64,000 bases of DNA from Sphingorhabdus sp. SMR4y (GTDB lineage Bacteria > Pseudomonadota > Alphaproteobacteria > Sphingomonadales > Sphingomonadaceae), in NCBI RefSeq assembly GCF_002218195.1, contig NZ_CP022336.1, positions 2,909,001-2,973,000 on the forward strand, read 5' to 3'. The stretch's first letter is position 1. Each line of letters begins with the position of its first letter. Positions 1 to 64,000 of the stretch are shown one piece after another. Made by a program: the position numbers and the translations under genes. The notes beneath the pieces are model-generated. The model did not search any database, was not told the origin of the DNA, and worked only from the letters and a program-made list of their open reading frames with translations.

Positions 1-1320
1 AAGAGCCGTGCCGTTGATCCCGAGGATCTGATGAACGCGCTGTTCCGGATGTCCGATCTGGAAAATCGATTCTCGCTCAACATGAACGTGCTCGACAAGG
101 ACCGGGTGCCCAAGGTGATGGGTATCAGCGAAGTGCTGAAACAATGGATCATTCACCAGATCGAGGTGCTGGTCCGCCGTTCGCAGCACCGGCTCGAAAA
201 AATCGATGCCCGGCTGGAACTGCTTGAAGGCTATATCATTGCCTATCTCAATCTCGACCGCGTGATCGAGATTATCCGCAATCACGATGAACCCAAGCCG
301 ATGCTGATGGACGAGTTCAAGCTGACCGACCGCCAGGCCGAAGCGATCCTCAACATGCGGTTGCGGTCCTTGCGCAAGCTGGAAGAAATGGAATTGCGGA
401 ACGAGCGCGACAAGCTGCTCGAGGAACGTGACGGGCTGGAAAAGCTGATCGAAAGTCCGGCCCGGCAGAAGACGAGGCTGAAGAAGGACCTTGCCGAATT
501 GCGCAAGCTCTATGCCGAGGATACCGAACTCGGCAAGCGGCGGACGATGCTGATCGAGGCTGCGCCGGCACGGGAAATCTCGCTCGAAGCCTTTATCGAA
601 AAGGAACCGGTCACGGTGATCATGTCGCAGCGCGGCTGGATCAAGGCGATGAAGGGGCATGCCGATCTGTCGCAACCGGACAGCTTCAAGTTCAAGGAAG
701 GCGACGGACCGAAATTTGCCTTCCACGCGCAGACTACCGACAAGCTGCTGATGTGCTGTGACAATGGGCGTTTTTACACGATCGGTGCGGACAAGCTTCC
801 CGGTGCACGCGGTTTTGGCGAACCGGTCGGATCGATGGTCGATCTCGAGCCAGGCGCAGAACCGATTGCGCTGATGGTTGCGGACATGAAAGCCAAGCTT
901 TTGCTGGCCTCAACCTGGGGGCGCGGATTCGTCGCCAATATCGCCGATGTCGTCGCGGAAACGAAGAAGGGCCGGCAGGTCGCCAATCTGAAGGGCGATG
1001 CACGCCTGCTCGTGGTCCGCCCGGTGCCGGAAAATGCCGATCATGTTGCGGCAATCGGAGAAAACCGCAAGCTGGTGGTCTTCTCGCTGTCCGAAATGCC
1101 GGAAATGGCCCGGGGGCAGGGTGTCATGCTGCAACGTTACAAGGATGGCGGGCTATCCGATGCGACCGTGTTCCGGCTGGAAGACGGTTTGAGCTGGGCA
1201 ATGGGTGGCGAGTCGGGCCGAACCCGGACTGAAAATGATCTGACCATGTGGCGGGTTGCACGCGGGGCGGCCGGCCGCTTGCCGCCGACAGGTTTTCCCA
1301 AGAGCGGAAAATTTGATTGA
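1..1320 (+). CDS. parC: DNA topoisomerase IV subunit A, C-terminal part (5' end outside window)
   Basis: The frame is open from base 1 and ends at TGA 1318-1320, giving 439 residues of a protein usually about 750 long, so the N-terminal part with the catalytic tyrosine lies outside the window. What is visible is the end of the breakage-reunion domain with its long coiled-coil (about residues 50-180, rich in E/K/L/R, with the typical TDRQAEAILNMRLRSL motif), followed by the beta-propeller-like C-terminal domain with repeated short strands such as RGWIKAMKGH and WGRGFVANI. ParC with ParE decatenates daughter chromosomes. A RQ(A/T)EAIL...L motif is shared with GyrA; the weak GyrA-box and the propeller sequence favour ParC. 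Family assignment is secure, and ParC versus GyrA is likely. Confidence 0.9.
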   Translation, partial: KSRAVDPEDLMNALFRMSDLENRFSLNMNVLDKDRVPKVMGISEVLKQWIIHQIEVLVRRSQHRLEKIDARLELLEGYIIAYLNLDRVIEIIRNHDEPKPMLMDEFKLTDRQAEAILNMRLRSLRKLEEMELRNERDKLLEERDGLEKLIESPARQKTRLKKDLAELRKLYAEDTELGKRRTMLIEAAPAREISLEAFIEKEPVTVIMSQRGWIKAMKGHADLSQPDSFKFKEGDGPKFAFHAQTTDKLLMCCDNGRFYTIGADKLPGARGFGEPVGSMVDLEPGAEPIALMVADMKAKLLLASTWGRGFVANIADVVAETKKGRQVANLKGDARLLVVRPVPENADHVAAIGENRKLVVFSLSEMPEMARGQGVMLQRYKDGGLSDATVFRLEDGLSWAMGGESGRTRTENDLTMWRVARGAAGRLPPTGFPKSGKFD

Positions 1321-1388
1321 GCCAGTCGTCCGGCCGGAATCAGCTTTCCGGCGTGTGGATGGTCTCAAGAGGCCGTAAAGTGACAGTG

Positions 1389-1421
1389 AATATTTGTATT
1401 TTACATTAAAATACAAATATT
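1389..1421. repeat. perfect 15-bp AT-rich inverted repeat downstream of parC
   Basis: Arms 1389-1403 and 1407-1421 (AATATTTGTATTTTA and its exact complement) are separated by only CAT. The element lies 68 bp after the parC stop and 82 bp before the next small gene. It has no GC core and no T-run that would mark a classical terminator, so it may be a regulator-binding dyad or a weak transcript end. Confidence 0.6.
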
Positions 1422-1503
1422 TGAATTTATATTATGGTTCTGCATGGTTCGTTCATGCAATATATGTCCCAAAGCAGGGCTGCTCTCCGGCCATCCATGC
1501 TAA

Positions 1504-1764
1504 ATGGTTGACTTGGTAGAGCAAAACAATGCAAGTGGTGCCGGTCTGAATCCGGTATCACATGAAACGCAGGAAAAATTGTTTAAGACGATGAGCAGTG
1601 AAACCGAAGACTTGCGAGAATGGATCGAGCAGCTCGAGCAGATTTTGTCGCAATTGGACTCGATTCAGGCAAGCATTGCTGCCATCCATGTCGATATTGC
1701 GATCAGCGAACTGTGCGAGCTCGCGGATATTGAACGGACCGACGGAACGATCAAGGCTGCCTAG
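1504..1764 (+). CDS. small hypothetical helical protein
   Basis: An 86-residue protein I do not recognise. The central part (about 30-80) is strongly helical and acidic, with a heptad-like run SETEDLREWIEQLEQILSQL, so a coiled coil or small dimer is likely. There is no signal peptide or membrane segment. No good ribosome site precedes ATG 1504. An internal ATG at 1591 (MSSETEDLREW) is an alternative start and would leave the helical core intact. It converges with the winged-helix gene on the minus strand. Existence is probable from the coding pattern; function is unknown. Confidence 0.45.
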   Translation: MVDLVEQNNASGAGLNPVSHETQEKLFKTMSSETEDLREWIEQLEQILSQLDSIQASIAAIHVDIAISELCELADIERTDGTIKAA

Positions 1765-1783
1765 AGATCTGGCGGCAGAGTCT

Positions 1784-2251
1784 TCAGATAGATCTGAACG
1801 CCTGACCGACTTTCTGCAATATATCGCGACTCAGGGCGTTGCCCGCCGCGGTTGGCCGTACCGGTGATTGTGCCCGGTCTTCAGTAGCATCAGGTTCTTC
1901 GATCAGCCCGGCATCGATCATATATGCGACATATCGCGACAGGATCGTGCTTTTTACTTCAAGTCTGGCCGCAAGATCGATTTCGTTCACCAGCATCTCG
2001 TCATCCGCTGCCACGACCAGTTCGAGCAATATGTGCCAGGAGATATCGTCGATTTGAAGCGGGCTGTCGCGCATTTGATCGACAACAATGGCCCGACTTC
2101 TCAGCAAAAGCGCAGCGGTCCTGACCGGGTCAATATTCTTGCCGCGCTCCGGTTCGATTTCAGCCGCCGGCCCTCTGGCCTGGGTCAGGGCAATATCAGC
2201 GGAATCGTCGGGTTCGGCACTCACAGAAATTATATCTTTGTACTCACGCAT
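1784..2251 (-). CDS. putative winged-helix (MarR-like) transcriptional regulator
   Basis: A 155-residue protein. The N-terminal 55 residues are polar and probably flexible. The part from about 60 on (SWHILLELVVAADDE, LVNEIDLAARLEVKSTILSRYVAYMIDAGLIEE) reads as a helix-turn-helix with a recognition helix followed by a wing-like segment, as in MarR-type or small winged-helix regulators of Sphingomonadales. ATG 2251 was chosen over GTG 2266 because AGGTG sits 8 bases upstream. It is divergent from the TetR gene with about 165 bp between them, which contains a TetR-type palindrome. Family level is tentative. Confidence 0.55.
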   Translation of the reverse strand: MREYKDIISVSAEPDDSADIALTQARGPAAEIEPERGKNIDPVRTAALLLRSRAIVVDQMRDSPLQIDDISWHILLELVVAADDEMLVNEIDLAARLEVKSTILSRYVAYMIDAGLIEEPDATEDRAQSPVRPTAAGNALSRDILQKVGQAFRSI

Positions 2252-2290
2252 ATTCACACCTGTCACTCACTCGACTTTCGAGCGCGTATC

Positions 2291-2302
2291 GACCGATCGG
2301 TC
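2291..2302. promoter_or_regulatory. TetR-type operator palindrome
   Basis: GACCGATCGGTC is a perfect 12-bp palindrome with the ACCGA/TCGGT half-sites typical of TetR/AcrR-family operators. It lies in the divergent region between a winged-helix gene (minus) and a TetR gene (plus), 115 bp before the latter's ATG. Autoregulation by the TetR protein is inferred. Confidence 0.6.
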
Positions 2303-2416
2303 GGTAGTCAATCAGGAATAGCGCTAATTCGGGAATAATAGCTCCGGATATGCTCATAAATTATGACGGGCATTGTATAAATTTACTTCCCTTGATGCTG
2401 CTGGTATGGGCGCCTG

Positions 2417-3004
2417 ATGAGTACCAGAATGGCGATCATGGACATAGCCTCCGAGGCCGTCCGAAAGCGGGGATATAACGGCGTTAGCCTGGATCAGATC
2501 GCTCGTGACGTGGGTATCAGGAAATCGAGCATATATTATCATTTCGCCTCGAAGTCGGAGTTGATCGCCGCAATATTCAGATGTTTCTCCGATCGGATAT
2601 ATGCATTTCTGGAAGAGACCGCCGCTGGGGGAGGCTGCGCGGGCGATCGTTTATCGGCCTATATTGCCGAAACGGGGACGTTCACCGAAGGGGGCAAGTC
2701 CATTTGCATGTCGATCGCGCTCAACATTGATCGTGATAACCTGCAGAGCGAGATCGTCGATGACCTTTTGACCTTTCATGACGCCAATATAGCGTGGTTG
2801 ACCCAGACATTCGAACTTGGTCTCAAGGATGGCAGCATTGCCGATATCGGAGATCCCCTGGAAGAAGCGAATGCCTGCCTCGCGCTTGTTGATGGGGCCC
2901 AGTTGATGGCCCGGGCTCACCAGGATCCCGAATTTTACGATCAGGCTACATTGTTGCTGCGATCCAGGATTTCCGTATCCGGCGGGGATGATGTCGCGCG
3001 CTAG
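2417..3004 (+). CDS. TetR/AcrR family transcriptional regulator
   Basis: A 195-residue protein, usual TetR size. Residues about 5-52 form the DNA-binding domain (MDIASEAVRKRGYNGVSLD, then DVGIRKSSIYYHFASKSEL), with the hallmark SSIYYHFASKSEL recognition-helix segment. The rest is an all-helical ligand-binding/dimerisation part with no assignable ligand. It is divergent from the winged-helix gene, with a TetR palindrome in between, so it probably represses itself, its neighbour or both. The DUF4212/symporter pair starts 111 bp downstream on the same strand and could be a target, but nothing in the sequence proves that. Confidence 0.88.
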   Translation: MSTRMAIMDIASEAVRKRGYNGVSLDQIARDVGIRKSSIYYHFASKSELIAAIFRCFSDRIYAFLEETAAGGGCAGDRLSAYIAETGTFTEGGKSICMSIALNIDRDNLQSEIVDDLLTFHDANIAWLTQTFELGLKDGSIADIGDPLEEANACLALVDGAQLMARAHQDPEFYDQATLLLRSRISVSGGDDVAR

Positions 3005-3115
3005 ATAATCGCACAAGGCCATTCCGGCTTCCAATTCGTCCCGACAGCAAAAGCTGTTTGCGCAAACCCCGCCGACCCCTTAGCCTGTCCGGAAAGAAAA
3101 TAGGGGGAGGCCAGC

Positions 3116-3409
3116 ATGTCCGACAACGATCCGGAAAAGCCCGAAAGAGACGGGGCAACCAGCGAAGTCGAAAAAGCCTATTGGGCGCAAAATATCAGGC
3201 TGCTCTGGACGCTGATGACGATCTGGTTCGTCGTTTCCTTTGGTGCGGGCATTCTTTTCCGCGATTTTCTCGATCAATTTGCACTCGGCGGTTACCCGCT
3301 TGGCTTCTGGTTCGCTCAGCAGGGTGCGATCTATTTCTTCATCCTGCTGATCGTCTTTTACAGCATCCGGATGAAGCAGATCGAACGCCAATATGATCTT
3401 GATGACTGA
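3116..3409 (+). CDS. DUF4212 sodium/solute symporter small subunit
   Basis: A 97-residue inner-membrane protein with two predicted transmembrane segments (about 34-55 and 70-88). It carries the family pattern of WAQNIRLLWTLMTIWFVVSF near the start and FWFAQQGAIYFFILLIVFY in the second helix. DUF4212 proteins are the small partner of VC_2705-type sodium:solute symporters, and the symporter follows after 9 bp. A strong ribosome site (AGGGGGAGG) precedes ATG 3116. It probably stabilises or assembles the transporter. Confidence 0.9.
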   Translation: MSDNDPEKPERDGATSEVEKAYWAQNIRLLWTLMTIWFVVSFGAGILFRDFLDQFALGGYPLGFWFAQQGAIYFFILLIVFYSIRMKQIERQYDLDD

Positions 3410-3418
3410 GCGCGACTG

Positions 3419-5173
3419 ATGGCAACCCAGACACTTATATATATTTTCGTCGGCCTGTCCTTTGCTCTTTATATCGGTATAGCGATTGCCTCGCGGGCAG
3501 GCTCCACCAGCGAGTTCTACGTTGCCGGTGGCGGTGTCAATCCGGTGGTCAACGGCATGGCGACGGCAGCTGACTGGATGTCGGCAGCGAGCTTTATCTC
3601 GATGGCCGGGATCATCGCCTTTTCCGGCTATGACGGATCGGTCTATCTGATGGGCTGGACCGGCGGCTATGTCATGCTGGCGCTGCTGCTGGCGCCCTAT
3701 CTGCGGAAATTCGGCCAGTTTACGGTGCCGGACTTTATCGGTACGCGTTACTATTCGAAAGCGGCCCGGGTGGTCGCGGTGATCTGTCTGATCTTCATCA
3801 GCTTCACCTATATCGCCGGGCAGATGCGCGGGGTCGGCATCGTCTTCTCCCGCTTTCTCGATGTGCCGATCACGCTGGGCGTGATCATCGGCATGGCGAT
3901 TGTCTTTGTCTATGCCGTGCTCGGCGGGATGAAGGGCATCACCTATACGCAGGTCGCGCAATATTGCGTGCTGATCTTTGCCTATATGGTGCCCGCTTTT
4001 TTCATCAGCTTCCTGATCACCGGCAATCCGGTGCCGCAACTGGGCCTGGGGTCGACGGTCGATGACGGTTCCGGGCTCTATGTGCTGCAGAAGCTGGATC
4101 TGGTGCTGCAGGACATGGGCTTCGCCGCCTATACCGACGGCAGCAAGTCGATGATTGACGTCTTTTGCATCACTGCTGCCCTGATGATCGGGACCGCCGG
4201 CCTGCCGCATGTGATTGTGCGCTTCTTCACCGTGCCCAAGGCGTCTGACGCGCGCCGGTCGGCTGGCTGGGCTCTGGTTTTCATTGCCCTGCTCTATACC
4301 ACCGCGCCAGCGGTCGGGGCCTTTGCCCGGCTCAACTTCATCGATAGCGTGCAGGATACCGACTATGCCGAAGCGCCGGCCTGGTTCAAGAACTGGGAGA
4401 GCAACGACCTGATCGCCTGGCGCGACAAGAATGGCGATGGCAAGATGCAGCTCGGCAAGGGCGATCCGTTTCAGGGCGCGCCGTTATTTGCGGAAGCTAC
4501 GGGTGCCAGCGGTGAGCGGCTGGTCTCCAACCAGGCGGCGGACGACAACCCGAACGAGGTCTATGTCGACCGCGATATCATGGTGCTGGCCAATCCGGAG
4601 ATCGCCAATCTGCCCGGCTGGGTGATTGCACTGGTTGCCGCGGGCGGTCTCGCGGCAGCGCTGTCGACGGCGGCGGGGCTGTTGCTGGTGATCAGTTCGT
4701 CGATCAGCCATGACCTGCTGAAAAGCACCTTCCGGCCGCAGATTACCGAGAAGGGCGAGCTGCTCGCCGCCCGGATGGCGGCCACCGCCGCGATTGTCGT
4801 CGCCGGCTATCTCGGCATCTATCCGCCCGGCTGGGTCGCGCAGGTGGTTGCCTTTGCCTTCGGCCTGGCCGCCGCCTCGCTATTTCCGGCTATCTTCATG
4901 GGGATTTTTTCCAAACGGATGAACCGCGAGGGCGCGATTGCAGGAATGGTATCGGGGCTCAGCTTCACCTTCCTCTATATCGGCTGGTTCAAGCTCTGGT
5001 CGCCCGAAAGCAATGTCGCGGCGAACTGGCTGTTCGGAATCTCGCCCGAGGGCATTGGCGTGATCGGAATGCTGCTGAATTTCGCGGTGGCGATTGCGGT
5101 CGCGCGGTTCACCAGCGCGCCGCCGAAGGAGATCGGCTGGCTGGTCGACAAGATCCGGGTGCCGCGGGGCTAG
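3419..5173 (+). CDS. sodium:solute symporter, VC_2705 / ActP-like subfamily
   Basis: A 584-residue SSS-family carrier with about 13 transmembrane helices. Early hallmarks are the region around FYVAGGGVNPVVNGMATAAD and DWMSAASFISMAGIIAFSGYDG; the SSS signature-like stretch LAAALSTAAGLLLVISSSIS is near residue 420. It resembles acetate permease ActP, and together with acs nearby suggests uptake of acetate or another short monocarboxylate. Between two helices there is a hydrophilic insert (about 320-380) with DKNGDGKMQL at 336-345, an EF-hand-like loop. The gene is preceded by its DUF4212 partner. The subfamily is clear; the substrate is inferred. Confidence 0.88.
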   Translation: MATQTLIYIFVGLSFALYIGIAIASRAGSTSEFYVAGGGVNPVVNGMATAADWMSAASFISMAGIIAFSGYDGSVYLMGWTGGYVMLALLLAPYLRKFGQFTVPDFIGTRYYSKAARVVAVICLIFISFTYIAGQMRGVGIVFSRFLDVPITLGVIIGMAIVFVYAVLGGMKGITYTQVAQYCVLIFAYMVPAFFISFLITGNPVPQLGLGSTVDDGSGLYVLQKLDLVLQDMGFAAYTDGSKSMIDVFCITAALMIGTAGLPHVIVRFFTVPKASDARRSAGWALVFIALLYTTAPAVGAFARLNFIDSVQDTDYAEAPAWFKNWESNDLIAWRDKNGDGKMQLGKGDPFQGAPLFAEATGASGERLVSNQAADDNPNEVYVDRDIMVLANPEIANLPGWVIALVAAGGLAAALSTAAGLLLVISSSISHDLLKSTFRPQITEKGELLAARMAATAAIVVAGYLGIYPPGWVAQVVAFAFGLAAASLFPAIFMGIFSKRMNREGAIAGMVSGLSFTFLYIGWFKLWSPESNVAANWLFGISPEGIGVIGMLLNFAVAIAVARFTSAPPKEIGWLVDKIRVPRG

Positions 5174-5312
5174 TGTTATTGCCCGCTGCGGGTGTTCCCC
5201 CAGGTGCCAGGCAGTCGACGGGCAGATTTGGCGGAACCCGGAGGAAGCGGCTTGTGGAATGGGGCAAACTTTGTGATAAGCCAGCCCAAGGGGCGCTATA
5301 CGGGGGTAATCG

Positions 5313-5831
5313 ATGGTCTGCACATCTTGCGGCACTGAAGTTCGAGCGGGAGATAGCTATTGCGCCAATTGTGGCGCCGCGTTGCAAGCCGACGCGGACG
5401 CCGGACCGTCAGGGGAAAGCGGCAAGGCCCGCGGACCGGGTCTTGCGTCGGGTGGCCTGATCCTCATCCGTTCGATATTCACGATGCCGATCAAGACCGC
5501 AAATCTGGCAGCGCACGAACTCCGCAAGATCGCGAAAACGGGCGCAATCGATTCCGATCGAGACTTCCCGCACCTGTTCTGGTGCAAGGCGATGCTGCCG
5601 GTCGTCGCAACTTTCCTGTCGGCCCTGGTATTGCTCGGTACGCTTGGACTGGCCGTCGCCCAGGCAGGAATTGCAGGTTTTTTCATCGGCATCTTTGCTG
5701 CAACCCTTGCCGCAATCACAGCCGACTGGTTCATCATGATTGTCGGAGAATATCTGATGATAAAAGTCGTCAGCGCTCGCTATTACTTGCAGCATATCGA
5801 GGAATATGAAGAGGAAAATGAGCGGCACTGA
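5313..5831 (+). CDS. zinc-ribbon membrane protein of unknown function
   Basis: 172 residues. The first 25 form a zinc ribbon, MVCTSCGTEVRAGDSYCANCG, with two CxxC knuckles. A Gly/Ala-rich linker follows. From about residue 90 there are two long hydrophobic helices (LFWCKAMLPVVATFLSALVL; then GIAGFFIGIFAATLAAITADW), and the tail is acidic and Tyr/Glu-rich. The topology suggests a cytosolic zinc ribbon tethered to the inner membrane. It stands alone 140 bp after the symporter. I do not recognise a named family beyond zinc-ribbon domain proteins. Confidence 0.75.
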   Translation: MVCTSCGTEVRAGDSYCANCGAALQADADAGPSGESGKARGPGLASGGLILIRSIFTMPIKTANLAAHELRKIAKTGAIDSDRDFPHLFWCKAMLPVVATFLSALVLLGTLGLAVAQAGIAGFFIGIFAATLAAITADWFIMIVGEYLMIKVVSARYYLQHIEEYEEENERH

Positions 5832-5915
5832 CCGCTTCAATGCCGTTTCTGACCGATTGCCTTGAATCAGTCCGGCATTCCCGTTTCTGTCGAGCCAGTG
5901 GTTTGCAGAGGCGTT

Positions 5916-6095
5916 TTACCGCTTCTTGGCGATTTTCAGCTTGTCCTGCTTGGCCCTCGTCTTGATCGATTCCTCACTGCGGGTCAGCGCCTTGGATATG
6001 GCCTTGAGAGTCATGCCCTTTTTGGCAAAGGCGTGCAGTTTCTGCACTTCTTCGCTGGTCCAGGGCTGTTTGTGGCGCTCGAAACGGTCTTTCAT
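5916..6095 (-). CDS. small SANT/Myb-like helix-turn-helix protein
   Basis: A 59-residue protein, ATG 6095-6093 to TAA 5918-5916. The sequence runs MKDRFERHKQPWTSEEVQKL, then a glycine-centred turn (AKKGMTLKAISKAL), then RSEESIKTRAKQDKLKIAKKR. The tryptophan followed by SEEV and the second helix KAISKALTRSEESIKTRA match the small SANT/Myb-like DNA-binding fold seen in short alphaproteobacterial proteins. It is very basic at the C-terminus. It is converging with the zinc-ribbon gene and divergent from nitroreductase. Function is unknown; DNA binding is inferred. Confidence 0.65.
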   Translation of the reverse strand: MKDRFERHKQPWTSEEVQKLHAFAKKGMTLKAISKALTRSEESIKTRAKQDKLKIAKKR

Positions 6096-6240
6096 GGCTT
6101 GTGGCTTAGCAGATATTGCGGATGATGCACTCTATTAGGACGCTGGCCGTCGCTTGCGGTCAGGCCGCTGGCGACAGCGGGCTTTGCACAGCGCCATTTG
6201 TCCGCTAGCCAGCAGCCCATATTTGTACACGGAGACTTCC

Positions 6241-6918
6241 ATGCAGTTTGACGACGTAATCCTCGGCCGGCGCAGTATACGGGGCTACAAGCCGGACCCT
6301 GTTCCGCAGGAACTCATCGAGGAGATATTGGGACTGGCGATGCGCGCGCCATCCTCGATGAACACGCAGCCCTATAATTTTTACGTCATCACCGGCGAAC
6401 CGCTGGAGAAAATCCGCGCCGGCAACACCGAGCGGATGCTGGCCGGGGTGCCGCAGTCGCGCGAGTTCCGAACCGGAGAGGCCTTTGCAGGCGCGCATCG
6501 CGAGCGGCAGATCGGCGTAGCCAAGCAGCTTTTCGGCGCGATGGGAATTGAACGGGATGACAAGGAAGCGCGGCAGGACTGGGTGATGCGCGGCTTCCGC
6601 CAGTTTGACGCGCCGGTCTGCGTGATCATTACCTATGACAAGGTGCTCGACGGCAGCGACGATACACCTTTTGACTGCGGCGCGGTGGCAACGGCCCTGG
6701 TCAACGCGGCCTGGTCGCGGGGACTGGGCACGGTGATCAACAGCCAGGGCATCATGCAATCGCCGGTGGTGCGCGAACATGCCGGCATTGCCGAGGATCA
6801 GGTGATCATGAAGAGCATCGCGCTCGGCTGGCCAGACGATAGCTTTCCGGCCAATGCGGTGGTGTCGGAACGCAAGCCGGTGGAAGAGGCGGCTGTGTTC
6901 GTGGGGTTTGACGGGTAG
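6241..6918 (+). CDS. nitroreductase family protein (FMN-dependent)
   Basis: 225 residues, typical for the NfsB/FRase-like family. N-terminal VILGRRSIRGYKPDPVP and LAMRAPSSMNTQPYNFYVIT are the FMN-binding RR.S/R and PSSxNxQPW-type motifs; the C-terminal GLGTVINSQG and IALGWPD complete the pattern. It is expected to reduce nitro compounds, quinones or flavin substrates using NAD(P)H. ATG 6241 is selected by GGAG 6231-6234 at 6-base spacing. The gene stands alone and converges with acs. Confidence 0.88.
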   Translation: MQFDDVILGRRSIRGYKPDPVPQELIEEILGLAMRAPSSMNTQPYNFYVITGEPLEKIRAGNTERMLAGVPQSREFRTGEAFAGAHRERQIGVAKQLFGAMGIERDDKEARQDWVMRGFRQFDAPVCVIITYDKVLDGSDDTPFDCGAVATALVNAAWSRGLGTVINSQGIMQSPVVREHAGIAEDQVIMKSIALGWPDDSFPANAVVSERKPVEEAAVFVGFDG

Positions 6919-6935
6919 GCTTGTGCGCCGCACTT

Positions 6936-6999
6936 GATGCGGAGCCCTGCGCTACCCGCACCCGTTCTTGCCTCCAGCGCTCCGCATCGCGTGCGGAGC
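6936..6999. terminator. three-arm hairpin between convergent nitroreductase and acs
   Basis: GATGCGGAGC (6936-6945) is complementary to GCTCCGCATC (6979-6988), and GCTCCGCA (6979-6986) is also complementary to TGCGGAGC (6992-6999). The middle arm can therefore pair in two ways. The element fills the 93-bp gap between two convergent genes, so a two-way transcript end is the simplest role. There is no U-run; a REP-like element is the alternative. Confidence 0.5.
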
Positions 7000-7011
7000 A
7001 TGTTTACGCGG

Positions 7012-8967
7012 CTATTTGTTCAACCGCCCCTCGACCAACGCGTCGACCACGCTCGGATCGGCCAGTGTCGAAGTGTCACCCAGCGCGCCATGGTCATTCT
7101 CGGCGATCTTGCGCAGGATGCGCCGCATGATCTTGCCGCTGCGGGTCTTCGGCAGCGCGGGGGTCAGATGGAGATGGTCCGGCGTGGCGATCGGGCCGAT
7201 TTCCTTGCGGACATGGCCGCGTAATTCGGCGACCAGGTCGTCGGATGCCGGTTCGCACGCATTCAGCGTGACATAGCAATAGATGCCCTGTCCCTTGATA
7301 TCATGCGGAAAGCCGACCACAGCTGCTTCGGCGACCTTGGGATGCGAGACCAAGGCGCTTTCGACTTCAGCCGTACCCATGCGGTGGCCAGAGACGTTGA
7401 TCACATCATCGACGCGACCGGTGATCCAGTAATAATCGTCGCCGTCCCGCTTGCAGCCGTCACCGGTGAAATATTTGCCCTTGTAGGTGCTGAAATAGGT
7501 CTGGATGAACCGTTCATGGTCGCCATAGACGCTGCGTGCCTGGCCCGGCCAGCTGGCGGTGATGCACAGATTGCCGTCGGTCGCACCGTCGAGCACGTTG
7601 CCGTCCCCGTCGACCAGTTGGGGCTGGATGCCGAAAAACGGCTTGCCGGCGCTGCCCGGTTTCATGCCATGAGCGCCGGGCAGGGTGGTGATCATGATAC
7701 CGCCGGTTTCGGTCTGCCACCAGGTGTCGACGATCGGCGACCGGCCATCGCCAACCACGTCATAATACCAGCGCCAGGCTTCGGGATTGATCGGTTCGCC
7801 GACGGTGCCGAGCAGGCGGAGGGACGAGCGGTCGTGCGCCTTCACCGGTTCGTCGCCTTCCCGCATCAGCGCGCGGATCGCGGTTGGAGCGGTATAGAAG
7901 ATATTGACCTTGTGCTTTTCGACCACTTCCCAGAAACGACCATGGTCGGGATAGTTGGGAATGCCCTCGAACATGATCTCGGTGGCGCCGTTGATCAGCG
8001 GCCCGTAGACGATATAGCTGTGGCCGGTGACCCAGCCGATATCGGCCGAACACCAGAATATCTCGCCCGGCTGATAGTCGAAGACATAGTGGAAGGTGGT
8101 CGCCGCCCATACCGCGTAACCGCCGGTCGTGTGCAATACGCCCTTGGGCTTGCCGGTCGAGCCGGACGTGTAGAGAATGAACAGCGGGTCTTCGGCGTTC
8201 ATCGGCTCGCAGGGGCATTCTGCGGGCACGTCTGTCGACAGATCATGATACCAGTGATCGCGCCCCTCGGTCATGGCGACATCGCTGTCGGTATGGCTGA
8301 TCACCAGCACAGCGTCGACCGACACTTTTTCGAGCGCTGCGTCGACATTGGCTTTTAGCGGTACCGGCTTGCCACCGCGCAATCCGCCGTCCGCGCAGAT
8401 CACAAATTTGCTGTCGCAATCCTCGATCCGTCCGGCCAGCGCATCGGGGGAGAAGCCGCCGAACACGACGCTGTGGATCGCACCGATACGGGCGCAGGCG
8501 AGCATGGCGAAGGCGCCTTCCGGGATCATCGGCATGTAGATGGTGATCCGGTCGCCCTTTTTTGCGCCCAGCTTTTTCAGGCAACTGGCCATTTTTATGA
8601 CCTCCGCCTGCAACTCGGCATAGCTGATCGTGCGGCCTGGCGCCTTGGGATCATCGGGTTCGAAGATCAGCGCGGTGACATCGCCCTTGCCGGCTGCGAC
8701 ATGGCGATCAACGGCATTGTGGCAGATGTTCAAAATGCCGTCTTCATACCATTTTATCGCAACCGGATCGTAGGACCAGTTGGCTATGGTCGTGGGGGCA
8801 GTCTGCCAGTCGAGCCGCTCAGCCTGGCGCGCCCAAAAATTGTCGGGGTCGCTGATGCTTTCCTGATAGAGGCGGTCATAGTCCGCTGCCGAGCAATGGG
8901 TTGGCGCATCGCTGCGCGGGGAAGGGATCGGTTCCACCAGGTCCTGGTTCTCCGCAATGTCCGTCAT
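7012..8967 (-). CDS. acs: acetyl-CoA synthetase (AMP-forming)
   Basis: 651 residues, the usual length. The AMP-binding motif [12 protein letters not shown] lies near residues 262-273, the acyl-activating core WWQTETGG further on, and the C-terminal [11 protein letters not shown] contains Lys612, the site that is acetylated to switch off the enzyme in characterised homologues. It converts acetate, ATP and CoA to acetyl-CoA. AAGGAGAG stands 8 bases before ATG 8967. The symporter at 3.4 kb may supply its substrate, although several genes separate them. Confidence 0.96.
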
Positions 8968-9042
8968 CGTTTATCTCTCCTTTTCGGCATCAGTTCAAAA
9001 CGGCTGGTTAGCCGCAAAATTTTTCGTCGCCGGTTTTCCGGC

Positions 9043-10269
9043 TCATGGCAGGCGCGTCAAGTCCTGTTCGGTGATGAATTGTCTGATCCATTCTGCATCG
9101 GGAAATCCGTGTGCGATCCACGCCGATTCAATCTTCGCCAGGCTTTTTGCGACAACCGGTCCCGGCTTCAGGCCCCGCTCGATCAGGTCGCCGCCGGTCA
9201 GCGGAAAGACCGGCGGCTGCCAGCCTTCGAGCGCGTCCAGCAGCTCTGGCAGCGCGCTGTCCGTGGCGAACAGCAGCGCGGCATCGCGGGCGCACTCCAC
9301 GTTGGTCCGATAGGCAAAGCCGCGGATGTCGGCGAGACTTGCCGCCGAACCAGCGCCCCGGGATTCTTGCACGCCCAAAAGCCGTTCGTCGATCGCTCTC
9401 TGCTGCTTCCGGGACAGTTTCAGGCTCTTGGCAATAGCGCCCGCTTCGTCCGCTTGTTTGGGTAGCAGGGCCACCAGCCGCCGGATGGCCATGGGCGGCA
9501 CCTGATGCTGTTGCTCGCGTTCGACCAGCCGGTTGATATTCTTTCCGGCATCCCCGTCAAGATTATCGACGATATGCCGGAATATTCCGGCATCCAGCAT
9601 CTGTCCGATCGCAAATCGCGGGTCCTCTGTGGCGAGCAGTTTCAGCAGTTCGTCCGCCACCCGCTCGCGGGAGAGCGTTTCGAGCTTTGCGGCCGCTGCG
9701 GTGCAGGCTGCAAAAGCCTCTTCGTCCACCTGCTGCTGGCCGAAGCGCGCGAGAAAGCGGAAATAGCGCATGATCCGCAGATGGTCCTCCGCGATCCGCT
9801 CCCCGGCCGAGCCGATGAAGCGAATGTGCAGATTTTCCAGATCATCCCGTCCGCCGAAATAATCAAACACCTCGAGCGTCCTGGGATCGGCGGACAGCGC
9901 GTTGATCGTGAAATCCCGGCGCGCCGCATCCTCTTTCCAGTCATCGCTGAAGGCGACGGTCGCCCGCCGACCGTCGGTTGAGACGTCGCGCCGCAACGTG
10001 GTGATTTCGACAGGGCCGTCCGGCAGAACCGCAGTGATCGTGCCATGGGCTATGCCGGTGGGAACGGTCTTGATCGACACGGCCGCAAGCCGTTCCATCA
10101 CGTCCTCCGGCAGCAGCGGGGTGGCGATATCGATATCCTTGACCGCCAGACCCAGCAAGGTGTCGCGAACGGCCCCGCCGACGAAACGCGCCCTGCCATC
10201 CAGCGCCGCAATCAGTTCTGCGAGACCGGACCTTTGTGTCCATTCTGCCGGCGGTAGTGTTCCCGTCAC
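9043..10269 (-). CDS. cca: CCA tRNA nucleotidyltransferase / poly(A) polymerase family
   Basis: 408 residues. The class II nucleotidyltransferase head is seen early: RFVGGAVRDTLLG (the GG-x5-R/L motif) and DIDIATPLLPEDV with the two catalytic aspartates, followed by RRDFTINAL and DHLRIMRYFRF. It adds or repairs the 3' CCA of tRNA. GTG 10269 is the chosen start because it overlaps the stop of the upstream NUDIX gene (GTGA) and leaves a normal N-terminus, MTGTLPPAEWTQ; longer readings would overlap NUDIX coding sequence. It is the last gene of the DUF1285-nudix-cca operon. Confidence 0.93.
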   Translation of the reverse strand: MTGTLPPAEWTQRSGLAELIAALDGRARFVGGAVRDTLLGLAVKDIDIATPLLPEDVMERLAAVSIKTVPTGIAHGTITAVLPDGPVEITTLRRDVSTDGRRATVAFSDDWKEDAARRDFTINALSADPRTLEVFDYFGGRDDLENLHIRFIGSAGERIAEDHLRIMRYFRFLARFGQQQVDEEAFAACTAAAAKLETLSRERVADELLKLLATEDPRFAIGQMLDAGIFRHIVDNLDGDAGKNINRLVEREQQHQVPPMAIRRLVALLPKQADEAGAIAKSLKLSRKQQRAIDERLLGVQESRGAGSAASLADIRGFAYRTNVECARDAALLFATDSALPELLDALEGWQPPVFPLTGGDLIERGLKPGPVVAKSLAKIESAWIAHGFPDAEWIRQFITEQDLTRLP

Positions 10270-10859
10270 CAGTCCAGCCTCTTTCCCAGATTGTTCAAGA
10301 TGCCCGCCGTAATTCCCCAGATACGATAATCCTGCCAGTAAATTTCGTAATAATGCCGCTTGCGCCCGTTCCATGTGCCTTCATGGGTGGTGCGGTTTTT
10401 CGGGTCGAGAAGATATTCGAGCGGAGCCTCGAACCAGCTTTCCACCTCGGTCGGGTCAGCGACAAAGGGCAGGTCGGGCGGAATGACGCTGAGCACCGGC
10501 TGGATATTGTAGCCGCTGCCCGACTGGAAACTGTCGGTCAGACCGATGACATCGACATGGCTGCGATCGAGCGAAACTTCCTCGTGCGCTTCACGCAATG
10601 CCGCATCGATGGGATCGTGGTCTTCCGGATCAATCTTGCCGCCCGGGAAGGCCACCTGCCCGGGGTGGTTGCGCATATGCTGGGGACGCTGGACGAAAAT
10701 GACGCCCGGATCGGGGCGGTCGGTGACCGCGATCAGCACTGCCGCGTCACGCAGAATCTTCAGATCGTCGATATGGTCCCGTTCGTTGTAGAGCAGGTGG
10801 TCTAGATCATTCTCATGCCCTTTTGCCAGCGCCTGCTCCAGCCGGTCGCGCAGAGTCAT
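10266..10859 (-). CDS. NUDIX hydrolase, coenzyme A pyrophosphatase (NudL) type
   Basis: 197 residues. The NUDIX box is GGKIDPEDHDPIDAALREAHEEV, interrupted here only in citation by position (about residues 74-97): it contains the G-x5-E-x7-REVxEE-type pattern with REAHEE. Just before it, RPQHMRNHPGQVAFPGGK matches the CoA-pyrophosphatase extension found in NudL and related enzymes, so hydrolysis of CoA or its derivatives is the likely activity. Its ATG overlaps the DUF1285 stop (ATGA 10856-10859) and its stop overlaps cca, so the three are translationally coupled. Confidence 0.88.
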   Translation of the reverse strand: MTLRDRLEQALAKGHENDLDHLLYNERDHIDDLKILRDAAVLIAVTDRPDPGVIFVQRPQHMRNHPGQVAFPGGKIDPEDHDPIDAALREAHEEVSLDRSHVDVIGLTDSFQSGSGYNIQPVLSVIPPDLPFVADPTEVESWFEAPLEYLLDPKNRTTHEGTWNGRKRHYYEIYWQDYRIWGITAGILNNLGKRLDW

Positions 10860-11416
10860 GAATCGGACACCATCGGGAAAAACGCACCGGCCGACCAGAT
10901 GCCCAGCGGATCCTGATCCTCTGCCAGGGCCAGTTCCACCAGCTCATAATAGACCGGGCGCGCCAGCACTGCCTCCAGCCCGCCACGGACGTGGATATAG
11001 GGTTGCGGCTTGTCGGTGCCAAAGCGGAGCGGATGGTCCGCACCCGCGACCACCAGATGATCGGTATTGAGCCGGAAGGCGAGCGTCCGGTCCGGTCCGC
11101 TGCCCTGACTTTCCAGCTGGACGGCGACAAAGGGTGCATCCTCAACCTCTATACCCAGTTTCTGATAGGGCGTTACCAGTGCAAAACTGCCATCCGCTTC
11201 CCGCCGCAGAATCGTGGAAAAGGCGCGCACCATGGCCGGACGCTGGATCGGGTCACCCTGATGATACCAACTGCCATCTGCGGCGATCCGCATCTCGCTG
11301 TCGCCGCTTTCCTTTGGCTCCCACTGGTCGACGGGAGGCAATTTCTGTGCTTCGGCCAGTTCCGCGATTTCCGTGATCGAGAGCGAGGCCAGTTCGGGGG
11401 GTGGCGTATAGGGCAT
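10856..11416 (-). CDS. DUF1285 domain protein
   Basis: 186 residues. The central sequence WYHQGDPIQRPAMVRAFSTI and the later GKPFVA-like core (LGIEVEDAPFVAVQLE) together with HPLRF...PYIHVRGGLEA are the features of the DUF1285 family, which is widespread in alphaproteobacteria and forms a two-barrel fold in solved structures. Biochemical function is not known to me. First gene of the DUF1285-nudix-cca operon with ATGA coupling. Confidence 0.85.
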   Translation of the reverse strand: MPYTPPPELASLSITEIAELAEAQKLPPVDQWEPKESGDSEMRIAADGSWYHQGDPIQRPAMVRAFSTILRREADGSFALVTPYQKLGIEVEDAPFVAVQLESQGSGPDRTLAFRLNTDHLVVAGADHPLRFGTDKPQPYIHVRGGLEAVLARPVYYELVELALAEDQDPLGIWSAGAFFPMVSDS

Positions 11417-11463
11417 GGGACCGGACTATTGCCCGCCGCCATTTCTGTAAAGGCCTAGTCGCC

Positions 11464-11976
11464 TTATCTGGTCCAGGGGCCGAGCGTGCCGGTCTTCGGC
11501 AAAGCCTCCGGGTTGTCGGTGCGGACCAGCAAACGCGAGGGCTCCCACGGCCCCGGCAGCGTCCATCCGGCTGTTCCCTCGGCTGAAAAGCCGAAGAAGC
11601 GCTCATAATATTCAGGGTCGCCGATCATCACCAGCGGCAGCGGGTCATTCGGCTGAATTTCCTGCAGCAGCGCCGTCATCATCGCCCGGCCAATGCCTTC
11701 CCGCTGGAAATCGGGATAAACTGCGACCGGTCCGACCATGATCATCGGGTATTTCTTGCCCTCTTCATCGGTGAGGGCGATCGGCCAGCACTGGATGGAA
11801 CCGAGCAGTTCGTGCTTTTCCTGATCCACAGCGGCCAGCGACAGACCTTCAAGCATATCCATGCCTTCGCGCAGGCGATAGGCGGTGCGGTCGTGTCGGT
11901 CCGCGCCAAAGGCGGCGTCAAGCAGCGCTTCTACAAGTTGCGGATCGATTTCGGCGAGAGGAATGATGCTGGTCAA
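11464..11976 (-). CDS. GNAT family N-acetyltransferase
   Basis: 170 residues. The acetyl-CoA-binding motif A is VGPVAVYPDFQREGIGRAMM (about 75-94), with the R/Q-x-x-G-x-G/A loop, and the fold ends with MIGDPEYYERFFGF, the form seen in YhbS-like N-acetyltransferases. The substrate cannot be read from sequence. It is a single gene on the minus strand, 130 bp from the divergent DUF1499 gene. Confidence 0.85.
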   Translation of the reverse strand: MTSIIPLAEIDPQLVEALLDAAFGADRHDRTAYRLREGMDMLEGLSLAAVDQEKHELLGSIQCWPIALTDEEGKKYPMIMVGPVAVYPDFQREGIGRAMMTALLQEIQPNDPLPLVMIGDPEYYERFFGFSAEGTAGWTLPGPWEPSRLLVRTDNPEALPKTGTLGPWTR

Positions 11977-12106
11977 GTCGTTGGTCTCGTATATCAGGAA
12001 AAGCGCGCGCTACTCCGCTTTGCGGCAAAAGTCGAGCCGTATAGGTTGCATTTGCATGATTGGAACGCGCCAGCTAAAAGATTGATCTGTTAAGGGGAGT
12101 TTGTGC

Positions 12107-12973
12107 GTGTCGGACCAGAATGAGCCAGTAAAACCATCAATGGGCGAAACGCCAGCCGCCACCGCGTCAGCAAAGCCGGGCAGGCTTGGCTCTCTGCGCC
12201 GGGATCCCAAGGGCTGGCTGATTCTGGTGCTCGGTCTGGGCGCGCCTCTCGCATTTCTCATCGCCGCCGCTGGCAGCGGCTTTGGCTTCTGGGGCTGGCA
12301 GGCCGGTCTGGGCGCCATACCGTGGATCATTCTGGTCGCCATACTCACGCTGCTACTGGCAATCATCTTCATCGTGCTGAACCGGCGCAAGGGTCGCAAG
12401 ACGCGCTTGCCTCTATTGGGGCTCGGAATGGTCGCGACCTTGGGGTTTCTGGCGTTCTGGATTCCCTATGTTGTGGCGATTGCCACCTTGCCCGCCATTC
12501 ATGACATCACCACCGATCTCGCCGACCCGCCGCAGTTTACGGCGCTCAGCCTGCGCGATGACAATTGGGACAATATCCCCGGAGCGGATGATGGCGACAT
12601 GCGCGGCATGAACCCGCGCCAGCGCTGGGCGACCGTGCATCAGGATGCCTATCCCGACATCCGGTCCGTCCGTATCGATCAGCCGGTCGCCGTGGTGATT
12701 GAAAAAGCCCAGCGGCTGGCGGAAGATCGCGGCTGGGAGATTGTCAGTGTCGATCCGGCGTCCGGCCGTCTCGAGGCCACTGACACAATTTCGCTGTTCC
12801 GGTTCAAGGATGACGTCGTCATTCGCGCCCGTTCGGCGGAAAACGGGGCTGCCAGCATCATCGACATGCGCTCGGTCAGCCGGGTCGGCGTGCACGATAT
12901 CGGCGCCAATGCCAAGCGCGTCCGCCGTTTCCTGAGCGATCTGTCGGGAACAACGACCGCCGCTTCGCAATGA
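12107..12973 (+). CDS. DUF1499 domain membrane protein
   Basis: 288 residues. After a short polar N-terminus there are three hydrophobic segments (about 38-58, 68-92 and 103-125), then the soluble DUF1499 domain, with YPDIRSVRIDQPVAVV, a helix, and the closing core ATDTISLFRFKDDVVIRA...IIDMRSVSRVGVHDIG. GTG 12107 is favoured: GGGGAG lies 7 bases upstream, whereas the TTG six bases earlier is too close. DUF1499 has no established function; the domain probably faces the periplasm or cytosol depending on topology, which I cannot settle. Confidence 0.82.
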   Translation: MSDQNEPVKPSMGETPAATASAKPGRLGSLRRDPKGWLILVLGLGAPLAFLIAAAGSGFGFWGWQAGLGAIPWIILVAILTLLLAIIFIVLNRRKGRKTRLPLLGLGMVATLGFLAFWIPYVVAIATLPAIHDITTDLADPPQFTALSLRDDNWDNIPGADDGDMRGMNPRQRWATVHQDAYPDIRSVRIDQPVAVVIEKAQRLAEDRGWEIVSVDPASGRLEATDTISLFRFKDDVVIRARSAENGAASIIDMRSVSRVGVHDIGANAKRVRRFLSDLSGTTTAASQ

Positions 12974-12990
12974 ATTGCGGGTAGCGGGCG

Positions 12991-14157
12991 CTATTTGGCC
13001 GGGGTGAGTTTCAGCAGCCGGCCGCCTTTGCCGTCTTCCAGCACATAGATCGCCCCGTCAGGGCCCTGTTCCACTTCGCGGATGCGGGCGTCCATCAGAA
13101 AACGCTCGGCCTCCTTGGCGCTATCCTCCTCGAAACTGACACGGATCAGCGCCTGGCTTGCGAGGCCGCCGATAAACGCGCTGCCGCGCCATGCGGGAAA
13201 CAGATCACCGGAATAGAAGATCAGTCCGCTGGGCGCGATGGTCGGCACCCATGCCACTTTCGGTGCCTCGAATTCGGGATGGCTATCATGGTTGGGAATT
13301 TCCCGGCCATCATAATGGTCGCCTTCCGACACCACCGGATAGCCGTAATTGGCGGCCCGTTGCACCAGATTGAGCTCGTCACCGTCTTTCGGACCCATTT
13401 CCTGATTCCACAGGCGCCCTTTGCCGTCAAAGGCAAGGCCGAGGATATTGCGGTGGCCCAGTGACCAGATTTCCGGCAGCGCGCCGTCCTGGTCGACAAA
13501 GGGATTGTCCTTGGGAATGCTGCCATCGGGATATAGCCGGACAATCTTGCCGAGATTGGCCGCCATGTCCTGGGCAGGGTCGAATTTCTGGCGGTCGCCG
13601 GAACCGATGAAGAGATATTCACCATCGGGCGAGAAGGCTATGCGATGGGAATAATGGCCCTTGCCGGTGACTTTCGGCTTTTGCGTCCACACGGTTCTCA
13701 AATTTTTCAACGCTGGTTTCGCGCCGGACAGGTCCAGCCTGGCACGCCCGACGACGGCACCTCTGCTGTCGTCCTCGCCTGCTTCTACCCAGCTCAGATA
13801 GACCATATTGCTGGTCGCAAAATCGGGGGCGAGCACGATATCGCCAAAGCCGCCCTGACCGCCATATGCCACCTCGGGCACGCCGCTGATTTCGTTTTTC
13901 TGTCCCTTGGCATCGACCAGTTGCAGCGTGCCGGCTTTTTCGCTGACCAGCATCCGTCCGTCCGGCAGGAAGGTCATCGCCCATGGTTCGTCGAAGCTGG
14001 CAATTGCCGTGGTTTCAAAAGGTTTGCGATCCACCGGAGATATATCGGCGAGAGCCTGTGCTTCCGTCGAAGCGCCCGCATTCGTCTGCGCATTTTCTCC
14101 ATTGGTGCAGGAAGCCATGAAGATTGCGATCGATAGCGAAAGTCCAAGATTTTTCAT
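12991..14157 (-). CDS. PQQ-dependent aldose sugar dehydrogenase-like lipoprotein
   Basis: 388 residues. A lipoprotein signal ([17 protein letters not shown], cysteine at 17) is followed by a six-bladed propeller of the soluble glucose/sorbosone dehydrogenase (GSDH, YliI-like) family: [81 protein letters not shown]. These include the histidine and arginine expected at the PQQ/Ca site. It probably oxidises aldoses at the envelope. ATG 14157 is used because it starts the signal peptide. Confidence 0.88.
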
Positions 14158-14310
14158 GAGGTTTCCGTGTTTTATCGTCAAGTGCATACCACTTTTCTCT
14201 GAACTTCAGTATAGGAGAGGCGTGGCAATTTTCCTAGGCCAATCCGATGTTTTTTGCCGCGGAATTTCGCTGTTCACGGCTTGCTTACCATTATTGGTTA
14301 AGGCTGGCGC

Positions 14311-15636
14311 ATGTTTGGACGAAAATCCTGTAGCGATGATCCGCGACCACGGTCGGCGGTTTCCCATGGCGTGGGCGTGGCTGGCCTGATCGGACTGGCG
14401 TGCTGGGTCCTGATCGCACGCCAATATGGTCTGGACGGTCCCTATTCCGCGCTTGCCGCCTGTCTGGCCTGCGCAACACCTATGGTGATCTGGTCTTTGC
14501 TGATGGACAAGGTGCATTTGCGGCCGACCACTGGCATGGACTGGACAAACCCGAAACCGCTGAAAGCGATATTCGACATCAGTCTGGTCAAGCTGGCCGG
14601 CCTCTGGGCGACCTGGGGCATTATCGCCACTATTTACTGTGTCGGGCGCTGGTACTGGACCGGGCAATATCAGTTTTCGATGGAGATCATGGAGACAGTG
14701 GCGCCATGGCTGTTCGTGCTGTCGATTCCCTATGTCCTGTTCATGGACCGTTTTGCCATCGATCCGCGCGACGGCGCGTGGCATTTTGGCCAGCTGCTTA
14801 CGGGCCGGAAAAGCGAGTTTGACCGGCAGCGAATCTATCATCATCTTCGCGCCTGGGCGGTGAAGGGCTTTTTCCTGGCGTTCATGCTTTCGATCGTGCC
14901 CGGCGGCTTTGCCGATCTGGTCCGGCTGGATCTTGCCGGCCTGGCGGGCAATCCGGTGGCAATCGCCCATTGGCTGATCATCGCGATGTTCGTGGTCGAC
15001 GTCCAGTTTGCCACAGTCGGCTATCTGCTGACGATGAAGCCGCTCGATGCCCATATCCGCACGGCCAATCCCTATATGGCGGGCTGGATTGCCGCCCTTA
15101 TTTGCTATCCGCCGTTCATCTTGATGGGCGATAACGGGCCGCTCAACTATCATGTCAACACCGCTGACTGGGCCTATTGGTTTGAAGGCCAGACCGTGAT
15201 CCTCTGGATATGGGGCGGTATTCTGGTGTTTCTTACCGCCATATATGCCTGGGCGACAGTCGCCTTCGGGTTGCGTTTCTCCAATCTCACCCACCGCGGG
15301 ATATTGACCCATGGCCCCTATAGCTGGACCAAGCATCCGGCCTATGTCGCGAAAAATGCCTATTGGTGGCTGGCCACCATGCCGTTTCTGGTAACCTCCG
15401 GCAGCATCACCGATTTTGTCCGCAACACGGTGTTGTTAGCGGCGGTCAGCGGCGTCTATTACTGGCGCGCCAAGACCGAGGAAAAACATCTGCTCAGCGA
15501 CCCCGCCTATAAGGAATATGCCGAATGGATGGATCGCAATGCGCCGGTTCCCCGGCTGCTGAACCGGATCAAGCGCCGCATCGGCTGGTGGCCATCGGAC
15601 CGGCAAGAAGAGCCGGGAATCCAGCCGGCCGAATAG
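14311..15636 (+). CDS. integral membrane protein with isoprenylcysteine/phospholipid methyltransferase-like C-terminus
   Basis: 441 residues with about nine to ten membrane helices. The last 120 residues carry LTHRGILTHGPYSWTKHPAYVAKNAYWW, seen here across residues about 328-356, which is the HPxY signature of the ICMT/PEMT/DUF1295 methyltransferase superfamily, where the His and following residues bind S-adenosylmethionine. A closing YWRAKTEEKHLLSDPAYKEY is also family-typical. The substrate is unknown; a lipid or prenylated compound would fit. No close operon partner. Confidence 0.78.
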   Translation: MFGRKSCSDDPRPRSAVSHGVGVAGLIGLACWVLIARQYGLDGPYSALAACLACATPMVIWSLLMDKVHLRPTTGMDWTNPKPLKAIFDISLVKLAGLWATWGIIATIYCVGRWYWTGQYQFSMEIMETVAPWLFVLSIPYVLFMDRFAIDPRDGAWHFGQLLTGRKSEFDRQRIYHHLRAWAVKGFFLAFMLSIVPGGFADLVRLDLAGLAGNPVAIAHWLIIAMFVVDVQFATVGYLLTMKPLDAHIRTANPYMAGWIAALICYPPFILMGDNGPLNYHVNTADWAYWFEGQTVILWIWGGILVFLTAIYAWATVAFGLRFSNLTHRGILTHGPYSWTKHPAYVAKNAYWWLATMPFLVTSGSITDFVRNTVLLAAVSGVYYWRAKTEEKHLLSDPAYKEYAEWMDRNAPVPRLLNRIKRRIGWWPSDRQEEPGIQPAE

Positions 15637-15686
15637 ACCGGCGGATTCAAATTGTCGGAGCCGCCCGGAGCGGCTAATCCGGAGCG

Positions 15687-16262
15687 ATGACTGTTACAGG
15701 AACCGACGGAAAACAGCGCTGCTTTGGCGGGCAGGCGGGCAAGGAATTTTACGGCGACTATCACGACCGGGAGTGGGGCGTGCCGGTTCATGATGACCGG
15801 CTGCTGTTCGAGAACCTGATCCTGGAAGGCGCGCAGGCCGGCCTGAGCTGGGAAACCGTGCTGCGCAAGCGCGACGGCTATCGCCGCGCCTTTCATGGCT
15901 TTGACGTCCGGCGCTGCGCTACGATGGAAGAGGATGAGCTGGAAGCCTTGCGCGAGGATAGCGGCATCATCCGCAACCGGCTGAAAATTTACGCGGTGCG
16001 CAGAAACGCGCAGGTCTTCCTTGATATGCAGGCGGAATTCGGCAGCTTCGATACATGGCTCTGGGGCCATCTCGACGGCGCACCGCCGGTCAACCGGCCG
16101 ACGCAACTCTCGGAAATGGCGAGCAGCTCGCCGATCAGCGACACGATCTCCAAATCATTGAAGAAGCGCGGCATGAGCTTTGTCGGCAGCACCATCATCT
16201 ATGCCTATATGCAGGCGGTCGGGATGACCGACGATCATCTCGCCGGATGCTGGAAGGCCTGA
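15687..16262 (+). CDS. tag: DNA-3-methyladenine glycosylase I
   Basis: 191 residues, normal for Tag. The zinc-binding set is present: Cys12, His26 (in GDYHDREWGVP), His184 and Cys188 near the C-terminus. The catalytic-pocket region LFENLILEGAQAGLSWETVL (with the essential Glu and Trp) is intact. It excises 3-methyladenine to start base-excision repair. The stop abuts the convergent cytochrome gene (no gap), with no room for a separate terminator. Confidence 0.95.
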   Translation: MTVTGTDGKQRCFGGQAGKEFYGDYHDREWGVPVHDDRLLFENLILEGAQAGLSWETVLRKRDGYRRAFHGFDVRRCATMEEDELEALREDSGIIRNRLKIYAVRRNAQVFLDMQAEFGSFDTWLWGHLDGAPPVNRPTQLSEMASSSPISDTISKSLKKRGMSFVGSTIIYAYMQAVGMTDDHLAGCWKA

Positions 16263-16772
16263 TCAGCCCGGGTTTTTGAGATAGGCGATCAGATCTGCGC
16301 GCTTCTGTGCGTCCGGCATGCCGGCATAAATCATTCTGCTTTTCGGAAGCACCCGCTGCGGTTTTTCCAGAAACTGGAACAGTTTTTCCTCGGTCCAGGT
16401 GATGCCGCTGTCGGCATTGGCCTTGCTGTAGTTGAAACCCGGGATCGTACCGGCCTTGCGCCCGACAATATTGGCCAGTGACGGGCCGACGCGGTTCATT
16501 CCCGGATCGACCACGTGGCAGGTGCGGCACTGCATGAAGGCGGTCTTGCCAGAAGCGGCGTCACCGGTCAGGCTCGCATAGGCGACGCCGTCCAGCGTGG
16601 CGACATCGTCAGCCGGTGGCGGTGCATTGCTATCGGCGGGCGCTGCCGCTTCCGACAGGGTCGCCCCGCCAGTCTCCGGGGCCGATCCGCCGCTGTCCGT
16701 GCCGCCACCAGAACAGCCAGCGGTCACAATTGCCAAAGCCAATAATGAGCTTAACGTTTTCATGCCGGCCAT
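16263..16772 (-). CDS. membrane-anchored class I cytochrome c (lipoprotein)
   Basis: 169 residues. A lipoprotein signal (MKTLSSLLALAIVTAGCSG) is followed by a Gly/Ser/Ala/Pro-rich linker, then one haem-binding site CRTCH and a distal Met in MIYAGMPDAQKR. The PGMNRVGPSLANIVGRKAG segment matches cytochrome c-550/c-552 type carriers. It probably passes electrons at the outer face of the inner membrane. ATG 16772 has GGGAAG just upstream; ATG 16763 is an equally good signal-peptide start. Converges with tag. Confidence 0.88.
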   Translation of the reverse strand: MAGMKTLSSLLALAIVTAGCSGGGTDSGGSAPETGGATLSEAAAPADSNAPPPADDVATLDGVAYASLTGDAASGKTAFMQCRTCHVVDPGMNRVGPSLANIVGRKAGTIPGFNYSKANADSGITWTEEKLFQFLEKPQRVLPKSRMIYAGMPDAQKRADLIAYLKNPG

Positions 16773-17021
16773 ATTCTTCCCAGTCCTGTGATGTTGAAGG
16801 CAAAATTCCTGTCCCTGCTGCCTAGTGCCGATTGATCCCAAATTAAAGGGTTGATCATTCCCTTGTCCGCGACGGGGGCAAATCTTTTACCGCTGGTGGC
16901 GCGAGGGCCGGAAGCCGCGCTGGTCGGGCCGGGAAAAAGCCGCTATCGTCCGTTCTTGTAAAAACACTGGAAACGGGGCGCTGACGGAGTGCCGGATTAT
17001 ACGGTTGAAAGAGAGCGGCGC

Positions 17022-18284
17022 ATGCTATTGGTCCTGAAGAAATATATATCACGGCTGCCGGAGAAAATCTGGTTTCGGGCGATGCTGTTCAGCATTGGCG
17101 CGATTGCCGCTGCGGTTGCGGCAGAACTGGTAGGTCCGTTGATCCCCTACGAAGCGGATCTTGAAATCGCCAGCGGATCGGTCGGTGATATCTTGACCAT
17201 ATTGGCATCCAGCATGCTGGCGGTTATCGCCTTTTCCGTGTCGATCATGGTGTCTGCCTATGGCTCTGCAACCAGCACCGCGACACCGAGAACCATAGCG
17301 CTGATGCTGGCCGATGACCGTTCGCAAAACGCATTGTCGACCTTTCTGGGGACCTTTCTGTTCAGCATCGTCGGCATCATTGGATTGTCCGCCGGCTATT
17401 ATGATGACAAGGGCCGCATCATCCTGTTCTTTGCCACCATCGCCGTGATCGTGATCATCTCCGGCACCCTGATCAACTGGATACAGCAGCTGTCCACGTT
17501 CGGACGGATGAACGACCTTATCGAGCGGGTCGAGCGGGCCACATCGAAGGCGCTCCGCTGGCATGGCCAGCACCCCCATCTGAATGCGCGGCCACCCGTC
17601 GCCATCCCGGAGGATGCTCTCCCGGTCCGTTGTGATATCGCCAGCGGTGTCGTGACATCGATCGACATGGGCCAGCTTCAGGAAGCAGCTACGGAACACG
17701 ATGTCACCGTGCATCTGGCCATCCATCCCGGCAAGCTCATCTACCCGGCCCGCCCGTTGCTCTATCTGTCTGGCGGGAGTGTAAAAGAAGCAGATTTGCA
17801 GGCGTTTCGGGACAGTATATTGGTCGAACATGATCGCAGCTTCGACCAGGATCCCCGGTTCGGACTGGTGGTGCTTTCGGAGATCGCTTCCCGGGCATTG
17901 TCACCGGCAGTGAACGATCCGGGGACGGCTATTTCGGTGCTCGATAGCGGCCTGCGCTGTTTCGAAGTGCTGGCGGAGGCCAGCGCCGAGCCGGAAGATG
18001 CCAAATATGCCAGCATCCACGGTCCGGAAATAGAGGTGGAAGATCTGTTTACCGATTTCTTCATCAAGATCGCGCGGGACGGGTCCGGCATGGTGGAAGT
18101 CCAGCAGCGCATTCAGCTCTGTCTGCTGGCTCTGGCACAATCCTGGCCCGATCAGTTTTCGGCGGCCGCTGCGGAGGCATCCCGCGATGCTCTGGCAAGG
18201 GCGCTCGACACGATAGTCCACAAGCCCGACATAGAGGATTTGAAGGCAAGATCGAAAAAGGTGGCTGCCGGCAGCAATGGCTAA
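17022..18284 (+). CDS. DUF2254 integral membrane protein
   Basis: 420 residues. Four hydrophobic helices lie within the first 170 residues (FRAMLFSIGAIAAAVAAELV; ILTILASSMLAVIAFSVSIM; ALSTFLGTFLFSIVGIIGL; ILFFATIAVIVIISGTLINW), with the conserved SATSTATPR between them, followed by a long cytosolic domain containing DPRFGLVVLSEIASRALSPA and NDPGTA. This is the DUF2254 architecture; function is unknown. ATG 17022 (after GAGAGCGG) was preferred to GTG 16989, which would add 11 polar residues. Confidence 0.85.
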   Translation: MLLVLKKYISRLPEKIWFRAMLFSIGAIAAAVAAELVGPLIPYEADLEIASGSVGDILTILASSMLAVIAFSVSIMVSAYGSATSTATPRTIALMLADDRSQNALSTFLGTFLFSIVGIIGLSAGYYDDKGRIILFFATIAVIVIISGTLINWIQQLSTFGRMNDLIERVERATSKALRWHGQHPHLNARPPVAIPEDALPVRCDIASGVVTSIDMGQLQEAATEHDVTVHLAIHPGKLIYPARPLLYLSGGSVKEADLQAFRDSILVEHDRSFDQDPRFGLVVLSEIASRALSPAVNDPGTAISVLDSGLRCFEVLAEASAEPEDAKYASIHGPEIEVEDLFTDFFIKIARDGSGMVEVQQRIQLCLLALAQSWPDQFSAAAAEASRDALARALDTIVHKPDIEDLKARSKKVAAGSNG

Positions 18285-18510
18285 ATTACAAGCTGTCGGG
18301 ATCACGATATTGAAAGGCCGGACAACGCGAACCATGACATACGCTACTCGTCATGACCGCGCTATCCGGCGCAAACCTTTGGGTCGAAGGTGAATTCGGA
18401 CATCGCCCATCGATTACACATATAACGCAGCAGCATGGAGAGGGTTCCGCGCCTGTGATTTTTTTCTGTAGAGGATCAAATGCGCCGGCTCGCCGTCCGG
18501 CCCGCTCTGT

Positions 18511-19125
18511 TCAGCCGGCTGAAAAGGCGGCGAATATATCCGGGATTGCCGAGGGGCTTTCCATTTTTTGCAGCGCTGTAATCGCGTCTTCTATCACCAG
18601 ATTATACTGAGCGACGGATCCTTCCATCAGGCTGGGCGTCGCACCGACCGCCCGGATCAGCCGATAGGCCTTCTTGTTGTCGCGCAACATATCGATGCGC
18701 AATTGCCGCAACCCTTCGCAATAGCAGTCAAGAAACAGCGCCGTCATCAGGATCCGGGCGACGCCGAGACCGTGATAGGGGTCCAGAACCGCGATCGCGA
18801 ACTCGCCGGTGTCGACGCTTTGTTCATCGCGGAAGACATGCGCCGCCGCAATTGCGGGACGGCCTTCCGCATCCATATTTATCACGCCCCAGGCGAGATG
18901 GTTGATCCCGTCCGCGTTTGCCAGTCTTTCGACAACCGTCGGGGACATGCTTTTCGATCCCGAGAAGAAGCGCAAATAACGGCTCTGGTCCGACATTTGC
19001 CGGATGCCCTGCTCGATTTCCTCCATATCCGATTGACGCACACGGCGCAGGCAAATCCCGGTGCCATTGTCGAGCCTGGCGTCGACGGATTGAATCTGGT
19101 TCTGAAAGGACCACGGAGCAGACAT
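18511..19125 (-). CDS. GNAT family N-acetyltransferase
   Basis: 204 residues. LRRVRQSDMEEIEQGIRQMS and SRYLRFFSG at the N-terminus, and FAIAVLDPYHGLGVARILM as motif A, place it with the GNAT domain of the Pat/AAC(6')-like group. The gene could be read from ATG 19206 overlapping mscS, but GAGGAGA at 7-base spacing before ATG 19125 and the position of the domain decide for the shorter form. It follows mscS on the same strand and may be cotranscribed with it. Confidence 0.82.
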   Translation of the reverse strand: MSAPWSFQNQIQSVDARLDNGTGICLRRVRQSDMEEIEQGIRQMSDQSRYLRFFSGSKSMSPTVVERLANADGINHLAWGVINMDAEGRPAIAAAHVFRDEQSVDTGEFAIAVLDPYHGLGVARILMTALFLDCYCEGLRQLRIDMLRDNKKAYRLIRAVGATPSLMEGSVAQYNLVIEDAITALQKMESPSAIPDIFAAFSAG

Positions 19126-19205
19126 CAGCTTTCTCCTCGCCGCACTGCCGATATTTGCCGCAGACTGTGCCCGTCCCGGCGCCGGTTGCCAGTTGGAGAC
19201 TAGCA

Positions 19206-20090
19206 TCAATCGGCTTCCGAAGCCACCGGGACGGCCTCTTTGAATGTATGGGTGACATAGGGGAAAGGAATCTCGATATTCGCTTCGTCCAGAGCCCGCT
19301 TGACTGAACGGATGACGGCATCGCGGCTTTCGTGCATATCGCGCTGCGCCGAACCCGACCACCAGCGAAGCCTGAAGTCGATGGAACTGGAGTTGAATTC
19401 ACAGGCAAAGATATCGACCGGTTTTTCCTTGTCGGTCGCGTCAGCCGTTTCGACAGCTGTGCGGATGACCTGACGCGCTTCCTCCAGATCGGTGTCATAG
19501 GAAACGCCGACCACGACTTCATGCCGCCGGCGGTCGTGATCGGTCAAAATCTCGACCGGATTTTTGAACAATATCGAATTGGGCACGATCGTCAGCTCGT
19601 TTGACAACTTTCTGATATGCGTTTCCCGCAACAATATCTGCTCGACCCGGCCTTCGATGCCCTCGCACGAAATATAGTCGCCGATCCGCATTTTTTCGCG
19701 CACCATGATCAATATGCCGGCGAGAAAATTCTCGAAAATATCCTGAAAGGCAAAGCCGATGGCGACGGTCCCGACGCCCAGTCCGGCGATCAGGCTCCCG
19801 GGTGTCAAATCCGGCAGCAGGATTGTCAGGGCTATCATCAGCCCGACTGCCCAGATCGCAATTCTCACCAGCGTATCCACCAGTTCGCGCAGCGACGGGC
19901 GCATTTTGGTCCTGGCGGTCAGGCGATCGGCGATTTTGGTCGCGAATCGTGCGACGATCCAGGTCAGGATGATGAGGACAAGGGCGATAACAAGACTGGG
20001 CAGGAGGCTGACAATGCCTTCCCCCATGGATCGCAATTGTGTGACTAGAATCTGGAGCGTATTAAACGACTGGTCTGCTTGATTATCCAT
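19206..20090 (-). CDS. small-conductance mechanosensitive channel (MscS family)
   Basis: 294 residues. Three membrane helices precede the pore-lining helix and its beta domain: LIAGLGVGTVAIGFAFQDIFENFLAGILI is the TM3 Gly/Ala-rich signature (about 94-122), followed by RIGDYISCEGIEGRVEQILLRETHIR, and NGxxIPNS appears as TIVPNSILFKNPVE. The C-terminal alpha/beta domain is complete. It opens under membrane tension to release solutes. Located at the start of the stress-gene cluster and divergent from the phospholipase D-like gene. Confidence 0.93.
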   Translation of the reverse strand: MDNQADQSFNTLQILVTQLRSMGEGIVSLLPSLVIALVLIILTWIVARFATKIADRLTARTKMRPSLRELVDTLVRIAIWAVGLMIALTILLPDLTPGSLIAGLGVGTVAIGFAFQDIFENFLAGILIMVREKMRIGDYISCEGIEGRVEQILLRETHIRKLSNELTIVPNSILFKNPVEILTDHDRRRHEVVVGVSYDTDLEEARQVIRTAVETADATDKEKPVDIFACEFNSSSIDFRLRWWSGSAQRDMHESRDAVIRSVKRALDEANIEIPFPYVTHTFKEAVPVASEAD

Positions 20091-20151
20091 GCGCTCTAAA
20101 CGCGTGGATCATAAATTGGTTGCATATATTGCATATAAGCGCAGGCAGCCG

Positions 20152-20176
20152 GGAACTCTATTCTGCGGAAAAGGTT
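20152..20176 (+). promoter_or_regulatory. EcfG-type promoter in front of the PLD-like gene
   Basis: GGAAC at 20152-20156, 16-bp spacer, GGTT at 20173-20176. This matches the alphaproteobacterial EcfG pattern GGAAC-N16/17-(c/g)GTT. Transcription would begin within about two bases of ATG 20185, giving an almost leaderless message. Confidence 0.6.
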
Positions 20177-20184
20177 GATCGCTT

Positions 20185-21597
20185 ATGTCAAACTTGTTCA
20201 AACCCGGGAAAAATTGCTGGCGCGTCGAGCATGCGGATCGGTCGGCGGTCCTTATTGATGGTGAAAATTACTTCCGCGCGGTCCGAAAGTCGCTCGCACA
20301 GGCGCGGCAGCGCATCATGTTGCTGGGCTGGGATTTCGACGAACGCGTGGAGATGCATGACACGGCAGAAGAGCCGGAAGGGCCGCTGAAGATCGGCGCC
20401 TATTTCGACTGGTTGCTCAAAAAGAACCGGGATCTCAATATCTACGTGCTGCGCTGGGATACCGGGGCTCTGAAATCCTTTTTTCGCGTCAATGGCCTGC
20501 TGACGCTGATCCGGTGGTATTTTCATCCGCGGGTGCATTTCAAGCTGGATTCCCATCATCCGGTGGGGGCAGCCCATCACCAGAAAGTCATCGCCATTGA
20601 CGAAGATACGGCTTTTTGCAGTGGTATTGATGTAACCAACAACCGCTGGGATACGCGCGCGCACGAGGACAAGGACTCCCATCGCCTGCAACCGGACGGC
20701 AATGACGCCGGACCCTGGCACGACGCGGCGATGGTGGTGCAGGGTGCAGTCGCCTGCGCCTTGTCCGAATATGCCGTGCAGCACTGGCAGGATGCTGGTG
20801 GCAAGAAAATCAAGGCTGTGACTGTAAAAGGCGACTGCTGGCCGAAAGATCTGGAGGCGGACTTTACCGATTGCCCGGTCGCCATCGCGCGGACGATGCC
20901 GACAATGGACGATCAGCTGGGCGTGCACGAGATTGAAAACCTGTGCCTTGATCTGATTGCTGCGGCCAAGGATTTTATCTATGCGGAAAGCCAGTATTTT
21001 GCGTCCGCCCGTATTGCCGCTGCCCTTGCAGCGCGACTGTCCGAGCCCGACGGTCCTGAAGTGGTAATCCTGAACCCGCAAAGTGCGGAGGGATGGCTTG
21101 AGTCGGAAATCATGGACTCCACGCGTGCGCGACTTTTTGAGGCGGTGCGCGCGAAGGACAAATATGGACGTTTCCGGATATTCCACCCCTTTAACGAGGC
21201 GGGCACGCCGATTTATGTCCATGCCAAGATCATGATAATCGATGACCGCTATATCCGTATCGGATCATCCAATTTTAATAACCGTTCGCTCGGTTTCGAC
21301 AGCGAATGCGACGTCGCCATCGATGCCTCGGAATTCGAGGGCGATGAGATTTCCAGCCAGATCGCACGCGTGCGGAACGATCTTCTGGCCGAGCATCTGG
21401 GGGTGGAAGAGAGGGAGGTTGGGAGCCTGTTGGAGGAAACCGGCTCCCTGATCGCGACAATCGACAGGCTGAACACCCCTGGACGGGGTCTCGGGCCCTA
21501 CGAGACGCCGGATGTCGGGGCGGTAGAGGAATGGCTGGCGGACAATGATATCCTTGATCCCAAGCGGGCCGATGATGTCATCGCGGGTATCATTTGA
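20185..21597 (+). CDS. phospholipase D-like phosphodiesterase
   Basis: 470 residues with two HKD-type motifs: HHQKVIAIDEDTAFCSGID (around residue 131) and HAKIMIIDDRYIRIGSSNFNNRS (around residue 345), the pair that forms one PLD active site. The whole chain matches bacterial PLD/cardiolipin-synthase-like enzymes that hydrolyse or transfer phosphatidyl groups; there is no membrane anchor or signal peptide. An EcfG-type promoter ends 8 bases before ATG, and the neighbours belong to the general stress response, so membrane-lipid turnover under stress is a fair inference. Confidence 0.88.
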   Translation: MSNLFKPGKNCWRVEHADRSAVLIDGENYFRAVRKSLAQARQRIMLLGWDFDERVEMHDTAEEPEGPLKIGAYFDWLLKKNRDLNIYVLRWDTGALKSFFRVNGLLTLIRWYFHPRVHFKLDSHHPVGAAHHQKVIAIDEDTAFCSGIDVTNNRWDTRAHEDKDSHRLQPDGNDAGPWHDAAMVVQGAVACALSEYAVQHWQDAGGKKIKAVTVKGDCWPKDLEADFTDCPVAIARTMPTMDDQLGVHEIENLCLDLIAAAKDFIYAESQYFASARIAAALAARLSEPDGPEVVILNPQSAEGWLESEIMDSTRARLFEAVRAKDKYGRFRIFHPFNEAGTPIYVHAKIMIIDDRYIRIGSSNFNNRSLGFDSECDVAIDASEFEGDEISSQIARVRNDLLAEHLGVEEREVGSLLEETGSLIATIDRLNTPGRGLGPYETPDVGAVEEWLADNDILDPKRADDVIAGII

Positions 21598-21628
21598 GGT
21601 CCCCGAGCCAGCCATATATATGTGGTGA

Positions 21629-21742
21629 CTATGCCGCGGTTTCGCCTGGCTTGGTTTCGTTTTTCTGCTGGATTTTCTTGATGATGATTCTCGCGGCAAC
21701 GGAAATGGCACCGGCAGCGATGGTTCTGATGATATAACGCAC
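21629..21742 (-). CDS. 37-residue basic small protein
   Basis: GTG 21742-21740 to TAG 21631-21629. The sequence begins MRYIIRTIAAGAISVAARII and ends with a charged tail (KKIQQKNETKPGETAA). It is an amphipathic or membrane-inserting helix followed by a polar tail. AGGAGA stands 7 bases before the GTG, an unusually good ribosome site for so short a frame, which is the main evidence that it is real. It lies between the PLD-like gene and DUF202 in the stress cluster. Function unknown. Confidence 0.5.
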   Translation of the reverse strand: MRYIIRTIAAGAISVAARIIIKKIQQKNETKPGETAA

Positions 21743-21820
21743 GTCTTTCTCCTGGGTTCGTTGTTTGAAGTTCACTCTATCTACCGACGAACGGGGATTA
21801 GGTTGCAACGGAAGGCTGAT

Positions 21821-22225
21821 TTAGCGGTCGAAGTTCATTGTCCAGATGGCGACAATCAAGGCGATGGCTCCGGATGCCATCAGGCCGGAAATGATCTGCA
21901 TGTTGATCGGTTTCACCGGAGTGGCCTGGTGTGAGTTGAGCCTGTCTTGCACGGCGCACCCGTTGCGCTGGGCGACCCAGAAGATGAATATCCCGATGAT
22001 CATGAACAAGGTGGCGATGGCCTTGGGTAGCCAGGGCGGTTCAAGCTTGCCGAACAGGGCATTGAAACCGAGGCCGATGCCGACGGCCGCCAGTCCGGTG
22101 CGCATCCAGCCTGCAAATGTTCGTTCATTGGCCATGATCGTTCGATCTTCGGCCCATTCGGTGCGGTCTTCCGCAAGATCCGTGCGTTCGCTTGCCAGAT
22201 CGGTGCTGGATGTGTCCGTTGCCAT
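21821..22225 (-). CDS. DUF202 family membrane protein
   Basis: 134 residues. The N-terminus is a charged repeat (LASERTDLAEDRTEWAEDRT, then IMANERTFAGWMRTGLAAVG), and NERTFxxWxRT is the DUF202 signature. Three transmembrane helices follow (about 42-58, 68-86, 110-129). Function is unknown; in alphaproteobacteria such genes often sit among stress genes. GGGGAGA precedes ATG. It is separated from the upstream PLDc_N gene by a terminator. Confidence 0.88.
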   Translation of the reverse strand: MATDTSSTDLASERTDLAEDRTEWAEDRTIMANERTFAGWMRTGLAAVGIGLGFNALFGKLEPPWLPKAIATLFMIIGIFIFWVAQRNGCAVQDRLNSHQATPVKPINMQIISGLMASGAIALIVAIWTMNFDR

Positions 22226-22272
22226 GCCTGTCTCCCCGGTGGCGCCTCAGAAGCGTGCGCCGAAACTATAAC

Positions 22273-22312
22273 AAAAGCCCCGACATTCATCCAAAAGGAA
22301 TATGCCGGGGCT
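22273..22312 (-). terminator. terminator downstream of the PLDc_N gene
   Basis: On the minus strand AGCCCCGGCAT and ATGTCGGGGCT (22302-22312 and 22276-22286, one mismatch) pair around a 15-base loop and are followed by TTTTGTT. This is a good factor-independent terminator 30 bp after the stop of the minus-strand gene ending at 22342. Confidence 0.75.
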
Positions 22313-22341
22313 CTATGTGCTTGGTCAGAGATAGATGAAGG

Positions 22342-22527
22342 CTAGATTGCCCGTGCGCTGCCTCGTGGTCCAACGAAGAACCACAAAATCAGACCGATAA
22401 CCGGCAGGATCAGGATGATCAGCGACCAGATGATTTTGCCGCCGGTCGAGGATCCGCTGCCCCAGACGCTCAGCAGCGCCCAGATATCCAGAGCCAAGAT
22501 CAGAAGTCCAATAATTCCATATTCCAT
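22342..22527 (-). CDS. PLDc_N (phospholipase D-nuclease N-terminal) small membrane protein
   Basis: 61 residues, two transmembrane helices (MEYGIIGLLILALDIWALLS and IIWSLIILILPVIGLILWFF) joined by a short Gly/Ser loop and ending FVGPRGSARAI. This is the PLDc_N module that anchors cardiolipin synthases; here it is free-standing, as often in stress-inducible loci. A terminator follows. It may be a small envelope-stress membrane protein; direct function unknown. Confidence 0.85.
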   Translation of the reverse strand: MEYGIIGLLILALDIWALLSVWGSGSSTGGKIIWSLIILILPVIGLILWFFVGPRGSARAI

Positions 22528-22579
22528 GATAAAATTCCTTGTTTAGGTAATGTTGCCAGATATTGTCGAATGTGCGCGT

Positions 22580-23023
22580 TCAGGATGTCGCCTCTTCGAG
22601 ATGATCGATCAGCCGACCGTCGGCCCGCAATTCACCTTGATAGTTGCGCAGCAAGCTTTTGGCCGAAACCGAAAGATCATCCTGCGTCAGCGCCTTTTCG
22701 AACTTCTTGCGCAGATATTCCTCGCCTGTCTCGACGGCCTCGATTGCGGCTTCGTCATTGTCCTGCAAGGCAGCGCTCAAGTTCATGAACACGCGATGGG
22801 CCGACGCCAGGATCGTGCCATCGCTCTCCGGTGTACCGCCGGATTTCGTGATTTCCTCACGAACGGCAGCGGCCATTGCCCGGCGGGAAGCCGCGCGGCG
22901 GGAGAAGAAGTTCTTGAAGGTGGTGCGTTCCGCTATCTCGGCTGCTTTCTCGTAGCCATGCGTGGAATCGATCAGTGTCTCCAGAATATCATTCAAGATA
23001 TCGGTGGATGCGTTATGTGTCAT
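22580..23023 (-). CDS. DUF2383 / PA2169-type four-helix-bundle protein
   Basis: 147 residues, entirely helical. DILNDILETLIDSTHGYEKAAE at the N-terminus and the Glu-rich middle are typical of PA2169-family ferritin-like four-helix bundles (DUF2383). Possible metal-site residues are the spaced Glu and His of the helices, but I cannot assign a di-iron site. An EcfG-type promoter (GGAAC-N16-GGTT on the minus strand) sits 34-58 bp upstream, so induction in the general stress response is likely. Confidence 0.82.
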   Translation of the reverse strand: MTHNASTDILNDILETLIDSTHGYEKAAEIAERTTFKNFFSRRAASRRAMAAAVREEITKSGGTPESDGTILASAHRVFMNLSAALQDNDEAAIEAVETGEEYLRKKFEKALTQDDLSVSAKSLLRNYQGELRADGRLIDHLEEATS

Positions 23024-23056
23024 ATCAACCTCGTGTTGCGTTATTTATGCACAACC

Positions 23057-23081
23057 AACCGTGGGCAGGCCGGTCGGTTCC
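23057..23081 (-). promoter_or_regulatory. EcfG-type promoter of the DUF2383 gene
   Basis: On the minus strand GGAAC (23081-23077), 16-bp spacer, GGTT (23060-23057). It lies 34 bp upstream of ATG 23023, a usual distance. Confidence 0.65.
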
Positions 23082-23104
23082 AAACTAAATTTTTCCCGTT
23101 TGCA

Positions 23105-23129
23105 GGAACCTTTGCTATGCATTGGCGTA
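23105..23129 (+). promoter_or_regulatory. probable EcfG-type promoter of the BON-MscS gene
   Basis: GGAAC (23105-23109), 16-bp spacer, CGTA (23126-23129), one base off the CGTT consensus and identical in form to the site in front of phyR. The start codon is 25 bp downstream. Confidence 0.5.
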
Positions 23130-23154
23130 TGCGAATATTGCTGATTGGAATATT

Positions 23155-24543
23155 ATGTCCCTGTATCGCTGTATCCTGACGGCCCTTTTTCTGGTCGCAG
23201 CCATCGCCCCGCCTGCCACCAGTCTTTCTGTCGATTTTGGGGCACGCGCCCAGATTCCGTCGGCCGAACAGGCGGAGGAGCCGGAGCCGGCTATCAATCC
23301 GGTGGCGGATGGCAGCGATGATGTCGCCATCGCGGACCGGCTGCGCGGTATCTTCCGGGAAATCGAGGGATTGCAGGATGTTGCTGTTTCGGTCGATGCC
23401 GGGGTCGTTCGTCTGTCCGGACCGATAGCCGACACGGCTTCGGCCGCCCGGGCAGAAGCCATTGCCCAGCGCGTGTCCGGTGTCGTTACGGTGGAGTCGC
23501 AGTTCGAACGGGATCTGTCGGTTGGCAATAACGTCGAACCGGTGGTCGATAAATTCGGCGACAGTTTGCAGAGCTTCCTGTCGGCTCTGCCGCTTATCGG
23601 GGTAGCGTTTCTCGCCGCCATAGTGATCGGCCTGCTGGGCCATTTCCTCGCTTCGCGCATGGGTTTCTGGAAACGCGTGACACCGAATATATTCCTGGCC
23701 GAGCTGATCTCCGGCTTTGTCCGCATCCTTTTCATCATGGTCGGAATATTCGTCGGCCTGGATATTCTCAACGCGACGGCACTGCTCGGCGCAGTGCTTG
23801 GCGGAGCCGGGGTGATCGGACTGGCGGTAGGATTTGCCCTGCGCGATACGGTCGACAATTACATGTCGAGCATCATGCTGAGCATTCGCCAGCCGTTTCG
23901 CGCCAATGACCATGTCCGGGTCGGGGATCAGGAGGGCCGGGTCGTGCGGCTGACCTCCCGGGCAACGATTCTGATGACCCTTGACGGAAACCATTTGCGC
24001 ATTCCCAACGCCACGGTGTTCAAGGCGGAGATATTGAATTTTACGCGCAATCCCCAGCGCCGGTTCAGCTTTGAACTGGGCGTCGATGCGGACGATGATC
24101 CGGCGGCGGCCATCGAAACGGGGCTGCGGGCGATTAACAGTCAGGATTTTGTTCTCGACGACCCCGAAGCCACGGCGGAGATCAGGGAAGTCGGTGACTC
24201 CAATATATTGATCGCTTTTCACGGCTGGATCGACCAGCGCGACAGCGATTTCAAAAAGGCCCGCGGTGCGGCGATCCGCGTTACCAAAAACGCCCTGGAA
24301 GAATCCGGCTTCGCTTTGCCGGAGCCGATATACCGGTTGCGCTTTGATAACGGACCACCGCAGTTGAAGGACCTGAGCGGTTCGCTTGAGGCGACTGACG
24401 GGGGTGGTGGCAAGCCGGGCAGGGTCCATGCAAAAGAGGAATTTGATGTGTCTCCGGAGGATCATGTCGAAAAATTGGTCGATTCAGAACGGTCCGACGA
24501 CGGTTCGGCCGACCTGCTCGATGACCAGCAGCCGGTGGAATAA
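23155..24543 (+). CDS. BON domain-containing MscS-type mechanosensitive channel
   Basis: 462 residues. A signal peptide (MSLYRCILTALFLVAAIAPP) is followed by a BON-like domain at about 55-120 (RLRGIFREIEGLQDVAVSVDAGVVRLSG), three membrane helices, and the MscS pore segment ALLGAVLGGAGVIGLAVGFALRDTVDNYMS with the beta domain RVGDQEGRVVRLTSRATILMT and HLRIPNAT. The acidic 60-residue tail is probably disordered. The BON domain would lie in the periplasm and may contact lipid. The neighbouring mscS at 19.2 kb lacks the BON domain. A likely EcfG promoter precedes it. Confidence 0.88.
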   Translation: MSLYRCILTALFLVAAIAPPATSLSVDFGARAQIPSAEQAEEPEPAINPVADGSDDVAIADRLRGIFREIEGLQDVAVSVDAGVVRLSGPIADTASAARAEAIAQRVSGVVTVESQFERDLSVGNNVEPVVDKFGDSLQSFLSALPLIGVAFLAAIVIGLLGHFLASRMGFWKRVTPNIFLAELISGFVRILFIMVGIFVGLDILNATALLGAVLGGAGVIGLAVGFALRDTVDNYMSSIMLSIRQPFRANDHVRVGDQEGRVVRLTSRATILMTLDGNHLRIPNATVFKAEILNFTRNPQRRFSFELGVDADDDPAAAIETGLRAINSQDFVLDDPEATAEIREVGDSNILIAFHGWIDQRDSDFKKARGAAIRVTKNALEESGFALPEPIYRLRFDNGPPQLKDLSGSLEATDGGGGKPGRVHAKEEFDVSPEDHVEKLVDSERSDDGSADLLDDQQPVE

Positions 24544-24592
24544 GGGGCGGCTGGCTAACCTATGTTAGCGCAAAACGGAATCAATCGGTCTA

Positions 24593-25075
24593 ATGAGCCT
24601 GCCAGTCATCTTTCTGGCTGTGGAATTGACCATCTTGAGAAAGCTTTGCGTGTCGTCTCGTTCGATTACCTCGCTCATTTTTGTGAGCACCGTAAAACCT
24701 GGGCTTGATCGGGACGATTACCTCGCGATCATGAGCATCACGCAACGCAATAACAAGCGGTTCGGATTAACCGGACTGCTTCTCTCCAATGGCTTCAATT
24801 TCATGCAATGCCTCGAAGGCGATCGGGCTGCTGTCAGGGACCGGATATACTATATCGGTCAGGACGACCGGCATAGCGGCGTTACCATCCTTGACCACCG
24901 GGAATCCGAAAGCAGGCAATTTTCCCAGCATTATATTGCGGGCCGTTATTTTCCGGGCGCGCACAATTGTGCCCAGCCGGAACTCTCCAAAATTCTCGAC
25001 GAAATTTCCGTATCCGAATTGACCCGGACATTGTTCCGCAGCTTCGGCTCGCTCGGCCTGCAATTGTCAGCCTGA
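24593..25075 (+). CDS. BLUF domain protein with Phe in place of the photoactive Tyr
   Basis: 160 residues. The BLUF core runs from about 27 to 125: SLIFVSTVKPGLDRDDYL, NNKRFGLTGLLLSNGFNFMQCLEG, and DDRHSGVTILDHRES. The Asn and Gln that hold the flavin (N in NNKRF, Q in FMQCLEG) are present, but the nearly invariant Tyr of the first strand (usually LIYxS) is Phe30, and the late W/M position reads HYIAG. It therefore may bind flavin without a normal light cycle. ATG 24593 has no clear ribosome site; GTG 24650 (MSSRSITSLIF) behind GAGAAAG is a good alternative start. It lies directly upstream of nepR-ecfG. Confidence 0.82.
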   Translation: MSLPVIFLAVELTILRKLCVSSRSITSLIFVSTVKPGLDRDDYLAIMSITQRNNKRFGLTGLLLSNGFNFMQCLEGDRAAVRDRIYYIGQDDRHSGVTILDHRESESRQFSQHYIAGRYFPGAHNCAQPELSKILDEISVSELTRTLFRSFGSLGLQLSA

Positions 25076-25308
25076 CAGGCGGACGGGGATCGGCGTGCAT
25101 GCGAGGCCGAGATTTCTGAACAGGTGTGAATGACGGTTCCCGACCGATGTGTCCAATCCGGTTGCTGCTTATCCCCCTCGTCCAGCGTTGCGATGTCATC
25201 CTCTCCCGCCAAAGTGCGGGAGAATTGCGCACTCCGTTGGACATTCGCCGGAAAAATTTATATGCAACCTTTCCGAACATCAGGTGTTCTGTCTTCAAGC
25301 AAGGAAAA

Positions 25309-25572
25309 ATGAGGCATGGTTTGACGGGCTCGAAAAAAAATCAAACTGATATATCAGGTTCCTCTGGACCGGATAGCACAGGGCAAAAGTCAAAGGAAAT
25401 GCCGGTGAAAAGCAAGGAAGACATGCAAGAAAGATTAGGCCTTGGACTGAAGGACATGTATTCAAGTGTTCTGGACGAGCCGCTACCCGACGACATGCTG
25501 GCGCTTCTGGACCAGCTGGAAGAAAACGACACCCGTGACGTAAAATCCAGCCGGCCGGACGAAAATGAATAA
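25309..25572 (+). CDS. nepR: NepR anti-sigma factor
   Basis: 87 residues from ATG 25309 (AAGGA just upstream). The conserved NepR helix pair is QERLGLGLKDMYSSVLDEPL followed by PDDMLALLDQLE; the N-terminal half is polar and variable as usual. NepR holds EcfG inactive until phosphorylated PhyR captures it. Its last codons overlap ecfG (ATG 25565 inside nepR), so the anti-sigma and sigma factors are made in step. An in-frame ATG further downstream (25399) would still include the core. Confidence 0.9.
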   Translation: MRHGLTGSKKNQTDISGSSGPDSTGQKSKEMPVKSKEDMQERLGLGLKDMYSSVLDEPLPDDMLALLDQLEENDTRDVKSSRPDENE

Positions 25573-26155
25573 GCCCCAGGCGTTACCGCCGGCGCAGTTC
25601 AAGCAGCAGTTGACGGAAGCGATTCCGCACTTGCGTGCTTTTGGCCGGAGTCTGTCAGGTGACCGTGATCTTGCCGACGACCTTGTGCAGGACACACTTT
25701 TGAAAGCATGGGCTGCGCGAGACCGGTTCATTGCCGGTACTTCCATGCGGGCCTGGACATTCGTCATTCTGCGGAACACGTTTTTTTCCGGAATGCGCCG
25801 CAAGAAATTCAGCGCAAATTATGACGAACTGGTTGCAGAACGGGTGCTTTCGGCGCCCGCTCCCCAGCAGGAACCCTTGCATCTCGCTGATTTGCAGCGG
25901 GGGCTGATGGAGCTGTCGGATGACCAGCGTGAAGCGATCATTCTGGTTGGCGCAGGCGGCTATTCCTACGAGGAAGCGGCGGAAATCGCCAATTGCGCCG
26001 TCGGTACCATGAAAAGCAGGGTGTCCCGGGCCCGCAAGTCGCTCGAGGCCATTCTGGCCGAAGGGCGTTTCACCTCTGCGTCTGACGGTCATGACAATAT
26101 GACCGCGACAGCGCTCGAGAATATTATCGGCGCGGTCGAGAAAATTACGTCCTAG
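25565..26155 (+). CDS. ecfG: general stress ECF sigma factor EcfG
   Basis: 196 residues. Sigma-70 region 2 is DLADDLVQDTLLKAWAARDRF (about 35-56), and region 4 is LSDDQREAIILVGAGGYSYE with EEAAEIANCAVGTMKSRVSR (about 118-160). This is the ECF15/EcfG pattern, in the standard nepR-ecfG order. It directs transcription from GGAAC-N16/17-CGTT promoters, several of which are visible in this window. A strong bidirectional hairpin separates it from the convergent phyR. Confidence 0.95.
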   Translation: MNKPQALPPAQFKQQLTEAIPHLRAFGRSLSGDRDLADDLVQDTLLKAWAARDRFIAGTSMRAWTFVILRNTFFSGMRRKKFSANYDELVAERVLSAPAPQQEPLHLADLQRGLMELSDDQREAIILVGAGGYSYEEAAEIANCAVGTMKSRVSRARKSLEAILAEGRFTSASDGHDNMTATALENIIGAVEKITS

Positions 26156-26261
26156 GCCGTCCGGCTTTCGCCAACTGCGCTATATTCAACCATATTGAAT
26201 CATAATGCCGGTGCTTATCGGGCTCTGGCCCAATCGGCGCGAGAGTGGCGCCTTCACAGGA

Positions 26262-26305
26262 AAGCCTCGCTACCGGCTTGGAAATCCGGGCCGGTAGCGA
26301 GGCTT
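26262..26305. terminator. bidirectional terminator between ecfG and phyR
   Basis: A perfect 16-bp stem, arms 26262-26277 and 26290-26305 (core AGCCTCGCTACCGGC), with a 12-base loop. It sits between the convergent ends of ecfG (26155) and phyR (26341). A T-rich stretch (CTTCTTCTGT) follows on the plus strand. Confidence 0.8.
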
Positions 26306-26340
26306 CTTCTGTCATTTGTCAATCGTGACGGGAGGGGCGA

Positions 26341-27120
26341 TCAGGCGTCCTGCTTTGCCGTCGAAAAGAACAGCGCCTGGCTGATCGCTGCGCGAATGGC
26401 ATTGGGCTGAAACGGTTTGGTGATCAGGAAGGTCGGTTCCGGGCGTTCTCCGGTGAGCAGGCGCTCGGGGAAAGCGGTGATGAAGATGACCGGGACCGAA
26501 ATCTGCTCCAATATATCCTTGACCGCATCGATGCCGGAACTTCCGTCCGCCAGCTGGATATCGGCGAGCACCAGGCTCGGCTGCGCATTGGCAACCGCTT
26601 CGAGAGCGCCCTTGTGGGTTGTCGCGGTGCCGCAGACACGGTGTCCCAGTCCGGATACGATCTGCTGCAATTCCATCGAAATCAGCGCTTCGTCTTCGAT
26701 GATCAGAACATCCGACCGGATTTCCTTGTCGATCTCGGCAATGGCATCGTCCAGCAGATCGTTGATCGAATTTTCGCCAACATCGGCAATTTTCGCGACT
26801 TCGCTAACCGAAAAGCCTTCCAGCGCGGTCAACAGCAGCACCTGCCGGCTGATCGGAGGAATGGCATTGAGGCGGTTTTGCGCGGTGCTGTCATCCGGAT
26901 CGTCAGATACCCTGACATGGGCACTCTCCCAGATACTCGCAAAGACCCGGTAGAGATGAACCCGCACATCATTATTGTCCGGAACCGGTTCCGGATCGGC
27001 GATAATCGCTTCCAGCGTTGCCTTGACAAATGCGTCGCCGCTCTTTTGGCTGCCGGTCAAAGCCCGCGCATAGCGCCGTAGATAGGGAAGATGCGGTTTC
27101 AGATTTTGTGCTAGAGACAT
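26341..27120 (-). CDS. phyR: PhyR stress response regulator / anti-anti-sigma factor
   Basis: 259 residues. The N-terminal 1-130 is the sigma-like (EcfG-mimic) domain, with LPYLRRYARALTGSQKSGDA and ISRQVLLLTALEGFSVSEVA; the C-terminal 135-259 is a receiver domain with the acidic pair E142/D143, phosphoacceptor Asp187 (LVLADIQLADG) and the FITAFPE/TKPF motif of the FATGUY class. Phosphorylated PhyR binds NepR and frees EcfG. The promoter upstream fits EcfG itself, which would give positive feedback. Confidence 0.96.
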   Translation of the reverse strand: MSLAQNLKPHLPYLRRYARALTGSQKSGDAFVKATLEAIIADPEPVPDNNDVRVHLYRVFASIWESAHVRVSDDPDDSTAQNRLNAIPPISRQVLLLTALEGFSVSEVAKIADVGENSINDLLDDAIAEIDKEIRSDVLIIEDEALISMELQQIVSGLGHRVCGTATTHKGALEAVANAQPSLVLADIQLADGSSGIDAVKDILEQISVPVIFITAFPERLLTGERPEPTFLITKPFQPNAIRAAISQALFFSTAKQDA

Positions 27121-27146
27121 ATTTTATATCTCCGTGATGGCTTCCC

Positions 27147-27171
27147 TACGCATGACGGGAAATAGGGTTCC
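27147..27171 (-). promoter_or_regulatory. probable EcfG-type promoter of phyR
   Basis: On the minus strand GGAAC (27171-27167), 16-bp spacer, CGTA (27150-27147), located 27 bp before the phyR ATG. It is one base off consensus. Confidence 0.55.
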
Positions 27172-27226
27172 AGCAAAATTTTTTTATGCGGGCGAAACAT
27201 GAATTCGCTGCTTGCAGGCTCGCGTC

Positions 27227-27251
27227 GGAACCAATTCGCCCGTCGTTCGTT
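27227..27251 (+). promoter_or_regulatory. EcfG-type promoter of the DUF883 gene
   Basis: A full-consensus match: GGAAC (27227-27231), 16-bp spacer, CGTT (27248-27251), 42 bp before ATG 27294. Confidence 0.75.
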
Positions 27252-27293
27252 GACTTATCATTGGATCATTAGACCGAATATGGAGAAAAAGAA

Positions 27294-27584
27294 ATGACAG
27301 GCAATTATTCCGAAGAGCTGGGTGCGGTAAAAACGGATCTGCAAACATTGAGAGATGATCTGGCAACCTTGACCAAGTCCGTCAAGGCCGATGCCAAGGC
27401 AAACGCCTCCGAATTGCGCGCCAATGCAAAAACCAAATTTGAAGCCGCCCGCACCAACGCGGTTGAAGCGGGAACGAAGGGACGCCAGAAGGCGCATACG
27501 ACCTTCAAGGAAAACCCGATTGTGAGCATCGCCGCAACTGCCGGGATCGGTCTGCTCGTCGGGGCATTGATGTCCCGGCGCTAA
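27294..27584 (+). CDS. DUF883 (ElaB/YgaM/YqjD-like) membrane-anchored protein
   Basis: 96 residues. A long amphipathic Lys/Ala/Glu helix (about 5-70, with LGAVKTDLQTLRDDLATLTK) ends in a short hydrophobic anchor and MSRR: NPIVSIAATAGIGLLVGALM. This is the architecture of DUF883 proteins, inner-membrane tail-anchored and ribosome-associated in Escherichia coli homologues YqjD/ElaB. The perfect EcfG promoter and strong terminator define a single-gene stress transcript. Confidence 0.88.
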   Translation: MTGNYSEELGAVKTDLQTLRDDLATLTKSVKADAKANASELRANAKTKFEAARTNAVEAGTKGRQKAHTTFKENPIVSIAATAGIGLLVGALMSRR

Positions 27585-27604
27585 AGCGTCCGGCCGAGAC
27601 TTTC

Positions 27605-27642
27605 AAAGGGCTGCAGGACTCATATCTCGCAGCCCTTTTTCT
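27605..27642 (+). terminator. rho-independent terminator after the DUF883 gene
   Basis: Perfect 10-bp stem AAAGGGCTGC / GCAGCCCTTT (27605-27614 and 27629-27638) with a 14-base loop, then further T residues. Confidence 0.88.
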
Positions 27643-27931
27643 GACTTTGCGATGGAATTACAGGTTCGTGCCCGTCACGCGGTGGACCATGTTCCAGTCA
27701 ATTCTCGAACCGGGTGGTCAGTATGACGGGTAGCGATTTTTAATCAAATGGGGTGATTTTGCAGGCGCATCATTATACATGCCAACGCTTCCGTCAGGGC
27801 ATTTGAGTCAATGGAAGCATTGCTTGTCCTGTCGGGCAAAAGCCACGCAACAGAATTACCACTTGAGCGTTGGTTAGAGAACGGCTTCAGAGTCAGTAAC
27901 AAAAGGGGTTGGACATGAAGACGGTGACCAG

Positions 27932-29425
27932 ATGACCGGGGATTTGGAACCGGCGTTGGAAGTTGAACGGTTGGCGACGCTTCGCAGCTTCCCCGTGATG
28001 GATGATGTGCGAAAGAAGGCGTTCGATCGTATCACTCGCCTGGTCGCTGACATTTTCGCCGCACCGATCGCATCAATTTCCCTGATCGATGAAGATCAGG
28101 AACATCTGAAATCAGCCATAGGTGTGGACAACGAACCGATTGACCGCGCGGATTCGCTGCTGGGAGAGATGCTTGGCAGTCGCGAGCCGGTGGTCGTTGA
28201 AGACGCGTCTGTGGAATCCCGTTTCCGAAAAAATCCTCTCGTCGTCGGTGCCCCGTCCATTCGTTTCTATGCAGCTGCACCCTTGGTTGCGCCCAATGGC
28301 ATGATCCTGGGCGGGCTGTGGTTTGCGGACACGGCCTCGCGGGGCGAAATCACCACGAGCCAGCTCGATCAGCTGAAAAGCATGGCCGATATCGTCATGA
28401 GCGAACTTGAATTGCGGCGCGAAATCCGCTTGCGGGAGCAGGCGCAGAAAAATGCCGCCATGGACCGGTCCAACCTCGACCTGACGCTGGCCCTGAGTGA
28501 TATCGCGAGCTTTCGCACCGATCTGGAAACGGGAAAGATCGAATGGGGTGGCGCCTATATGAAAATCTGGGGGGAGGATGCCGGCGAGGCCCTGACCCAG
28601 GTTGAAGACGCGATGGAGCGTATCCACCCGGAAGATCGCGACGATGTGACCGAGGCAATGAGCGCCGCGGCAGCGCCAGGCGAAAAATATGAGGTGCGTT
28701 TCCGCATCATTCTGCCCTCCGGCGAGATTCGCTGGGTCGAGGCCTATGGCGATTATCTCGAAGCGAACGGGCGACCGACGCTGACCGGGGTCAACAAGGA
28801 CATTACCCATTCGGTCGACCAGCAGGAGCAGTTGCGTCTGCACACGCGCGAGCTCCACCATCGTCTCCGCAATCTTTTCGCAACCCTGCAGTCGATCATG
28901 ACGCTAACCAAAAATTCGGCGACATCCATCGATGATTATATCGAGCGGATCAAACATCGCCTGAGTGCGCTGAACCGCGCGCAGCATATCCTGCTCGACA
29001 CCAATTTTGTCACAGGATCCTTCGCCGCGCTGGTGCGGGACCTGTGCAAGACCTATCCGCGGGTGCGCTGGTTCGGGCCCGACATCATTCTCGAAGAAAA
29101 TGCGATGGTATCATTGTCGCTTGTGCTCAATGAGCTGGCTACCAATGCGGCGAAATATGGCGCACTGACAACCGATAGCGGGCTGGTCAAAATAAAATGG
29201 GTCATCCTGCCCGACGAAGACGGGCAGGATATCGTCGAATTGCGCTGGACGGAAAGCGGTGGGCCCCAGTCACCGTCCCCGCCATCGGCATCCGGTTTTG
29301 GCGCCTCGCTTATCGATCACAGCATCACGCGCAATCTGCGCGGGGAGATTGATCGGGACTGGACCGCCGATGGCCTGATCTGCACCATCACATTTCCAGC
29401 GCCTGACGAAACACGGTATCGCTAG
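27932..29425 (+). CDS. GAF-PAS HWE-family sensor histidine kinase
   Basis: 497 residues, no membrane segment. GAF-like domain about 20-160 (DRITRLVADIFAAPIASISL), PAS about 185-300 (YMKIWGEDAGEA...IHPEDRDDVTEA, then GVNKDITH), then the phosphoacceptor helix ELHHRLRNLFATLQSIMTL with His310 as the likely site, and a HWE-type ATPase with NELATNAAKYGAL and the RWTESGGP W-x-E mark. Such kinases (HWE/HisKA_2) feed PhyR in alphaproteobacteria. The stop codon overlaps the GTG start of the Crp/Fnr gene, so the two are coupled. A cytosolic stress or redox/light signal is likely; the ligand is unknown. Confidence 0.9.
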   Translation: MTGDLEPALEVERLATLRSFPVMDDVRKKAFDRITRLVADIFAAPIASISLIDEDQEHLKSAIGVDNEPIDRADSLLGEMLGSREPVVVEDASVESRFRKNPLVVGAPSIRFYAAAPLVAPNGMILGGLWFADTASRGEITTSQLDQLKSMADIVMSELELRREIRLREQAQKNAAMDRSNLDLTLALSDIASFRTDLETGKIEWGGAYMKIWGEDAGEALTQVEDAMERIHPEDRDDVTEAMSAAAAPGEKYEVRFRIILPSGEIRWVEAYGDYLEANGRPTLTGVNKDITHSVDQQEQLRLHTRELHHRLRNLFATLQSIMTLTKNSATSIDDYIERIKHRLSALNRAQHILLDTNFVTGSFAALVRDLCKTYPRVRWFGPDIILEENAMVSLSLVLNELATNAAKYGALTTDSGLVKIKWVILPDEDGQDIVELRWTESGGPQSPSPPSASGFGASLIDHSITRNLRGEIDRDWTADGLICTITFPAPDETRYR

Positions 29426-30162
29426 TGGCACAAAAGGCGCTGCTCCGGCGGATTTCATTCTACGCCGATCTTGACGCGACCGATCAGCAGGTCATCATGG
29501 ATATCCAGGGGCGGGAGCAGCATTTCGACAAGAATAGCGAAATCATCGACGCCGGTCAGGAAATGGACAGTGTGCTGATCGTCAAGGAAGGCTGGGCGAT
29601 CCGGTACAAGACACTGGAAGACGGGCGCCGGCAAATATTGAACATATTGTTGCCCGGAGATTTTTTCGACCTGCAGGTGCTGGTTGCGGCCGAGGCAGAC
29701 CATTCGGTCAAGACCGTAACGGCTCTGACCGGCCTGTCGGTCCGGCCTGCCGAATTCCGGCGCCTGCTGACCGAATCGGGCAAGCTGACTCTCGCATTCT
29801 GGTGGATGCAGGTTCAGGAAGAGGCCTTCCTGCGCGAGCAGATCGTCCGAAACGGCAAGCAGACAGCACGCGAAAGAATAGGGCACTTCCTTCTCGAGCT
29901 CTATAGGCGCGTGCTGATAACCGGTGCCGGAACCAGCGACGGGTTTCGCGTGCCGCTGACCCAGACCGTGATCGCCGATGCGCTGGGCCTGACCCCGATC
30001 CATACCAATCGCGTGCTTCGGCAACTGGAACGGGATGGATTGCTGGCGCGTGACAATGGATGGATCCTGTTCAAGGACGAGGCGCGGCTGGCCGAGATCA
30101 GCCAGTTTGATTCCTCTTATTTCCACCTCGATGCGTTTCGTATGCGGCTGGGTCGCGAATAA
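29425..30162 (+). CDS. Crp/Fnr family transcriptional regulator
   Basis: 245 residues from GTG 29425, which overlaps the kinase stop. Cyclic-nucleotide-binding-like beta roll at about 10-120 (ILNILLPGDFFDLQVLV), then a winged helix with VPLTQTVIADALGLTPIHTN and RVLRQLERDGLL as recognition helix and wing lead-in. No N-terminal cysteine set of true FNR is present, so oxygen sensing by an Fe-S cluster is unlikely. Regulation together with the kinase suggests a joint signalling unit. Confidence 0.9.
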   Translation: MAQKALLRRISFYADLDATDQQVIMDIQGREQHFDKNSEIIDAGQEMDSVLIVKEGWAIRYKTLEDGRRQILNILLPGDFFDLQVLVAAEADHSVKTVTALTGLSVRPAEFRRLLTESGKLTLAFWWMQVQEEAFLREQIVRNGKQTARERIGHFLLELYRRVLITGAGTSDGFRVPLTQTVIADALGLTPIHTNRVLRQLERDGLLARDNGWILFKDEARLAEISQFDSSYFHLDAFRMRLGRE

Positions 30163-30176
30163 TGTTTGACTGCCGG

Positions 30177-30201
30177 GGAACTCTATGCGCATCTTGGCGT
30201 T
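30177..30201 (+). promoter_or_regulatory. EcfG-type promoter of the small acidic lipoprotein gene
   Basis: Full consensus: GGAAC (30177-30181), 16-bp spacer, CGTT (30198-30201), 31 bp before ATG 30233. Confidence 0.75.
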
Positions 30202-30232
30202 GAACACACAGAACCATTAAAGGGAGTTCATA

Positions 30233-30460
30233 ATGAGAAAAATTGCGATTGCGGCTGTATTGACCGCTGGGCTGGCACTGTCCGCCTGTGAAGCCAATGT
30301 CACCGAAGAAGGCGAAATGCCCTCGATGGATGTCGATGTTTCCGGCGATGCCGGCGAACTGCCTGAAGTCGACGTCGATACGGCTGACGTCGAAGTGGGT
30401 ACCGAAGAAGTTACCGTCGAAGTTCCTGACGTCGATGTGGAAATGCCTTCCGAAGAATAG
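30233..30460 (+). CDS. small acidic lipoprotein, stress-induced
   Basis: 75 residues. MRKIAIAAVLTAGLALSAC is a lipoprotein signal peptide with Cys19 as the lipid site. The mature part is almost entirely Asp/Glu/Val/Met in repeated strands (DVDVSGDAGELPEVDVDTAD), with no Lys or Arg at all. It could bind metal ions or act as a charged outer-membrane spacer. A perfect EcfG promoter upstream and a terminator downstream define a single-gene transcript. No family recognised. Confidence 0.8.
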   Translation: MRKIAIAAVLTAGLALSACEANVTEEGEMPSMDVDVSGDAGELPEVDVDTADVEVGTEEVTVEVPDVDVEMPSEE

Positions 30461-30483
30461 TTTCTTCAAAAACAACCGACAAC

Positions 30484-30517
30484 AATGGCCAGGCATCATG
30501 TCCTGGCCATTTTTTTG
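30484..30517 (+). terminator. rho-independent terminator
   Basis: Stem AATGGCCAGG / CCTGGCCATT (30484-30493 and 30502-30511), 8-base loop, followed by TTTTTT. It ends the small lipoprotein transcript. Confidence 0.9.
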
Positions 30518-30956
30518 TCTACGCTCGCCAGCGGCCGCCAAACGCACACCTCACCAAGTCTGTCCTGGCCTGGCGGGGCTTTCTTCCGGGAAATTATATT
30601 GGGGGGGGGTGGCTGGGAAATTTGTCCGTTGGTATACGGGGGGCGTACGAAGGGGCAAAATTCCCAGCCGGTTTTTGAGGAATGAAATCAACGCCGGGTC
30701 AGGGGTTAATGTTCATTCAATATAGGCAACGGTCGGGGCCGGAATTGGTTCCCGGAAAAATGCATTTTTATTTCTTTTTTTCCCGATAGCGGTTCGTGCT
30801 GCCGGAAATTGGCGGTTTTCTGTGCCTGTTCGGGTCGCTGAGCAAATGGATATGAGCGGCCGAACAGGCCGGCGGGAGCAGGATCGCGCTTCGGAGAGAT
30901 GCAACCAAATGACGGCCCGCGCGTCTTTCCATCAGAATATTATGGATGGAGCTATT
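30518..30956. other. 439-bp gene-free stretch with a G9 tract
   Basis: I see no convincing gene here. Base composition is uneven. It contains a run of nine G at 30601-30609, next to AT-rich sequence, and short T-runs near 30770-30782. It may hold the promoter and leader of the hemerythrin gene; no GGAAC-type site at good spacing was found. Confidence 0.5.
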
Positions 30957-31406
30957 ATGACCGATATTTTTACCCGCCTGAAGCAGGATCATGACCGTCA
31001 CCGCGCAATGCTTGAGCGCGTTGCCGATACCAGTGGCGATACCGAAGAGCGCCGGGCGTCCTTCGAACAGTTGCGGGTCGACGTATCGGCTCATGCCAAT
31101 GCCGAGGAACAGTCGCTCTACGCCGAAATGCTGGCCCGTCCCGATCTGCAGGACAAGGGCCGCCATTCGGTGGCCGAACACAAGGAAGCCGACGACTATT
31201 TCGAGGATCTGGTGGACATGGATTTCAGCAGCACCGGATGGCTCGCGCGCTTCAAGACGCTCAAGGAGCGGCTCGAGCATCATATGGATGAAGAAGAAAA
31301 TGAAATCTTCGCGGCCGCCAAAAAAGACCTGTCGGACGAACGGGCCGAAGAGCTGGCCAGGATTTTCAACGAGCGCAAGCCGGAAGAAAAGCAGGAAGTC
31401 GCCTGA
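30957..31406 (+). CDS. hemerythrin-like (HHE) domain protein
   Basis: 149 residues. The four-helix bundle carries the expected di-iron ligands: LKQDHDRHRAML (His pair), ANAEEQSLYAEM (His and Glu one turn apart), HSVAEHKEADDYFEDL and LEHHMDEEENEIF. The HxxxE pattern marks the HHE cation-binding family. It could bind O2 or NO, or act as an iron store. ATG 30957 is fixed by GGAG five bases upstream. DUF421 follows after 29 bp. Confidence 0.88.
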   Translation: MTDIFTRLKQDHDRHRAMLERVADTSGDTEERRASFEQLRVDVSAHANAEEQSLYAEMLARPDLQDKGRHSVAEHKEADDYFEDLVDMDFSSTGWLARFKTLKERLEHHMDEEENEIFAAAKKDLSDERAEELARIFNERKPEEKQEVA

Positions 31407-31435
31407 TTATATGAGTCAAGGCGGGGGAGAAGACC

Positions 31436-31993
31436 ATGTTGAATGAATGGACGACGACGGGTTGGGAGCAGATCGCCCTGATCGCGCTGTCGGCATCGGC
31501 GATGTATGTGACGGTAATCCTGCTCACCAGGCTCGCCGGCGTTCGCAGTTTTTCGAAGATGAGCGGTTTCGACTTTGCCGTCACGGTTGCGATCGGGTCT
31601 GTGCTGGGCTCCGTCATCCTCTCGAAAAATCCACCGATTGCGCACGGTATTGCTGCACTCATATTCCTGTTCGGGCTACAGATCGGCATGGCGGTGCTGA
31701 GAAGCCGCTTTCCCGGTCTGCAAACGCTGGCCGACAATCGGCCGCGCCTGATCATGATCGGCGGCGAGATCCAGCACGACCAGCTGAAGAAGGCCAAGAT
31801 GACCGAGGACGATCTCTGGGCAAAGCTGCGCGAGGCCAATGCGTTTAATTTTTCGCAGGTTCTCGCGGTGGTCGCTGAAACGACCGGAGATGTGTCGGTC
31901 CTGCATGCCACGGACCATGACCACGATATCCAGCCCGAGCTTCTGAAAGGCGTCATTGCCGGCGAACGGTACCGCAGCAACGGGTCCCGCTAG
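31436..31993 (+). CDS. DUF421 (YetF-like) membrane protein
   Basis: 185 residues. Two or three N-terminal membrane helices (IALIALSASAMYVTVILLTR; FAVTVAIGSVLGSVIL; GIAALIFLFGLQIGMAVL) contain the conserved RxxGxRSFSKMSxFD-type stretch, followed by a cytosolic DUF421 domain with PRLIMIGGEIQHDQLKKAKM and FNFSQVLAVVAETTGDVSVL. YetF-type proteins are envelope proteins of unknown mechanism. AGGCGGGGGAG precedes the ATG. Probably cotranscribed with the hemerythrin gene. Confidence 0.88.
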   Translation: MLNEWTTTGWEQIALIALSASAMYVTVILLTRLAGVRSFSKMSGFDFAVTVAIGSVLGSVILSKNPPIAHGIAALIFLFGLQIGMAVLRSRFPGLQTLADNRPRLIMIGGEIQHDQLKKAKMTEDDLWAKLREANAFNFSQVLAVVAETTGDVSVLHATDHDHDIQPELLKGVIAGERYRSNGSR

Positions 31994-32091
31994 CAAGCGA
32001 CCGGCCCGGTCCCGAAACACCAAGGTCCTCCGGCATGTTACCGGCGGACCCCGGATTGTTGGGGAGGCTGTTTGGGCCGGGAGCTCTGTCT

Positions 32092-32607
32092 CTAGCGGAT
32101 TGTGACGGTCACGGCGCGGCGGTTCAGGCCCCAGGCTGTTTCATCCGATCCCAGAGCGTCCGGCCGTTCCTTGCCGTAACTGACCACCGAAATTCGCGAG
32201 AGTTCGACACCGAGGGTGGAAAGATAGTTTTTGGCGGCGTTGGCGCGACGTTCGCCAAGCGCGAGATTATATTCGCGGGTTCCACGCTCGTCGCAATGGC
32301 CCTCCACGCGAATGCGGGCGCTCGGATTGGCAATCAGCCATGCCGCCTGGCTGCGCAATATCTGCTGGTCTTCGGCATCGACGTTACTGCGGTCGGTTTC
32401 AAAGAAAATTCTGTCCGAGGCAATATTGGCCAGAAAATCTTCCTGGCTACCCTTGATCGGACCTGCGGGCGCGCGATTATAGTCGATAGTGTCGCCGGGT
32501 GCCGGTGGCAGGCCCTCCGGAGCCTTCTTGCTGCAGGCCGACAGGGCCAGAGCCGCAACCAGCAGCGGCATCGAGATAAAATGTACGGAAATGCGGGATT
32601 CGGACAT
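32092..32607 (-). CDS. OmpA/Pal-type peptidoglycan-associated lipoprotein
   Basis: 171 residues. Signal peptide with lipobox ALALSAC (Cys25), a short linker, and an OmpA-C domain of about 110 residues with RIFFETDRSNVDAEDQQILR, RIRVEGHCDERGTREYNLAL and GERRANAAKNYLS. These include the Asp and Arg that hold meso-diaminopimelate. Usual Pal size. No tolB or cpoB gene is next to it in the window, so it may be a second Pal or a relocated one. ATG 32607. Confidence 0.88.
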   Translation of the reverse strand: MSESRISVHFISMPLLVAALALSACSKKAPEGLPPAPGDTIDYNRAPAGPIKGSQEDFLANIASDRIFFETDRSNVDAEDQQILRSQAAWLIANPSARIRVEGHCDERGTREYNLALGERRANAAKNYLSTLGVELSRISVVSYGKERPDALGSDETAWGLNRRAVTVTIR

Positions 32608-32670
32608 GGGGCAAAACCTTTTGACTGTTGCCGCTATCTTCTAGGCCTGTTTTGCCAGAGCCATTAGCAC

Positions 32671-32714
32671 GGATTTTATATGCGTCCTTCCGGCCCGGGG
32701 AGCATATAAAATCC
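32671..32714. repeat. 13-bp inverted repeat, with a near-copy 2.4 kb away
   Basis: GGATTTTATATGC (32671-32683) and its exact complement (32702-32714) flank an 18-base GC-rich spacer. The extended left copy, GCACGGATTTTATATGC (32668-32684), recurs as GCACGGATTTTCTATGC at 35088-35104, 16 of 17 bases the same. The two sites bracket the kdpE-kdpD pair. A binding site for one regulator is the simplest reading. Confidence 0.55.
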
Positions 32715-32842
32715 ATGGTAACGGCAGCACGATGATGTCTCTAGAACGGACCTGTCCCTGCAAGGGACATCATCAACCAAAGAAGCCCCCTGTGATGGCG
32801 CGGGTATTTGCTCACCCCGACGAAGCCCGCGTCATCCAACCT

Positions 32843-33532
32843 TCATTGCTCGAAATCAATATCCAGTCGATAGCCGACACCCGGCTCGGTCAGCAGATAT
32901 TCCGGCTGGGACGAGTCATATTCCAGCTTCTGGCGGATCAGCGCCATATAGCTCCGCAGATATTGGGTGTCGATCGTCGGATCATTCCATCCGGCCAGCA
33001 GCAGTTGACGGTGGGTGACCACCTGTCCGGCATGCCGCGCCAGCGTCTCGAGCAGATCGAATTCCTTGGGAGAGAATTTGATCTCGTCGCCCATCAGGAA
33101 AACTTTCCGCTTGAGAAAATCGATCCGCAAATGGCGCGATGCAAATTCCTGGCTCTTGCCAGCCTCGTTCTTCCGTCGCCGCACCGCCGCCCGGATCCGC
33201 GCCAGCAGCTCCTCGATATTAAACGGCTTGTTAATGAAATCATCAGCCCCCTGATCCAGCGCGGCGACCTTTTCCGCTTCCTGATGGCGGGCGGACAGGA
33301 TCAGGATCGACAGAGCGTTGAAATCGAGCAGCTTCGCAATGATTTCCTTGCCGTCGGCATCGGGCAACCCCAGATCGAGCAGGATGATGTCAAACACCGT
33401 CTCTTTTGCCTTTTTCAGCGCTTCTGCCGCTGTCCCGGCGGAATCGACGCCATAGCCCTGCGCGATCAGCACCGGTTGCAGCGACCGGATGAGCGCGGTC
33501 TCGTCATCGACCAGCAATATTTTGACGATCAT
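32843..33532 (-). CDS. kdpE: KdpE-like OmpR-family response regulator
   Basis: 229 residues. Receiver domain 1-120 with KILLVDDE, phosphoacceptor Asp in FDIILLDLGLPDADG, and the conserved Lys in FINKPFNIEELLARI. An OmpR/PhoB winged helix follows (HLRIDFLKRKVFLMGDEIKF, TQYLRSYMALIRQKLE), ending GVGYRLDIDFEQ. The sequence and its kinase partner are KdpE-like. No kdpFABC genes are in the window, so its targets are open. Its ATG overlaps the kinase stop (ATGA 33529-33532). Confidence 0.88.
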   Translation of the reverse strand: MIVKILLVDDETALIRSLQPVLIAQGYGVDSAGTAAEALKKAKETVFDIILLDLGLPDADGKEIIAKLLDFNALSILILSARHQEAEKVAALDQGADDFINKPFNIEELLARIRAAVRRRKNEAGKSQEFASRHLRIDFLKRKVFLMGDEIKFSPKEFDLLETLARHAGQVVTHRQLLLAGWNDPTIDTQYLRSYMALIRQKLEYDSSQPEYLLTEPGVGYRLDIDFEQ

Positions 33533-35052
33533 GGGCTATTGCTTTCCAGGCGAGAGGTGGATGCCGGAAGTTGGACGATGATCTTGGTTCCTCGGCCCAT
33601 TTCAAGCGGACTGTGGGCGGAGATGTCGCCGCCGAAGGCGCGCGCAAAGCCTGCGGCGATCGACAGGCCGAGGCCATGCCCTTCCTTGCGTATATTGTCA
33701 GCCGAACGGTAGAAGCGGTCAAACACCCGGTTCAGCTCGCTGGCCGGGATGCCGCACCCCTGATCCGATATGGCGATCTCGACTCGTCCGGCCTGCCTGT
33801 GTCCGGTCACCAGTACCGGCGCGTCACCGGGACTGTATTGGACCGCGTTTTCCAGGATATTGTAGAAAAGCTGCTCCAGCATCACCGGATTGGCGCGCAC
33901 CGTGCAGTCATCGAAAGGCAGGCTCTTGATGATTTCGCGTCCGCTGTGGTGCATTTTCACCGTGTTGACGGCCGACCCCAGCATCTCAACCAGGTCCAGG
34001 CTTTCCAGCTGGTCGGGCGATATGCCGGCCTGCAACCGGCCCAGGTTGAGCAAATTGGTGGTGTAGCGATTCAATCGCTCGCACTGGTCCTGGATGATTG
34101 TCAGCATTTCCTGGCGCGAAGCGTCGGGCAGCGTGTCGCCATAAGCGGCGAGGCTGGATGCGGATGCAGAGATCGCCGCCAGAGGCGTGCGCATGTCGTG
34201 GGAAATGGAGGACAATAACGCAGTCTTGAACGCCTCCGACCGGCGCATGGCTTCCGCTTCGGATTTCTGGTGCAGGAGGACGAAACGGTCGACAGCCATG
34301 CTCAGTAAATTCAGCACTGCGTCAAAGTCTATCTTGCTCAGGCGATTGGACTTCTGCGCATCCCGGCTACAGATCAACAGACCAACACGGCGTTTCGAGG
34401 AGGATAGCAGATAGGCTGTTTTCTGATCCTCCAGATGTTCCCAATCGTCTGGTCCGACGGCGCGCCGGGCTTCGTCCAGCCAATGCTCTTTGCCGTTGAC
34501 CGCGATCCAGGCCTCGTCGCTGATGGCGTAGATTTCAAACTCTCCGGATGAATCGAAAATACCGGTCTGGACGATGGCCTGGTCAATATCTTCCAGGTTC
34601 ACAGCGGTCTGCAACTGGTTGCTGATGTCGAGCAAGAGATTGATCTTCTGCTGGGCAATTTCGGCGGTGCGGGCCCGGTCGTTGATGCGGCCGGCCAGCG
34701 CGCCAGACAGCAGAGCGCTCAGATTGAACGCGACCAGCGGGATATATTCGTCGGACGTGGTGACGCCAAAGTCGAGCAACGGCTCGCTGAAAAAGAAATT
34801 GTAGAAGAAGGAAGCGCCAATGCCTGCCAGAAGGCCACCGCGCAGGCCGTTTACCGCGCCGATGATCGTCACGGCGGATACATAGATCAGCGCGGCGCTG
34901 ACCGGCCGGTCGGCGCTCTGCGCAATATAGGTGGCCAGGGTGCCGGCGACAAAGACTGCCAGACCGATGAAGAAAGAGGCATAGCTGCGCGCGCTGTCCG
35001 AAGACAGTCGTTCGAAAATGCGCGTGATCTTGTTCCGTATCGGCAGGTCCAT
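33529..35052 (-). CDS. KdpD-like sensor histidine kinase lacking the KdpD/Usp head
   Basis: 507 residues from ATG 35052; a GTG at 35091 would add 13. The DUF4118 four-helix membrane part (about 20-130) is followed by a GAF-like region and a complete kinase: SSISHDMRTPLAAISASASS with the phosphoacceptor His, then LFYNILENAVQYSPGD, DQGCGIP and GHGLGLSIAAGFA. Full KdpD is about 900 residues; the N-terminal KdpD and UspA domains, which bind ATP and c-di-AMP, are absent. It pairs with the coupled kdpE-like regulator. Sensing of K+ or turgor is therefore uncertain. Confidence 0.88.
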   Translation of the reverse strand: MDLPIRNKITRIFERLSSDSARSYASFFIGLAVFVAGTLATYIAQSADRPVSAALIYVSAVTIIGAVNGLRGGLLAGIGASFFYNFFFSEPLLDFGVTTSDEYIPLVAFNLSALLSGALAGRINDRARTAEIAQQKINLLLDISNQLQTAVNLEDIDQAIVQTGIFDSSGEFEIYAISDEAWIAVNGKEHWLDEARRAVGPDDWEHLEDQKTAYLLSSSKRRVGLLICSRDAQKSNRLSKIDFDAVLNLLSMAVDRFVLLHQKSEAEAMRRSEAFKTALLSSISHDMRTPLAAISASASSLAAYGDTLPDASRQEMLTIIQDQCERLNRYTTNLLNLGRLQAGISPDQLESLDLVEMLGSAVNTVKMHHSGREIIKSLPFDDCTVRANPVMLEQLFYNILENAVQYSPGDAPVLVTGHRQAGRVEIAISDQGCGIPASELNRVFDRFYRSADNIRKEGHGLGLSIAAGFARAFGGDISAHSPLEMGRGTKIIVQLPASTSRLESNSP

Positions 35053-35087
35053 GGGCAGGGCATAGCCGATATTCCGGAAAGCGGCAT

Positions 35088-35107
35088 GCACGGATTTTCT
35101 ATGCCGC
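35088..35107. repeat. second copy of the GCACGGATTTT motif, with a 7-bp dyad
   Basis: GCACGGATTTTCTATGC at 35088-35104 matches 32668-32684 in 16 of 17 bases. It also lies inside a perfect 7-bp inverted repeat, GCGGCAT (35081-35087) and ATGCCGC (35101-35107). It is just upstream of the kinase start on the minus strand, where an operator would be expected. Confidence 0.5.
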
Positions 35108-35121
35108 CCGCTAACGGGATC

Positions 35122-35883
35122 TCAGCCCGGCCATGAAAAGGCCAGGCGGGCTTCCCCGGTCACTTTTGCCGAGGCATCGAAGCGGCGCTCGAGCATCGAT
35201 CCATTGCCGGCGTGGTCAATCGCCACGATCGTGCTGCAGCGCGTTCCATAGACCGGGTTCTCGATGAATATCCCGGAGCTGGCCGGTTCCAGCTGCGCCG
35301 GTCCGGGGCCTGTTACGGTTTTCGCAAGCGGATATGTCGACCTGTCGGTCAACAGGTCCAGCAAAGCCGCGGGATCCGCTGATCCGTTCTGCAGCCAGTT
35401 GTGCAAAGCGGCATCGAGGTGCCGCGCCTTCGGCCATGGATTTTCCAGCGAGCCGTTGGAAAGACCATGAATGCCCGGCTCGAGACGCCTGCTGACACTG
35501 TCCGGCCGGTTGGAATGGACCAACGCTTCATCATGCGCGACGGTGATCAGGTTGAACGGGTTGAAATCCGAAAAGGGCACTGCTTCCAGATCGGCATAAT
35601 CGCCCTTGCCGAGCAGAAAGTCCTTCAACAGATCGCCGCGGGACGCGCGGCTGCCATCCGGTGGGCCATAGCCGCTGAGATTGGTGACCACGGCAAAGCG
35701 GCCCTGTTCGGATATGCCGAGCCAGGTTCCGCCGGCCTGCACATCCTTCCCCGCCAACAGATGTTCGTGACCTTGCCAGCGGGCCAGCGGCTCCGCGGGT
35801 CGGCCATGCAGTTCATCCCGATTGCCGATCGCGACAAGTTTCCAGTGGGGATGGGCCTGCCACGCGAGGGAAATGATACACAT
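35122..35883 (-). CDS. NRDE (TANGO2-like) family protein
   Basis: 253 residues. MCIISLAWQAHPHWKLVAIG with NRDELHGRPAEPLARW directly after is the family signature: Cys2 would be exposed after Met removal and may act as an N-terminal nucleophile; NRDE gives the family name. It also has GGTWLGISEQGRFAVVTN and, near the end, YGTRCSTIVAIDHAGNGSML. Eukaryotic TANGO2 relatives have been linked to haem or lipid handling; the bacterial role is unsettled. It is a single gene. Confidence 0.9.
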   Translation of the reverse strand: MCIISLAWQAHPHWKLVAIGNRDELHGRPAEPLARWQGHEHLLAGKDVQAGGTWLGISEQGRFAVVTNLSGYGPPDGSRASRGDLLKDFLLGKGDYADLEAVPFSDFNPFNLITVAHDEALVHSNRPDSVSRRLEPGIHGLSNGSLENPWPKARHLDAALHNWLQNGSADPAALLDLLTDRSTYPLAKTVTGPGPAQLEPASSGIFIENPVYGTRCSTIVAIDHAGNGSMLERRFDASAKVTGEARLAFSWPG

Positions 35884-36103
35884 CGGGCGGCAATAGCAAA
35901 GCCGTGCTCCTTTGCGAATATATTGTCCGGATTCATCTCTTTTTCCTCCTCGAATTCAAATCAGGGTCACAGCTCCCGAGGCGGATCTGCGGCAGCAGCA
36001 GCTGGCAAAATTGCAACACGGCAATGGTTCACTTTTCGCGAAATTAGTGCACAGTCATCATTCAAAGAATCCGGAATCGGACAGCAGAGGAAAGCGCGCA
36101 ATT

Positions 36104-37294
36104 ATGAAACTCGGTCACGCCCCTGAATTGCAGGCCTTTCGCGACAAAATCCGCTCCTATTTCGAAAATGACTATCCAGAAGACATTTTGGCGAAGGTTG
36201 CCTCCGGGGCGAGCCTGACCACTGCCGAGGTGCGCCGTGCGGAAATGGCGCTGGGAGAGCGCGGCTGGCTGGCCAGTGCCTGGCCCGAGGAGCATGGGGG
36301 ACCAGGCTGGACGATCGAGGAACAATATATTTTTGACGAAGAGCTGGAACGGGCCGGGGCGCCGACGGTGACCCCGATGGGTGTCATCTATGTCGGTCCG
36401 GTCATCTATACATTCGGGAGCGAGGCGCAAAAGGCGCAGTGGCTGCCCGGTCTCCGCGACGGTTCGGTCGGATGGGCGCAAGGCTATAGCGAACCGGAAG
36501 CGGGATCGGATCTCGCTTCCCTGCAATTTTCCGCCGTGCGCGATGGCGACGACTATATTCTCAACGGCACGAAAATCTGGACCTCGGCGGCCCAGCATGC
36601 GGACTGGATATTCCTGCTGACCCGCACCGCGCGCGAAGCGAAGAAGCAGATGGGCATCACCTTCATCTGCTGCAAGCTGGATCAGCCCGGCGTCACGGTG
36701 AAGCCGATCATCACCATCGACGGCAAATATTATCTCAGCCAGTGCGATTTCGTCGATGTCCGGGTGCCGGTCGGCAATCGCATTGGCGAGGAGGGCAAGG
36801 GCTGGTCCTATTCGCAATATCTGCTCGGCAACGAACGCACCTCTTATGCGCGGATCGGCGGCAAGCGGAAGCAACTGGCCGATATCCGCGCCATTGCTTC
36901 GCAAATCCCGACCGGCGGTAACCAGCGGCTGATCGACGACAGCTTTTTCGCAAGCCGTCTGAGCGAAGCGGAAACGCGGCTGGATGCGCTGGAAATTACA
37001 GTGTTGAGGGTGCTGACCACGGTACGGGACGGGGGGTCGCCGGGCGATGAGGCCTCGATCCTCAAGATCATGGCGACCGATCTGGCGCAGGAGATCACGA
37101 CCCTGTTTCTGGAAGCCGCAGCCGAACAGGGCAACCGCAAATTTGCCGATAGTGTCAGTCCGGAATGGACCGGCGATGCCGCCTTTGCGGCGCCTGGCGT
37201 TGCCAATTATTTCGGCACCCGCGCGCAAAGCATCTATGGCGGCACCAACGAAATTCAGCGAAACATCATCGCTAAGCGGGTGCTGGGGCTCTGA
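36104..37294 (+). CDS. acyl-CoA dehydrogenase
   Basis: 396 residues. It contains YSEPEAGSDLASLQFSAVRD, the FAD-contacting signature, then GTKIWTSAAQHADWIFLLTRT, and the C-terminal FGTRAQSIYGGTNEIQRNII, where the SIYGGTxEIQ loop is the second family signature. The catalytic Glu position cannot be fixed without alignment. The form resembles steroid or long-chain acyl-CoA dehydrogenases of Sphingomonadales. ATG 36104 (GAGGAAAG upstream) is preferred to an upstream start that would add 64 low-quality residues. Confidence 0.9.
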   Translation: MKLGHAPELQAFRDKIRSYFENDYPEDILAKVASGASLTTAEVRRAEMALGERGWLASAWPEEHGGPGWTIEEQYIFDEELERAGAPTVTPMGVIYVGPVIYTFGSEAQKAQWLPGLRDGSVGWAQGYSEPEAGSDLASLQFSAVRDGDDYILNGTKIWTSAAQHADWIFLLTRTAREAKKQMGITFICCKLDQPGVTVKPIITIDGKYYLSQCDFVDVRVPVGNRIGEEGKGWSYSQYLLGNERTSYARIGGKRKQLADIRAIASQIPTGGNQRLIDDSFFASRLSEAETRLDALEITVLRVLTTVRDGGSPGDEASILKIMATDLAQEITTLFLEAAAEQGNRKFADSVSPEWTGDAAFAAPGVANYFGTRAQSIYGGTNEIQRNIIAKRVLGL

Positions 37295-37506
37295 CCGGCG
37301 ATGACAGGTGCGGGCAGGCCGTGCAACGGGAGGGCACCGCCGAGCGGCAGGTGGAGAAACTGACCATCGCAGAAAAGCAGAGAGAGCTTTACCGCCCGCC
37401 AGACCGGAATGAATCCGATATCGCCTGCGGCATAGCTCAGACGTACCCGGCGCCGGATCGCGATTGACTGGCAGGCGGCGCGGTCGATTGCCGCCGTAAC
37501 CTTCAT
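37255..37506 (-). pseudogene. possible remnant of an MFS (GPH-type) transporter N-terminus
   Basis: An 83-residue minus-strand frame whose middle, RRRVRLSYAAGDIGFIPVWR, resembles the start of GPH-family sugar/steroid permeases, then quickly loses hydrophobic-helix character (LHLPLGGALPLHGLPAPV) and overlaps the end of the acyl-CoA dehydrogenase. No continuation in other frames was found. It may be a decayed fragment or a chance frame. Confidence 0.2.
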
Positions 37507-37801
37507 GGCAACCGTTCAAGCTGCGCTGGATGAAGAGGGTGACACTTAATCAGGGTATAAACTAACGGGGCCCGACCAAAATTGGCGGCTTGCAAAGATC
37601 GCTTGATGTCTGGATGCCCCACAGCATTGCCAAGATCAGAAGGGCTGCGAAACCGCATAAAGCTATCGACCCACGCCGTCCCAAGGGAGCAGGGCAGGAC
37701 GTCTGTGACTGGCTCATATGCTACAGCGGAATGGGACAGGTCGAGCGCGCGACAATCGCCACAAGTCCCGGGCGTCTGCTAAATTCAGATTTTCTGGGAA
37801 G
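37295..37801. other. 507-bp stretch without a clear gene
   Basis: Apart from the doubtful transporter-like fragment at its start, I see no supported gene between the acyl-CoA dehydrogenase and tRNA-Glu. A few open frames of 60-90 codons on the plus strand lack ribosome sites and family features. Confidence 0.5.
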
Positions 37802-37876
37802 TGGTGACCCCTACGGGAATCGAACCCGTGTTTCAGCCGTGAAAGGGCCGCGTCCTAACCGCTAGACGAAGGGGCC
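37802..37876 (-). tRNA. tRNA-Glu (anticodon TTC)
   Basis: On the minus strand the gene starts GGCCCCTTCGTCTAGCGGTT and ends with the T-arm GGGTTCGATTCCC, the matching acceptor strand AGGGGTC, discriminator A and encoded CCA. The acceptor stem pairs fully with one G-U. The anticodon loop reads CTTTCAC with TTC, giving Glu. Confidence 0.96.
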
Positions 37877-38067
37877 ATACCGTTTGCCGGTCGGCGAGCC
37901 ACGGCCATTAGGGGGGTGCTCGGCTTTGGTCAACCCTCTTTTCACTGGAAATATCGGGCTTTTTTTTCGCATCGTGCCGGACCGCCCGTAACTCTTTGTC
38001 TTTGCGGCTGCCAACAGCGACCGCGATCCGGTCCGGCGCGCGGACGGATCAACCGGCTGGCGCCTGC

Positions 38068-39834
38068 TCAATCGGCCCAGGCGGCATCTTCGAGATGGAT
38101 TTCCGCCGACGGGCGGCTGCCCCAGTCGTCGATCTTGGCGCGGCCGGCGATCCACAATTTCCGTCCTCGCGGTGCGTTGAGCAGGGTCTGGCCGAGATCG
38201 CTCTCTGCCGCGCGGAACGCAATGGTCTTGATCGATGCGCCGTCATCGCCGCCGACGATCATCCGGACATGATCGGTACCGACTATGTCGCATTTGATGA
38301 TTCGCACCGGTCCGATGGCGATTCTCGGCGCGGGCCAGCCCATGCCATAGGGACCGGCTCCGTCCATCGCCTCGACCATCGTCGGGTTGACGCCCTTCGG
38401 CGACAGCACCGCGTCGAGCAGCAGCGCCTTGCCGTCCTGCGCCTTGCCGACGCTGTCGGCGAGCCGGTCGTTGAGAAATTCGGAGAAGGCATCCACCTTG
38501 TCCGCTGCGACGGTGACGCCTGCAGCCATCGCATGGCCGCCACCGGCGATCAGCAGGCCGCTGTCCTTTGCCGCAATGATTGCCGCGCCCAGATCGACGC
38601 CGCCGATCGAACGGCCCGAGCCCTTGCCGATGCCCTCGTCGTCCAGCGCGATAATGATCGCCGGCCGGTTCAGCTTCTCCTTGATCCGCCCGGCTACAAT
38701 GCCGATCACGCCGGGGTGCCAGCCTTTGGCGGCAAGCACCGCCACCGCCTGGTTTTGCTGGGCCGAGCACATCGCTTCGGCCTCCTCCAGCACATGGGCC
38801 TCGATCGCGCGCCGTTCCTGATTGAGATGATCAAGCTCGGCGGCGATGGCCTGGGCCTCTTCCGGGTCCTGCGTGATCAGCAGCCGCACGCCGAGATCCG
38901 ATTTGCCGACCCGTCCGCCGGCGTTGATTCGCGGTCCCAGCGCAAAGCCGAGATCCGAACAGATTGGTGCTCGCTTGAGCCGACTGGCGTCGATCAGCGC
39001 GGACAGGCCGATATTCTGACGCCCTGCCAGAACCTTGATGCCCTGCGCGACAAAGGCGCGGTTGAGGCCGCGCAGCTGGGCGACATCGGCGACCGTGCCG
39101 AGGGCTACAATATCCAGAAATTCCAATAGTTTGGGTTCGGCGCGATCCTTGAAAAAGCCCTGATTGCGCAACGTGCGGACCAGCGCCGCGCCAAGCAGGA
39201 AGGCCATCCCGACGGCGGCGAGATGGCCATGTTCGGCGCCGGCGTCGCTCTCGTCCAGCCGGTTCGGATTGACCAGTGCGATCGCCTTGGGCAGTTCCAC
39301 CGCGCATTTGTGATGGTCGACGACGATGACCTCGACCCCGGCCCGGTGCGCCATGTCGAGCGCTTCAAAGGCCATCGCGCCGCAGTCCACGGTGACCACC
39401 AGATTGCTGCCCTGTGCACCCAGCTTGACCAGGGCCTCGCCGGACGGGCCATAGCCTTCCATCAGGCGGTCGGGAATATAATAGCCCGCTTCCAGCCCCA
39501 GGTCGCGCAGCAGCCGGATCAGCAGCGCTGCGCTGGTCGCGCCATCGACATCATAATCGCCGAATATCGTCACCTTTTCCCGGTTCCTGATGGCCAGGGC
39601 GAGACGATCAGCGGCTGCGTCCATGTCCCGGAAGACCGATGGATCGGGCATGAAGCCGCGGATCGTCGGCTCGCGGTTGATGGCAAGCGTTTCCCGGCTG
39701 GCACCGCGCGCGAGCAGCAATTGGGTGACCAGATCATCGGGCTGGAAACCCGGATCGCGCGCGTCGGCGCTGGTGCTGCGCCAGCGCCAGCTCTGGCCGG
39801 ACAGGGATTTTTCTACATTCAATACTGCATTCAT
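38068..39834 (-). CDS. recJ: single-stranded-DNA-specific exonuclease RecJ
   Basis: 588 residues. The DHH domain shows VTIFGDYDVDGATSAALLIR (motif I with the metal-binding aspartates), VVTVDCGAMAF, and VIVVDHHKC (about 171-175); the DHHA1 domain shows the GGGHAMAAGVT motif, and the C-terminal OB fold follows. RecJ degrades 5' single-stranded ends in recombination and mismatch repair. It is divergent from the flavodoxin-like gene. Confidence 0.96.
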   Translation of the reverse strand: MNAVLNVEKSLSGQSWRWRSTSADARDPGFQPDDLVTQLLLARGASRETLAINREPTIRGFMPDPSVFRDMDAAADRLALAIRNREKVTIFGDYDVDGATSAALLIRLLRDLGLEAGYYIPDRLMEGYGPSGEALVKLGAQGSNLVVTVDCGAMAFEALDMAHRAGVEVIVVDHHKCAVELPKAIALVNPNRLDESDAGAEHGHLAAVGMAFLLGAALVRTLRNQGFFKDRAEPKLLEFLDIVALGTVADVAQLRGLNRAFVAQGIKVLAGRQNIGLSALIDASRLKRAPICSDLGFALGPRINAGGRVGKSDLGVRLLITQDPEEAQAIAAELDHLNQERRAIEAHVLEEAEAMCSAQQNQAVAVLAAKGWHPGVIGIVAGRIKEKLNRPAIIIALDDEGIGKGSGRSIGGVDLGAAIIAAKDSGLLIAGGGHAMAAGVTVAADKVDAFSEFLNDRLADSVGKAQDGKALLLDAVLSPKGVNPTMVEAMDGAGPYGMGWPAPRIAIGPVRIIKCDIVGTDHVRMIVGGDDGASIKTIAFRAAESDLGQTLLNAPRGRKLWIAGRAKIDDWGSRPSAEIHLEDAAWAD

Positions 39835-39899
39835 GATGGCGGCTATGCGTCAAAGCTGCGGCGCTGACAATCGGTCTGTTGCTTGCTAGGGAGATGGGG

Positions 39900-40391
39900 A
39901 TGAAAAAGCTTCTGATCGTCTATTACAGTTATACCGGTGGTACCGCGCAGATGGTCGAGGCTGCCAAGGCGGCCGGGCAGGGCGAGGAGGGCACCGAAAT
40001 CAAGGTCATGCGAGCCGAAGATTGCCAGGCTGAGGACATGTTCTCGGCCGACGGCTATATATTTGCAACGCCGGAAAATCTCGCGGCGATTGCCGGGGTG
40101 ATGAAGGCCTTTTTGGATCGCTGCTATTATCCCCTTCTCGGGAAGATCGAAGGGCGTCCCTATGCCGCGATGATCTGCGCCGGATCAGATGGCGAGAATG
40201 CGAAAGCCCAGCTGGAGCGGATCGCTACCGGCTGGCGGCTCAAGAAGGTGATCGACAGCCTGATCATCTGCACCCATGCGCAGACCGAAGAGCAGATATT
40301 GGCGGCCAAGACGATCAGCGAAAGCGATCGCCAGCGCTGCGCGGAAACCGGCGCGACGCTGGCGGCGGGACTGGCCATGGGGGTCTTCTAG
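39900..40391 (+). CDS. flavodoxin family protein (NAD(P)H-dependent reductase-like)
   Basis: 163 residues. MKKLLIVYYSYTGGTAQMVE holds the FMN phosphate-binding loop YSYTGGT at the N-terminus; GYIFATPENLAAIAGVMKAF and GRPYAAMICAGSDGENAKAQ are the other two flavin-contact regions. Single-domain, soluble electron carrier or reductase. ATG 39900 sits six bases after AGGGAG; the ATG at 39894 overlaps that site. Its end overlaps the convergent uracil-DNA glycosylase gene by 4 bases. Confidence 0.85.
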   Translation: MKKLLIVYYSYTGGTAQMVEAAKAAGQGEEGTEIKVMRAEDCQAEDMFSADGYIFATPENLAAIAGVMKAFLDRCYYPLLGKIEGRPYAAMICAGSDGENAKAQLERIATGWRLKKVIDSLIICTHAQTEEQILAAKTISESDRQRCAETGATLAAGLAMGVF

Positions 40392-40978
40392 ATCAGTTCG
40401 GCGACGCGATCCTGCAACACAGGAATCACGTCCGTCTCGAACCAGGGATTGGCCTTGAACCAGCGGATATTGCGCGGGCTCGGATGGGGCAGGGCCAGAA
40501 GCTCCGGCCAGAATTCGCGCCAGCGTCTCACCGTGTCGGTAAGCGTGCGGGATTTGCGATCGCCGAGATGCCAGTTCATCGCATATTGCCCCAGAACCAG
40601 CGTCAGCCGGATGTCGGGCAGGGCCTCCAGCAGAGGCTTGCGCCAGGCCGGTGCACATTCCGGGCGCGGCGGCATGTCGCCGCCCATGCCGCTACCGGGA
40701 AAACAGAAGCCCATCGGGATGATCGCGAAGCGGCGCGGATCGTAAAACTGCTCCTCGGTCACGCCCAGCCAGCCGCGCAGCCGCTTGCCGCTGACATCGT
40801 CGAACGGGCGGCCTTTCTCGTGGGTCTTGCTACCCGGCGCCTGGCCGACCAGCAGAATCTGCGCGGCGCTGTCCGCCTGCAGCAGCGGTCTGGGGCCCAA
40901 AGGCAGGCCCGTGCAGATGGTGCAGGCCCGGATCTCTTCTAGCAGGCCGGGCAGCGCATCGGGTTGGCGCTGCTTCAT
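40388..40978 (-). CDS. uracil-DNA glycosylase, 4Fe-4S family
   Basis: 196 residues. Four cysteines have the spacing of the Fe-S cluster of family 4/5 enzymes: Cys19-x2-Cys22 near the N-terminus and a second pair 16 residues apart in FCFPGSGMGGDMPPRPEC. Motif 1 is LLVGQAPGSKTHEKGRPFDD and the late motif is HPSPRNIRWF. It removes uracil from DNA. ATG 40978 overlaps the stop of the hydrolase gene (ATGA), showing translational coupling. Confidence 0.88.
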   Translation of the reverse strand: MKQRQPDALPGLLEEIRACTICTGLPLGPRPLLQADSAAQILLVGQAPGSKTHEKGRPFDDVSGKRLRGWLGVTEEQFYDPRRFAIIPMGFCFPGSGMGGDMPPRPECAPAWRKPLLEALPDIRLTLVLGQYAMNWHLGDRKSRTLTDTVRRWREFWPELLALPHPSPRNIRWFKANPWFETDVIPVLQDRVAELI

Positions 40979-42222
40979 TCGCCGCGGCGGCAGATCGCCA
41001 GATGATCGGGCTTCTCGCCCTTGGCGATCGGCGGCAGGACAAAAACATGCCCGAGGTGGGTTGCCTGCCGCCCCTCCGGCTTTCTCTCGCCACTGACGAC
41101 CGCAGCGAAATCCCGGCAGGCCGGTGCGCTCTGCAGATAATTGCTGTGGCCGGTGCGGCCGCGACTGACAGCGCTGGTATCGACGATGGTCAGCGCCGCC
41201 TTGTCGACCGTTTCGGCATATTTCGGATGCGCCGCATAGCAACGCTCGGGAAGCCCGCGGGCCTTGAGGTCCGCGGCCTCGAACGGACTGAAACAGCGCG
41301 GATAGCCGAGGCGGGGATAGCCGTGAATGTCATCGGACAGCGAAAGGGCGCGATCCTTGATCGACGCGTAAACGGTGATTCGCCGGTCGTTGCGCACCCG
41401 TCGGTCGGACAATATCTCTTCGGCGATATCGCGCTCGAAATCTTGGGTGTCGACGTCTGGCGAGACCAATATGATGTTCGACATAACGCTCGAATCGCCG
41501 TTGGAAACGTTGCGATCGACATATTCCACCGAAGGCAGCACCAGCCGCGCGCCGAGCGAATGCGAAATCAGCACGATTTCTCTTGTTGTTTCCAACTGCG
41601 CCAGTTGCATCAGGAATTTGCGGAAATTCCGCTCGTCCCAGTACATGTTGGTTTCGTCGACAGGATATTTGAACAGGGCACCCTGCGAAGGCCAGCTATA
41701 CTGGATAGCCGGGCCGGAAAAACCGGTCAGCCGGACAATCTGGTCGGTGTCGCGCGAGCTGGTGAAAAATGTTTCCCGATACCCATGAACATAGAGCAGG
41801 ACGCGGCCATCTGCCGCTCGCATCTTTTCGGCCAGATTGGTCCACCATTGCCGCGAATTGGAGAAAGCAAAAGGAATGCTGCGGGTGGTTTTCCCGGGCT
41901 CCCGCTCAACCTCTTGCGGTCCGGCAAAGCGGCCATAGCGGACCTTGTCGCCGCGATGATGCAGCAGCCGGATGTTTTCTGTCAGGCAGTCCGGCAGCCG
42001 GCTGGTGACAAAGAAAAACGGCTTGCCGCCGGCGTTGGCGTCGGCAGCGCTTGCCGCGTCCGCTTCTGGATTGCACCGTTCGGCGGCGACATAGTCGGAA
42101 TGGCGTATCTCGCCATAGTCCACCGGTGTCACGCATCCGGCAATCAGCCAGGGCAAAGCCAGAATCGTCCATCGCGCCCTGGATGCGAGACGGGTGGGCG
42201 ACAGCAGGCTGGCAATGGCCAT
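40975..42222 (-). CDS. alpha/beta hydrolase lipoprotein (DUF900 type)
   Basis: 415 residues. N-terminal signal with lipobox LPWLIAGC (Cys30); hydrolase core RVLLYVHGYRETFFTSSRDT, then IVLISHSLGARLVLPSVEYV, in which SHSLGAR holds the nucleophile Ser; a later Asp (ASIKDRALSLSD) is the likely acid. DUF900-type hydrolases (about 300-400 residues) act on unknown esters or lipids. It lies two bases after glpX and is coupled to the following glycosylase gene. Confidence 0.82.
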   Translation of the reverse strand: MAIASLLSPTRLASRARWTILALPWLIAGCVTPVDYGEIRHSDYVAAERCNPEADAASAADANAGGKPFFFVTSRLPDCLTENIRLLHHRGDKVRYGRFAGPQEVEREPGKTTRSIPFAFSNSRQWWTNLAEKMRAADGRVLLYVHGYRETFFTSSRDTDQIVRLTGFSGPAIQYSWPSQGALFKYPVDETNMYWDERNFRKFLMQLAQLETTREIVLISHSLGARLVLPSVEYVDRNVSNGDSSVMSNIILVSPDVDTQDFERDIAEEILSDRRVRNDRRITVYASIKDRALSLSDDIHGYPRLGYPRCFSPFEAADLKARGLPERCYAAHPKYAETVDKAALTIVDTSAVSRGRTGHSNYLQSAPACRDFAAVVSGERKPEGRQATHLGHVFVLPPIAKGEKPDHLAICRRGE

Positions 42223-42224
42223 GG

Positions 42225-43199
42225 TCAGCTTTCGCGGTGCTCGCTTTTGACCCAGCGTACGGTTCCCGAGGACGCGCGCATGACAACACTTTCCGTGGTC
42301 ATTTTGCCGCCGCGCAATTTCTTGACGCCTTCCAGCAGCGAACCATGAGTCACGCCGGTAGCGGCAAAGATAACATCGCCCTTGGCCAGCTCTTTCAGAT
42401 CGTAGACCTTGTCCAGATCCTCGATACCCCATTTATAGGCGCGCTGCCGCTCGTCGTCATTGCGGAACAGCAGGCGGCCCTTGAACTGGCCGCCAACGCA
42501 GCGCAGCGCGGCTGCTGCGAGCACGCCTTCCGGCGCTCCGCCGCTGCCCATATACATGTCGACGGTCGTGTCTTCGTCAGTGGTGGCGATCACGCCGGCG
42601 ACATCGCCGTCCGGGATCAGCATGATGCCGCATCCGATTTCGCGCAACTCGGCGATAATCTTGTCATGGCGCGGACGGTCGAGAACGCAGACGATAATCT
42701 CGGCCGGCTCGACGCCCTTTTCCTTGGCAACGGCCGAGACATTTTCGGTCACCGACTTGTTGAGATCGATAATGCCGGGGGAATAGCCCGGACCAACCGC
42801 AAGCTTGTCCATATAAACATCAGGCGCGTTCAGCAGATTGCCTTTTTCGGCGATGGCCAGAACGGCAAGCGCATTGGCGCCCGCCTTGGCGGTGATGGTC
42901 GTGCCTTCCAGAGGATCGAGCGCAATATCGATCGCAGGGGCTTCGCCCTCACAGCCGCGTCCGACCTTCTCTCCGATATACAGCATCGGTGCTTCGTCGC
43001 GTTCGCCTTCGCCGATAACCACAGTACCGCAAATATCCAGAGCGTTCAAAGCGGCACGCATTGCTTCGACGGCAGCCGCATCGGCGGCCTTTTCGTCGCC
43101 GCGGCCAATCAGATTGGCTGCCGATATGGCGGCTGCTTCGGTAACGCGTACCATTTCCATGACCAGTACGCGGTCCAATATGTCGCTTGCTTGTGGCAT
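42225..43199 (-). CDS. glpX: fructose-1,6-bisphosphatase class II
   Basis: 324 residues, the typical length. GTVVIGEGERDEAPMLYIGE, and IDIALDPLEGTTITAKAGAN are the metal- and phosphate-site motifs; GSGGAPEGVLAAAALRCVGG follows. It acts in gluconeogenesis. ATG 43199 (MPQASDILDRV) behind AGAAGGA is preferred over an upstream ATG that would add 39 unconserved residues. The gene follows hom by 129 bp on the same strand, and both run towards the hydrolase and glycosylase genes. Confidence 0.95.
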   Translation of the reverse strand: MPQASDILDRVLVMEMVRVTEAAAISAANLIGRGDEKAADAAAVEAMRAALNALDICGTVVIGEGERDEAPMLYIGEKVGRGCEGEAPAIDIALDPLEGTTITAKAGANALAVLAIAEKGNLLNAPDVYMDKLAVGPGYSPGIIDLNKSVTENVSAVAKEKGVEPAEIIVCVLDRPRHDKIIAELREIGCGIMLIPDGDVAGVIATTDEDTTVDMYMGSGGAPEGVLAAAALRCVGGQFKGRLLFRNDDERQRAYKWGIEDLDKVYDLKELAKGDVIFAATGVTHGSLLEGVKKLRGGKMTTESVVMRASSGTVRWVKSEHRES

Positions 43200-43327
43200 A
43201 TTATCGATCAGTCCTTCTCTAAAGGGTAATTTTGAAGTCTCGATAGGCGAGCAATATTGCAAAGTCGAGACAGGTTTTCCCAACGCCGAGGTTGATAGTA
43301 TCGGTTGCGCGCGCAACCGGACAGGGA

Positions 43328-44626
43328 TCAGTCCTGGTCGCTGAGCAGATGCATCACAACTGGCGCCGCCTGCAAACTTGTCGAACTGGACAATGCAGCC
43401 AGGCTCTCGGAGACATTGCGCTCGCGACTATCGTGGGTGACCATCGAGATCAGCACCGACCCCTCGTCGGTTTTTGCCGTCTGGATCAGGCTCTCGATCG
43501 ACACGTTCGCGTCGCGCATGGCGGCGGTAATCTCGGCCAGAACGCCGGGTTTGTCGGCGACGATGAAGCGGACATAGCTTTTACCCGTCCGGTTGCCGCT
43601 CTCGGCCCGTTCGCAGGCTTCCATCTTGCTGGCCGGTGCGGCGAAGACCGTGCCGGCATCGCCCCGGGCGATATCGATCAGATCGGCAACGACGGCAGAG
43701 GCCGTTGGTCCTTCACCAGCGCCGGCACCCTGAAACATCAGGCGACCGGAGAAATTGCCCTCGGCAACCACGGCATTGGTAGAGCCTTCGATATGGGCCA
43801 ACGGATGATTTTCGGGGACCAGATAGGGATTGACCCGCTGGAACAATTTCCCGTTGTCGATTCGGGCCATGCCGAGCAGGCGGATACGATAGCCCAGAGC
43901 CTTGGCCTGACCGATGTCGGCTGCCATGATATGGCGTATGCCGTCGATTTCGACACCGTCGAAGTCGAGCGCCTTGCCGAATGACAAGGCCGCCAATATG
44001 GCCAGTTTATGCGCTGCATCGACGCCGTCGATGTCAAAGCTCGGGTCGGCTTCGGCATAGCCGATTTCCTGCGCTTCCCGCAGCACGTCGTCGAAGTCCC
44101 GACCGTATTTTTCCATGGCCGTGAGGATATAATTGCAGGTGCCATTAAGAATGCCATAGACGCGCTCGATCCGGTTGGCCGACGCGCCGTCCCGCAATCC
44201 CTTGATAACCGGAATGCCGCCGGCCACCGCAGCTTCATAGCGAAGCGAGAGATTCGCATTTTCTGCAGCTGTGGCCAGTTCCATGCCGTGATGGGCGACC
44301 ATCGCCTTGTTGGCGGTGACGAACGACTTGCCGGCGGCGAGGCTTTTTCGCGCCAGTTCCAGCGCTGTCCCCTCGGACCCACCGATCAATTCGACGACGC
44401 AGTCGACATCATCATGGGTCGCCAGGTCTTCGGTTTTGTCACACCATGAATAAGATGCCAGATCAATGCCCCGGTCGCGGTCGCGGTTACGGGCGGATAC
44501 GGCGGTCACCACGATAGGACGACCGGCCCGTTGCGTGATCATCGCGCCATTTTCTTCAATGAGACGGATAACGCCGGTCCCGACGGTACCCAGTCCGGCG
44601 AGCGCGATGCGTAGCGGAGCAGTCAT
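43328..44626 (-). CDS. hom: homoserine dehydrogenase
   Basis: 432 residues. N-terminal nucleotide fold IALAGLGTVGTGVIRLIEEN, catalytic region YGILNGTCNYILTAMEKYG, then ADPSFDIDGVDAAHKLAILA, and a C-terminal ACT domain (YVRFIVADKPGVLAEITAAM) for feedback by threonine. It makes homoserine for Met, Thr and Ile synthesis. Free-standing, not fused to aspartokinase. Confidence 0.96.
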   Translation of the reverse strand: MTAPLRIALAGLGTVGTGVIRLIEENGAMITQRAGRPIVVTAVSARNRDRDRGIDLASYSWCDKTEDLATHDDVDCVVELIGGSEGTALELARKSLAAGKSFVTANKAMVAHHGMELATAAENANLSLRYEAAVAGGIPVIKGLRDGASANRIERVYGILNGTCNYILTAMEKYGRDFDDVLREAQEIGYAEADPSFDIDGVDAAHKLAILAALSFGKALDFDGVEIDGIRHIMAADIGQAKALGYRIRLLGMARIDNGKLFQRVNPYLVPENHPLAHIEGSTNAVVAEGNFSGRLMFQGAGAGEGPTASAVVADLIDIARGDAGTVFAAPASKMEACERAESGNRTGKSYVRFIVADKPGVLAEITAAMRDANVSIESLIQTAKTDEGSVLISMVTHDSRERNVSESLAALSSSTSLQAAPVVMHLLSDQD

Positions 44627-44783
44627 GGTGATAGGCCTCTTTGCGATTCAGGTGAAATTGTTGGCGCCTTATTAGCGCCGCGCTGTGCGAATGCCAGTAT
44701 AAGTTGGCCCGTATCGGCCAGTGACCATCAGCCGGGCAGCCTGAGCAGGCCGCTATAGCAAGGCCTGTACAGGCGGGGGCGTC

Positions 44784-45620
44784 TCAGGGCTGGCGTGACC
44801 GGGGGCAGTTTCCAAGATCATTGAGCACCATCTGGTAATCGCTGCTGGCTTGCTGTGCATTGGCGGGTGAATCGCCGCTCAGGGCGCTGGCGGGCAATTG
44901 CCGCGGCAGGAAGCAGGCCAGCCGGTACCAGAGCAGGCTGTTCCGGACAGGCGCGCGCGCGGCCTCGTCGACAATCTCGCCCAGCGAGACGGCCCAGAAC
45001 TTCTGCTGGCCGGCGCGCTTCAGCACGGTGATCGATATCGGCGAGCCGGTTTCGGTTTCGAGGAAAATCTGCGTTTCACCCTCGCCGATAATCGTGCCGG
45101 GCACGTGAAAGGCACTTGCGATCCGAGAGATCGCCGGGGGGGCATCATAGGCAACCAGTTCGCGAACCAGAGAGCGGATCCGCTGTTCCCGGCTGGCGGT
45201 CCAGGCGATCTGGGCATCTTTCGCTATCAACTGGATATCGTCACCGCGGCCGGGCGCACGGCGGCCGAATATAATGTAGGACTTCTTCTTGATCTTCGGC
45301 GCACGGCCGCGCGTATCGAGCGGCAGATCTATTATATAGCGAATCGTTTCACCGATTCCGCCGTCACCGCGAATCAAGGCGCTGGTCGACGCAATTATAT
45401 AGAAGCGCTGCGTGTTCGGCGGTGCGTTGGGGGCGCGTTCCGGATCGACTTTAATTGCATTTTTAACCGCTACACGAGCAATGATGGTGGCATCCTCGCT
45501 GAGGTCTGCAATGTCGGCATATTGCAGCGGGTCACCATTGACAGAATCCTCTGCAAAGGCAGGCGAAACGGCAAATTGAGAGAAAGACAGCATGACTGCA
45601 AATATCGTGGAGAAGCGCAT
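44784..45620 (-). CDS. secreted or periplasmic hypothetical protein
   Basis: 278 residues from ATG 45620 (AAGGGAAA upstream). MRFSTIFAVMLSFSQFAVSP is a signal peptide cut after AFA. The mature part is mostly beta-rich with many basic turns (RAPGRGDDIQLIAKD; REQRIRSLVRELVAYDAPPA). Two cysteines occur near the C-terminus. I recognise no named family; similar Sphingomonadales proteins are annotated as hypothetical. It is convergent to nothing near and lies divergent from tonB across 268 bp. Confidence 0.75.
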   Translation of the reverse strand: MRFSTIFAVMLSFSQFAVSPAFAEDSVNGDPLQYADIADLSEDATIIARVAVKNAIKVDPERAPNAPPNTQRFYIIASTSALIRGDGGIGETIRYIIDLPLDTRGRAPKIKKKSYIIFGRRAPGRGDDIQLIAKDAQIAWTASREQRIRSLVRELVAYDAPPAISRIASAFHVPGTIIGEGETQIFLETETGSPISITVLKRAGQQKFWAVSLGEIVDEAARAPVRNSLLWYRLACFLPRQLPASALSGDSPANAQQASSDYQMVLNDLGNCPRSRQP

Positions 45621-45888
45621 GGTTTTCCCTTGTTTTAACATTTATGATAGGCGGTTTTTAGCCCTTCTTATAGGCCTTTAACAGCTTAATCGCTACTGAA
45701 CCAACAAAGCGATTGCCTGCTTGGAACTAGCACGTTAAAACAAATTTAAGATGGCTTTCAAGCGAACGAAGAGTTGTCATGGGGATAAAAAGGGTCGCGG
45801 TGGTTTTTCAAGCCTCTCGCTCTTTGTCTGGAACTTCAGCAATGGAGTATACTACCTTGTGATGGGGAAAAAGGAGTTACATTTCTGA

Positions 45889-46545
45889 ATGGCTTATGCT
45901 GACCAAGAGATGAGTTCGAACAAGATCATATCGATCGTTCTTGTCGTAATCATTCACCTGTTACTTGGCTATGCGCTGGTCACCGGGCTAGCCTATACTG
46001 CCGTCAAGAAGGTTGCGACGCAGCTGGATATGATTGATATTGAAGAGGAAGAACCACCAGAAGAGCCTGAGGAGCCACCACCACCTCCGCCAGATCAGCC
46101 GATTGAGCCGCCACCAGTGGTGACGCCTCCGCCAATCGTGGCTCCCGTGGTTGCGCCGCGGCCGGTAATCCGGACCGTTCCAACCGCACCGCCGCCGCCG
46201 GCACCGGTTGTTGCGCCTCCTGCGCCACCACCTGCTCCACCTCCGCCGCAGCGGGCGAATCCGGAGCCTCGTGGCAATCCCGGGAACTGGGCTAATGCGA
46301 ATGACTATCCTTCGCGGGCCTTGCGTGAAGAGCGTGAAGGGACCACACGTTTCCGGCTAACCGTCGGTTCGAATGGTCGGGTAACTGATTGTCAGATCAC
46401 AGGTTCTAGCGGCCACGCTGATCTTGACCAGGCTGCCTGCAAAAACCTGACACGGCGTGCGCGCTTCAGACCTTCTCTGGACGCGAACGGTGAACCTACC
46501 ACTGGTTATTACTCCAACGCCGTACGTTGGCAGATACCGGAATAA
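45889..46545 (+). CDS. tonB: TonB energy transducer
   Basis: 218 residues. An N-terminal membrane helix (IISIVLVVIIHLLLGYALVT) is followed by a long Pro/Glu then Pro/Val/Ala-rich periplasm-spanning stretch (about 48-122) and a C-terminal TonB domain with DYPSRALREEREGTTRFRLT and VTDCQITGSSGHADLDQAAC. It transmits proton-motive force to outer-membrane TonB-dependent receptors. First gene of tonB-exbB-exbD-exbD. AAGGAG is 12 bases before the ATG. Confidence 0.95.
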   Translation: MAYADQEMSSNKIISIVLVVIIHLLLGYALVTGLAYTAVKKVATQLDMIDIEEEEPPEEPEEPPPPPPDQPIEPPPVVTPPPIVAPVVAPRPVIRTVPTAPPPPAPVVAPPAPPPAPPPPQRANPEPRGNPGNWANANDYPSRALREEREGTTRFRLTVGSNGRVTDCQITGSSGHADLDQAACKNLTRRARFRPSLDANGEPTTGYYSNAVRWQIPE

Positions 46546-46552
46546 TGTAATC

Positions 46553-46581
46553 GGGAAGGGCTCCTCCAACTTACCCTTCCC
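46553..46581 (+). other. hairpin between tonB and exbB
   Basis: GGGAAGGG (46553-46560) pairs with CCCTTCCC (46574-46581) around a 13-base loop, directly after the tonB stop. There is no U-run, so partial read-through or mRNA end protection is likely rather than full termination. Confidence 0.5.
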
Positions 46582-46626
46582 AACCACAAATTTTTGCAAT
46601 TAGTTTATCCTGAGGGGAATGTTAAA

Positions 46627-47388
46627 ATGTTGATTGAAATTTTGGCCGCTGCACCGGCGGCTCCGCAAAACGCTTTCGGTTTTTGGGAAGCAATGGAACA
46701 GGGTGGTGTTATCGCCTGGTCTGTTCTCGCAATCCTGACGATCATGTCCGTCTCTTCTTTCTACATCCTGTTCTCGAAATTGTTTGAACAGAATAAAGTC
46801 ATGAAGCAGGGTGCTGCAATGCGCTCGACTTTCTGGCGCGCAGGCAGCCTCAAGGAAGGCGCTGCCAAGCTCGACAAGAACTCCGCTTACCGTCAGATTG
46901 TTGACGATGCGATCAAGGCAGATGCCGATCACGCCAAATTGACCGACCCGGTTGAAGCGCATGACTGGCTGCACGGATCGATCGAACGGTCGCAGGATCT
47001 GATCAAGTCGAAGCTCGCAACCGGCCTGCCATGGCTGGCAACCGTTGGTGCTACCTCGCCGTTTATCGGTCTGTTCGGTACGGTTATCGGTATCTATCGC
47101 GCCCTGATCAAGATCGGCATCGCCGGCCAGGCATCGATCGACGCTGTTGCTGGTCCTGTTGGTGAAGCTCTGATCATGACCGCACTGGGTCTTGGTGTGG
47201 CTGTTCCTGCTGTTCTGGCCTATAACTGGCTGCAGGGACGCAACAAGCGTATCTCCGAACAGCTGGCTGCATTCTCCAATGACGTTCTTGGCTACATGGC
47301 TTCGGACGGTGGCGTTAAGCCAATCGCTACCACTACCGCAGGAGCCAAGCCTGCTGCGAAACCAGCTGCGCCTGCTGCGAAGAAGTAA
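46627..47388 (+). CDS. exbB: ExbB, MotA/TolQ/ExbB proton channel family
   Basis: 253 residues. Three membrane helices: GVIAWSVLAILTIMSVSSFY, then the conserved LPWLATVGATSPFIGLFGTVIGIYRAL pair region, and ALIMTALGLGVAVPAVLAY. The TSPFIGLFGTV and AVPAVLAYN motifs are family marks. The C-terminus is an Ala/Lys/Pro tail (KPAAKPAAPAAKK). It forms the ExbB pentamer that drives TonB. ATG 46627 is chosen (start of MLIEILAAAP). Confidence 0.95.
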   Translation: MLIEILAAAPAAPQNAFGFWEAMEQGGVIAWSVLAILTIMSVSSFYILFSKLFEQNKVMKQGAAMRSTFWRAGSLKEGAAKLDKNSAYRQIVDDAIKADADHAKLTDPVEAHDWLHGSIERSQDLIKSKLATGLPWLATVGATSPFIGLFGTVIGIYRALIKIGIAGQASIDAVAGPVGEALIMTALGLGVAVPAVLAYNWLQGRNKRISEQLAAFSNDVLGYMASDGGVKPIATTTAGAKPAAKPAAPAAKK

Positions 47389-47394
47389 GCCGTA

Positions 47395-47433
47395 GGCCGG
47401 GTTGCTCGTCGTGTATCACGCAGCAACCCGGCC
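47395..47433 (+). other. 12-bp perfect hairpin between exbB and exbD
   Basis: GGCCGGGTTGCT (47395-47406) and AGCAACCCGGCC (47422-47433), 15-base loop, beginning 7 bases after the exbB stop. Without a following U-run it may stabilise the exbB message or reduce read-through into exbD, fitting the higher need for ExbB. Confidence 0.6.
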
Positions 47434-47494
47434 AGCGCACGACAAGGAAGCCATGGCTTCCTTCAGATGTTTAGTTTTGAGAGGATAAAATCCT

Positions 47495-48016
47495 ATGGCG
47501 ATGAATGTTGGGGGCGATAGCGGCGAGGCAACTCCTCTATCCGATATTAATACCACCCCACTCGTGGACGTTATGCTGGTGCTGCTGATCATTTTCTTGA
47601 TCGCTGTTCCCGTGGTTATCCAGACCGTAGAACTCGAGCTCCCCGTACTGCCCTTCGAGCCCACGACGACCAAGAAAGAAAATGTGCTGCTGTCGATCAC
47701 AACGACCGATGCTGCAGGACGTGATCCGGGTGAAGAAGGATATTCAGGAGCCACCCCCGGCGGAAATTGTCGTGTTTACTGGGGAACCAGCCCGATTGAT
47801 TCAACCGAACTGGTTTCCAAGGCGGTGAAGCAGCTTGAGGATCAGATTGAATCCTTTGGTGGCGTCGAGAATATGACACCGGAAGATATGCCGGAAGTTC
47901 ACATCCGCGGTGACATCAATACGCCCTATAAATGCATCGGCGGCGCGATCTATTCCATGCAGCGCGCGGGCTTTGCGAAAGTAGGCTTTATTTCTACACC
48001 GATCGCGGTCGAATAG
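47495..48016 (+). CDS. exbD: ExbD/TolR family protein (first copy)
   Basis: 173 residues. ATPLSDINTTPLVDVMLVLL, with the Asp of the membrane helix (TPLVDVMLVLLIIFLIAVP) that carries protons, is the family signature; the periplasmic domain is longer than in the second copy and contains two extra cysteines (GGNCRVYWG and YKCIGG). This suggests a disulfide. It works with ExbB and TonB. Confidence 0.93.
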   Translation: MAMNVGGDSGEATPLSDINTTPLVDVMLVLLIIFLIAVPVVIQTVELELPVLPFEPTTTKKENVLLSITTTDAAGRDPGEEGYSGATPGGNCRVYWGTSPIDSTELVSKAVKQLEDQIESFGGVENMTPEDMPEVHIRGDINTPYKCIGGAIYSMQRAGFAKVGFISTPIAVE

Positions 48017-48060
48017 TTCGACCGGCGACAAGAGTTATTGAAGGTTAAGGAGACTCCCGA

Positions 48061-48513
48061 ATGGCAATGAGTGGCGGAAAAGATGATGGTGAGCCAATGA
48101 TGGAGATGAACACGACGCCGCTCATCGACGTCCTGTTGGTTCTTCTCATCATGTTCATCATCACGATCCCTGTGCAGACCCACGCAGTCAAAATCGACTT
48201 GCCGGTGTCTGATAACGATCCATCCAATCCACCTCCCATAGATCCGGTCAAAAACCGCCTTGGGATAACGGCGACCAACGAAATCACCTGGAACGATACC
48301 GCTGTTTCGCTGGCTCAGGTTCAGCAATTTCTGGCCCAGACCAAATCCATGGTTCCGGAGCCGGAACTGCAGTTCCAGCCGGATCCGCTGAGCGCCTATC
48401 TGACCACCGACCGTACATTGGCGGTGATCAAGGATAGCGGCGTGAGCAAGTTCGGTTTTGTTGGAAACGAGCAATATGGCAGCTTCAACAAGGCGAAACG
48501 TCCTCCGAACTAG
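48061..48513 (+). CDS. exbD: ExbD/TolR family protein (second copy)
   Basis: 150 residues. MMEMNTTPLIDVLLVLLIMF holds the same membrane Asp; the periplasmic domain is shorter and lacks the cysteine pair of the first copy. Two tandem ExbD proteins after ExbB are common in Sphingomonadales and Xanthomonadales and may form a mixed dimer. The transcript ends at a strong terminator. Confidence 0.93.
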   Translation: MAMSGGKDDGEPMMEMNTTPLIDVLLVLLIMFIITIPVQTHAVKIDLPVSDNDPSNPPPIDPVKNRLGITATNEITWNDTAVSLAQVQQFLAQTKSMVPEPELQFQPDPLSAYLTTDRTLAVIKDSGVSKFGFVGNEQYGSFNKAKRPPN

Positions 48514-48534
48514 TTTCTGGAAAAGTCAATCAGA

Positions 48535-48568
48535 GGGGCCGCGATAGGATTATCGCGGCCCCTTTTTT
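48535..48568 (+). terminator. rho-independent terminator of the tonB operon
   Basis: Perfect 12-bp stem GGGGCCGCGATA / TATCGCGGCCCC (48535-48546 and 48551-48562) with a 4-base loop, then TTTTTT. Confidence 0.95.
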
Positions 48569-49021
48569 GTCCTGACGACAGGGCCATTGCCTCTCATCAC
48601 ATTCATTCCTGTAAGTTTTCTGCCCGATAGCGGGCACTGGCAACCTGGGGTAAAATTGACCGGATTCGAGCATGATATGACCGAAATCGGAGAGAAATGT
48701 CCGGCCAGGTAGAGCCTATCGTCGTAAACTGCCGTGGTCCTGCAACAGGGCGAATGGCTGATACCGGTCGACTCTGTTGTCCTGCATCCTTTGCTATGGT
48801 CGACCGGAACGTCGATCAGACATTGGGTCTGGAATATCCCCGTGTCTGCTGCTCGTGCCCCGGTCGCCGGTCATGCCTGTCGCTGAAAGCCGGGCCCTGT
48901 GCTGGAATTTTCCTGCCGCTATCGGAAGCGAGCCTGTTCGCCGGCCTGCTCAGCCGATACGGGCGCCATTTCAGTCACTGGCGCGGCCTGTACCGGCTTT
49001 GGTGTCAGCCTGGCCGCAAGA
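48569..49021. other. 453-bp gene-poor stretch
   Basis: Between the ton operon terminator and the end of the ABC transporter gene I find no gene I can support. A plus-strand frame at 48697-49062 is Cys/Arg/Gly-rich, lacks a ribosome site and overlaps the ABC gene, so it is not called. Confidence 0.5.
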
Positions 49022-50836
49022 TCAGGAAACGGCCTTTGCTAGGCTGGTTTCCGCGCTGCTGAACTGCAGGTCAGCCAGCCGGGCATAGAGCCCGTTTTTT
49101 GCGATCAGGCTGTCATGGTCGCCCTGTTCGACAATCCGGCCCTCATCCATCACGACAATCCGGTCGGCCGATCTTACGGTCGCCAGACGATGGGCGATGA
49201 CGATTGTGGTGCGGTCTTCCATCAGATGATCGAGTGCATCCTGCACCAGTTTTTCGCTTTCCGCATCCAGTGCGGAAGTGGCTTCGTCGAGCAGCAGGAT
49301 CGGTGTGTTGCGGAGCAGCGCTCGGGCAATCGAAATCCGCTGCCGCTGTCCGCCGGAGAGCCGCGTTCCTGCTTCGCCCATGAAACTGTCCAGCCCGTCG
49401 GGGAGGGCGCGCAAAAATTTCTCGGCATTGGCCGCGCGCGCCGCCTCCCATATTTCCTCATCGCTGGCTTCCCATTTGCCGTATCGCAGATTGTCGCGGG
49501 CGGAAGCTGCAAACAATACCGTTTCCTGAGGGACCAGCGCCATACGCTGCCTGATCTCCGCCGGATCGGCCGAGGGCAGGGCGACCCCGTCGATCCGTAC
49601 CGACCCGCTCTGCGGATCGTAAAAGCGCTGGGCGAGCTGGAACAGCGTCGACTTGCCGGCTCCGGACGGGCCGACCACGGCAACCGTCTCGCCGGGGGAT
49701 ACGGTCAGCGAGAAATTGCTCAGCGCCTGTGTATCCGGGCGCGTCGGATAGGCGAAAGAGACATTGTCAAAGGCGATTTTCCCGCGCGACGGCTCGGGCA
49801 GGGCAATCGGATTGTCGGGCGCGGCGATGCCCGGCTTTTCGGACAGCAGTTCGGCAAGCCGTCCCGCCGCGCCTGCGCCGCGCAAAAGATCACCATAGAC
49901 TTCGGTCAGCGCGCCAAAGGCCCCGGCAACGAGGCCGCCGGTTATAACGAAGGCAGCAATGGTACCGCCGGAAATACTTCCCTCTGCCACGCCGATCGCG
50001 CCGCGCCACATCAGCATGGTAATACCGGTGAATATCAGCCCGATAACGATGGCGGTCATCGCCGCGCGCAACCGGATCCGGCGCTTGGCGGTATCGAAAG
50101 TGGACTCGACCGCTCCACCAAACCGTTCATGCTCGCGCCTTTCCTGACCAAAGGCCTGGACGATTTTCATCGCGCCCAGGGTCTCGGCAATCATCGCGCC
50201 GACATCGGCAACCCGGTCCTGGCTGGAACGGGACACATTGGTCAGCTTGCGGCCGATGAAGACGATCGGCAGGATGATCACCGGAATGGCGATCAGCAGT
50301 CCGGCGGTCAGCGTGGGGGCCAGTGTGAACAGATAGACTATTCCGCCGATACCGATCACGATATTGCGCAAGGCGACTGACACGGTGGTCCCCACGACCT
50401 GCTCGATAATCGCGGTGTCGGAGGTCATGCGAGAGGCTATTTCCGAAGGCCGGTTTTCCTCGAAAAAGCCCGGCGCCAGACGCAGCAGGTTGGCCTGTAC
50501 CGCGAGCCGCAGATCGGCGACAACCCGCTCTCCCAGCCAACTGACAAAATAGAAGCGGAAGGCGGTCGCAATGGCGAGAACTCCGACTATTCCCAGGAGT
50601 CCCTGAAAATACGGGGCAATATCGCCATTACCCGCCATAAAGCCCTTGTCGATGATGGTCTTGAAGCCCGCCGGTATGGCCAGGGTCGCCATCGCGGATA
50701 CAAACAGAGCCAATAATGCGAAGGCAATCTGTTTCGGGTAGGTGATGGCGCGATCGAACACCATCCGCAGATTTCCAATTTTCTTCAGCGGTGCCGGTGG
50801 ACTGTCTTTTTCGACGGAATTGGATTTATCGTTCAT
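49022..50836 (-). CDS. ABC exporter, fused permease-ATPase (MsbA-like)
   Basis: 604 residues. Six-helix membrane domain (about 30-320, with the conserved EENRPSEIASRMTSDTAIIE) followed by an ATPase: Walker A GPSGAGKST, Q-loop LVPQETVLF, signature LSGGQRQRISIARAL, Walker B ILLLDEATSALD, H-loop VIAHRLATV. Homodimeric exporter of lipid A precursors, lipids or drugs; the substrate cannot be read. ATG 50836 (MNDKSNSVEKD) is used rather than an upstream ATG at 50872. Confidence 0.92.
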   Translation of the reverse strand: MNDKSNSVEKDSPPAPLKKIGNLRMVFDRAITYPKQIAFALLALFVSAMATLAIPAGFKTIIDKGFMAGNGDIAPYFQGLLGIVGVLAIATAFRFYFVSWLGERVVADLRLAVQANLLRLAPGFFEENRPSEIASRMTSDTAIIEQVVGTTVSVALRNIVIGIGGIVYLFTLAPTLTAGLLIAIPVIILPIVFIGRKLTNVSRSSQDRVADVGAMIAETLGAMKIVQAFGQERREHERFGGAVESTFDTAKRRIRLRAAMTAIVIGLIFTGITMLMWRGAIGVAEGSISGGTIAAFVITGGLVAGAFGALTEVYGDLLRGAGAAGRLAELLSEKPGIAAPDNPIALPEPSRGKIAFDNVSFAYPTRPDTQALSNFSLTVSPGETVAVVGPSGAGKSTLFQLAQRFYDPQSGSVRIDGVALPSADPAEIRQRMALVPQETVLFAASARDNLRYGKWEASDEEIWEAARAANAEKFLRALPDGLDSFMGEAGTRLSGGQRQRISIARALLRNTPILLLDEATSALDAESEKLVQDALDHLMEDRTTIVIAHRLATVRSADRIVVMDEGRIVEQGDHDSLIAKNGLYARLADLQFSSAETSLAKAVS

Positions 50837-51094
50837 GAGAAAGCGCCTAGCAGCCCGTCCTATTTCTAACAATCAAAGCTTTGTTCCGCTTTTGCCCGGA
50901 ACCGCCCGTCCAGTGAACATGGCGATGATGGTCCTTAATGCCAAGGCCGGAGCCAGCCAATAGCCGGCTGTGCCACGCCGAGAAGCCCCCGGCTTAACGC
51001 TGGTCAAATGTCAGGAAATTGTTAGAACAAAAGGGCTTCGGGCGGAAAGCGGCCCGGACGATTCGTGAAATTTTCGATCAAGGATGATGCACGC

Positions 51095-51643
51095 ATGAAT
51101 CAGATTGCTTCAAAAGGACAGTTGCGGATGTCTTTGCTGCGCTGGATATTGTTTGTCGTGCCGATCACCGTGCTTCTGGGTTTCGCCTTTAGCCAATTTG
51201 CAAATTCCGGCGAGGAAAATCGCTGGTTCCAGGCCTTGGCCAAGCCGGACGCGCAACCGCCCGGCCCGGTATTCGGTGCCGCCTGGGCCTTGCTATACGC
51301 CATGATGGGCACCGCCTTCGCGATGGTGCTGCACGCGCGTGGCGCGCCTTTGCGGGGGCCGGCCATCATCTTGTATCTGCTGCAATATGCGCTCAACCTG
51401 TTCTGGCCGGTGCTGTTTTTCGGCATGCACCAGGTCGGTGCGGCCTTCTGGCTGCTCATCATCATCTTCCTGTTGGCCCTGGGCACAACTTTGGTCTTTG
51501 GCCGGGTTCGCAAGGCCGCAGCCTGGCTGATGGTGCCCTATCTCGCGTGGCTATGTTTTGCCGCGGTGCTCAACAAGCAGATCGAATGGTTGAATCCCGG
51601 TGCGGAAACCCTTGTGGTTCCGGCTGCGAGAACCCAGATATAG
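51095..51643 (+). CDS. tspO: TspO/MBR family tryptophan-rich sensory protein
   Basis: 182 residues with five membrane helices. WFQALAKPDAQPPGPVFGAA, GTAFAMVLHARG, YLLQYALNLFWPVLFFGMHQ and PYLAWLCFAAVLN reproduce the TspO pattern (W-x-x-KP-x-P near the start, LN-x-x-W in the middle, W-x-x-FA-x-x-LN at the end). It binds porphyrins in homologues and can modulate stress or photosynthesis genes. ATG 51095 was chosen (AAGGA upstream). Confidence 0.9.
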   Translation: MNQIASKGQLRMSLLRWILFVVPITVLLGFAFSQFANSGEENRWFQALAKPDAQPPGPVFGAAWALLYAMMGTAFAMVLHARGAPLRGPAIILYLLQYALNLFWPVLFFGMHQVGAAFWLLIIIFLLALGTTLVFGRVRKAAAWLMVPYLAWLCFAAVLNKQIEWLNPGAETLVVPAARTQI

Positions 51644-51691
51644 ACAATAATATTTTTCGGGCCGTGAAAGGTCCAGACGGAGTTAAAAGAC

Positions 51692-52051
51692 ATGCAGAGC
51701 CAGAACCGCTTTTTCGATGATATTTCCAAGGTCCTGAACGGGCTTGCCGGAACCGTGGCGGGCGTTGGCCGCGAAGCTGAATCCAGCGCCAGAGAGCGAG
51801 CCAAGGAATGGTTCGGCGGCATGGACTTTGTCTCGCGCGACGAGTTTGAGGCAGTCAAGGAAATGGCGGCCAAGGCCCGCGCCGAAGCCGATGCATTGAA
51901 GAAACGTCTCGACGCGCTGGAAAAGGGCGGCGCGGCCCCGGCCAGGAAGCCGGCGGCGAAACGCGCGGCTACCCGCAAGCCAGCAGCCGGCAAGGCGGCA
52001 TCACCGAAAGCCGCTTCCCGCAAGCCGGCAGCCCCCAAAAGCGACGGCTGA
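51692..52051 (+). CDS. ubiK: UbiK-type accessory factor (BMFP) with AKP-rich tail
   Basis: 119 residues. MQSQNRFFDDISKVLNGLAG and VSRDEFEAVKEMAAKARAEA are the two conserved parts of the BMFP/UbiK family (about 1-85), an amphipathic helix followed by a trimeric coiled coil that supports ubiquinone synthesis. Residues 86-119 are an Ala/Lys/Pro tail (RKPAAKRAATRKPAAGKAAS), found in many alphaproteobacterial members. Confidence 0.82.
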   Translation: MQSQNRFFDDISKVLNGLAGTVAGVGREAESSARERAKEWFGGMDFVSRDEFEAVKEMAAKARAEADALKKRLDALEKGGAAPARKPAAKRAATRKPAAGKAASPKAASRKPAAPKSDG

Positions 52052-52191
52052 ACTTGGTCGGACCCGCGATCAAAAGCGGTTCATTATCCACAGCGTTCCC
52101 ACAATCAATGTGAAGGCAGGTGCCTGCTTGTCTTGCCCTGATCCGGCGAGTGGGCCACTAGGCTTCTATCTGCAAAGGATCTGGAACCGCG

Positions 52192-52698
52192 ATGCTTGAC
52201 GACCAATGGGAAGAGCTTGATCAGGATGAAGCACCGCCCGTGGATATGCTGGCGGCCTTTTTCGAGGCGCGTGGCTGGTCGGTGGATCATGTCAGTGAAG
52301 ACGAACTGTCTGTCGAGATTAAGGGCAACTGGACCAGTTACCAGTTGCGCGCCATCTGGCGGAACGAGGATCATGTCCTGCAAATTCTCCTGTTGCCCGA
52401 AATTCGAGTGCCGGAAGATAAGAAAATCGTAATATATCAAACACTTGGGCTGATCAATGAACAGCTTTGGCTGGGGCATTTCGATCTCTGGTCGAACAAT
52501 AATATCCTGCTGTTCCGTCATGCGACCCTGCTTGGCGGCAGCGGCATGCTGGGTCTGGATCAGGCCCAGACGATTGTCGATCTGGCGATAGAGGAGTGGG
52601 AACGCTTCTATCCGGTCTTCCAGTTCGTCCTGTGGAGCGACAAGAGCCCCCAGGACGCGATCGAGCATGCGATGGTCGACACGGTCGGTGAAGCCTGA
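52192..52698 (+). CDS. YbjN domain-containing protein
   Basis: 168 residues. MLAAFFEARGWSVDHVSEDE and LLFRHATLLGGSGMLGLDQA (then LAIEEWERFYPVFQF) match the YbjN/type III chaperone-like fold. YbjN-type proteins act as soluble chaperones or regulators in stress and motility. AAGGA precedes ATG 52192. There is no clear partner gene. Confidence 0.82.
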   Translation: MLDDQWEELDQDEAPPVDMLAAFFEARGWSVDHVSEDELSVEIKGNWTSYQLRAIWRNEDHVLQILLLPEIRVPEDKKIVIYQTLGLINEQLWLGHFDLWSNNNILLFRHATLLGGSGMLGLDQAQTIVDLAIEEWERFYPVFQFVLWSDKSPQDAIEHAMVDTVGEA

Positions 52699-52769
52699 GG
52701 CGGGCTCAAGCTGGAAATATGTAATCGCTATCCGGGCGGAGGCCGCCAGGCGGCCGGGCCGAAACGGTG

Positions 52770-53282
52770 TCAGCCATTGTCTCCGCGCAGGTCAAAGACC
52801 ATCTTGCGGTCGGTTTCGGGAATCAGGCCTTCCAGAACATGCCAGAAACCGGTCACGGATTCCTGCCCGGCCGAAACATAGGCGGAAGACAGTCTTTCCC
52901 GCAATTGCCGGAACAATTCTGTCTCCAGCGCGGCCCCCTTGTCTGTCAGACGCAGCAATTTCTGGCGCCGGTCGACGATACCGGCAGAGGTCAGGATGAA
53001 ATCGCGGTCCTGCAATTCCTTCAGCACGCGGCCGAGCGACTGTTTGGTAATTGCCAGCAGTTTCAGCAGCTCTCCCACTGTCAGGTCCGGCTGCCGCGCA
53101 ATGAAATAGAGCGCCCGATGGTGCGCCCGCCCGAGTCCCTGCTTTCCAAGCTCCTGATCGATAGCGTTGGTCAGTCTGGTATAGCCGAAATAGAGGAGCT
53201 CGATACCACGCCGGATTTCGTCCTCGCGCAGAAAAAGCGGCGAGGCTCCGGGGGATATGGCGGGGCGAGATACGTCAGTCAT
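52770..53282 (-). CDS. MarR family transcriptional regulator
   Basis: 170 residues. IELLYFGYTRLTNAIDQELG dimer helix, then LTVGELLKLLAITKQSLGRVLKEL recognition region (about 72-95), and wing TSAGIVDRRQKLLRLTDKGA with the DRR signature. ATG 53282 gives a normal N-terminus. It is divergent from bcaT by 101 bp, the expected place for its operator, so regulation of bcaT is plausible but not shown. Confidence 0.9.
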   Translation of the reverse strand: MTDVSRPAISPGASPLFLREDEIRRGIELLYFGYTRLTNAIDQELGKQGLGRAHHRALYFIARQPDLTVGELLKLLAITKQSLGRVLKELQDRDFILTSAGIVDRRQKLLRLTDKGAALETELFRQLRERLSSAYVSAGQESVTGFWHVLEGLIPETDRKMVFDLRGDNG

Positions 53283-53383
53283 GTTGACGTATCCTGACAG
53301 GCTGATTAGGGGATTGCAAGGCAATTGAAACATGCTTCCAAATCTTCCAATGGCGGCGTGAACAACAGCGAAAGCGGCAGAAT

Positions 53384-54487
53384 ATGGCAAATATGAAGAA
53401 TTTGGAATTCAACCTCGAGCCGAGCGCAACGCCAGTGCATGCCAGCGAGCGGAAGCGGCTATTGGAGAACCCGGGGTTCGGAACATTGTTCACCGATCAT
53501 ATGGCGATGATCCGCTACACGGAATCCGAGGGCTGGCACGACGCCAGAATCACCAAACGCGAGCCGATCATGATGGATCCCGCATCTTCCGTTCTCCATT
53601 ATGCCCAGGAGATATTCGAGGGCATGAAGGCCTATCGTCTGGCCGATGGTGCAACGGCGCTGTTCCGCCCCGAAGAAAATGCCCGACGCTTTCAGGCGTC
53701 GGCCCGGCGCATGGCGATGCCGGAACTGCCGGAGAAGCTGTTCCTTGATTCGGTCGAGGCCTTGGTCGATATTGATCGTGAATGGTTTCCGTCGGTGGAA
53801 GGCGGCTCAATGTATCTGCGTCCGTTCATGTTCGCCAGCGAAGTGTTTCTCGGCGTCCGTCCGGCGAAGGAATATCTCTATCTCGTAATCGCCTCGCCCG
53901 CTGGCGGCTATTTCAAAAGCGGCGCATCGGCGATCAGCATCTGGGTTTCCGAGGACTATAGCCGCGCCGCCCCTGGCGGCACCGGTGCGGCCAAATGTGG
54001 TGGCAATTACGCCGCCAGCCTGGTGGCCCAGGCAGAAGCCATCGAGAAGGACTGCGACCAGGTCGTGTTCCTCGATGCCGCAGAGCATAAGTGGGTTGAA
54101 GAGCTGGGCGGCATGAATCTCTTCTTCGTGATGGATGACGGCCGGCTGATCACGCCACCGCTTGGTGGAACCATTCTGCCCGGCATCACCCGGGAATCGA
54201 TCATCACCCTGGCTCGTGAAGAGGGGCTGACGGTGGTGGAAGCACCTTATGCGATAGATCAATGGGAAGCGGATGCTGCCAGTGGCAAGCTGGTCGAAAC
54301 ATTCGCCTGTGGCACCGCTGCGGTCGTCACGGCTGTCGGCACCGTCAAGTCCGCCGACGGGGAATTCACGATTGGCAGCGGCGGCCCCGGCCAGCTGACC
54401 GAAAGGCTGCGCAGGCGGCTTGTCGATATCCAGCGCGGTGTAGCTCCCGATGATCATGGCTGGGTGAAAAGATTGTTCGAAGCATAG
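53384..54487 (+). CDS. ilvE: branched-chain amino acid aminotransferase
   Basis: 367 residues. PLP-binding lysine in AAKCGGNYAASLVAQAEAIE, QVVFLDAAEHKWVEELGGMN with the conserved E-x-GxxN, and PGITRESIITLAREEGLTVV with GTAAVVTAVG for the cofactor phosphate. The length (about 360) is that of the fold-IV BCAT II group (rather than the 310-residue IlvE form). It interconverts Leu/Ile/Val with their keto acids. Confidence 0.94.
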   Translation: MANMKNLEFNLEPSATPVHASERKRLLENPGFGTLFTDHMAMIRYTESEGWHDARITKREPIMMDPASSVLHYAQEIFEGMKAYRLADGATALFRPEENARRFQASARRMAMPELPEKLFLDSVEALVDIDREWFPSVEGGSMYLRPFMFASEVFLGVRPAKEYLYLVIASPAGGYFKSGASAISIWVSEDYSRAAPGGTGAAKCGGNYAASLVAQAEAIEKDCDQVVFLDAAEHKWVEELGGMNLFFVMDDGRLITPPLGGTILPGITRESIITLAREEGLTVVEAPYAIDQWEADAASGKLVETFACGTAAVVTAVGTVKSADGEFTIGSGGPGQLTERLRRRLVDIQRGVAPDDHGWVKRLFEA

Positions 54488-54572
54488 TTATAACTGCCTC
54501 TTGCCCCGTGGGGGCAAACTGGATAATAGGCCCATTCACCGGCACGGTCCGATAGCAAGGGGCCGGCAATAT

Positions 54573-54647
54573 TGGGGTGTCGCCAAGTGGTAAGGCAGCG
54601 GCTTTTGATGCCGCCATGCGCAGGTTCGAATCCTGCCACCCCAACCA
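54573..54647 (+). tRNA. tRNA-Gln (anticodon TTG)
   Basis: Begins TGGGGTGTCGCCAAGTGGTA, anticodon loop CTTTTGA with TTG, T-arm AGGTTCGAATCCT, acceptor end CACCCCA, discriminator A and encoded CCA at 54645-54647. The acceptor stem pairs fully. It marks the left border of the AT-richer island; the 3' end contains CCCAACCAAT, which recurs at 60586. Confidence 0.96.
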
Positions 54648-55532
54648 ATTCTTCTTTGACAGTTAAGCACCTGAAAAACCTTTGGTTTCTCTGCGAGTCA
54701 AAACCCCGTGGCACCCTGCCGTGGCACCCTCTCGTGGTTTCGATTTTAGCACCATGACTCGCGCTTTGATTCGGTTCAAGCCGCTAAGTAAGATTGGGAA
54801 AGTTTTCCACTGATCCATCCACATAATTCGTGAGAGATATTGCGGATGCCTCTCTCGCCTAACGCTTCATTCCATCTGCATAAGCACTGATTTGCATGGC
54901 CATTGGTAGTGGCACCGATGAACCGGAAGGCGATTCGGCTGCGAAAAAGCTTCCGCATCTACGGTCCGAAACTCCGGCGCTTGCTAATATCCAGCAAAAC
55001 CTAAAGATGCAGCACGGCTTCTTGCTTCTGAGCGGGCGTTACCATTTTTTTGCACACGGCAGACTCTGTTTAGCTGATTGAGCATCATGTCAGCCAACAG
55101 CTTCTTTGTTTTCCTATTTTTTTCGCAGATTTCGTCACGCTTGACCCATTCAGTCCGAGGGCCAAGGTCAAACCGCCTGACCTTTCGAACGCGCGCGGCG
55201 TTTTGGCAGAGGTTGTAAATAGTGCATAACCGGGTGGCTCCACCCCAAAACGCAAGTTTGGAGCGAAAGGAGGCGATACAGCTAGGAAAACTAAAGGCTG
55301 ATGACGCCCTCGTTGAGTTGATCTCTCTGGAAAGATCCGATGTCTGCATCGCTCCCAATTTCTGACGTTTAATAGGTCGCGGGCATTGCCTAAAAATAGA
55401 CATCGGCATTTTCCACCCTAAATGGTAACCTCTGACCCAGCCGTAATCTGATAAGGGCCTGCCCAGGCTGCTCAGGAAAGACCAGTTCATCGATCTTTGA
55501 TTTTGTATACTAAAGCGAAAGAAGCTGCTTTT
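54648..55532. other. 885-bp AT-richer stretch without a supportable gene
   Basis: Base composition drops after tRNA-Gln. A direct repeat GTGGCACCCT occurs at 54708 and 54721. Several short frames exist on both strands (for example minus 54984-55490, 168 codons, basic, Cys-containing) but none has a ribosome site, a family motif or consistent coding pattern; they could be remnants of a mobile-element gene. No integrase or transposase is visible. Confidence 0.5.
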
Positions 55533-55766
55533 CTATTTCTTGACCGCTTTTTTGGCACTAGCTTTCCGTCGTGGCGCTGATGCTTTGCCTTTATCAGCCT
55601 GAATTATCGCAGAGAGTTCGCGAGAAAAATTTTTCGAAACGGAGGTAACAATCCGATCCATACGTTGCTCACGAGTGCTTTGGCGAAGTGAACCGAAAGT
55701 AAATTTGTGAGGACCGCTGGCGGCCAAATCGACGATGAGGGATTTTCGTTCGCGGGTCTTGTTCAT
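55533..55766 (-). CDS. small basic protein coupled to the proteasome-like gene
   Basis: 77 residues from ATG 55766, overlapping the stop of the preceding gene (ATGA). The sequence has a hydrophobic/polar first half (SLIVDLAASGPHKFTFGSLR), a helix (MDRIVTSVSKNFSRELSAII) and a histone-H1-like Lys/Ala tail (KGKASAPRRKASAKKAVKK). The tail would favour binding to nucleic acid, acidic protein or membrane. No family recognised. Coupling suggests it works with, or is a substrate/adaptor of, the 415-residue protein. Confidence 0.6.
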   Translation of the reverse strand: MNKTRERKSLIVDLAASGPHKFTFGSLRQSTREQRMDRIVTSVSKNFSRELSAIIQADKGKASAPRRKASAKKAVKK

Positions 55767-57010
55767 TTCCCATTCCTTTTCTGAAATCCGGGGTTCAGAG
55801 ATACATCAAAATAGTGCTTACGCCGAACCCACACGAAACCTTCGTTTCTGGTGAGAATTGCAACATCAATTGGGCCGCCAACGGTTTCCTGCTGGCTGGA
55901 ATAGCGTCGCTTGCGAGATGTGAGCTCGACAAGCGAATATGCAAATTCACCCAATTCTTTTTTGGACAAATGCGCTACTACAGAACTTAACTCTTTTCGC
56001 GAGAGATTTTTCAACCGTCCGATCCCATTACGGATACTCTGGTTTGCGGTTTCCCTTATTTTTTCCGTTAGGGTAATGTCTGCCGATCCAGAAAGCTGTG
56101 TGACCAAATCAGAGGTCATATTATCTACCAGCTTTTCTAAACTTTGTTCGAATTCACTATCAATGCCATCAATAAATCTTTCTGGCATATCGGTTTGAGC
56201 AAACGCTCTCAGTTCAGCTTTCAGGCCACGGCGATCAATATCAGTGACTTCTCTCTCTCCAACTACCCTGAGTTCGCCAAAATAGATCCCATCACATTTT
56301 ATATGGTTAAGCGAAGGAAAAATATCGTTATGGCCCAGCCCTGCAATCACAAAGCCGGTATGAGCATCTGATAAGGTCGATGAACGGACGAGATCAAAAG
56401 CAAATCCTTGCAACTCTTTGAGCAAGGCGTCGCTGAGCTTATCGAAAGCGAGTTTGGCGACTTCTTCAACGCAATCACCATATCTGCCTGCAAAGTTCGC
56501 TTCGCTTGTGCTTTCCAAGAATTTGTCAATCCGTGTTCGGCGCAATTCTATCCGACGCTTTTTCGCTAGGTCGAGAAAAAATGCGTCTGGCTCCTGCTTC
56601 GTTCCTTTGCCTTTTGGAAAGGAGAGCTGCTTAACCATTTCATTGAACTGCGCTTCTCGCATCTGGCTGAACTCAACATCAAGAAGGCTTTCCAGATGCG
56701 TGCACTCGTCTTCGAGTTCACGGGGAAAAGCTAGCAGGAAAGTCTCAAATACCGGCCAGACCTGAACTAGCGCTGCAAATTGCCCAGAGGTGAGAGTTTC
56801 CCTGAAGCGGCGTGCGATAATCTCCAGCGGAGCATTCATAAACTCCGCATTGTTATAAATCATCAACCCGATAGGTTGATAATGCGACAGCTCGAAAATC
56901 TTTTCGGCGGAATCGTAGGTTTTAGAACTGCCTGGTCCGGAGATAGTCACAATGCTATCGGCGGCCAAGGCAACCGCTGTGCGATTCAAAATCGCTATTT
57001 CAGCAGTCAT
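55763..57010 (-). CDS. proteasome/HslV-like Ntn-hydrolase protein of unknown function
   Basis: 415 residues. After removal of Met1 the chain would start with Thr2, as in HslV. MTAEIAILNRTAVALAADSI lines up with proteasome beta and HslV N-termini so that Asp18 falls on the catalytic Asp17 position, and AEKIFELSHYQPIGLMIYNN places Lys37 near the catalytic Lys33 (three residues of extra loop). A later strand pair, TGFVIAGLGHNDIFPSLNHI then CDGIYFG, resembles the proteasome core. The chain is about twice the length of HslV, with a helical C-terminal half. This looks like a real N-terminal-nucleophile peptidase or amidase; the substrate is unknown. It is encoded with an Xre regulator upstream and a small basic protein downstream, divergent from a ubiquitin-like operon. 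Confidence 0.72.
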   Translation of the reverse strand: MTAEIAILNRTAVALAADSIVTISGPGSSKTYDSAEKIFELSHYQPIGLMIYNNAEFMNAPLEIIARRFRETLTSGQFAALVQVWPVFETFLLAFPRELEDECTHLESLLDVEFSQMREAQFNEMVKQLSFPKGKGTKQEPDAFFLDLAKKRRIELRRTRIDKFLESTSEANFAGRYGDCVEEVAKLAFDKLSDALLKELQGFAFDLVRSSTLSDAHTGFVIAGLGHNDIFPSLNHIKCDGIYFGELRVVGEREVTDIDRRGLKAELRAFAQTDMPERFIDGIDSEFEQSLEKLVDNMTSDLVTQLSGSADITLTEKIRETANQSIRNGIGRLKNLSRKELSSVVAHLSKKELGEFAYSLVELTSRKRRYSSQQETVGGPIDVAILTRNEGFVWVRRKHYFDVSLNPGFQKRNGK

Positions 57011-57122
57011 TGTTGCTAGGAATAAAGATGAGTTTTGCCTCCGACTGGAATTATTCTATCAGCCACGCACTAGCTTTTTGCAAGAAGAGATGTGCTACCC
57101 GCGCTCTTGATAACGAGCGAGT

Positions 57123-57485
57123 CTATTCTTCCGGGGTGTTCTTCAATCCCATATAGGCAGCTGTAACCATGCTAATCATCGCATCCCGGCCATTTTTGTT
57201 GAGGTTCGGATCGTTGCGCAAATAGCTGGTAATTTTTGTGAGCGAACCAGAAGCCGAAGCTAAACTACCTTCGGCTTTCAAATAGTCATCTGCGCTCAAA
57301 CCCGCCCAACTGACAAGCGCTGCCAAGCTGTCAACATCAGGTCTTTTCCCTTGGGCAAGCCGCGTCAGAGTCGATGCACTAACACCGGAAAGTTCTGATA
57401 CTTCCTTCCAGTTGAGGCTGCGGCTTGTGCGTTCACTGTCAAGCGCTTGAAAAAAGCCCATATTGTTAAATTCTGTTTTCGACAT
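57123..57485 (-). CDS. Xre-family helix-turn-helix regulator
   Basis: 120 residues. LNWKEVSELSGVSASTLTRL with AQGKRPDVDSLAALVSWAGL is a clear Xre/Cro-type helix-turn-helix (about 20-65), followed by a short helical tail (LNKNGRDAMISMVTAAYMGL). It lies between the proteasome-like gene (same strand, 113 bp downstream) and the ubiquitin-like operon (opposite strand). Two dyads lie in the 90-bp divergent region, so it probably controls both directions. Confidence 0.85.
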   Translation of the reverse strand: MSKTEFNNMGFFQALDSERTSRSLNWKEVSELSGVSASTLTRLAQGKRPDVDSLAALVSWAGLSADDYLKAEGSLASASGSLTKITSYLRNDPNLNKNGRDAMISMVTAAYMGLKNTPEE

Positions 57486-57499
57486 TGAATTTCACTCTT

Positions 57500-57550
57500 G
57501 CAATTACAATTCCTATGACCTATATAGGAATTCAATTGCATAAATGCAAT
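57500..57550. promoter_or_regulatory. two dyads in the divergent promoter of the ubiquitin-like/proteasome-like cluster
   Basis: Dyad 1: AATTCCTAT (57508-57516) and ATAGGAATT (57524-57532), 7-base spacer, extended outward by a further imperfect GCAATT/AATTGC pair (57500-57505 and 57534-57539). Dyad 2: ATTGCAT-AA-ATGCAAT (57535-57550). Both lie between the divergent Xre gene and the UBL-E2 gene; operators for the Xre protein are the simplest reading. Confidence 0.65.
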
Positions 57551-57575
57551 TAGTAATCGCTTATGGAGCTTAATA

Positions 57576-58670
57576 ATGACTAAGACAATTGACATGAAAG
57601 ACGAATATATTTTGCAAATTGCAGGCACGGACTTGAATTACCGGTCTGTAGTGGTCGCCGATCATACGCCGACGGCGTTGCAGATTCTCAAAGCTGGCGG
57701 ATTTAAGGATCTGGATCAAAAGACGGTCATCCAAATTTTGCCAACTGGTGACATGGAAGAACGGCGGCCCGCTGAAAATTGTGATCTTGCATCGCGCAAG
57801 CCCAACCGCTTCATAATTGCTGATGCTGATTGCCTTTTTCGTTTTATTCTCGATGATAGCCATCTGGTCTGGCCGGAAGATTCGATTTCCGAAGAAAAAT
57901 TGCGCGCGATCGGCAATGTCAATGACAAGGCCGATATCTTCATCCGCCGCGAAGTTGAAGTGGATGAAGTTCTGAATAAAGGTGACACGCTCGATTTGAC
58001 AGCTTTGGGAACAGAAGTGCTCTACTCCAAATCTTCGCGCTGGAAACTCAATGTCCAAGGTGTAAAAATCGAGAGCGTAGATCCAGAAATCTCTGTCAGC
58101 GATGCCTTGCGTCAGGCTGAATTTGATCCCGACCAAGGTTGGATTATAATTTTGAAATCAGCCAGCGGTAAACGTCAGGTTGATCTCGATTTCATTATCG
58201 ATTTGCGTGAACCTGGAATTGAGAAGCTACGTTTGACGCCCAAGGAAATTAACAATGGTGAAGTTATCGCCGAATATCGCCGTGATTTCAAATTGCTTCC
58301 GATTGATGAAAAGCATTTGAATGAAATGGGGGCAGATTGGGAGACAATCATTGATGGCGCGCGGCGCTGGTTCGTCTATCATGCCTATATACTGCCAAGC
58401 GGATATAATGTGGAACAGATTGATCTCGCCGTCGAGGTGCCGACCAACTATCCCGGCGGACAGTTGGATATGTTTTTTTGCTATCCGGCCCTAACGCTGT
58501 CTGCGGGCAATATTATTGCCCAGACGCAAACCATTGAAAGTATCAAAGGACAGAGCTTCCAGCGGTGGTCTCGTCATCGGGGTCATTCTAGCCCATGGAA
58601 TCCACAAAAAGATAATCTGATAACGCATCTGGGCTTGGTTGAAGAATCTCTCGTGCGCGAGGTAGGCTAA
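57576..58670 (+). CDS. triple ubiquitin-like (Multi_ubiq) protein fused to an E2-like domain
   Basis: 364 residues. Three tandem beta-grasp repeats can be traced: about 8-72 (YILQIAGTDLNYRSVVVADH), 74-150 (NRFIIADADCLFRFILDDSH) and 152-228 (RWKLNVQGVKIESVDPEISV), the last ending in VDLDFIIDLREPGIEKLRL, the usual Multi_ubiq close. From about 232 a prokaryotic E2/UBC-like domain follows, with VPTNYPGGQLDMFFCYPALT, Cys302 as the only cysteine there, and WNPQKDNLITHLGLVEESL. The protein ends ...REVG. No internal GG cut sites are seen. GGAG stands 8 bases upstream of ATG. Its stop overlaps the next start (TAATG). Fused forms of this kind are known from multi-ubiquitin operons. Confidence 0.82.
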   Translation: MTKTIDMKDEYILQIAGTDLNYRSVVVADHTPTALQILKAGGFKDLDQKTVIQILPTGDMEERRPAENCDLASRKPNRFIIADADCLFRFILDDSHLVWPEDSISEEKLRAIGNVNDKADIFIRREVEVDEVLNKGDTLDLTALGTEVLYSKSSRWKLNVQGVKIESVDPEISVSDALRQAEFDPDQGWIIILKSASGKRQVDLDFIIDLREPGIEKLRLTPKEINNGEVIAEYRRDFKLLPIDEKHLNEMGADWETIIDGARRWFVYHAYILPSGYNVEQIDLAVEVPTNYPGGQLDMFFCYPALTLSAGNIIAQTQTIESIKGQSFQRWSRHRGHSSPWNPQKDNLITHLGLVEESLVREVG

Positions 58671-60067
58671 TGGACCGTAAATGGACTCTGGCTCTTAGCG
58701 GTTTTCAATATGAGCGACTTCAAGCGCATTTGCATCCCGGAGATGGCCTTGAAGCTGCAGCGATATTGCTCTGCCGCCTGGTAACTGGTGATCGCTCACG
58801 ATTGCTGGTGTATAATTATATTCTGGCTCCCTTGACATCGAGCGCGCGAGAGAGAGACCATATTATATGGCCCGGCGAGGTTTTGTCTCGTGCGATTGAT
58901 AGTGCTGAAGATGAAGGTGCGAGCCTTGTCCTGATCCATTCTCATCCAGGGTCCATGCTCGCTTTTTCATCCATTGATGACGTTAGCGATAGAGACATTG
59001 TCCCACATATTTTTGCAGGCTGGTCTGAACAAAGCCCAGCTCGCTACCATGGTTCAGCGATAATGACACCGGATGGCGCCATTCGTGCGCGTATCTATGA
59101 TGCTGAGCACAACGAGCAAATGGTAGATTTGGTGACAGTGGTCGGCGATGATATCAAATATTTTTGGTTGGAAGATATTGAAGGCAGCAATCCGCCTGCA
59201 GTCGTTCAGCCTTTTTGTGATGGCATGACCGATAAGCTTGGCCGACTTTCAGTTGGTATCGTCGGCGCATCTGGCACAGGGTCCATTACGGCAGAGCAAG
59301 CCGCCAGAATGGGATTTGGCGAGATTAACTTGATTGATTTTGATTTAGTTGAGCACAAGAACCTCAACCGGATATTGAACAGTTCCATCGCCGATGCTCA
59401 GGAAAGCAGGCTTAAAGTTAATATGCTCAAAACAGCGATTGAGAGTTACCGCGATAATTGCGCCGTTAATGCATATCCGCTCAATATTTCCGAACGAGAG
59501 GCTGTTTTGGCTGCTTCAAAGTGTGATGTTCTTTTCGGCTGCGTCGATTCTCTCGAGGGCCGGTATGCGCTCGATTTGCTTGCACAAGCCATGTTGCTGC
59601 CCTTGTTCGATGTGGGGGTTACTATTCCCACACGGGTATCGACCGACGGGCGTGTAGTCATATCGGATGCATTCGGACGAATTGATTATATCCAGCCAGG
59701 GCGTTCCACTTTATTCACCCGCGAGGTATATAACTCTGAATCTTTGCGAGCAGAATATCTCGCCGCAGCAGACCCGGACGCGTTTCGCGATGAAGCGGCG
59801 GAAGGATATATCAAAGGCATCGCGCACGAGGCACCAAGTGTTATTGCTTTAAATATGCAGGCGGCCAGCGCTTCTATGCTCGAATACATTGCTCGTGCTT
59901 TTCCGTTTCGCCATGAGTCCAATGCCAATTATGCGCGGACAATCTTTTCGATCGCGTCGGCGGAGCAAGATCACTTTGCAGAGAACAGCTTCTCGACCGA
60001 GGAGCATCCCTTGTTTGCGACCGGGCTACGAGAACCGCTACTCGGCATCCCCTCTCTATCAGAGTAA
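58670..60067 (+). CDS. JAMM (JAB) peptidase - E1-like (ThiF) fusion protein
   Basis: 465 residues. N-terminal JAB/JAMM domain with Glu28 (DGLEAAAILLC), His90-x-His92 and Asp103 in IHSHPGSMLAFSSIDDVSD, the full zinc-protease set, so it should cut isopeptide or C-terminal peptide bonds of the ubiquitin-like protein. The E1/ThiF domain starts near 193: GIVGASGTGSITAEQAARMG (nucleotide loop), LIDFDLVEHKNLNRILNSS with Asp223, Asp225 and the Arg234 finger, and FGCVDSLEGRYAL. The place where ThiF/E1 relatives carry the Cys pair (PG-x-x-C) here reads IQPGRSTLFTREV, and no Cys occurs after residue 291. It probably activates the UBL of the preceding gene. Confidence 0.85.
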   Translation: MDRKWTLALSGFQYERLQAHLHPGDGLEAAAILLCRLVTGDRSRLLVYNYILAPLTSSARERDHIIWPGEVLSRAIDSAEDEGASLVLIHSHPGSMLAFSSIDDVSDRDIVPHIFAGWSEQSPARYHGSAIMTPDGAIRARIYDAEHNEQMVDLVTVVGDDIKYFWLEDIEGSNPPAVVQPFCDGMTDKLGRLSVGIVGASGTGSITAEQAARMGFGEINLIDFDLVEHKNLNRILNSSIADAQESRLKVNMLKTAIESYRDNCAVNAYPLNISEREAVLAASKCDVLFGCVDSLEGRYALDLLAQAMLLPLFDVGVTIPTRVSTDGRVVISDAFGRIDYIQPGRSTLFTREVYNSESLRAEYLAAADPDAFRDEAAEGYIKGIAHEAPSVIALNMQAASASMLEYIARAFPFRHESNANYARTIFSIASAEQDHFAENSFSTEEHPLFATGLREPLLGIPSLSE

Positions 60068-60072
60068 AATTT

Positions 60073-60423
60073 ATGAAGATTTGGAAGAAGTTTGTTGCAT
60101 GGCTCTGGACTTTCAGGGGAGGTTACGCGGTTCGCTATGTGGAAAGCGATGAACTGCCATCCAATTTGGCAAGACAGACGCTCACCGTTGCGCGTGAAGA
60201 TGGCGAATTATGGGTGGCAGGGATGATCTGCCCGTGTGGCTGCAAGGCCAAGTTGGAGTTGATGCTTTTGGAAGAAGCAAAGCCTCGCTGGGATTTGCGG
60301 GTTGATAAAAAAGGGCGTCCAACCCTCAGCCCTTCCGTCTGGCGCAATCAAGGTTGCAAAGCCCATTTCTGGCTACGAAATGGCAAAATATTTTGGTGCC
60401 GGGAATCAGCGGCCAGCGCCTGA
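60073..60423 (+). CDS. DUF6527 family zinc-binding protein
   Basis: 116 residues. ICPCGCKAKLELMLLEEAKP (Cys53, Cys55, Cys57) and NQGCKAHFWLRNGKIFWC (Cys95, His98, Cys109) form a likely metal site; between them stands PTLSPSVW with a conserved Ser. This matches the DUF6527 proteins that accompany multi-ubiquitin/E2/JAB-E1 operons. Proposed roles include a conjugation cofactor or a processing peptidase; I cannot decide from sequence. It starts 5 bp after the E1 stop. A perfect 20-bp hairpin overlaps its stop codon. Confidence 0.75.
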   Translation: MKIWKKFVAWLWTFRGGYAVRYVESDELPSNLARQTLTVAREDGELWVAGMICPCGCKAKLELMLLEEAKPRWDLRVDKKGRPTLSPSVWRNQGCKAHFWLRNGKIFWCRESAASA

Positions 60424-60453
60424 TCTCATTTACAGATCAGGCGCTGGCCGCTG
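60407..60453 (+). terminator. perfect 20-bp hairpin overlapping the operon's last stop codon
   Basis: CAGCGGCCAGCGCCTGATCT (60407-60426) and its exact complement (60434-60453), 7-base loop CATTTAC. The DUF6527 stop (TGA 60421-60423) lies inside the left arm. No U-run follows. It may be a transcript end or 3' stabiliser, or a recombination-type inverted repeat. Confidence 0.75.
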
Positions 60454-60944
60454 GAGGAGCGGTGGCGCTTTACGGGGTAAGGCAGACTGTCACCTTCGGG
60501 TCCAACACCGGTCGGTCCGAAAATGCGCCCTATGGCAGCCGTAGTTGAGCTTTTCGCTCTCGGATCTGAAGGGCAATTTCATGATCCCAACCAATCCAAT
60601 CCCTCGCACAAGCGGTGTCGCATGTTCAATTCCTACCGCGCCGACTGCTTTTTTTTAGACGAAATTACGTAATTTGGGCAGACCTCAGCACCACTATGCC
60701 TGCTTGGACGGACTTTAACAGAAGAACGGCATCGTGATCGGATGAAGTGTTGGAGCCAAGGCAATAGCATCGGCTGGGGCCTCCAACACAACCGATTTAG
60801 CCCTTAACTAGATGGCAGGCTAACCGTCTAAGAAGCAAGAAAGCATGCGTTAATAGGAAAAGGTTGCGGTCATAACAAACGTGGGGCCCACCCTTGAATG
60901 GATCTTTGGGCAATAAAGTTATGAAAGTATTGGAGATTGAAACT
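60454..60944. other. 491-bp gene-free stretch with a 14-bp palindrome
   Basis: No gene supported. It contains a perfect palindrome AAATTACGTAATTT (60662-60675), and the 10-mer CCCAACCAAT (60586-60595), also at the 3' end of tRNA-Gln. At 60623-60641 GTTCAATTCCTACCGCGCC resembles a decayed tRNA T-arm (14 of 19 bases as in the tRNA-Gln end). Confidence 0.5.
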
Positions 60945-61445
60945 ATGGCAAATCCGTTCGGCATTGAAGCTAGTTCAACTGTTCCCAGTGGGATGGCAAC
61001 TTATGATGTCACCTTGCATTCCGTTCCCGAGCCACATCCGGCGTTCAAAGAATACTCGGGCATTTGGAAGCCAGAAAATGGCCTAGTCAGTATTACAGGA
61101 AAGTCCGAGACCTTTAGGGAGGATCCTTCCGCATCCGAAGCCCGGCGTATTTACGCTGAGGTAAAACATGAGTTGACACAACTCTATGGTCAACCGTTCG
61201 AAGACGAAGAGATTTCAGACGAAGATTGGCCAGAAGACCTAGGCTTTTGTTCAGCAATAGACAATGGCGCTCGCAGCCATACGTGCGATTGGGACCTTGG
61301 GACGCACGACCTGACCGATAACGTGCAAAATATTATGCTGACCATAGTTTCGGACGATGGCGACGAAAAAAGCCAAGTGTGGCTAGAATATGGGTTTCCT
61401 GAATGCAATGACGAGTTGACCAAGAGCAAAGGTCAAGCATCCTGA
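60945..61445 (+). CDS. hypothetical protein, acidic
   Basis: 166 residues from ATG 60945, which has GGAG 9 bases upstream. ATG 60921 would add eight residues, but it lacks a ribosome site. The protein is acidic (EDEEISDEDWPEDLGFCSAI; VSDDGDEKSQVWLEYGF), beta-rich and without signal or membrane segment. No family recognised. It stands alone between the ubiquitin-like operon and the metal-efflux genes and shares the AT-rich base use of the island. Confidence 0.6.
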   Translation: MANPFGIEASSTVPSGMATYDVTLHSVPEPHPAFKEYSGIWKPENGLVSITGKSETFREDPSASEARRIYAEVKHELTQLYGQPFEDEEISDEDWPEDLGFCSAIDNGARSHTCDWDLGTHDLTDNVQNIMLTIVSDDGDEKSQVWLEYGFPECNDELTKSKGQAS

Positions 61446-61900
61446 TCTGTCGATTCGGCTAAGTGCATAACTGCTGCTGTGCGCGGCTGCTAAAAATGTG
61501 TAATGGTCGAATTGCCTCGCCGCGCATCGCAAGCTGTGGGTAAAAGGCCACATTATAGCTCGATAAGCTACCCGTCTGCTTCCGATCCTATTTTGTTGAA
61601 AAACTCCCGGCGAGAAATCTTATTTCTTATAGGCGCCGAAATTGAATCAACGCCATGTTCATACCAAATCAAAGTCGCGGTCAGCAAATATTGATTGGAG
61701 CGAAATTACACGGCCTTTTGAGAGGCGACCTGTTCAACACAATCGACCCAATTGACGACGGTATGAAACGCGTCCAAATGTTGCCGTTCCCGCGATCTAT
61801 TCTCGATACTGAAAGCTGATATTCAGCGTATTAAACTTGCAGCCGCAGGCGAGATTCACTGAAAATATGATCTCAGATCAATTGGCTTTCCCCAAGGTAA
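61446..61900. other. 455-bp stretch without a supported gene
   Basis: A 63-codon plus-strand frame (61503-61694) and a short minus-strand open stretch near 61725-61830 (reading ENRSRERQHLDAFHTVVNWV) have no start, ribosome site or family I recognise. The latter might be the tail of a decayed gene. Right edge of the AT-rich region. Confidence 0.45.
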
Positions 61901-62449
61901 CTAGTGTTCGATGAAAATTTTGATTCCCAGACTAATGAGAATGCCACCTCCTGCAACCTCGGCATATTTCCCGATTCGCGAGCTTGCCATTCCGCCGATC
62001 ATCACGCCCAAGCTTGAAAGCAAAGCTGTAACTGTCCCAATAATAACACAGGTCAGTAAAACCGGAAGGCCAAGTGCAGGCAGCGTGATGCCGGCAGCAA
62101 AGGCGTCCATGCTCGTTGCTATCGCAGCTGTTCCCAACGCCGATCCTGAGAGACTGGGCGCGGCATCACTTTCGTTCCTGCCCAGCGCTTCCCAAAGCAT
62201 TTTCAGGCCTAAACCGCTGAGCAGAATGAGAGCAATCCAGTGATCATAGGCGCTGATCTCCGAAACAAAAGCTATTCCAAGAGTCCATCCCAGAAATGGC
62301 ATGACCCCCTGCGCGACGCCAAAGGCCAATCCCGTCCGAGTGGCGTGAAACATGGAATTATGGCCTGCAGCCCCTTGAGCAACTGCTACCGCGAAGGCGT
62401 CCATTGCCAAGCCCACAGCAAGAGCTAGAATGAGAAGCAGGTTTTCCAT
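61901..62449 (-). CDS. mntP: manganese efflux pump MntP
   Basis: 182 residues, six membrane helices in two related halves. Each half holds the conserved Asp motif: AVGLAMDAFAVAVAQG and AAIATSMDAFAAGITLP. This doubled MDAFA is diagnostic for MntP (DUF204), which exports Mn2+. In many species it is controlled by a Mn riboswitch or MntR; I see no yybP-type riboswitch here. It follows dmeF by 21 bp on the same strand, so it may belong to the same operon. Confidence 0.93.
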   Translation of the reverse strand: MENLLLILALAVGLAMDAFAVAVAQGAAGHNSMFHATRTGLAFGVAQGVMPFLGWTLGIAFVSEISAYDHWIALILLSGLGLKMLWEALGRNESDAAPSLSGSALGTAAIATSMDAFAAGITLPALGLPVLLTCVIIGTVTALLSSLGVMIGGMASSRIGKYAEVAGGGILISLGIKIFIEH

Positions 62450-62470
62450 TCGATGCGCTTTGGCAGCCGT

Positions 62471-63430
62471 CTAAGCTGGATTTACTTCCACGGTGATATG
62501 AGAAAGAGCAGCGGTTTTGGTTAGCCTTTCACGATAATCTGCTGGAGATCTCTCACTTTCCGTGCTGATCGCTACAATAGCGGCATGGTGTCCCGGGCCC
62601 AGTTGCCAGACATGCAGGTCGGTGATCTTGTCTCCCGCTTCCTCGATGATCGAGCGGATTTTTTCTGAGACTGGGTCGCCCGCTTGCCTGTAATCCAGCA
62701 TCGTTGAGCCGGTATCGCGCATCAAACCCCATGACCAGCGCGCAATGACAAGCGAACCGACGATACCCATGAGCGGGTCAAGCCATATCCATCCGTAGAT
62801 ACTGCCGGCTATCAGCGCAATTATCGCCAATACCGATGTCAATGCATCGGCAAGCACATGGAGATAAGCAGCGCGTAGATTTTGGTCCCGGCCATGATGT
62901 TCAGCACGATGGTCGTGGTCATGGCTATGATCGTGATGATGGCTGTCCCCATGATGATGATCATGATCGTCGCGGAGCAGCCAAGCACTAACCAGATTCA
63001 CAATGAGGCCAATGACGGCCACGAAGATTGCCTGCGGGAAGCTGATCGGGATCGGATTGGCCAGTCTGACGACACTTTCCCATCCTATCAGTAGCGCAAC
63101 CAAGGCCAGAACAATTGCACTGGCGAAAGCTGCAAGGTCCCCCACCTTGCCGGTGCCAAACGTGAAGCGGGGGTTTTTGGCATTGCGGCGTGCATAAAGA
63201 TAGGCGAGTGCAGCAATCAGCATCGCAGCGGCATGCGTAGACATATGCCAGCCGTCGGCGACCAGCGCCATCGAACCGTAGATGGTTCCTGCTGCAATCT
63301 CGACAACCATCATCACGCTGGTCAGGGCGATAACGAACCAGGTCCGCCGCTCGTTGCGCTCGTGATTTTGGCCTAGAAATGCGTGATCATGTTCGTGACC
63401 GGTTTGCGTTGCACTCTCGGAGGCGATCAT
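62471..63430 (-). CDS. dmeF: CDF-family Co/Ni (and other metal) efflux transporter DmeF
   Basis: 319 residues. Six membrane helices with the CDF metal-site motif HMSTHAAAML (H-x-x-x-D/H) after ALVADGW, a His-rich cytosolic loop (DDHDHHHGDSHHHDHSHDHD), second site HVLADALTSVLAI, and a C-terminal domain ending DLHVWQLGPGHHAAIVA. The N-terminal HEHDHAFLGQNHERNERRTW is typical of DmeF. It is coupled to an RcnR-type regulator by an ATGA overlap, the standard dmeRF arrangement. Likely exports Co2+/Ni2+. Confidence 0.93.
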   Translation of the reverse strand: MIASESATQTGHEHDHAFLGQNHERNERRTWFVIALTSVMMVVEIAAGTIYGSMALVADGWHMSTHAAAMLIAALAYLYARRNAKNPRFTFGTGKVGDLAAFASAIVLALVALLIGWESVVRLANPIPISFPQAIFVAVIGLIVNLVSAWLLRDDHDHHHGDSHHHDHSHDHDHRAEHHGRDQNLRAAYLHVLADALTSVLAIIALIAGSIYGWIWLDPLMGIVGSLVIARWSWGLMRDTGSTMLDYRQAGDPVSEKIRSIIEEAGDKITDLHVWQLGPGHHAAIVAISTESERSPADYRERLTKTAALSHITVEVNPA

Positions 63431-63702
63431 TTCAAATATGTCCGGATAACCTGAATTAGATCAGTTGCGCCCTGAGCCCGCTCCTCGTCAGTGTCCGTTT
63501 CAGGGTTCGAGACATGCTCTCGGACATGATCCTCGATTAGTTCCACGGTAAGCCCATTTACGGCTCCTCGAACCGAGGCGACAAGATTGAGGATCTCACC
63601 GCAAGGAGCCTTGTGTTCCAAAGCCCGCTCGATGGCTTCGAGTTGTCCTTTAAGGCGGCTGACGCGCGCCAGAAGCTTTTTATCATCTGATGTATGTGAC
63701 AT
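63427..63702 (-). CDS. dmeR: RcnR/CsoR-family metal-sensing repressor DmeR
   Basis: 91 residues from ATG 63702. The residues known to bind Ni/Co in RcnR are all in place: His3 (MSHTSDDKK), Cys34 (KAPCGEIL), His59 and His63 (EDHVREHV). His3 supports this start rather than an upstream one. RLKGQLEAIERALEHKAPCG is the DNA-contact helix pair. It represses dmeRF until Co2+ or Ni2+ binds. A G-tract dyad lies right before the start codon. Confidence 0.92.
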   Translation of the reverse strand: MSHTSDDKKLLARVSRLKGQLEAIERALEHKAPCGEILNLVASVRGAVNGLTVELIEDHVREHVSNPETDTDEERAQGATDLIQVIRTYLK

Positions 63703-63705
63703 AGC

Positions 63706-63722
63706 ATAGGGGGCTACCCTAT
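63706..63722 (-). promoter_or_regulatory. DmeR operator
   Basis: ATAGGG (63706-63711) and CCCTAT (63717-63722) form a dyad around GGCTA, giving a G-tract flanked by AT-rich ends as in RcnR/DmeR sites. It starts 3 bases upstream of the dmeR ATG, where it would block transcription or translation initiation. Confidence 0.65.
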
Positions 63723-63882
63723 ATTGTGAATTTTGTAAAGAGCTGGTGTTCGTAGTTTTTTGGCCGATCAACTTTGTGTGGGCCGCAATAAAAGCTGAAG
63801 AGAGCCGCTGGTGGAAAAAAACAGGATGCGAGTTGTCACCATTGCTTACATAAAATATCAGGCGTCCTGAATCGAAATTCGC

Positions 63883-64000
63883 CTATTTTGGCGCAGTATG
63901 AGCTGCTGAGACAAACTCACCAGACTTTGTGAGCACCACATAGAGCTTCCGCGTGGCGGCAGATTTGATGGCAGGATTGTCGAACGTCACTACCCAGCTC
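63883..64000 (-). CDS. DUF6488 family protein, C-terminal end (start outside window)
   Basis: The last 38 codons, reading SWVVTFDNPAIKSAATRKLY and VVLTKSGEFVSAAHTAPK, then TAG 63885-63883. This is the closing part of DUF6488-type proteins, small secreted proteins found next to metal-resistance genes. The bulk of the gene, with the signal peptide, lies beyond base 64000. Position beside the dmeRF/mntP genes supports a metal-related role. Confidence 0.6.
   Translation of the reverse strand, partial: SWVVTFDNPAIKSAATRKLYVVLTKSGEFVSAAHTAPK

Follow-up and report, generated by a model that had tools for sequence, protein, structure and literature searches.

A predicted proteasome-fold hydrolase in the controller position of a bacterial Bub operon

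In a 64,000-nucleotide stretch of the Sphingorhabdus sp. SMR4y genome (the window), a 415-residue Ntn hydrolase with a predicted proteasome-beta fold lies beside a Bub (bacterial ubiquitination-like) operon for ubiquitin-like (UBL) conjugation, in the position that related Bub operons give to known stress-switch genes. The presence of a putative protease in place of these genes suggests a new way of switching the operon on. Our tentative preference, held with somewhat less than even confidence, is that Ntn stands in for the repressor-cutting protease CapP, rather than being a passenger on the same island or the degrading arm of a tagging pathway.

The genes lie where a sequence-only reading of this DNA had placed them (Table 1). 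On the minus strand are a small basic protein, whose gene overlaps that of Ntn by 4 bp, Ntn itself and, 112 bp from it, an Xre regulator of a family that we call XRE-win. On the plus strand are a 364-residue protein matching Multi_ubiq and Prok-E2_E, a 465-residue protein matching Prok-JAB and ThiF, and a 116-residue DUF6527 protein. The two strands share a divergent gap of 90 bp, as had been described. The earlier description of Ntn as head-to-head with the UBL genes holds in that a divergent pair exists, but the partner of the UBL operon in it is Xre, not Ntn.

Table 1. Features of the locus, in window coordinates
Feature	Position	Strand	Basis or remark
tRNA-Gln(ttg)	54573..54647	+	ARAGORN; left edge of variable, lower-GC region carrying the cassette
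77-aa basic protein	55533..55766	-	4-bp overlap with end of Ntn gene
415-aa proteasome-like Ntn hydrolase (phrog_5990; PMI-4-like)	55763..57010	-	PHROG, AlphaFold2, conserved T2/D18/K37
Xre-family repressor, family XRE-win	57123..57485	-	HTH_3, 24.5 bits
Divergent control region	57486..57575	.	Inverted repeats and predicted Xre operator
BubA part, triple UBL up to Gly228, the predicted cleavage site	57576..58259	+	Multi_ubiq, 55 bits
BubB part, E2-like domain	58260..58667	+	Prok-E2_E, 125 bits
BubCD, JAB peptidase and E1-like adenylyltransferase	58670..60067	+	Prok-JAB and ThiF matches
DUF6527 protein, 116 aa	60073..60423	+	DUF6527, 87.9 bits

By sequence and model comparison, the plus-strand genes make up an operon of the known Bub system: the solved BubA, BubB and BubCD are all matched, and the regulator is divergent or upstream. 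BubCD aligns with its solved Citrobacter counterpart over residues 13-464 (400 bits), and its JAMM residues H90, H92 and D103 are more than 97% conserved in 86 rows. The model of the BubA-BubB protein has three beta-grasp domains ahead of the E2-like domain, bearing out the earlier label "UBL3", with a low-confidence linker at residues 227-231; Gly228 aligns with the C-terminal Gly of solved Citrobacter BubA, a predicted processing site, and the BubB part matches solved Citrobacter BubB (Foldseek TMt 0.97, rmsd 0.8). A DUF6527 homologue lies near the E1 gene in 83 of 85 Bub loci. The locus had been called a complete conjugation operon, a label that calls for caution: the E2-like domain is without a conserved cysteine, the only candidate site having Cys in 11 of 43 rows. 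BubA and BubB form one fused protein here and in most relatives fetched, a difference from Citrobacter Bub; the locus differs from known Bub also in being without the known controllers, with Ntn in their position. In the available part of a 2006 survey of prokaryotic ubiquitin systems, the term "NTN" is absent (PMC1779556).

The fold of Ntn was predicted using AlphaFold2 (pLDDT 90, pTM 0.86), and the result is proteasome-beta-like, with Foldseek matching the model to this fold at E 4.8e-5 (TMt 0.54) and a VIA comparison with yeast beta5 giving Z 17.3 over 188 residues (rmsd 3.8). In that alignment the first pair is model residue 2 with residue 1 of the beta5 chain. Together with conservation in the family (D18 and K37 invariant and T2 at least 90% conserved in 43 rows of alignment A4, which includes locus L118 from an internal start; in alignment A1 the L024 row is without its first residues), this puts Thr2, Asp18 and Lys37 where proteasome beta has Thr1, Asp17 and Lys33, as the sequence-only reading had proposed. 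At the sequence level Ntn matches PHROG family phrog_5990 over residues 1-412 (6e-78). It has no Pfam family at E<=1, hence no match to a Pfam proteasome or HslV model, no match in NCBIfam or PADLOC, and nothing convincing among PDB sequences (best E 0.022, an Smc protein). By eye, and following the published description, the model helices at 99-208 and 285-346 are insertions after H1/H2 and between H3/H4. Ntn thus fits, by predicted anatomy and not by sequence match, the PMI-4 type, an uncharacterised "proteasome homolog with multiple insertions" (Fuchs, Alva and Lupas 2021, PMC8665760), with which it shares the proteasome-like core, the Thr/Asp/Lys triad, the helical insertions and an occurrence in phages. 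PMI-4 belongs to a description of 22 proteasome homologues, for which these authors saw no function-suggesting genomic context (PMC8665760); the present analysis adds the link to Bub and the small gene downstream.

What the neighbours of Bub operons point to is a controller slot rather than tag-and-degrade. According to the available part of PMC13373217, CapW or CapH+CapP occur in 219 of 544 Bub operons, and the repressor CapH is cleaved by CapP. We examined the best 80 of 216 E1 relatives, best meaning most similar to the window; upstream sequence extends 2.3 kb or more from BubA in 73 of the 80. A known controller is present in 71 of these 73, and the other two (L118 and L149) carry Ntn. Five hand-added loci (the window itself as L090, L016, L018, L020 and L084, the last being the same locus as L156) bring the set to 78: 56 have an M78/ImmA-type peptidase by homology cluster, two an HExxH motif alone, 11 CapK+CapS, three CapW and six Ntn. 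Known controllers are absent from all six Ntn loci, and every one of the 78 has either a controller or Ntn. Upstream of BubA in the window, 3.6 kb hold the Xre gene and no M78/HExxH, WYL or CapK/CapS-cluster gene.

The controller labels follow BLAST clusters, and Pfam was consulted for single representatives, where the M78 and WYL matches pass the cut-offs and the CapK and CapS matches do not; the latter names follow resemblance to the description in the available part of PMC13373217. Gene calls in the relatives' contigs are longest-ORF calls. L092 and L095 are labelled by the HExxH motif alone, against a background of 10 in 1449 ORFs, and a looser motif rule shifts two loci between classes, the totals staying at 72 and 6. 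Of the six Ntn loci, four are either the window or were included on account of their Ntn. Since the pairing occurs in only two independent lineages, the split between controllers and Ntn counts as a few events, not 78. The second of these lineages, a Mesorhizobium plasmid (L020), has the order sigma-like gene (comp 9), small gene, Ntn; in L105 and L143 the same order ends in an M78 peptidase, with the small gene matched by position only. "Sigma-like" is a judgement by eye, and two representatives have no Pfam match.

The Xre gene offers a second line of evidence. The control region contains inverted repeats at 57508-57532 and 57534-57551, and a predicted Xre operator, TTGC-N6-GCAA, at 57536-57549. 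XRE-win homologues occur in nine of 85 Bub loci, and the motif lies at the BubA promoter in all nine, compared with one of the 76 others (L113). The whole window holds six occurrences where two are expected, so the pattern by itself is weak and the argument is its conservation at the promoter. In L136 just 2 bp separate the XRE-win gene from that of an M78 peptidase. Ntn as a general partner of Xre regulators is not supported across the family, with Xre upstream in three of 61 loci by Xre profile and in seven by eye.

We then asked how Ntn and Bub genes travel together. Among genomes drawn for Ntn blind to UBL genes, one of 10 in Pseudomonadota and one of 16 in Alphaproteobacteria has Ntn beside a UBL operon, in both cases the window's own copy (the samples share three genomes and include two contigs shorter than 5 kb). 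For 80 loci on viral contigs, the flanks that were fetched contain no UBL genes. Beyond Pseudomonadota, Ntn was sampled through phage, plasmid and viral-contig collections only. A general linkage is thereby rejected: most of the copies examined, on phages, satellites and chromosomes, are without UBL genes nearby, the link is not supported as a property of the family, and the finding that the sequence-only reading had named as contrary to its proposal largely applies family-wide.

The link is non-random within one clade and in a second, separate lineage. Among 72,556 plasmid records, 10 contain Ntn and 89 a window-like E1 (E<=1e-20), and the two stand side by side in at least five, against about 0.01 expected; these include four related Rhizobium records, two of them near-identical R. 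gallicum plasmids, one judged from match tables alone. Identities also run in parallel, at 49-52% for Ntn, 49-51% for BubAB and 50-54% for BubCD between the window and L118, L016, L018 and L149, and at 98/97/95% in the closest linked pair. Plasmid co-occurrence and parallel Ntn/E1 identities together reject a chance neighbourhood. Loci that group together in the Ntn tree do so in the E1 tree as well, with window plus L118 at only 87/60 in the latter; one tree omits four of 69 non-redundant rows (L197, L029, L030 and L089, fragmentary or very divergent) and adds L149. Within the clade, Ntn and Bub genes have thus diverged jointly to about 50% identity across three gene orders.

Taken together, the controller split, the XRE-win gene beside an M78 peptidase in L136, the operator conservation, the parallel identities, the L020 gene order and the published cleavage of CapH by CapP argue for Ntn as a stand-in controller. 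Under this model, the Xre repressor would bind the TTGC-N6-GCAA sites in the shared promoter and keep the Bub operon off. Ntn, as an active protease with Xre as its substrate, would do what an ImmA/IrrE (CapP-type) protease, or another controller, does in related operons, and the small partner protein may help Ntn or hold it in check. A stress or phage signal would lead Ntn to inactivate the repressor by proteolysis, and loss of the repressor would allow the UBL-conjugation genes to be expressed. In gene layout the locus resembles CapH+CapP, with an Xre repressor divergent from the operon, a candidate operator in the shared promoter and an adjoining protease gene. It differs in that the protease is a predicted proteasome-fold Ntn, not an M78 metallopeptidase, and repressor cleavage is a proposal here; activation of cleavage by ssDNA is a feature of CapH+CapP.

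Several observations speak against the stand-in model. Ntn and Xre point towards each other, in separate operons, in the loci from Rhizobium, Shinella and Sphingomonas, and an Xre operator sought ahead of Ntn in these convergent loci was not found; the family is, as said, rarely beside Xre. Five of six clade loci (not the window) also encode an SDH-type ClpP-like protease and an unassigned 196-236-aa protein that could fill the controller's role there. Finally, two linked Ntn copies look broken, that of L118 being out of frame near its start and that of L017 being split together with its bubA.

Rather unlikely, though the strongest competitor, is that Ntn and its small protein form an independent mobile module, of anti-phage or lysogenic-conversion type, that shares islands with Bub without joint work. 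Prophages, plasmids and streptococcal satellite phages carry the family without UBL genes, and a small gene of its own often lies downstream; five of the 10 plasmid Ntn records have Bub adjoining and five show none in the fetched flanks; and gene orientation varies among linked loci. The window copy itself lies beside a tRNA-Gln gene, in a variable region that is probably a genomic island and likely mobile: alignment ends within 11 bp of the tRNA 3' end in five of six informative congeners (about 200 bp further in the sixth), and GC drops from about 0.58 to 0.45-0.53 past it. A search of 19.5 kb revealed neither a right-hand end nor a second copy of the tRNA 3' end, so the island is deduced from its left edge and GC only. 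Two things stand against an independent module: Ntn and Bub genes have stayed together through three gene orders while diverging to about 50% identity, with trees that agree, and a known controller is absent from all six linked loci with enough flank.

Improbable, in our view, is that Ntn degrades or trims Bub-modified proteins in a bacterial analogue of the ubiquitin-proteasome route. The predicted proteasome-beta fold with its catalytic residues, the stable linkage to conjugation genes in one clade and the second, SDH/ClpP-like protease in most clade members would fit such a role, but no AAA+ domain was found among seven local ORFs scanned (55.5-61.4 kb), 71 of the 73 related Bub loci have a known controller and are without Ntn, UBL genes are absent from the surroundings of most Ntn copies, and the large helical insertions are of a kind that could block ring assembly (Fuchs et al., PMC8665760). 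The single tag-and-degrade system of the sequence-only reading has no support other than proximity, and we consider a compact tag-and-destroy system outside the Pup-proteasome, in which linked Ntn would act on Bub-modified proteins, quite improbable.

Very improbable is that Ntn acts as ligase or maturation protease on its own small downstream protein, whose product would serve the Bub pathway or act on phage: connectase is a precedent for the fold working as a specific ligase (PMC8665760) and 51 of 65 Ntn loci have a small ORF on the same strand after Ntn, compared with 62 of 477 control genes (raw counts, ancestry ignored), but these proteins are highly diverse, inspection by eye established no common motif that could mark a substrate, and the ORF is missing at that place in eight of 10 newly fetched full-length alphaproteobacterial copies.

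At this locus a protein that fits PMI-4 is linked with UBL-conjugation genes, and its placement there leads to one definite prediction, that of the stand-in model. Were Ntn to degrade tagged proteins after all, the locus would bear on how ubiquitin tagging joined proteasome-type proteolysis. If instead the stand-in model is true, a proteasome-fold protease would switch an immune-type operon by destroying its repressor.

The window carries, on one strand, an Xre repressor gene, a 415-residue proteasome-like protein (Ntn) and a 77-residue basic protein and, on the opposite strand, a fusion of ubiquitin-like domains (UBLs) to an E2-like domain, a JAB-E1 fusion and DUF6527. A single copy of Ntn was found in the 3.48-Mb genome.

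Features of the Sphingorhabdus locus
Feature	Position	Strand	Remark
tRNA-Gln	3' limit 54647		beside cassette-bearing region
77-aa basic protein	55533-55766	-	
Ntn	55763-57010	-	415 aa
Xre	57123-57485	-	
Divergent control region	57486-57575		
BubA-BubB fusion	57576-58667	+	E2-like domain 58260-58667
BubCD (JAB-E1)	58670-60067	+	
DUF6527	60073-60423	+	

The UBL half of this locus is the known Bub system. The JAB-E1 matched the solved Citrobacter BubCD (E 1e-118, 400 bits) and the UBL-E2 fusion matched Citrobacter BubA and BubB, the last residue of solved BubA being a glycine aligned with Gly228. An AlphaFold2 model of the fusion (pLDDT 89.8; pTM 0.49, which leaves domain placement unsure) predicted three beta-grasp domains followed, after a low-confidence linker at 227-231, by an E2-like domain whose fold superposes on BubB (TMt 0.97, rmsd 0.8). 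In two plasmid Bub relatives (L253:5215-5574, L256:5258-5599), BubA and BubB are separate genes and BubA ends in ...QTEG; this end corresponds to Gly228 at the BubA-BubB join of the fusion and so supports cleavage after that residue, which the JAB part would be predicted to perform. The sequence-only reading had seen a complete ubiquitin-like conjugation operon here. Three UBLs, an E2-like domain, JAB-E1 and DUF6527 are indeed all present, but no cysteine is conserved in the E2-like domain, the sole candidate site being Cys in 11 of 43 rows (alignment A5) and valine in solved BubB. The window and its relatives do share a strongly conserved QRWSRHR motif within this domain (same alignment), and the chemistry of the Bub E2-like domain may differ from that of an ordinary E2.

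Ntn had no Pfam or NCBIfam match, and matched phrog_5990 (unknown function) along its whole length. Its model (pLDDT 90, pTM 0.86, from 43 sequences) matched proteasome beta subunits (Foldseek E 4.8e-5; VIA Z 17.3 over 188 residues at rmsd 3.8), with Anbu nearly as close (VIA Z 16.6), in line with the proteasome-type fold expected from sequence. The proposed Thr2/Asp18/Lys37 set held up as well: across the 43 sequences D18 and K37 never vary and T2 is kept in at least 90%, and model residue 2 aligns on residue 1 of the proteasome beta chain. The modelled protein fits the PMI-4 type of proteasome homologue (Fuchs et al. 2021, PMC8665760) in having extra helices inserted after H1/H2 and between H3/H4 and in occurring on phages; the relevant passages of that paper state that neither genomic context nor co-occurrence pointing to a specific function was found. 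Two Bub-linked Ntn copies look broken, one (L118) out of frame close to its start near 6971-7007 and one (L017:6001-7241) split, as is bubA at that locus; sequencing errors are possible in both.

An Ntn-UBL link is not general for the Ntn family. Family searches detected Ntn in 10 genomes among 398 of Pseudomonadota and in 16 among 385 of Alphaproteobacteria (three common to both; two contigs <5 kb, and one locus equated with plasmid locus L251 by coordinates), and only the window's copy lay beside a UBL operon. Multi_ubiq occurred in 15 of the 398 Pseudomonadota genomes at E<=0.001 (13 above the family cut-off), and no Ntn was found in the fetched flanks of the 14 others (one on a 3.4-kb contig). 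UBL genes were likewise absent from the flanks of 80 viral-contig Ntn loci (the best 80 of 139) and from the surroundings of phage Ntn in the seven inspected of 13 records (prophages, streptococcal satellite phages). Among ten plasmid Ntn records, five had Bub within ~5 kb (Rhizobium 4, Mesorhizobium 1) and the other five had none in the fetched flanks; a window-like E1 occurred in 89 of 72,556 plasmid records. A small downstream ORF commonly accompanies the mostly phage-borne Ntn set (51/65 loci vs 62/477 control genes), and follows only 2 of 10 full-length copies in a further set retrieved from Alphaproteobacteria. In one streptococcal satellite phage (L012:4328-6206), Ntn lies directly 3' of a Gp49 and Xre pair reminiscent of toxin-antitoxin modules. 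On several related viral contigs (L194, L211, L222, L235, L249, L250 and others), Ntn and the small ORF lie opposite a conserved ~118-aa gene (family c1), near genes that by eye appear membrane-protein-like and lysozyme-like, a typical moron position.

Nor is the Ntn-Bub association a matter of chance. A scan of GTDB genomes for E1 relatives gave 216, of which 80 were fetched, with Ntn in two (L118 Sphingomonas, L149 Shinella). We clustered the neighbours of these 80 Bub loci together with five more: the window itself, L016, L018 and L020, which were included because they carry Ntn, and L084, a duplicate of L156. Across the 85 loci, regulators occupy the slot upstream of BubA. Once seven loci with <2.3 kb upstream were set aside, a known controller was present in 71 of 73 scan loci and Ntn in two. 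All 78 loci comprised 56 in which clustering identified an M78 (ImmA/IrrE) peptidase (in some cases fused to HTH or to UvrD/PD-(D/E)XK), 2 with an HExxH ORF only, 11 with CapK+CapS (labels resting on resemblance), 3 with CapW and 6 with Ntn, these six being devoid of all the others. A looser motif rule (59 M78-type, 10 CapK+CapS, 2 CapW, 1 with two) changed the known class of two loci and kept the same split, 72 to 6; Pfam confirmed M78 and WYL on representatives. At six further plasmid Bub loci, HTH and ImmA/IrrE were annotated in this slot in four, and an HTH gene adjoins a hypothetical protein in two. CapH+CapP, CapW and CapK+CapS are described in the relevant passages of PMC13373217 as controllers that respond to DNA damage, in Bub operons and in others (CapW or CapH+CapP in 219, CapK+CapS in 59 of 544 Bub operons), where phage protection by Bub is said not to have been demonstrated so far. 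In 16 of the 78 loci (one counted twice; e.g. L114:5345-8767) the gene immediately upstream of BubA, often alongside two more conserved genes, encodes a ~1140-aa protein, which in the single representative scanned combines M78 peptidase, UvrD helicase and PD-(D/E)XK nuclease, and is perhaps a further controller sensing DNA damage. A ~200-aa protein, sigma-factor-like by eye and with no Pfam match in two representatives, often occupies the Xre position of other Bub loci (11 loci, including L143:8082-8696 and L020:4931-5524).

What stands of the proposed link is confined to one clade with congruent trees, plus a probable second pairing. The window, L091, L118, L106, L016, L018 and L149 form a single clade in the E1 tree (85 rows; 97/91), L091 and L106 on contigs too short to show the Ntn slot, and in the Ntn tree (66 rows) all linked copies but that of L020, six in number, group together (100/99), adjoining unlinked L024 with phage-borne sequences as next neighbours. 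Loci pair identically in both trees, the window-L118 pairing being weak in the E1 tree (87/60). Ntn/BubAB/BubCD identities fall in parallel from 98/97/95% to ~50/50/50%, and despite this three gene orders occur among the linked loci. Because Mesorhizobium L020 lies far from the clade in both trees, it is probably a second, separate Ntn-Bub pairing, with a long branch that leaves its exact position unsure. The 6.9-kb contig L091, from a MAG assigned to a marine 'Oceanobacter', encodes a 96% identical BubCD, through either recent transfer or misbinning.

At the sequence level, the Xre repressor appears to connect Ntn-bearing and M78-bearing Bub loci. The window's Xre family occurs at 9 of 85 Bub loci, and at one (L136) an M78 peptidase lies 2 bp from it. 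TTGC-N6-GCAA, which in the window forms the core of an 8-bp inverted repeat without mismatch, was present at the BubA promoter in 9/9 loci with this family and 1/76 others, the exception (L113) being sister to L135 in the E1 tree. L020 has the order sigma-like gene, small gene, Ntn; in L105 and L143 the same order ends in an M78 peptidase instead.

The window's Ntn/Bub genes are probably carried on a genomic island, because alignments with congeners break at the tRNA-Gln (seven loci, six informative as one contig stops there; <=11 bp from the tRNA end in 5/6, ~200 bp beyond in 1/6) and GC falls there from ~0.58 to 0.45-0.53; a right end was sought and not found. The CC-licensed PMC literature yielded no description of a proteasome-like gene linked to Bub operons or acting as a controller; the principal Bub papers (Gong 2025, Ye 2026) lie outside that scope, and an earlier mention there is possible.

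Several observations count against a simple controller version. The loci of Rhizobium, Shinella and Sphingomonas have Ntn and Xre in convergent orientation, a search for an Xre operator ahead of Ntn found none, and these loci also encode an SDH-type ClpP-like protease and an unassigned 205-236-aa protein; elsewhere in the Ntn family, Xre upstream neighbours are uncommon (3/61 by profile, seven by eye). The 205-236-aa protein, which by eye may be an ADP-ribosyltransferase, had no Pfam match in one representative; with the SDH protease it is linked to L016, L018, L149 and L118, the window and L020 being the exceptions among Ntn-bearing Bub loci. Most likely, Ntn does in the linked clade what CapP, the M78 protease that cuts the repressor CapH, does elsewhere: it would remove the repressor under stress.
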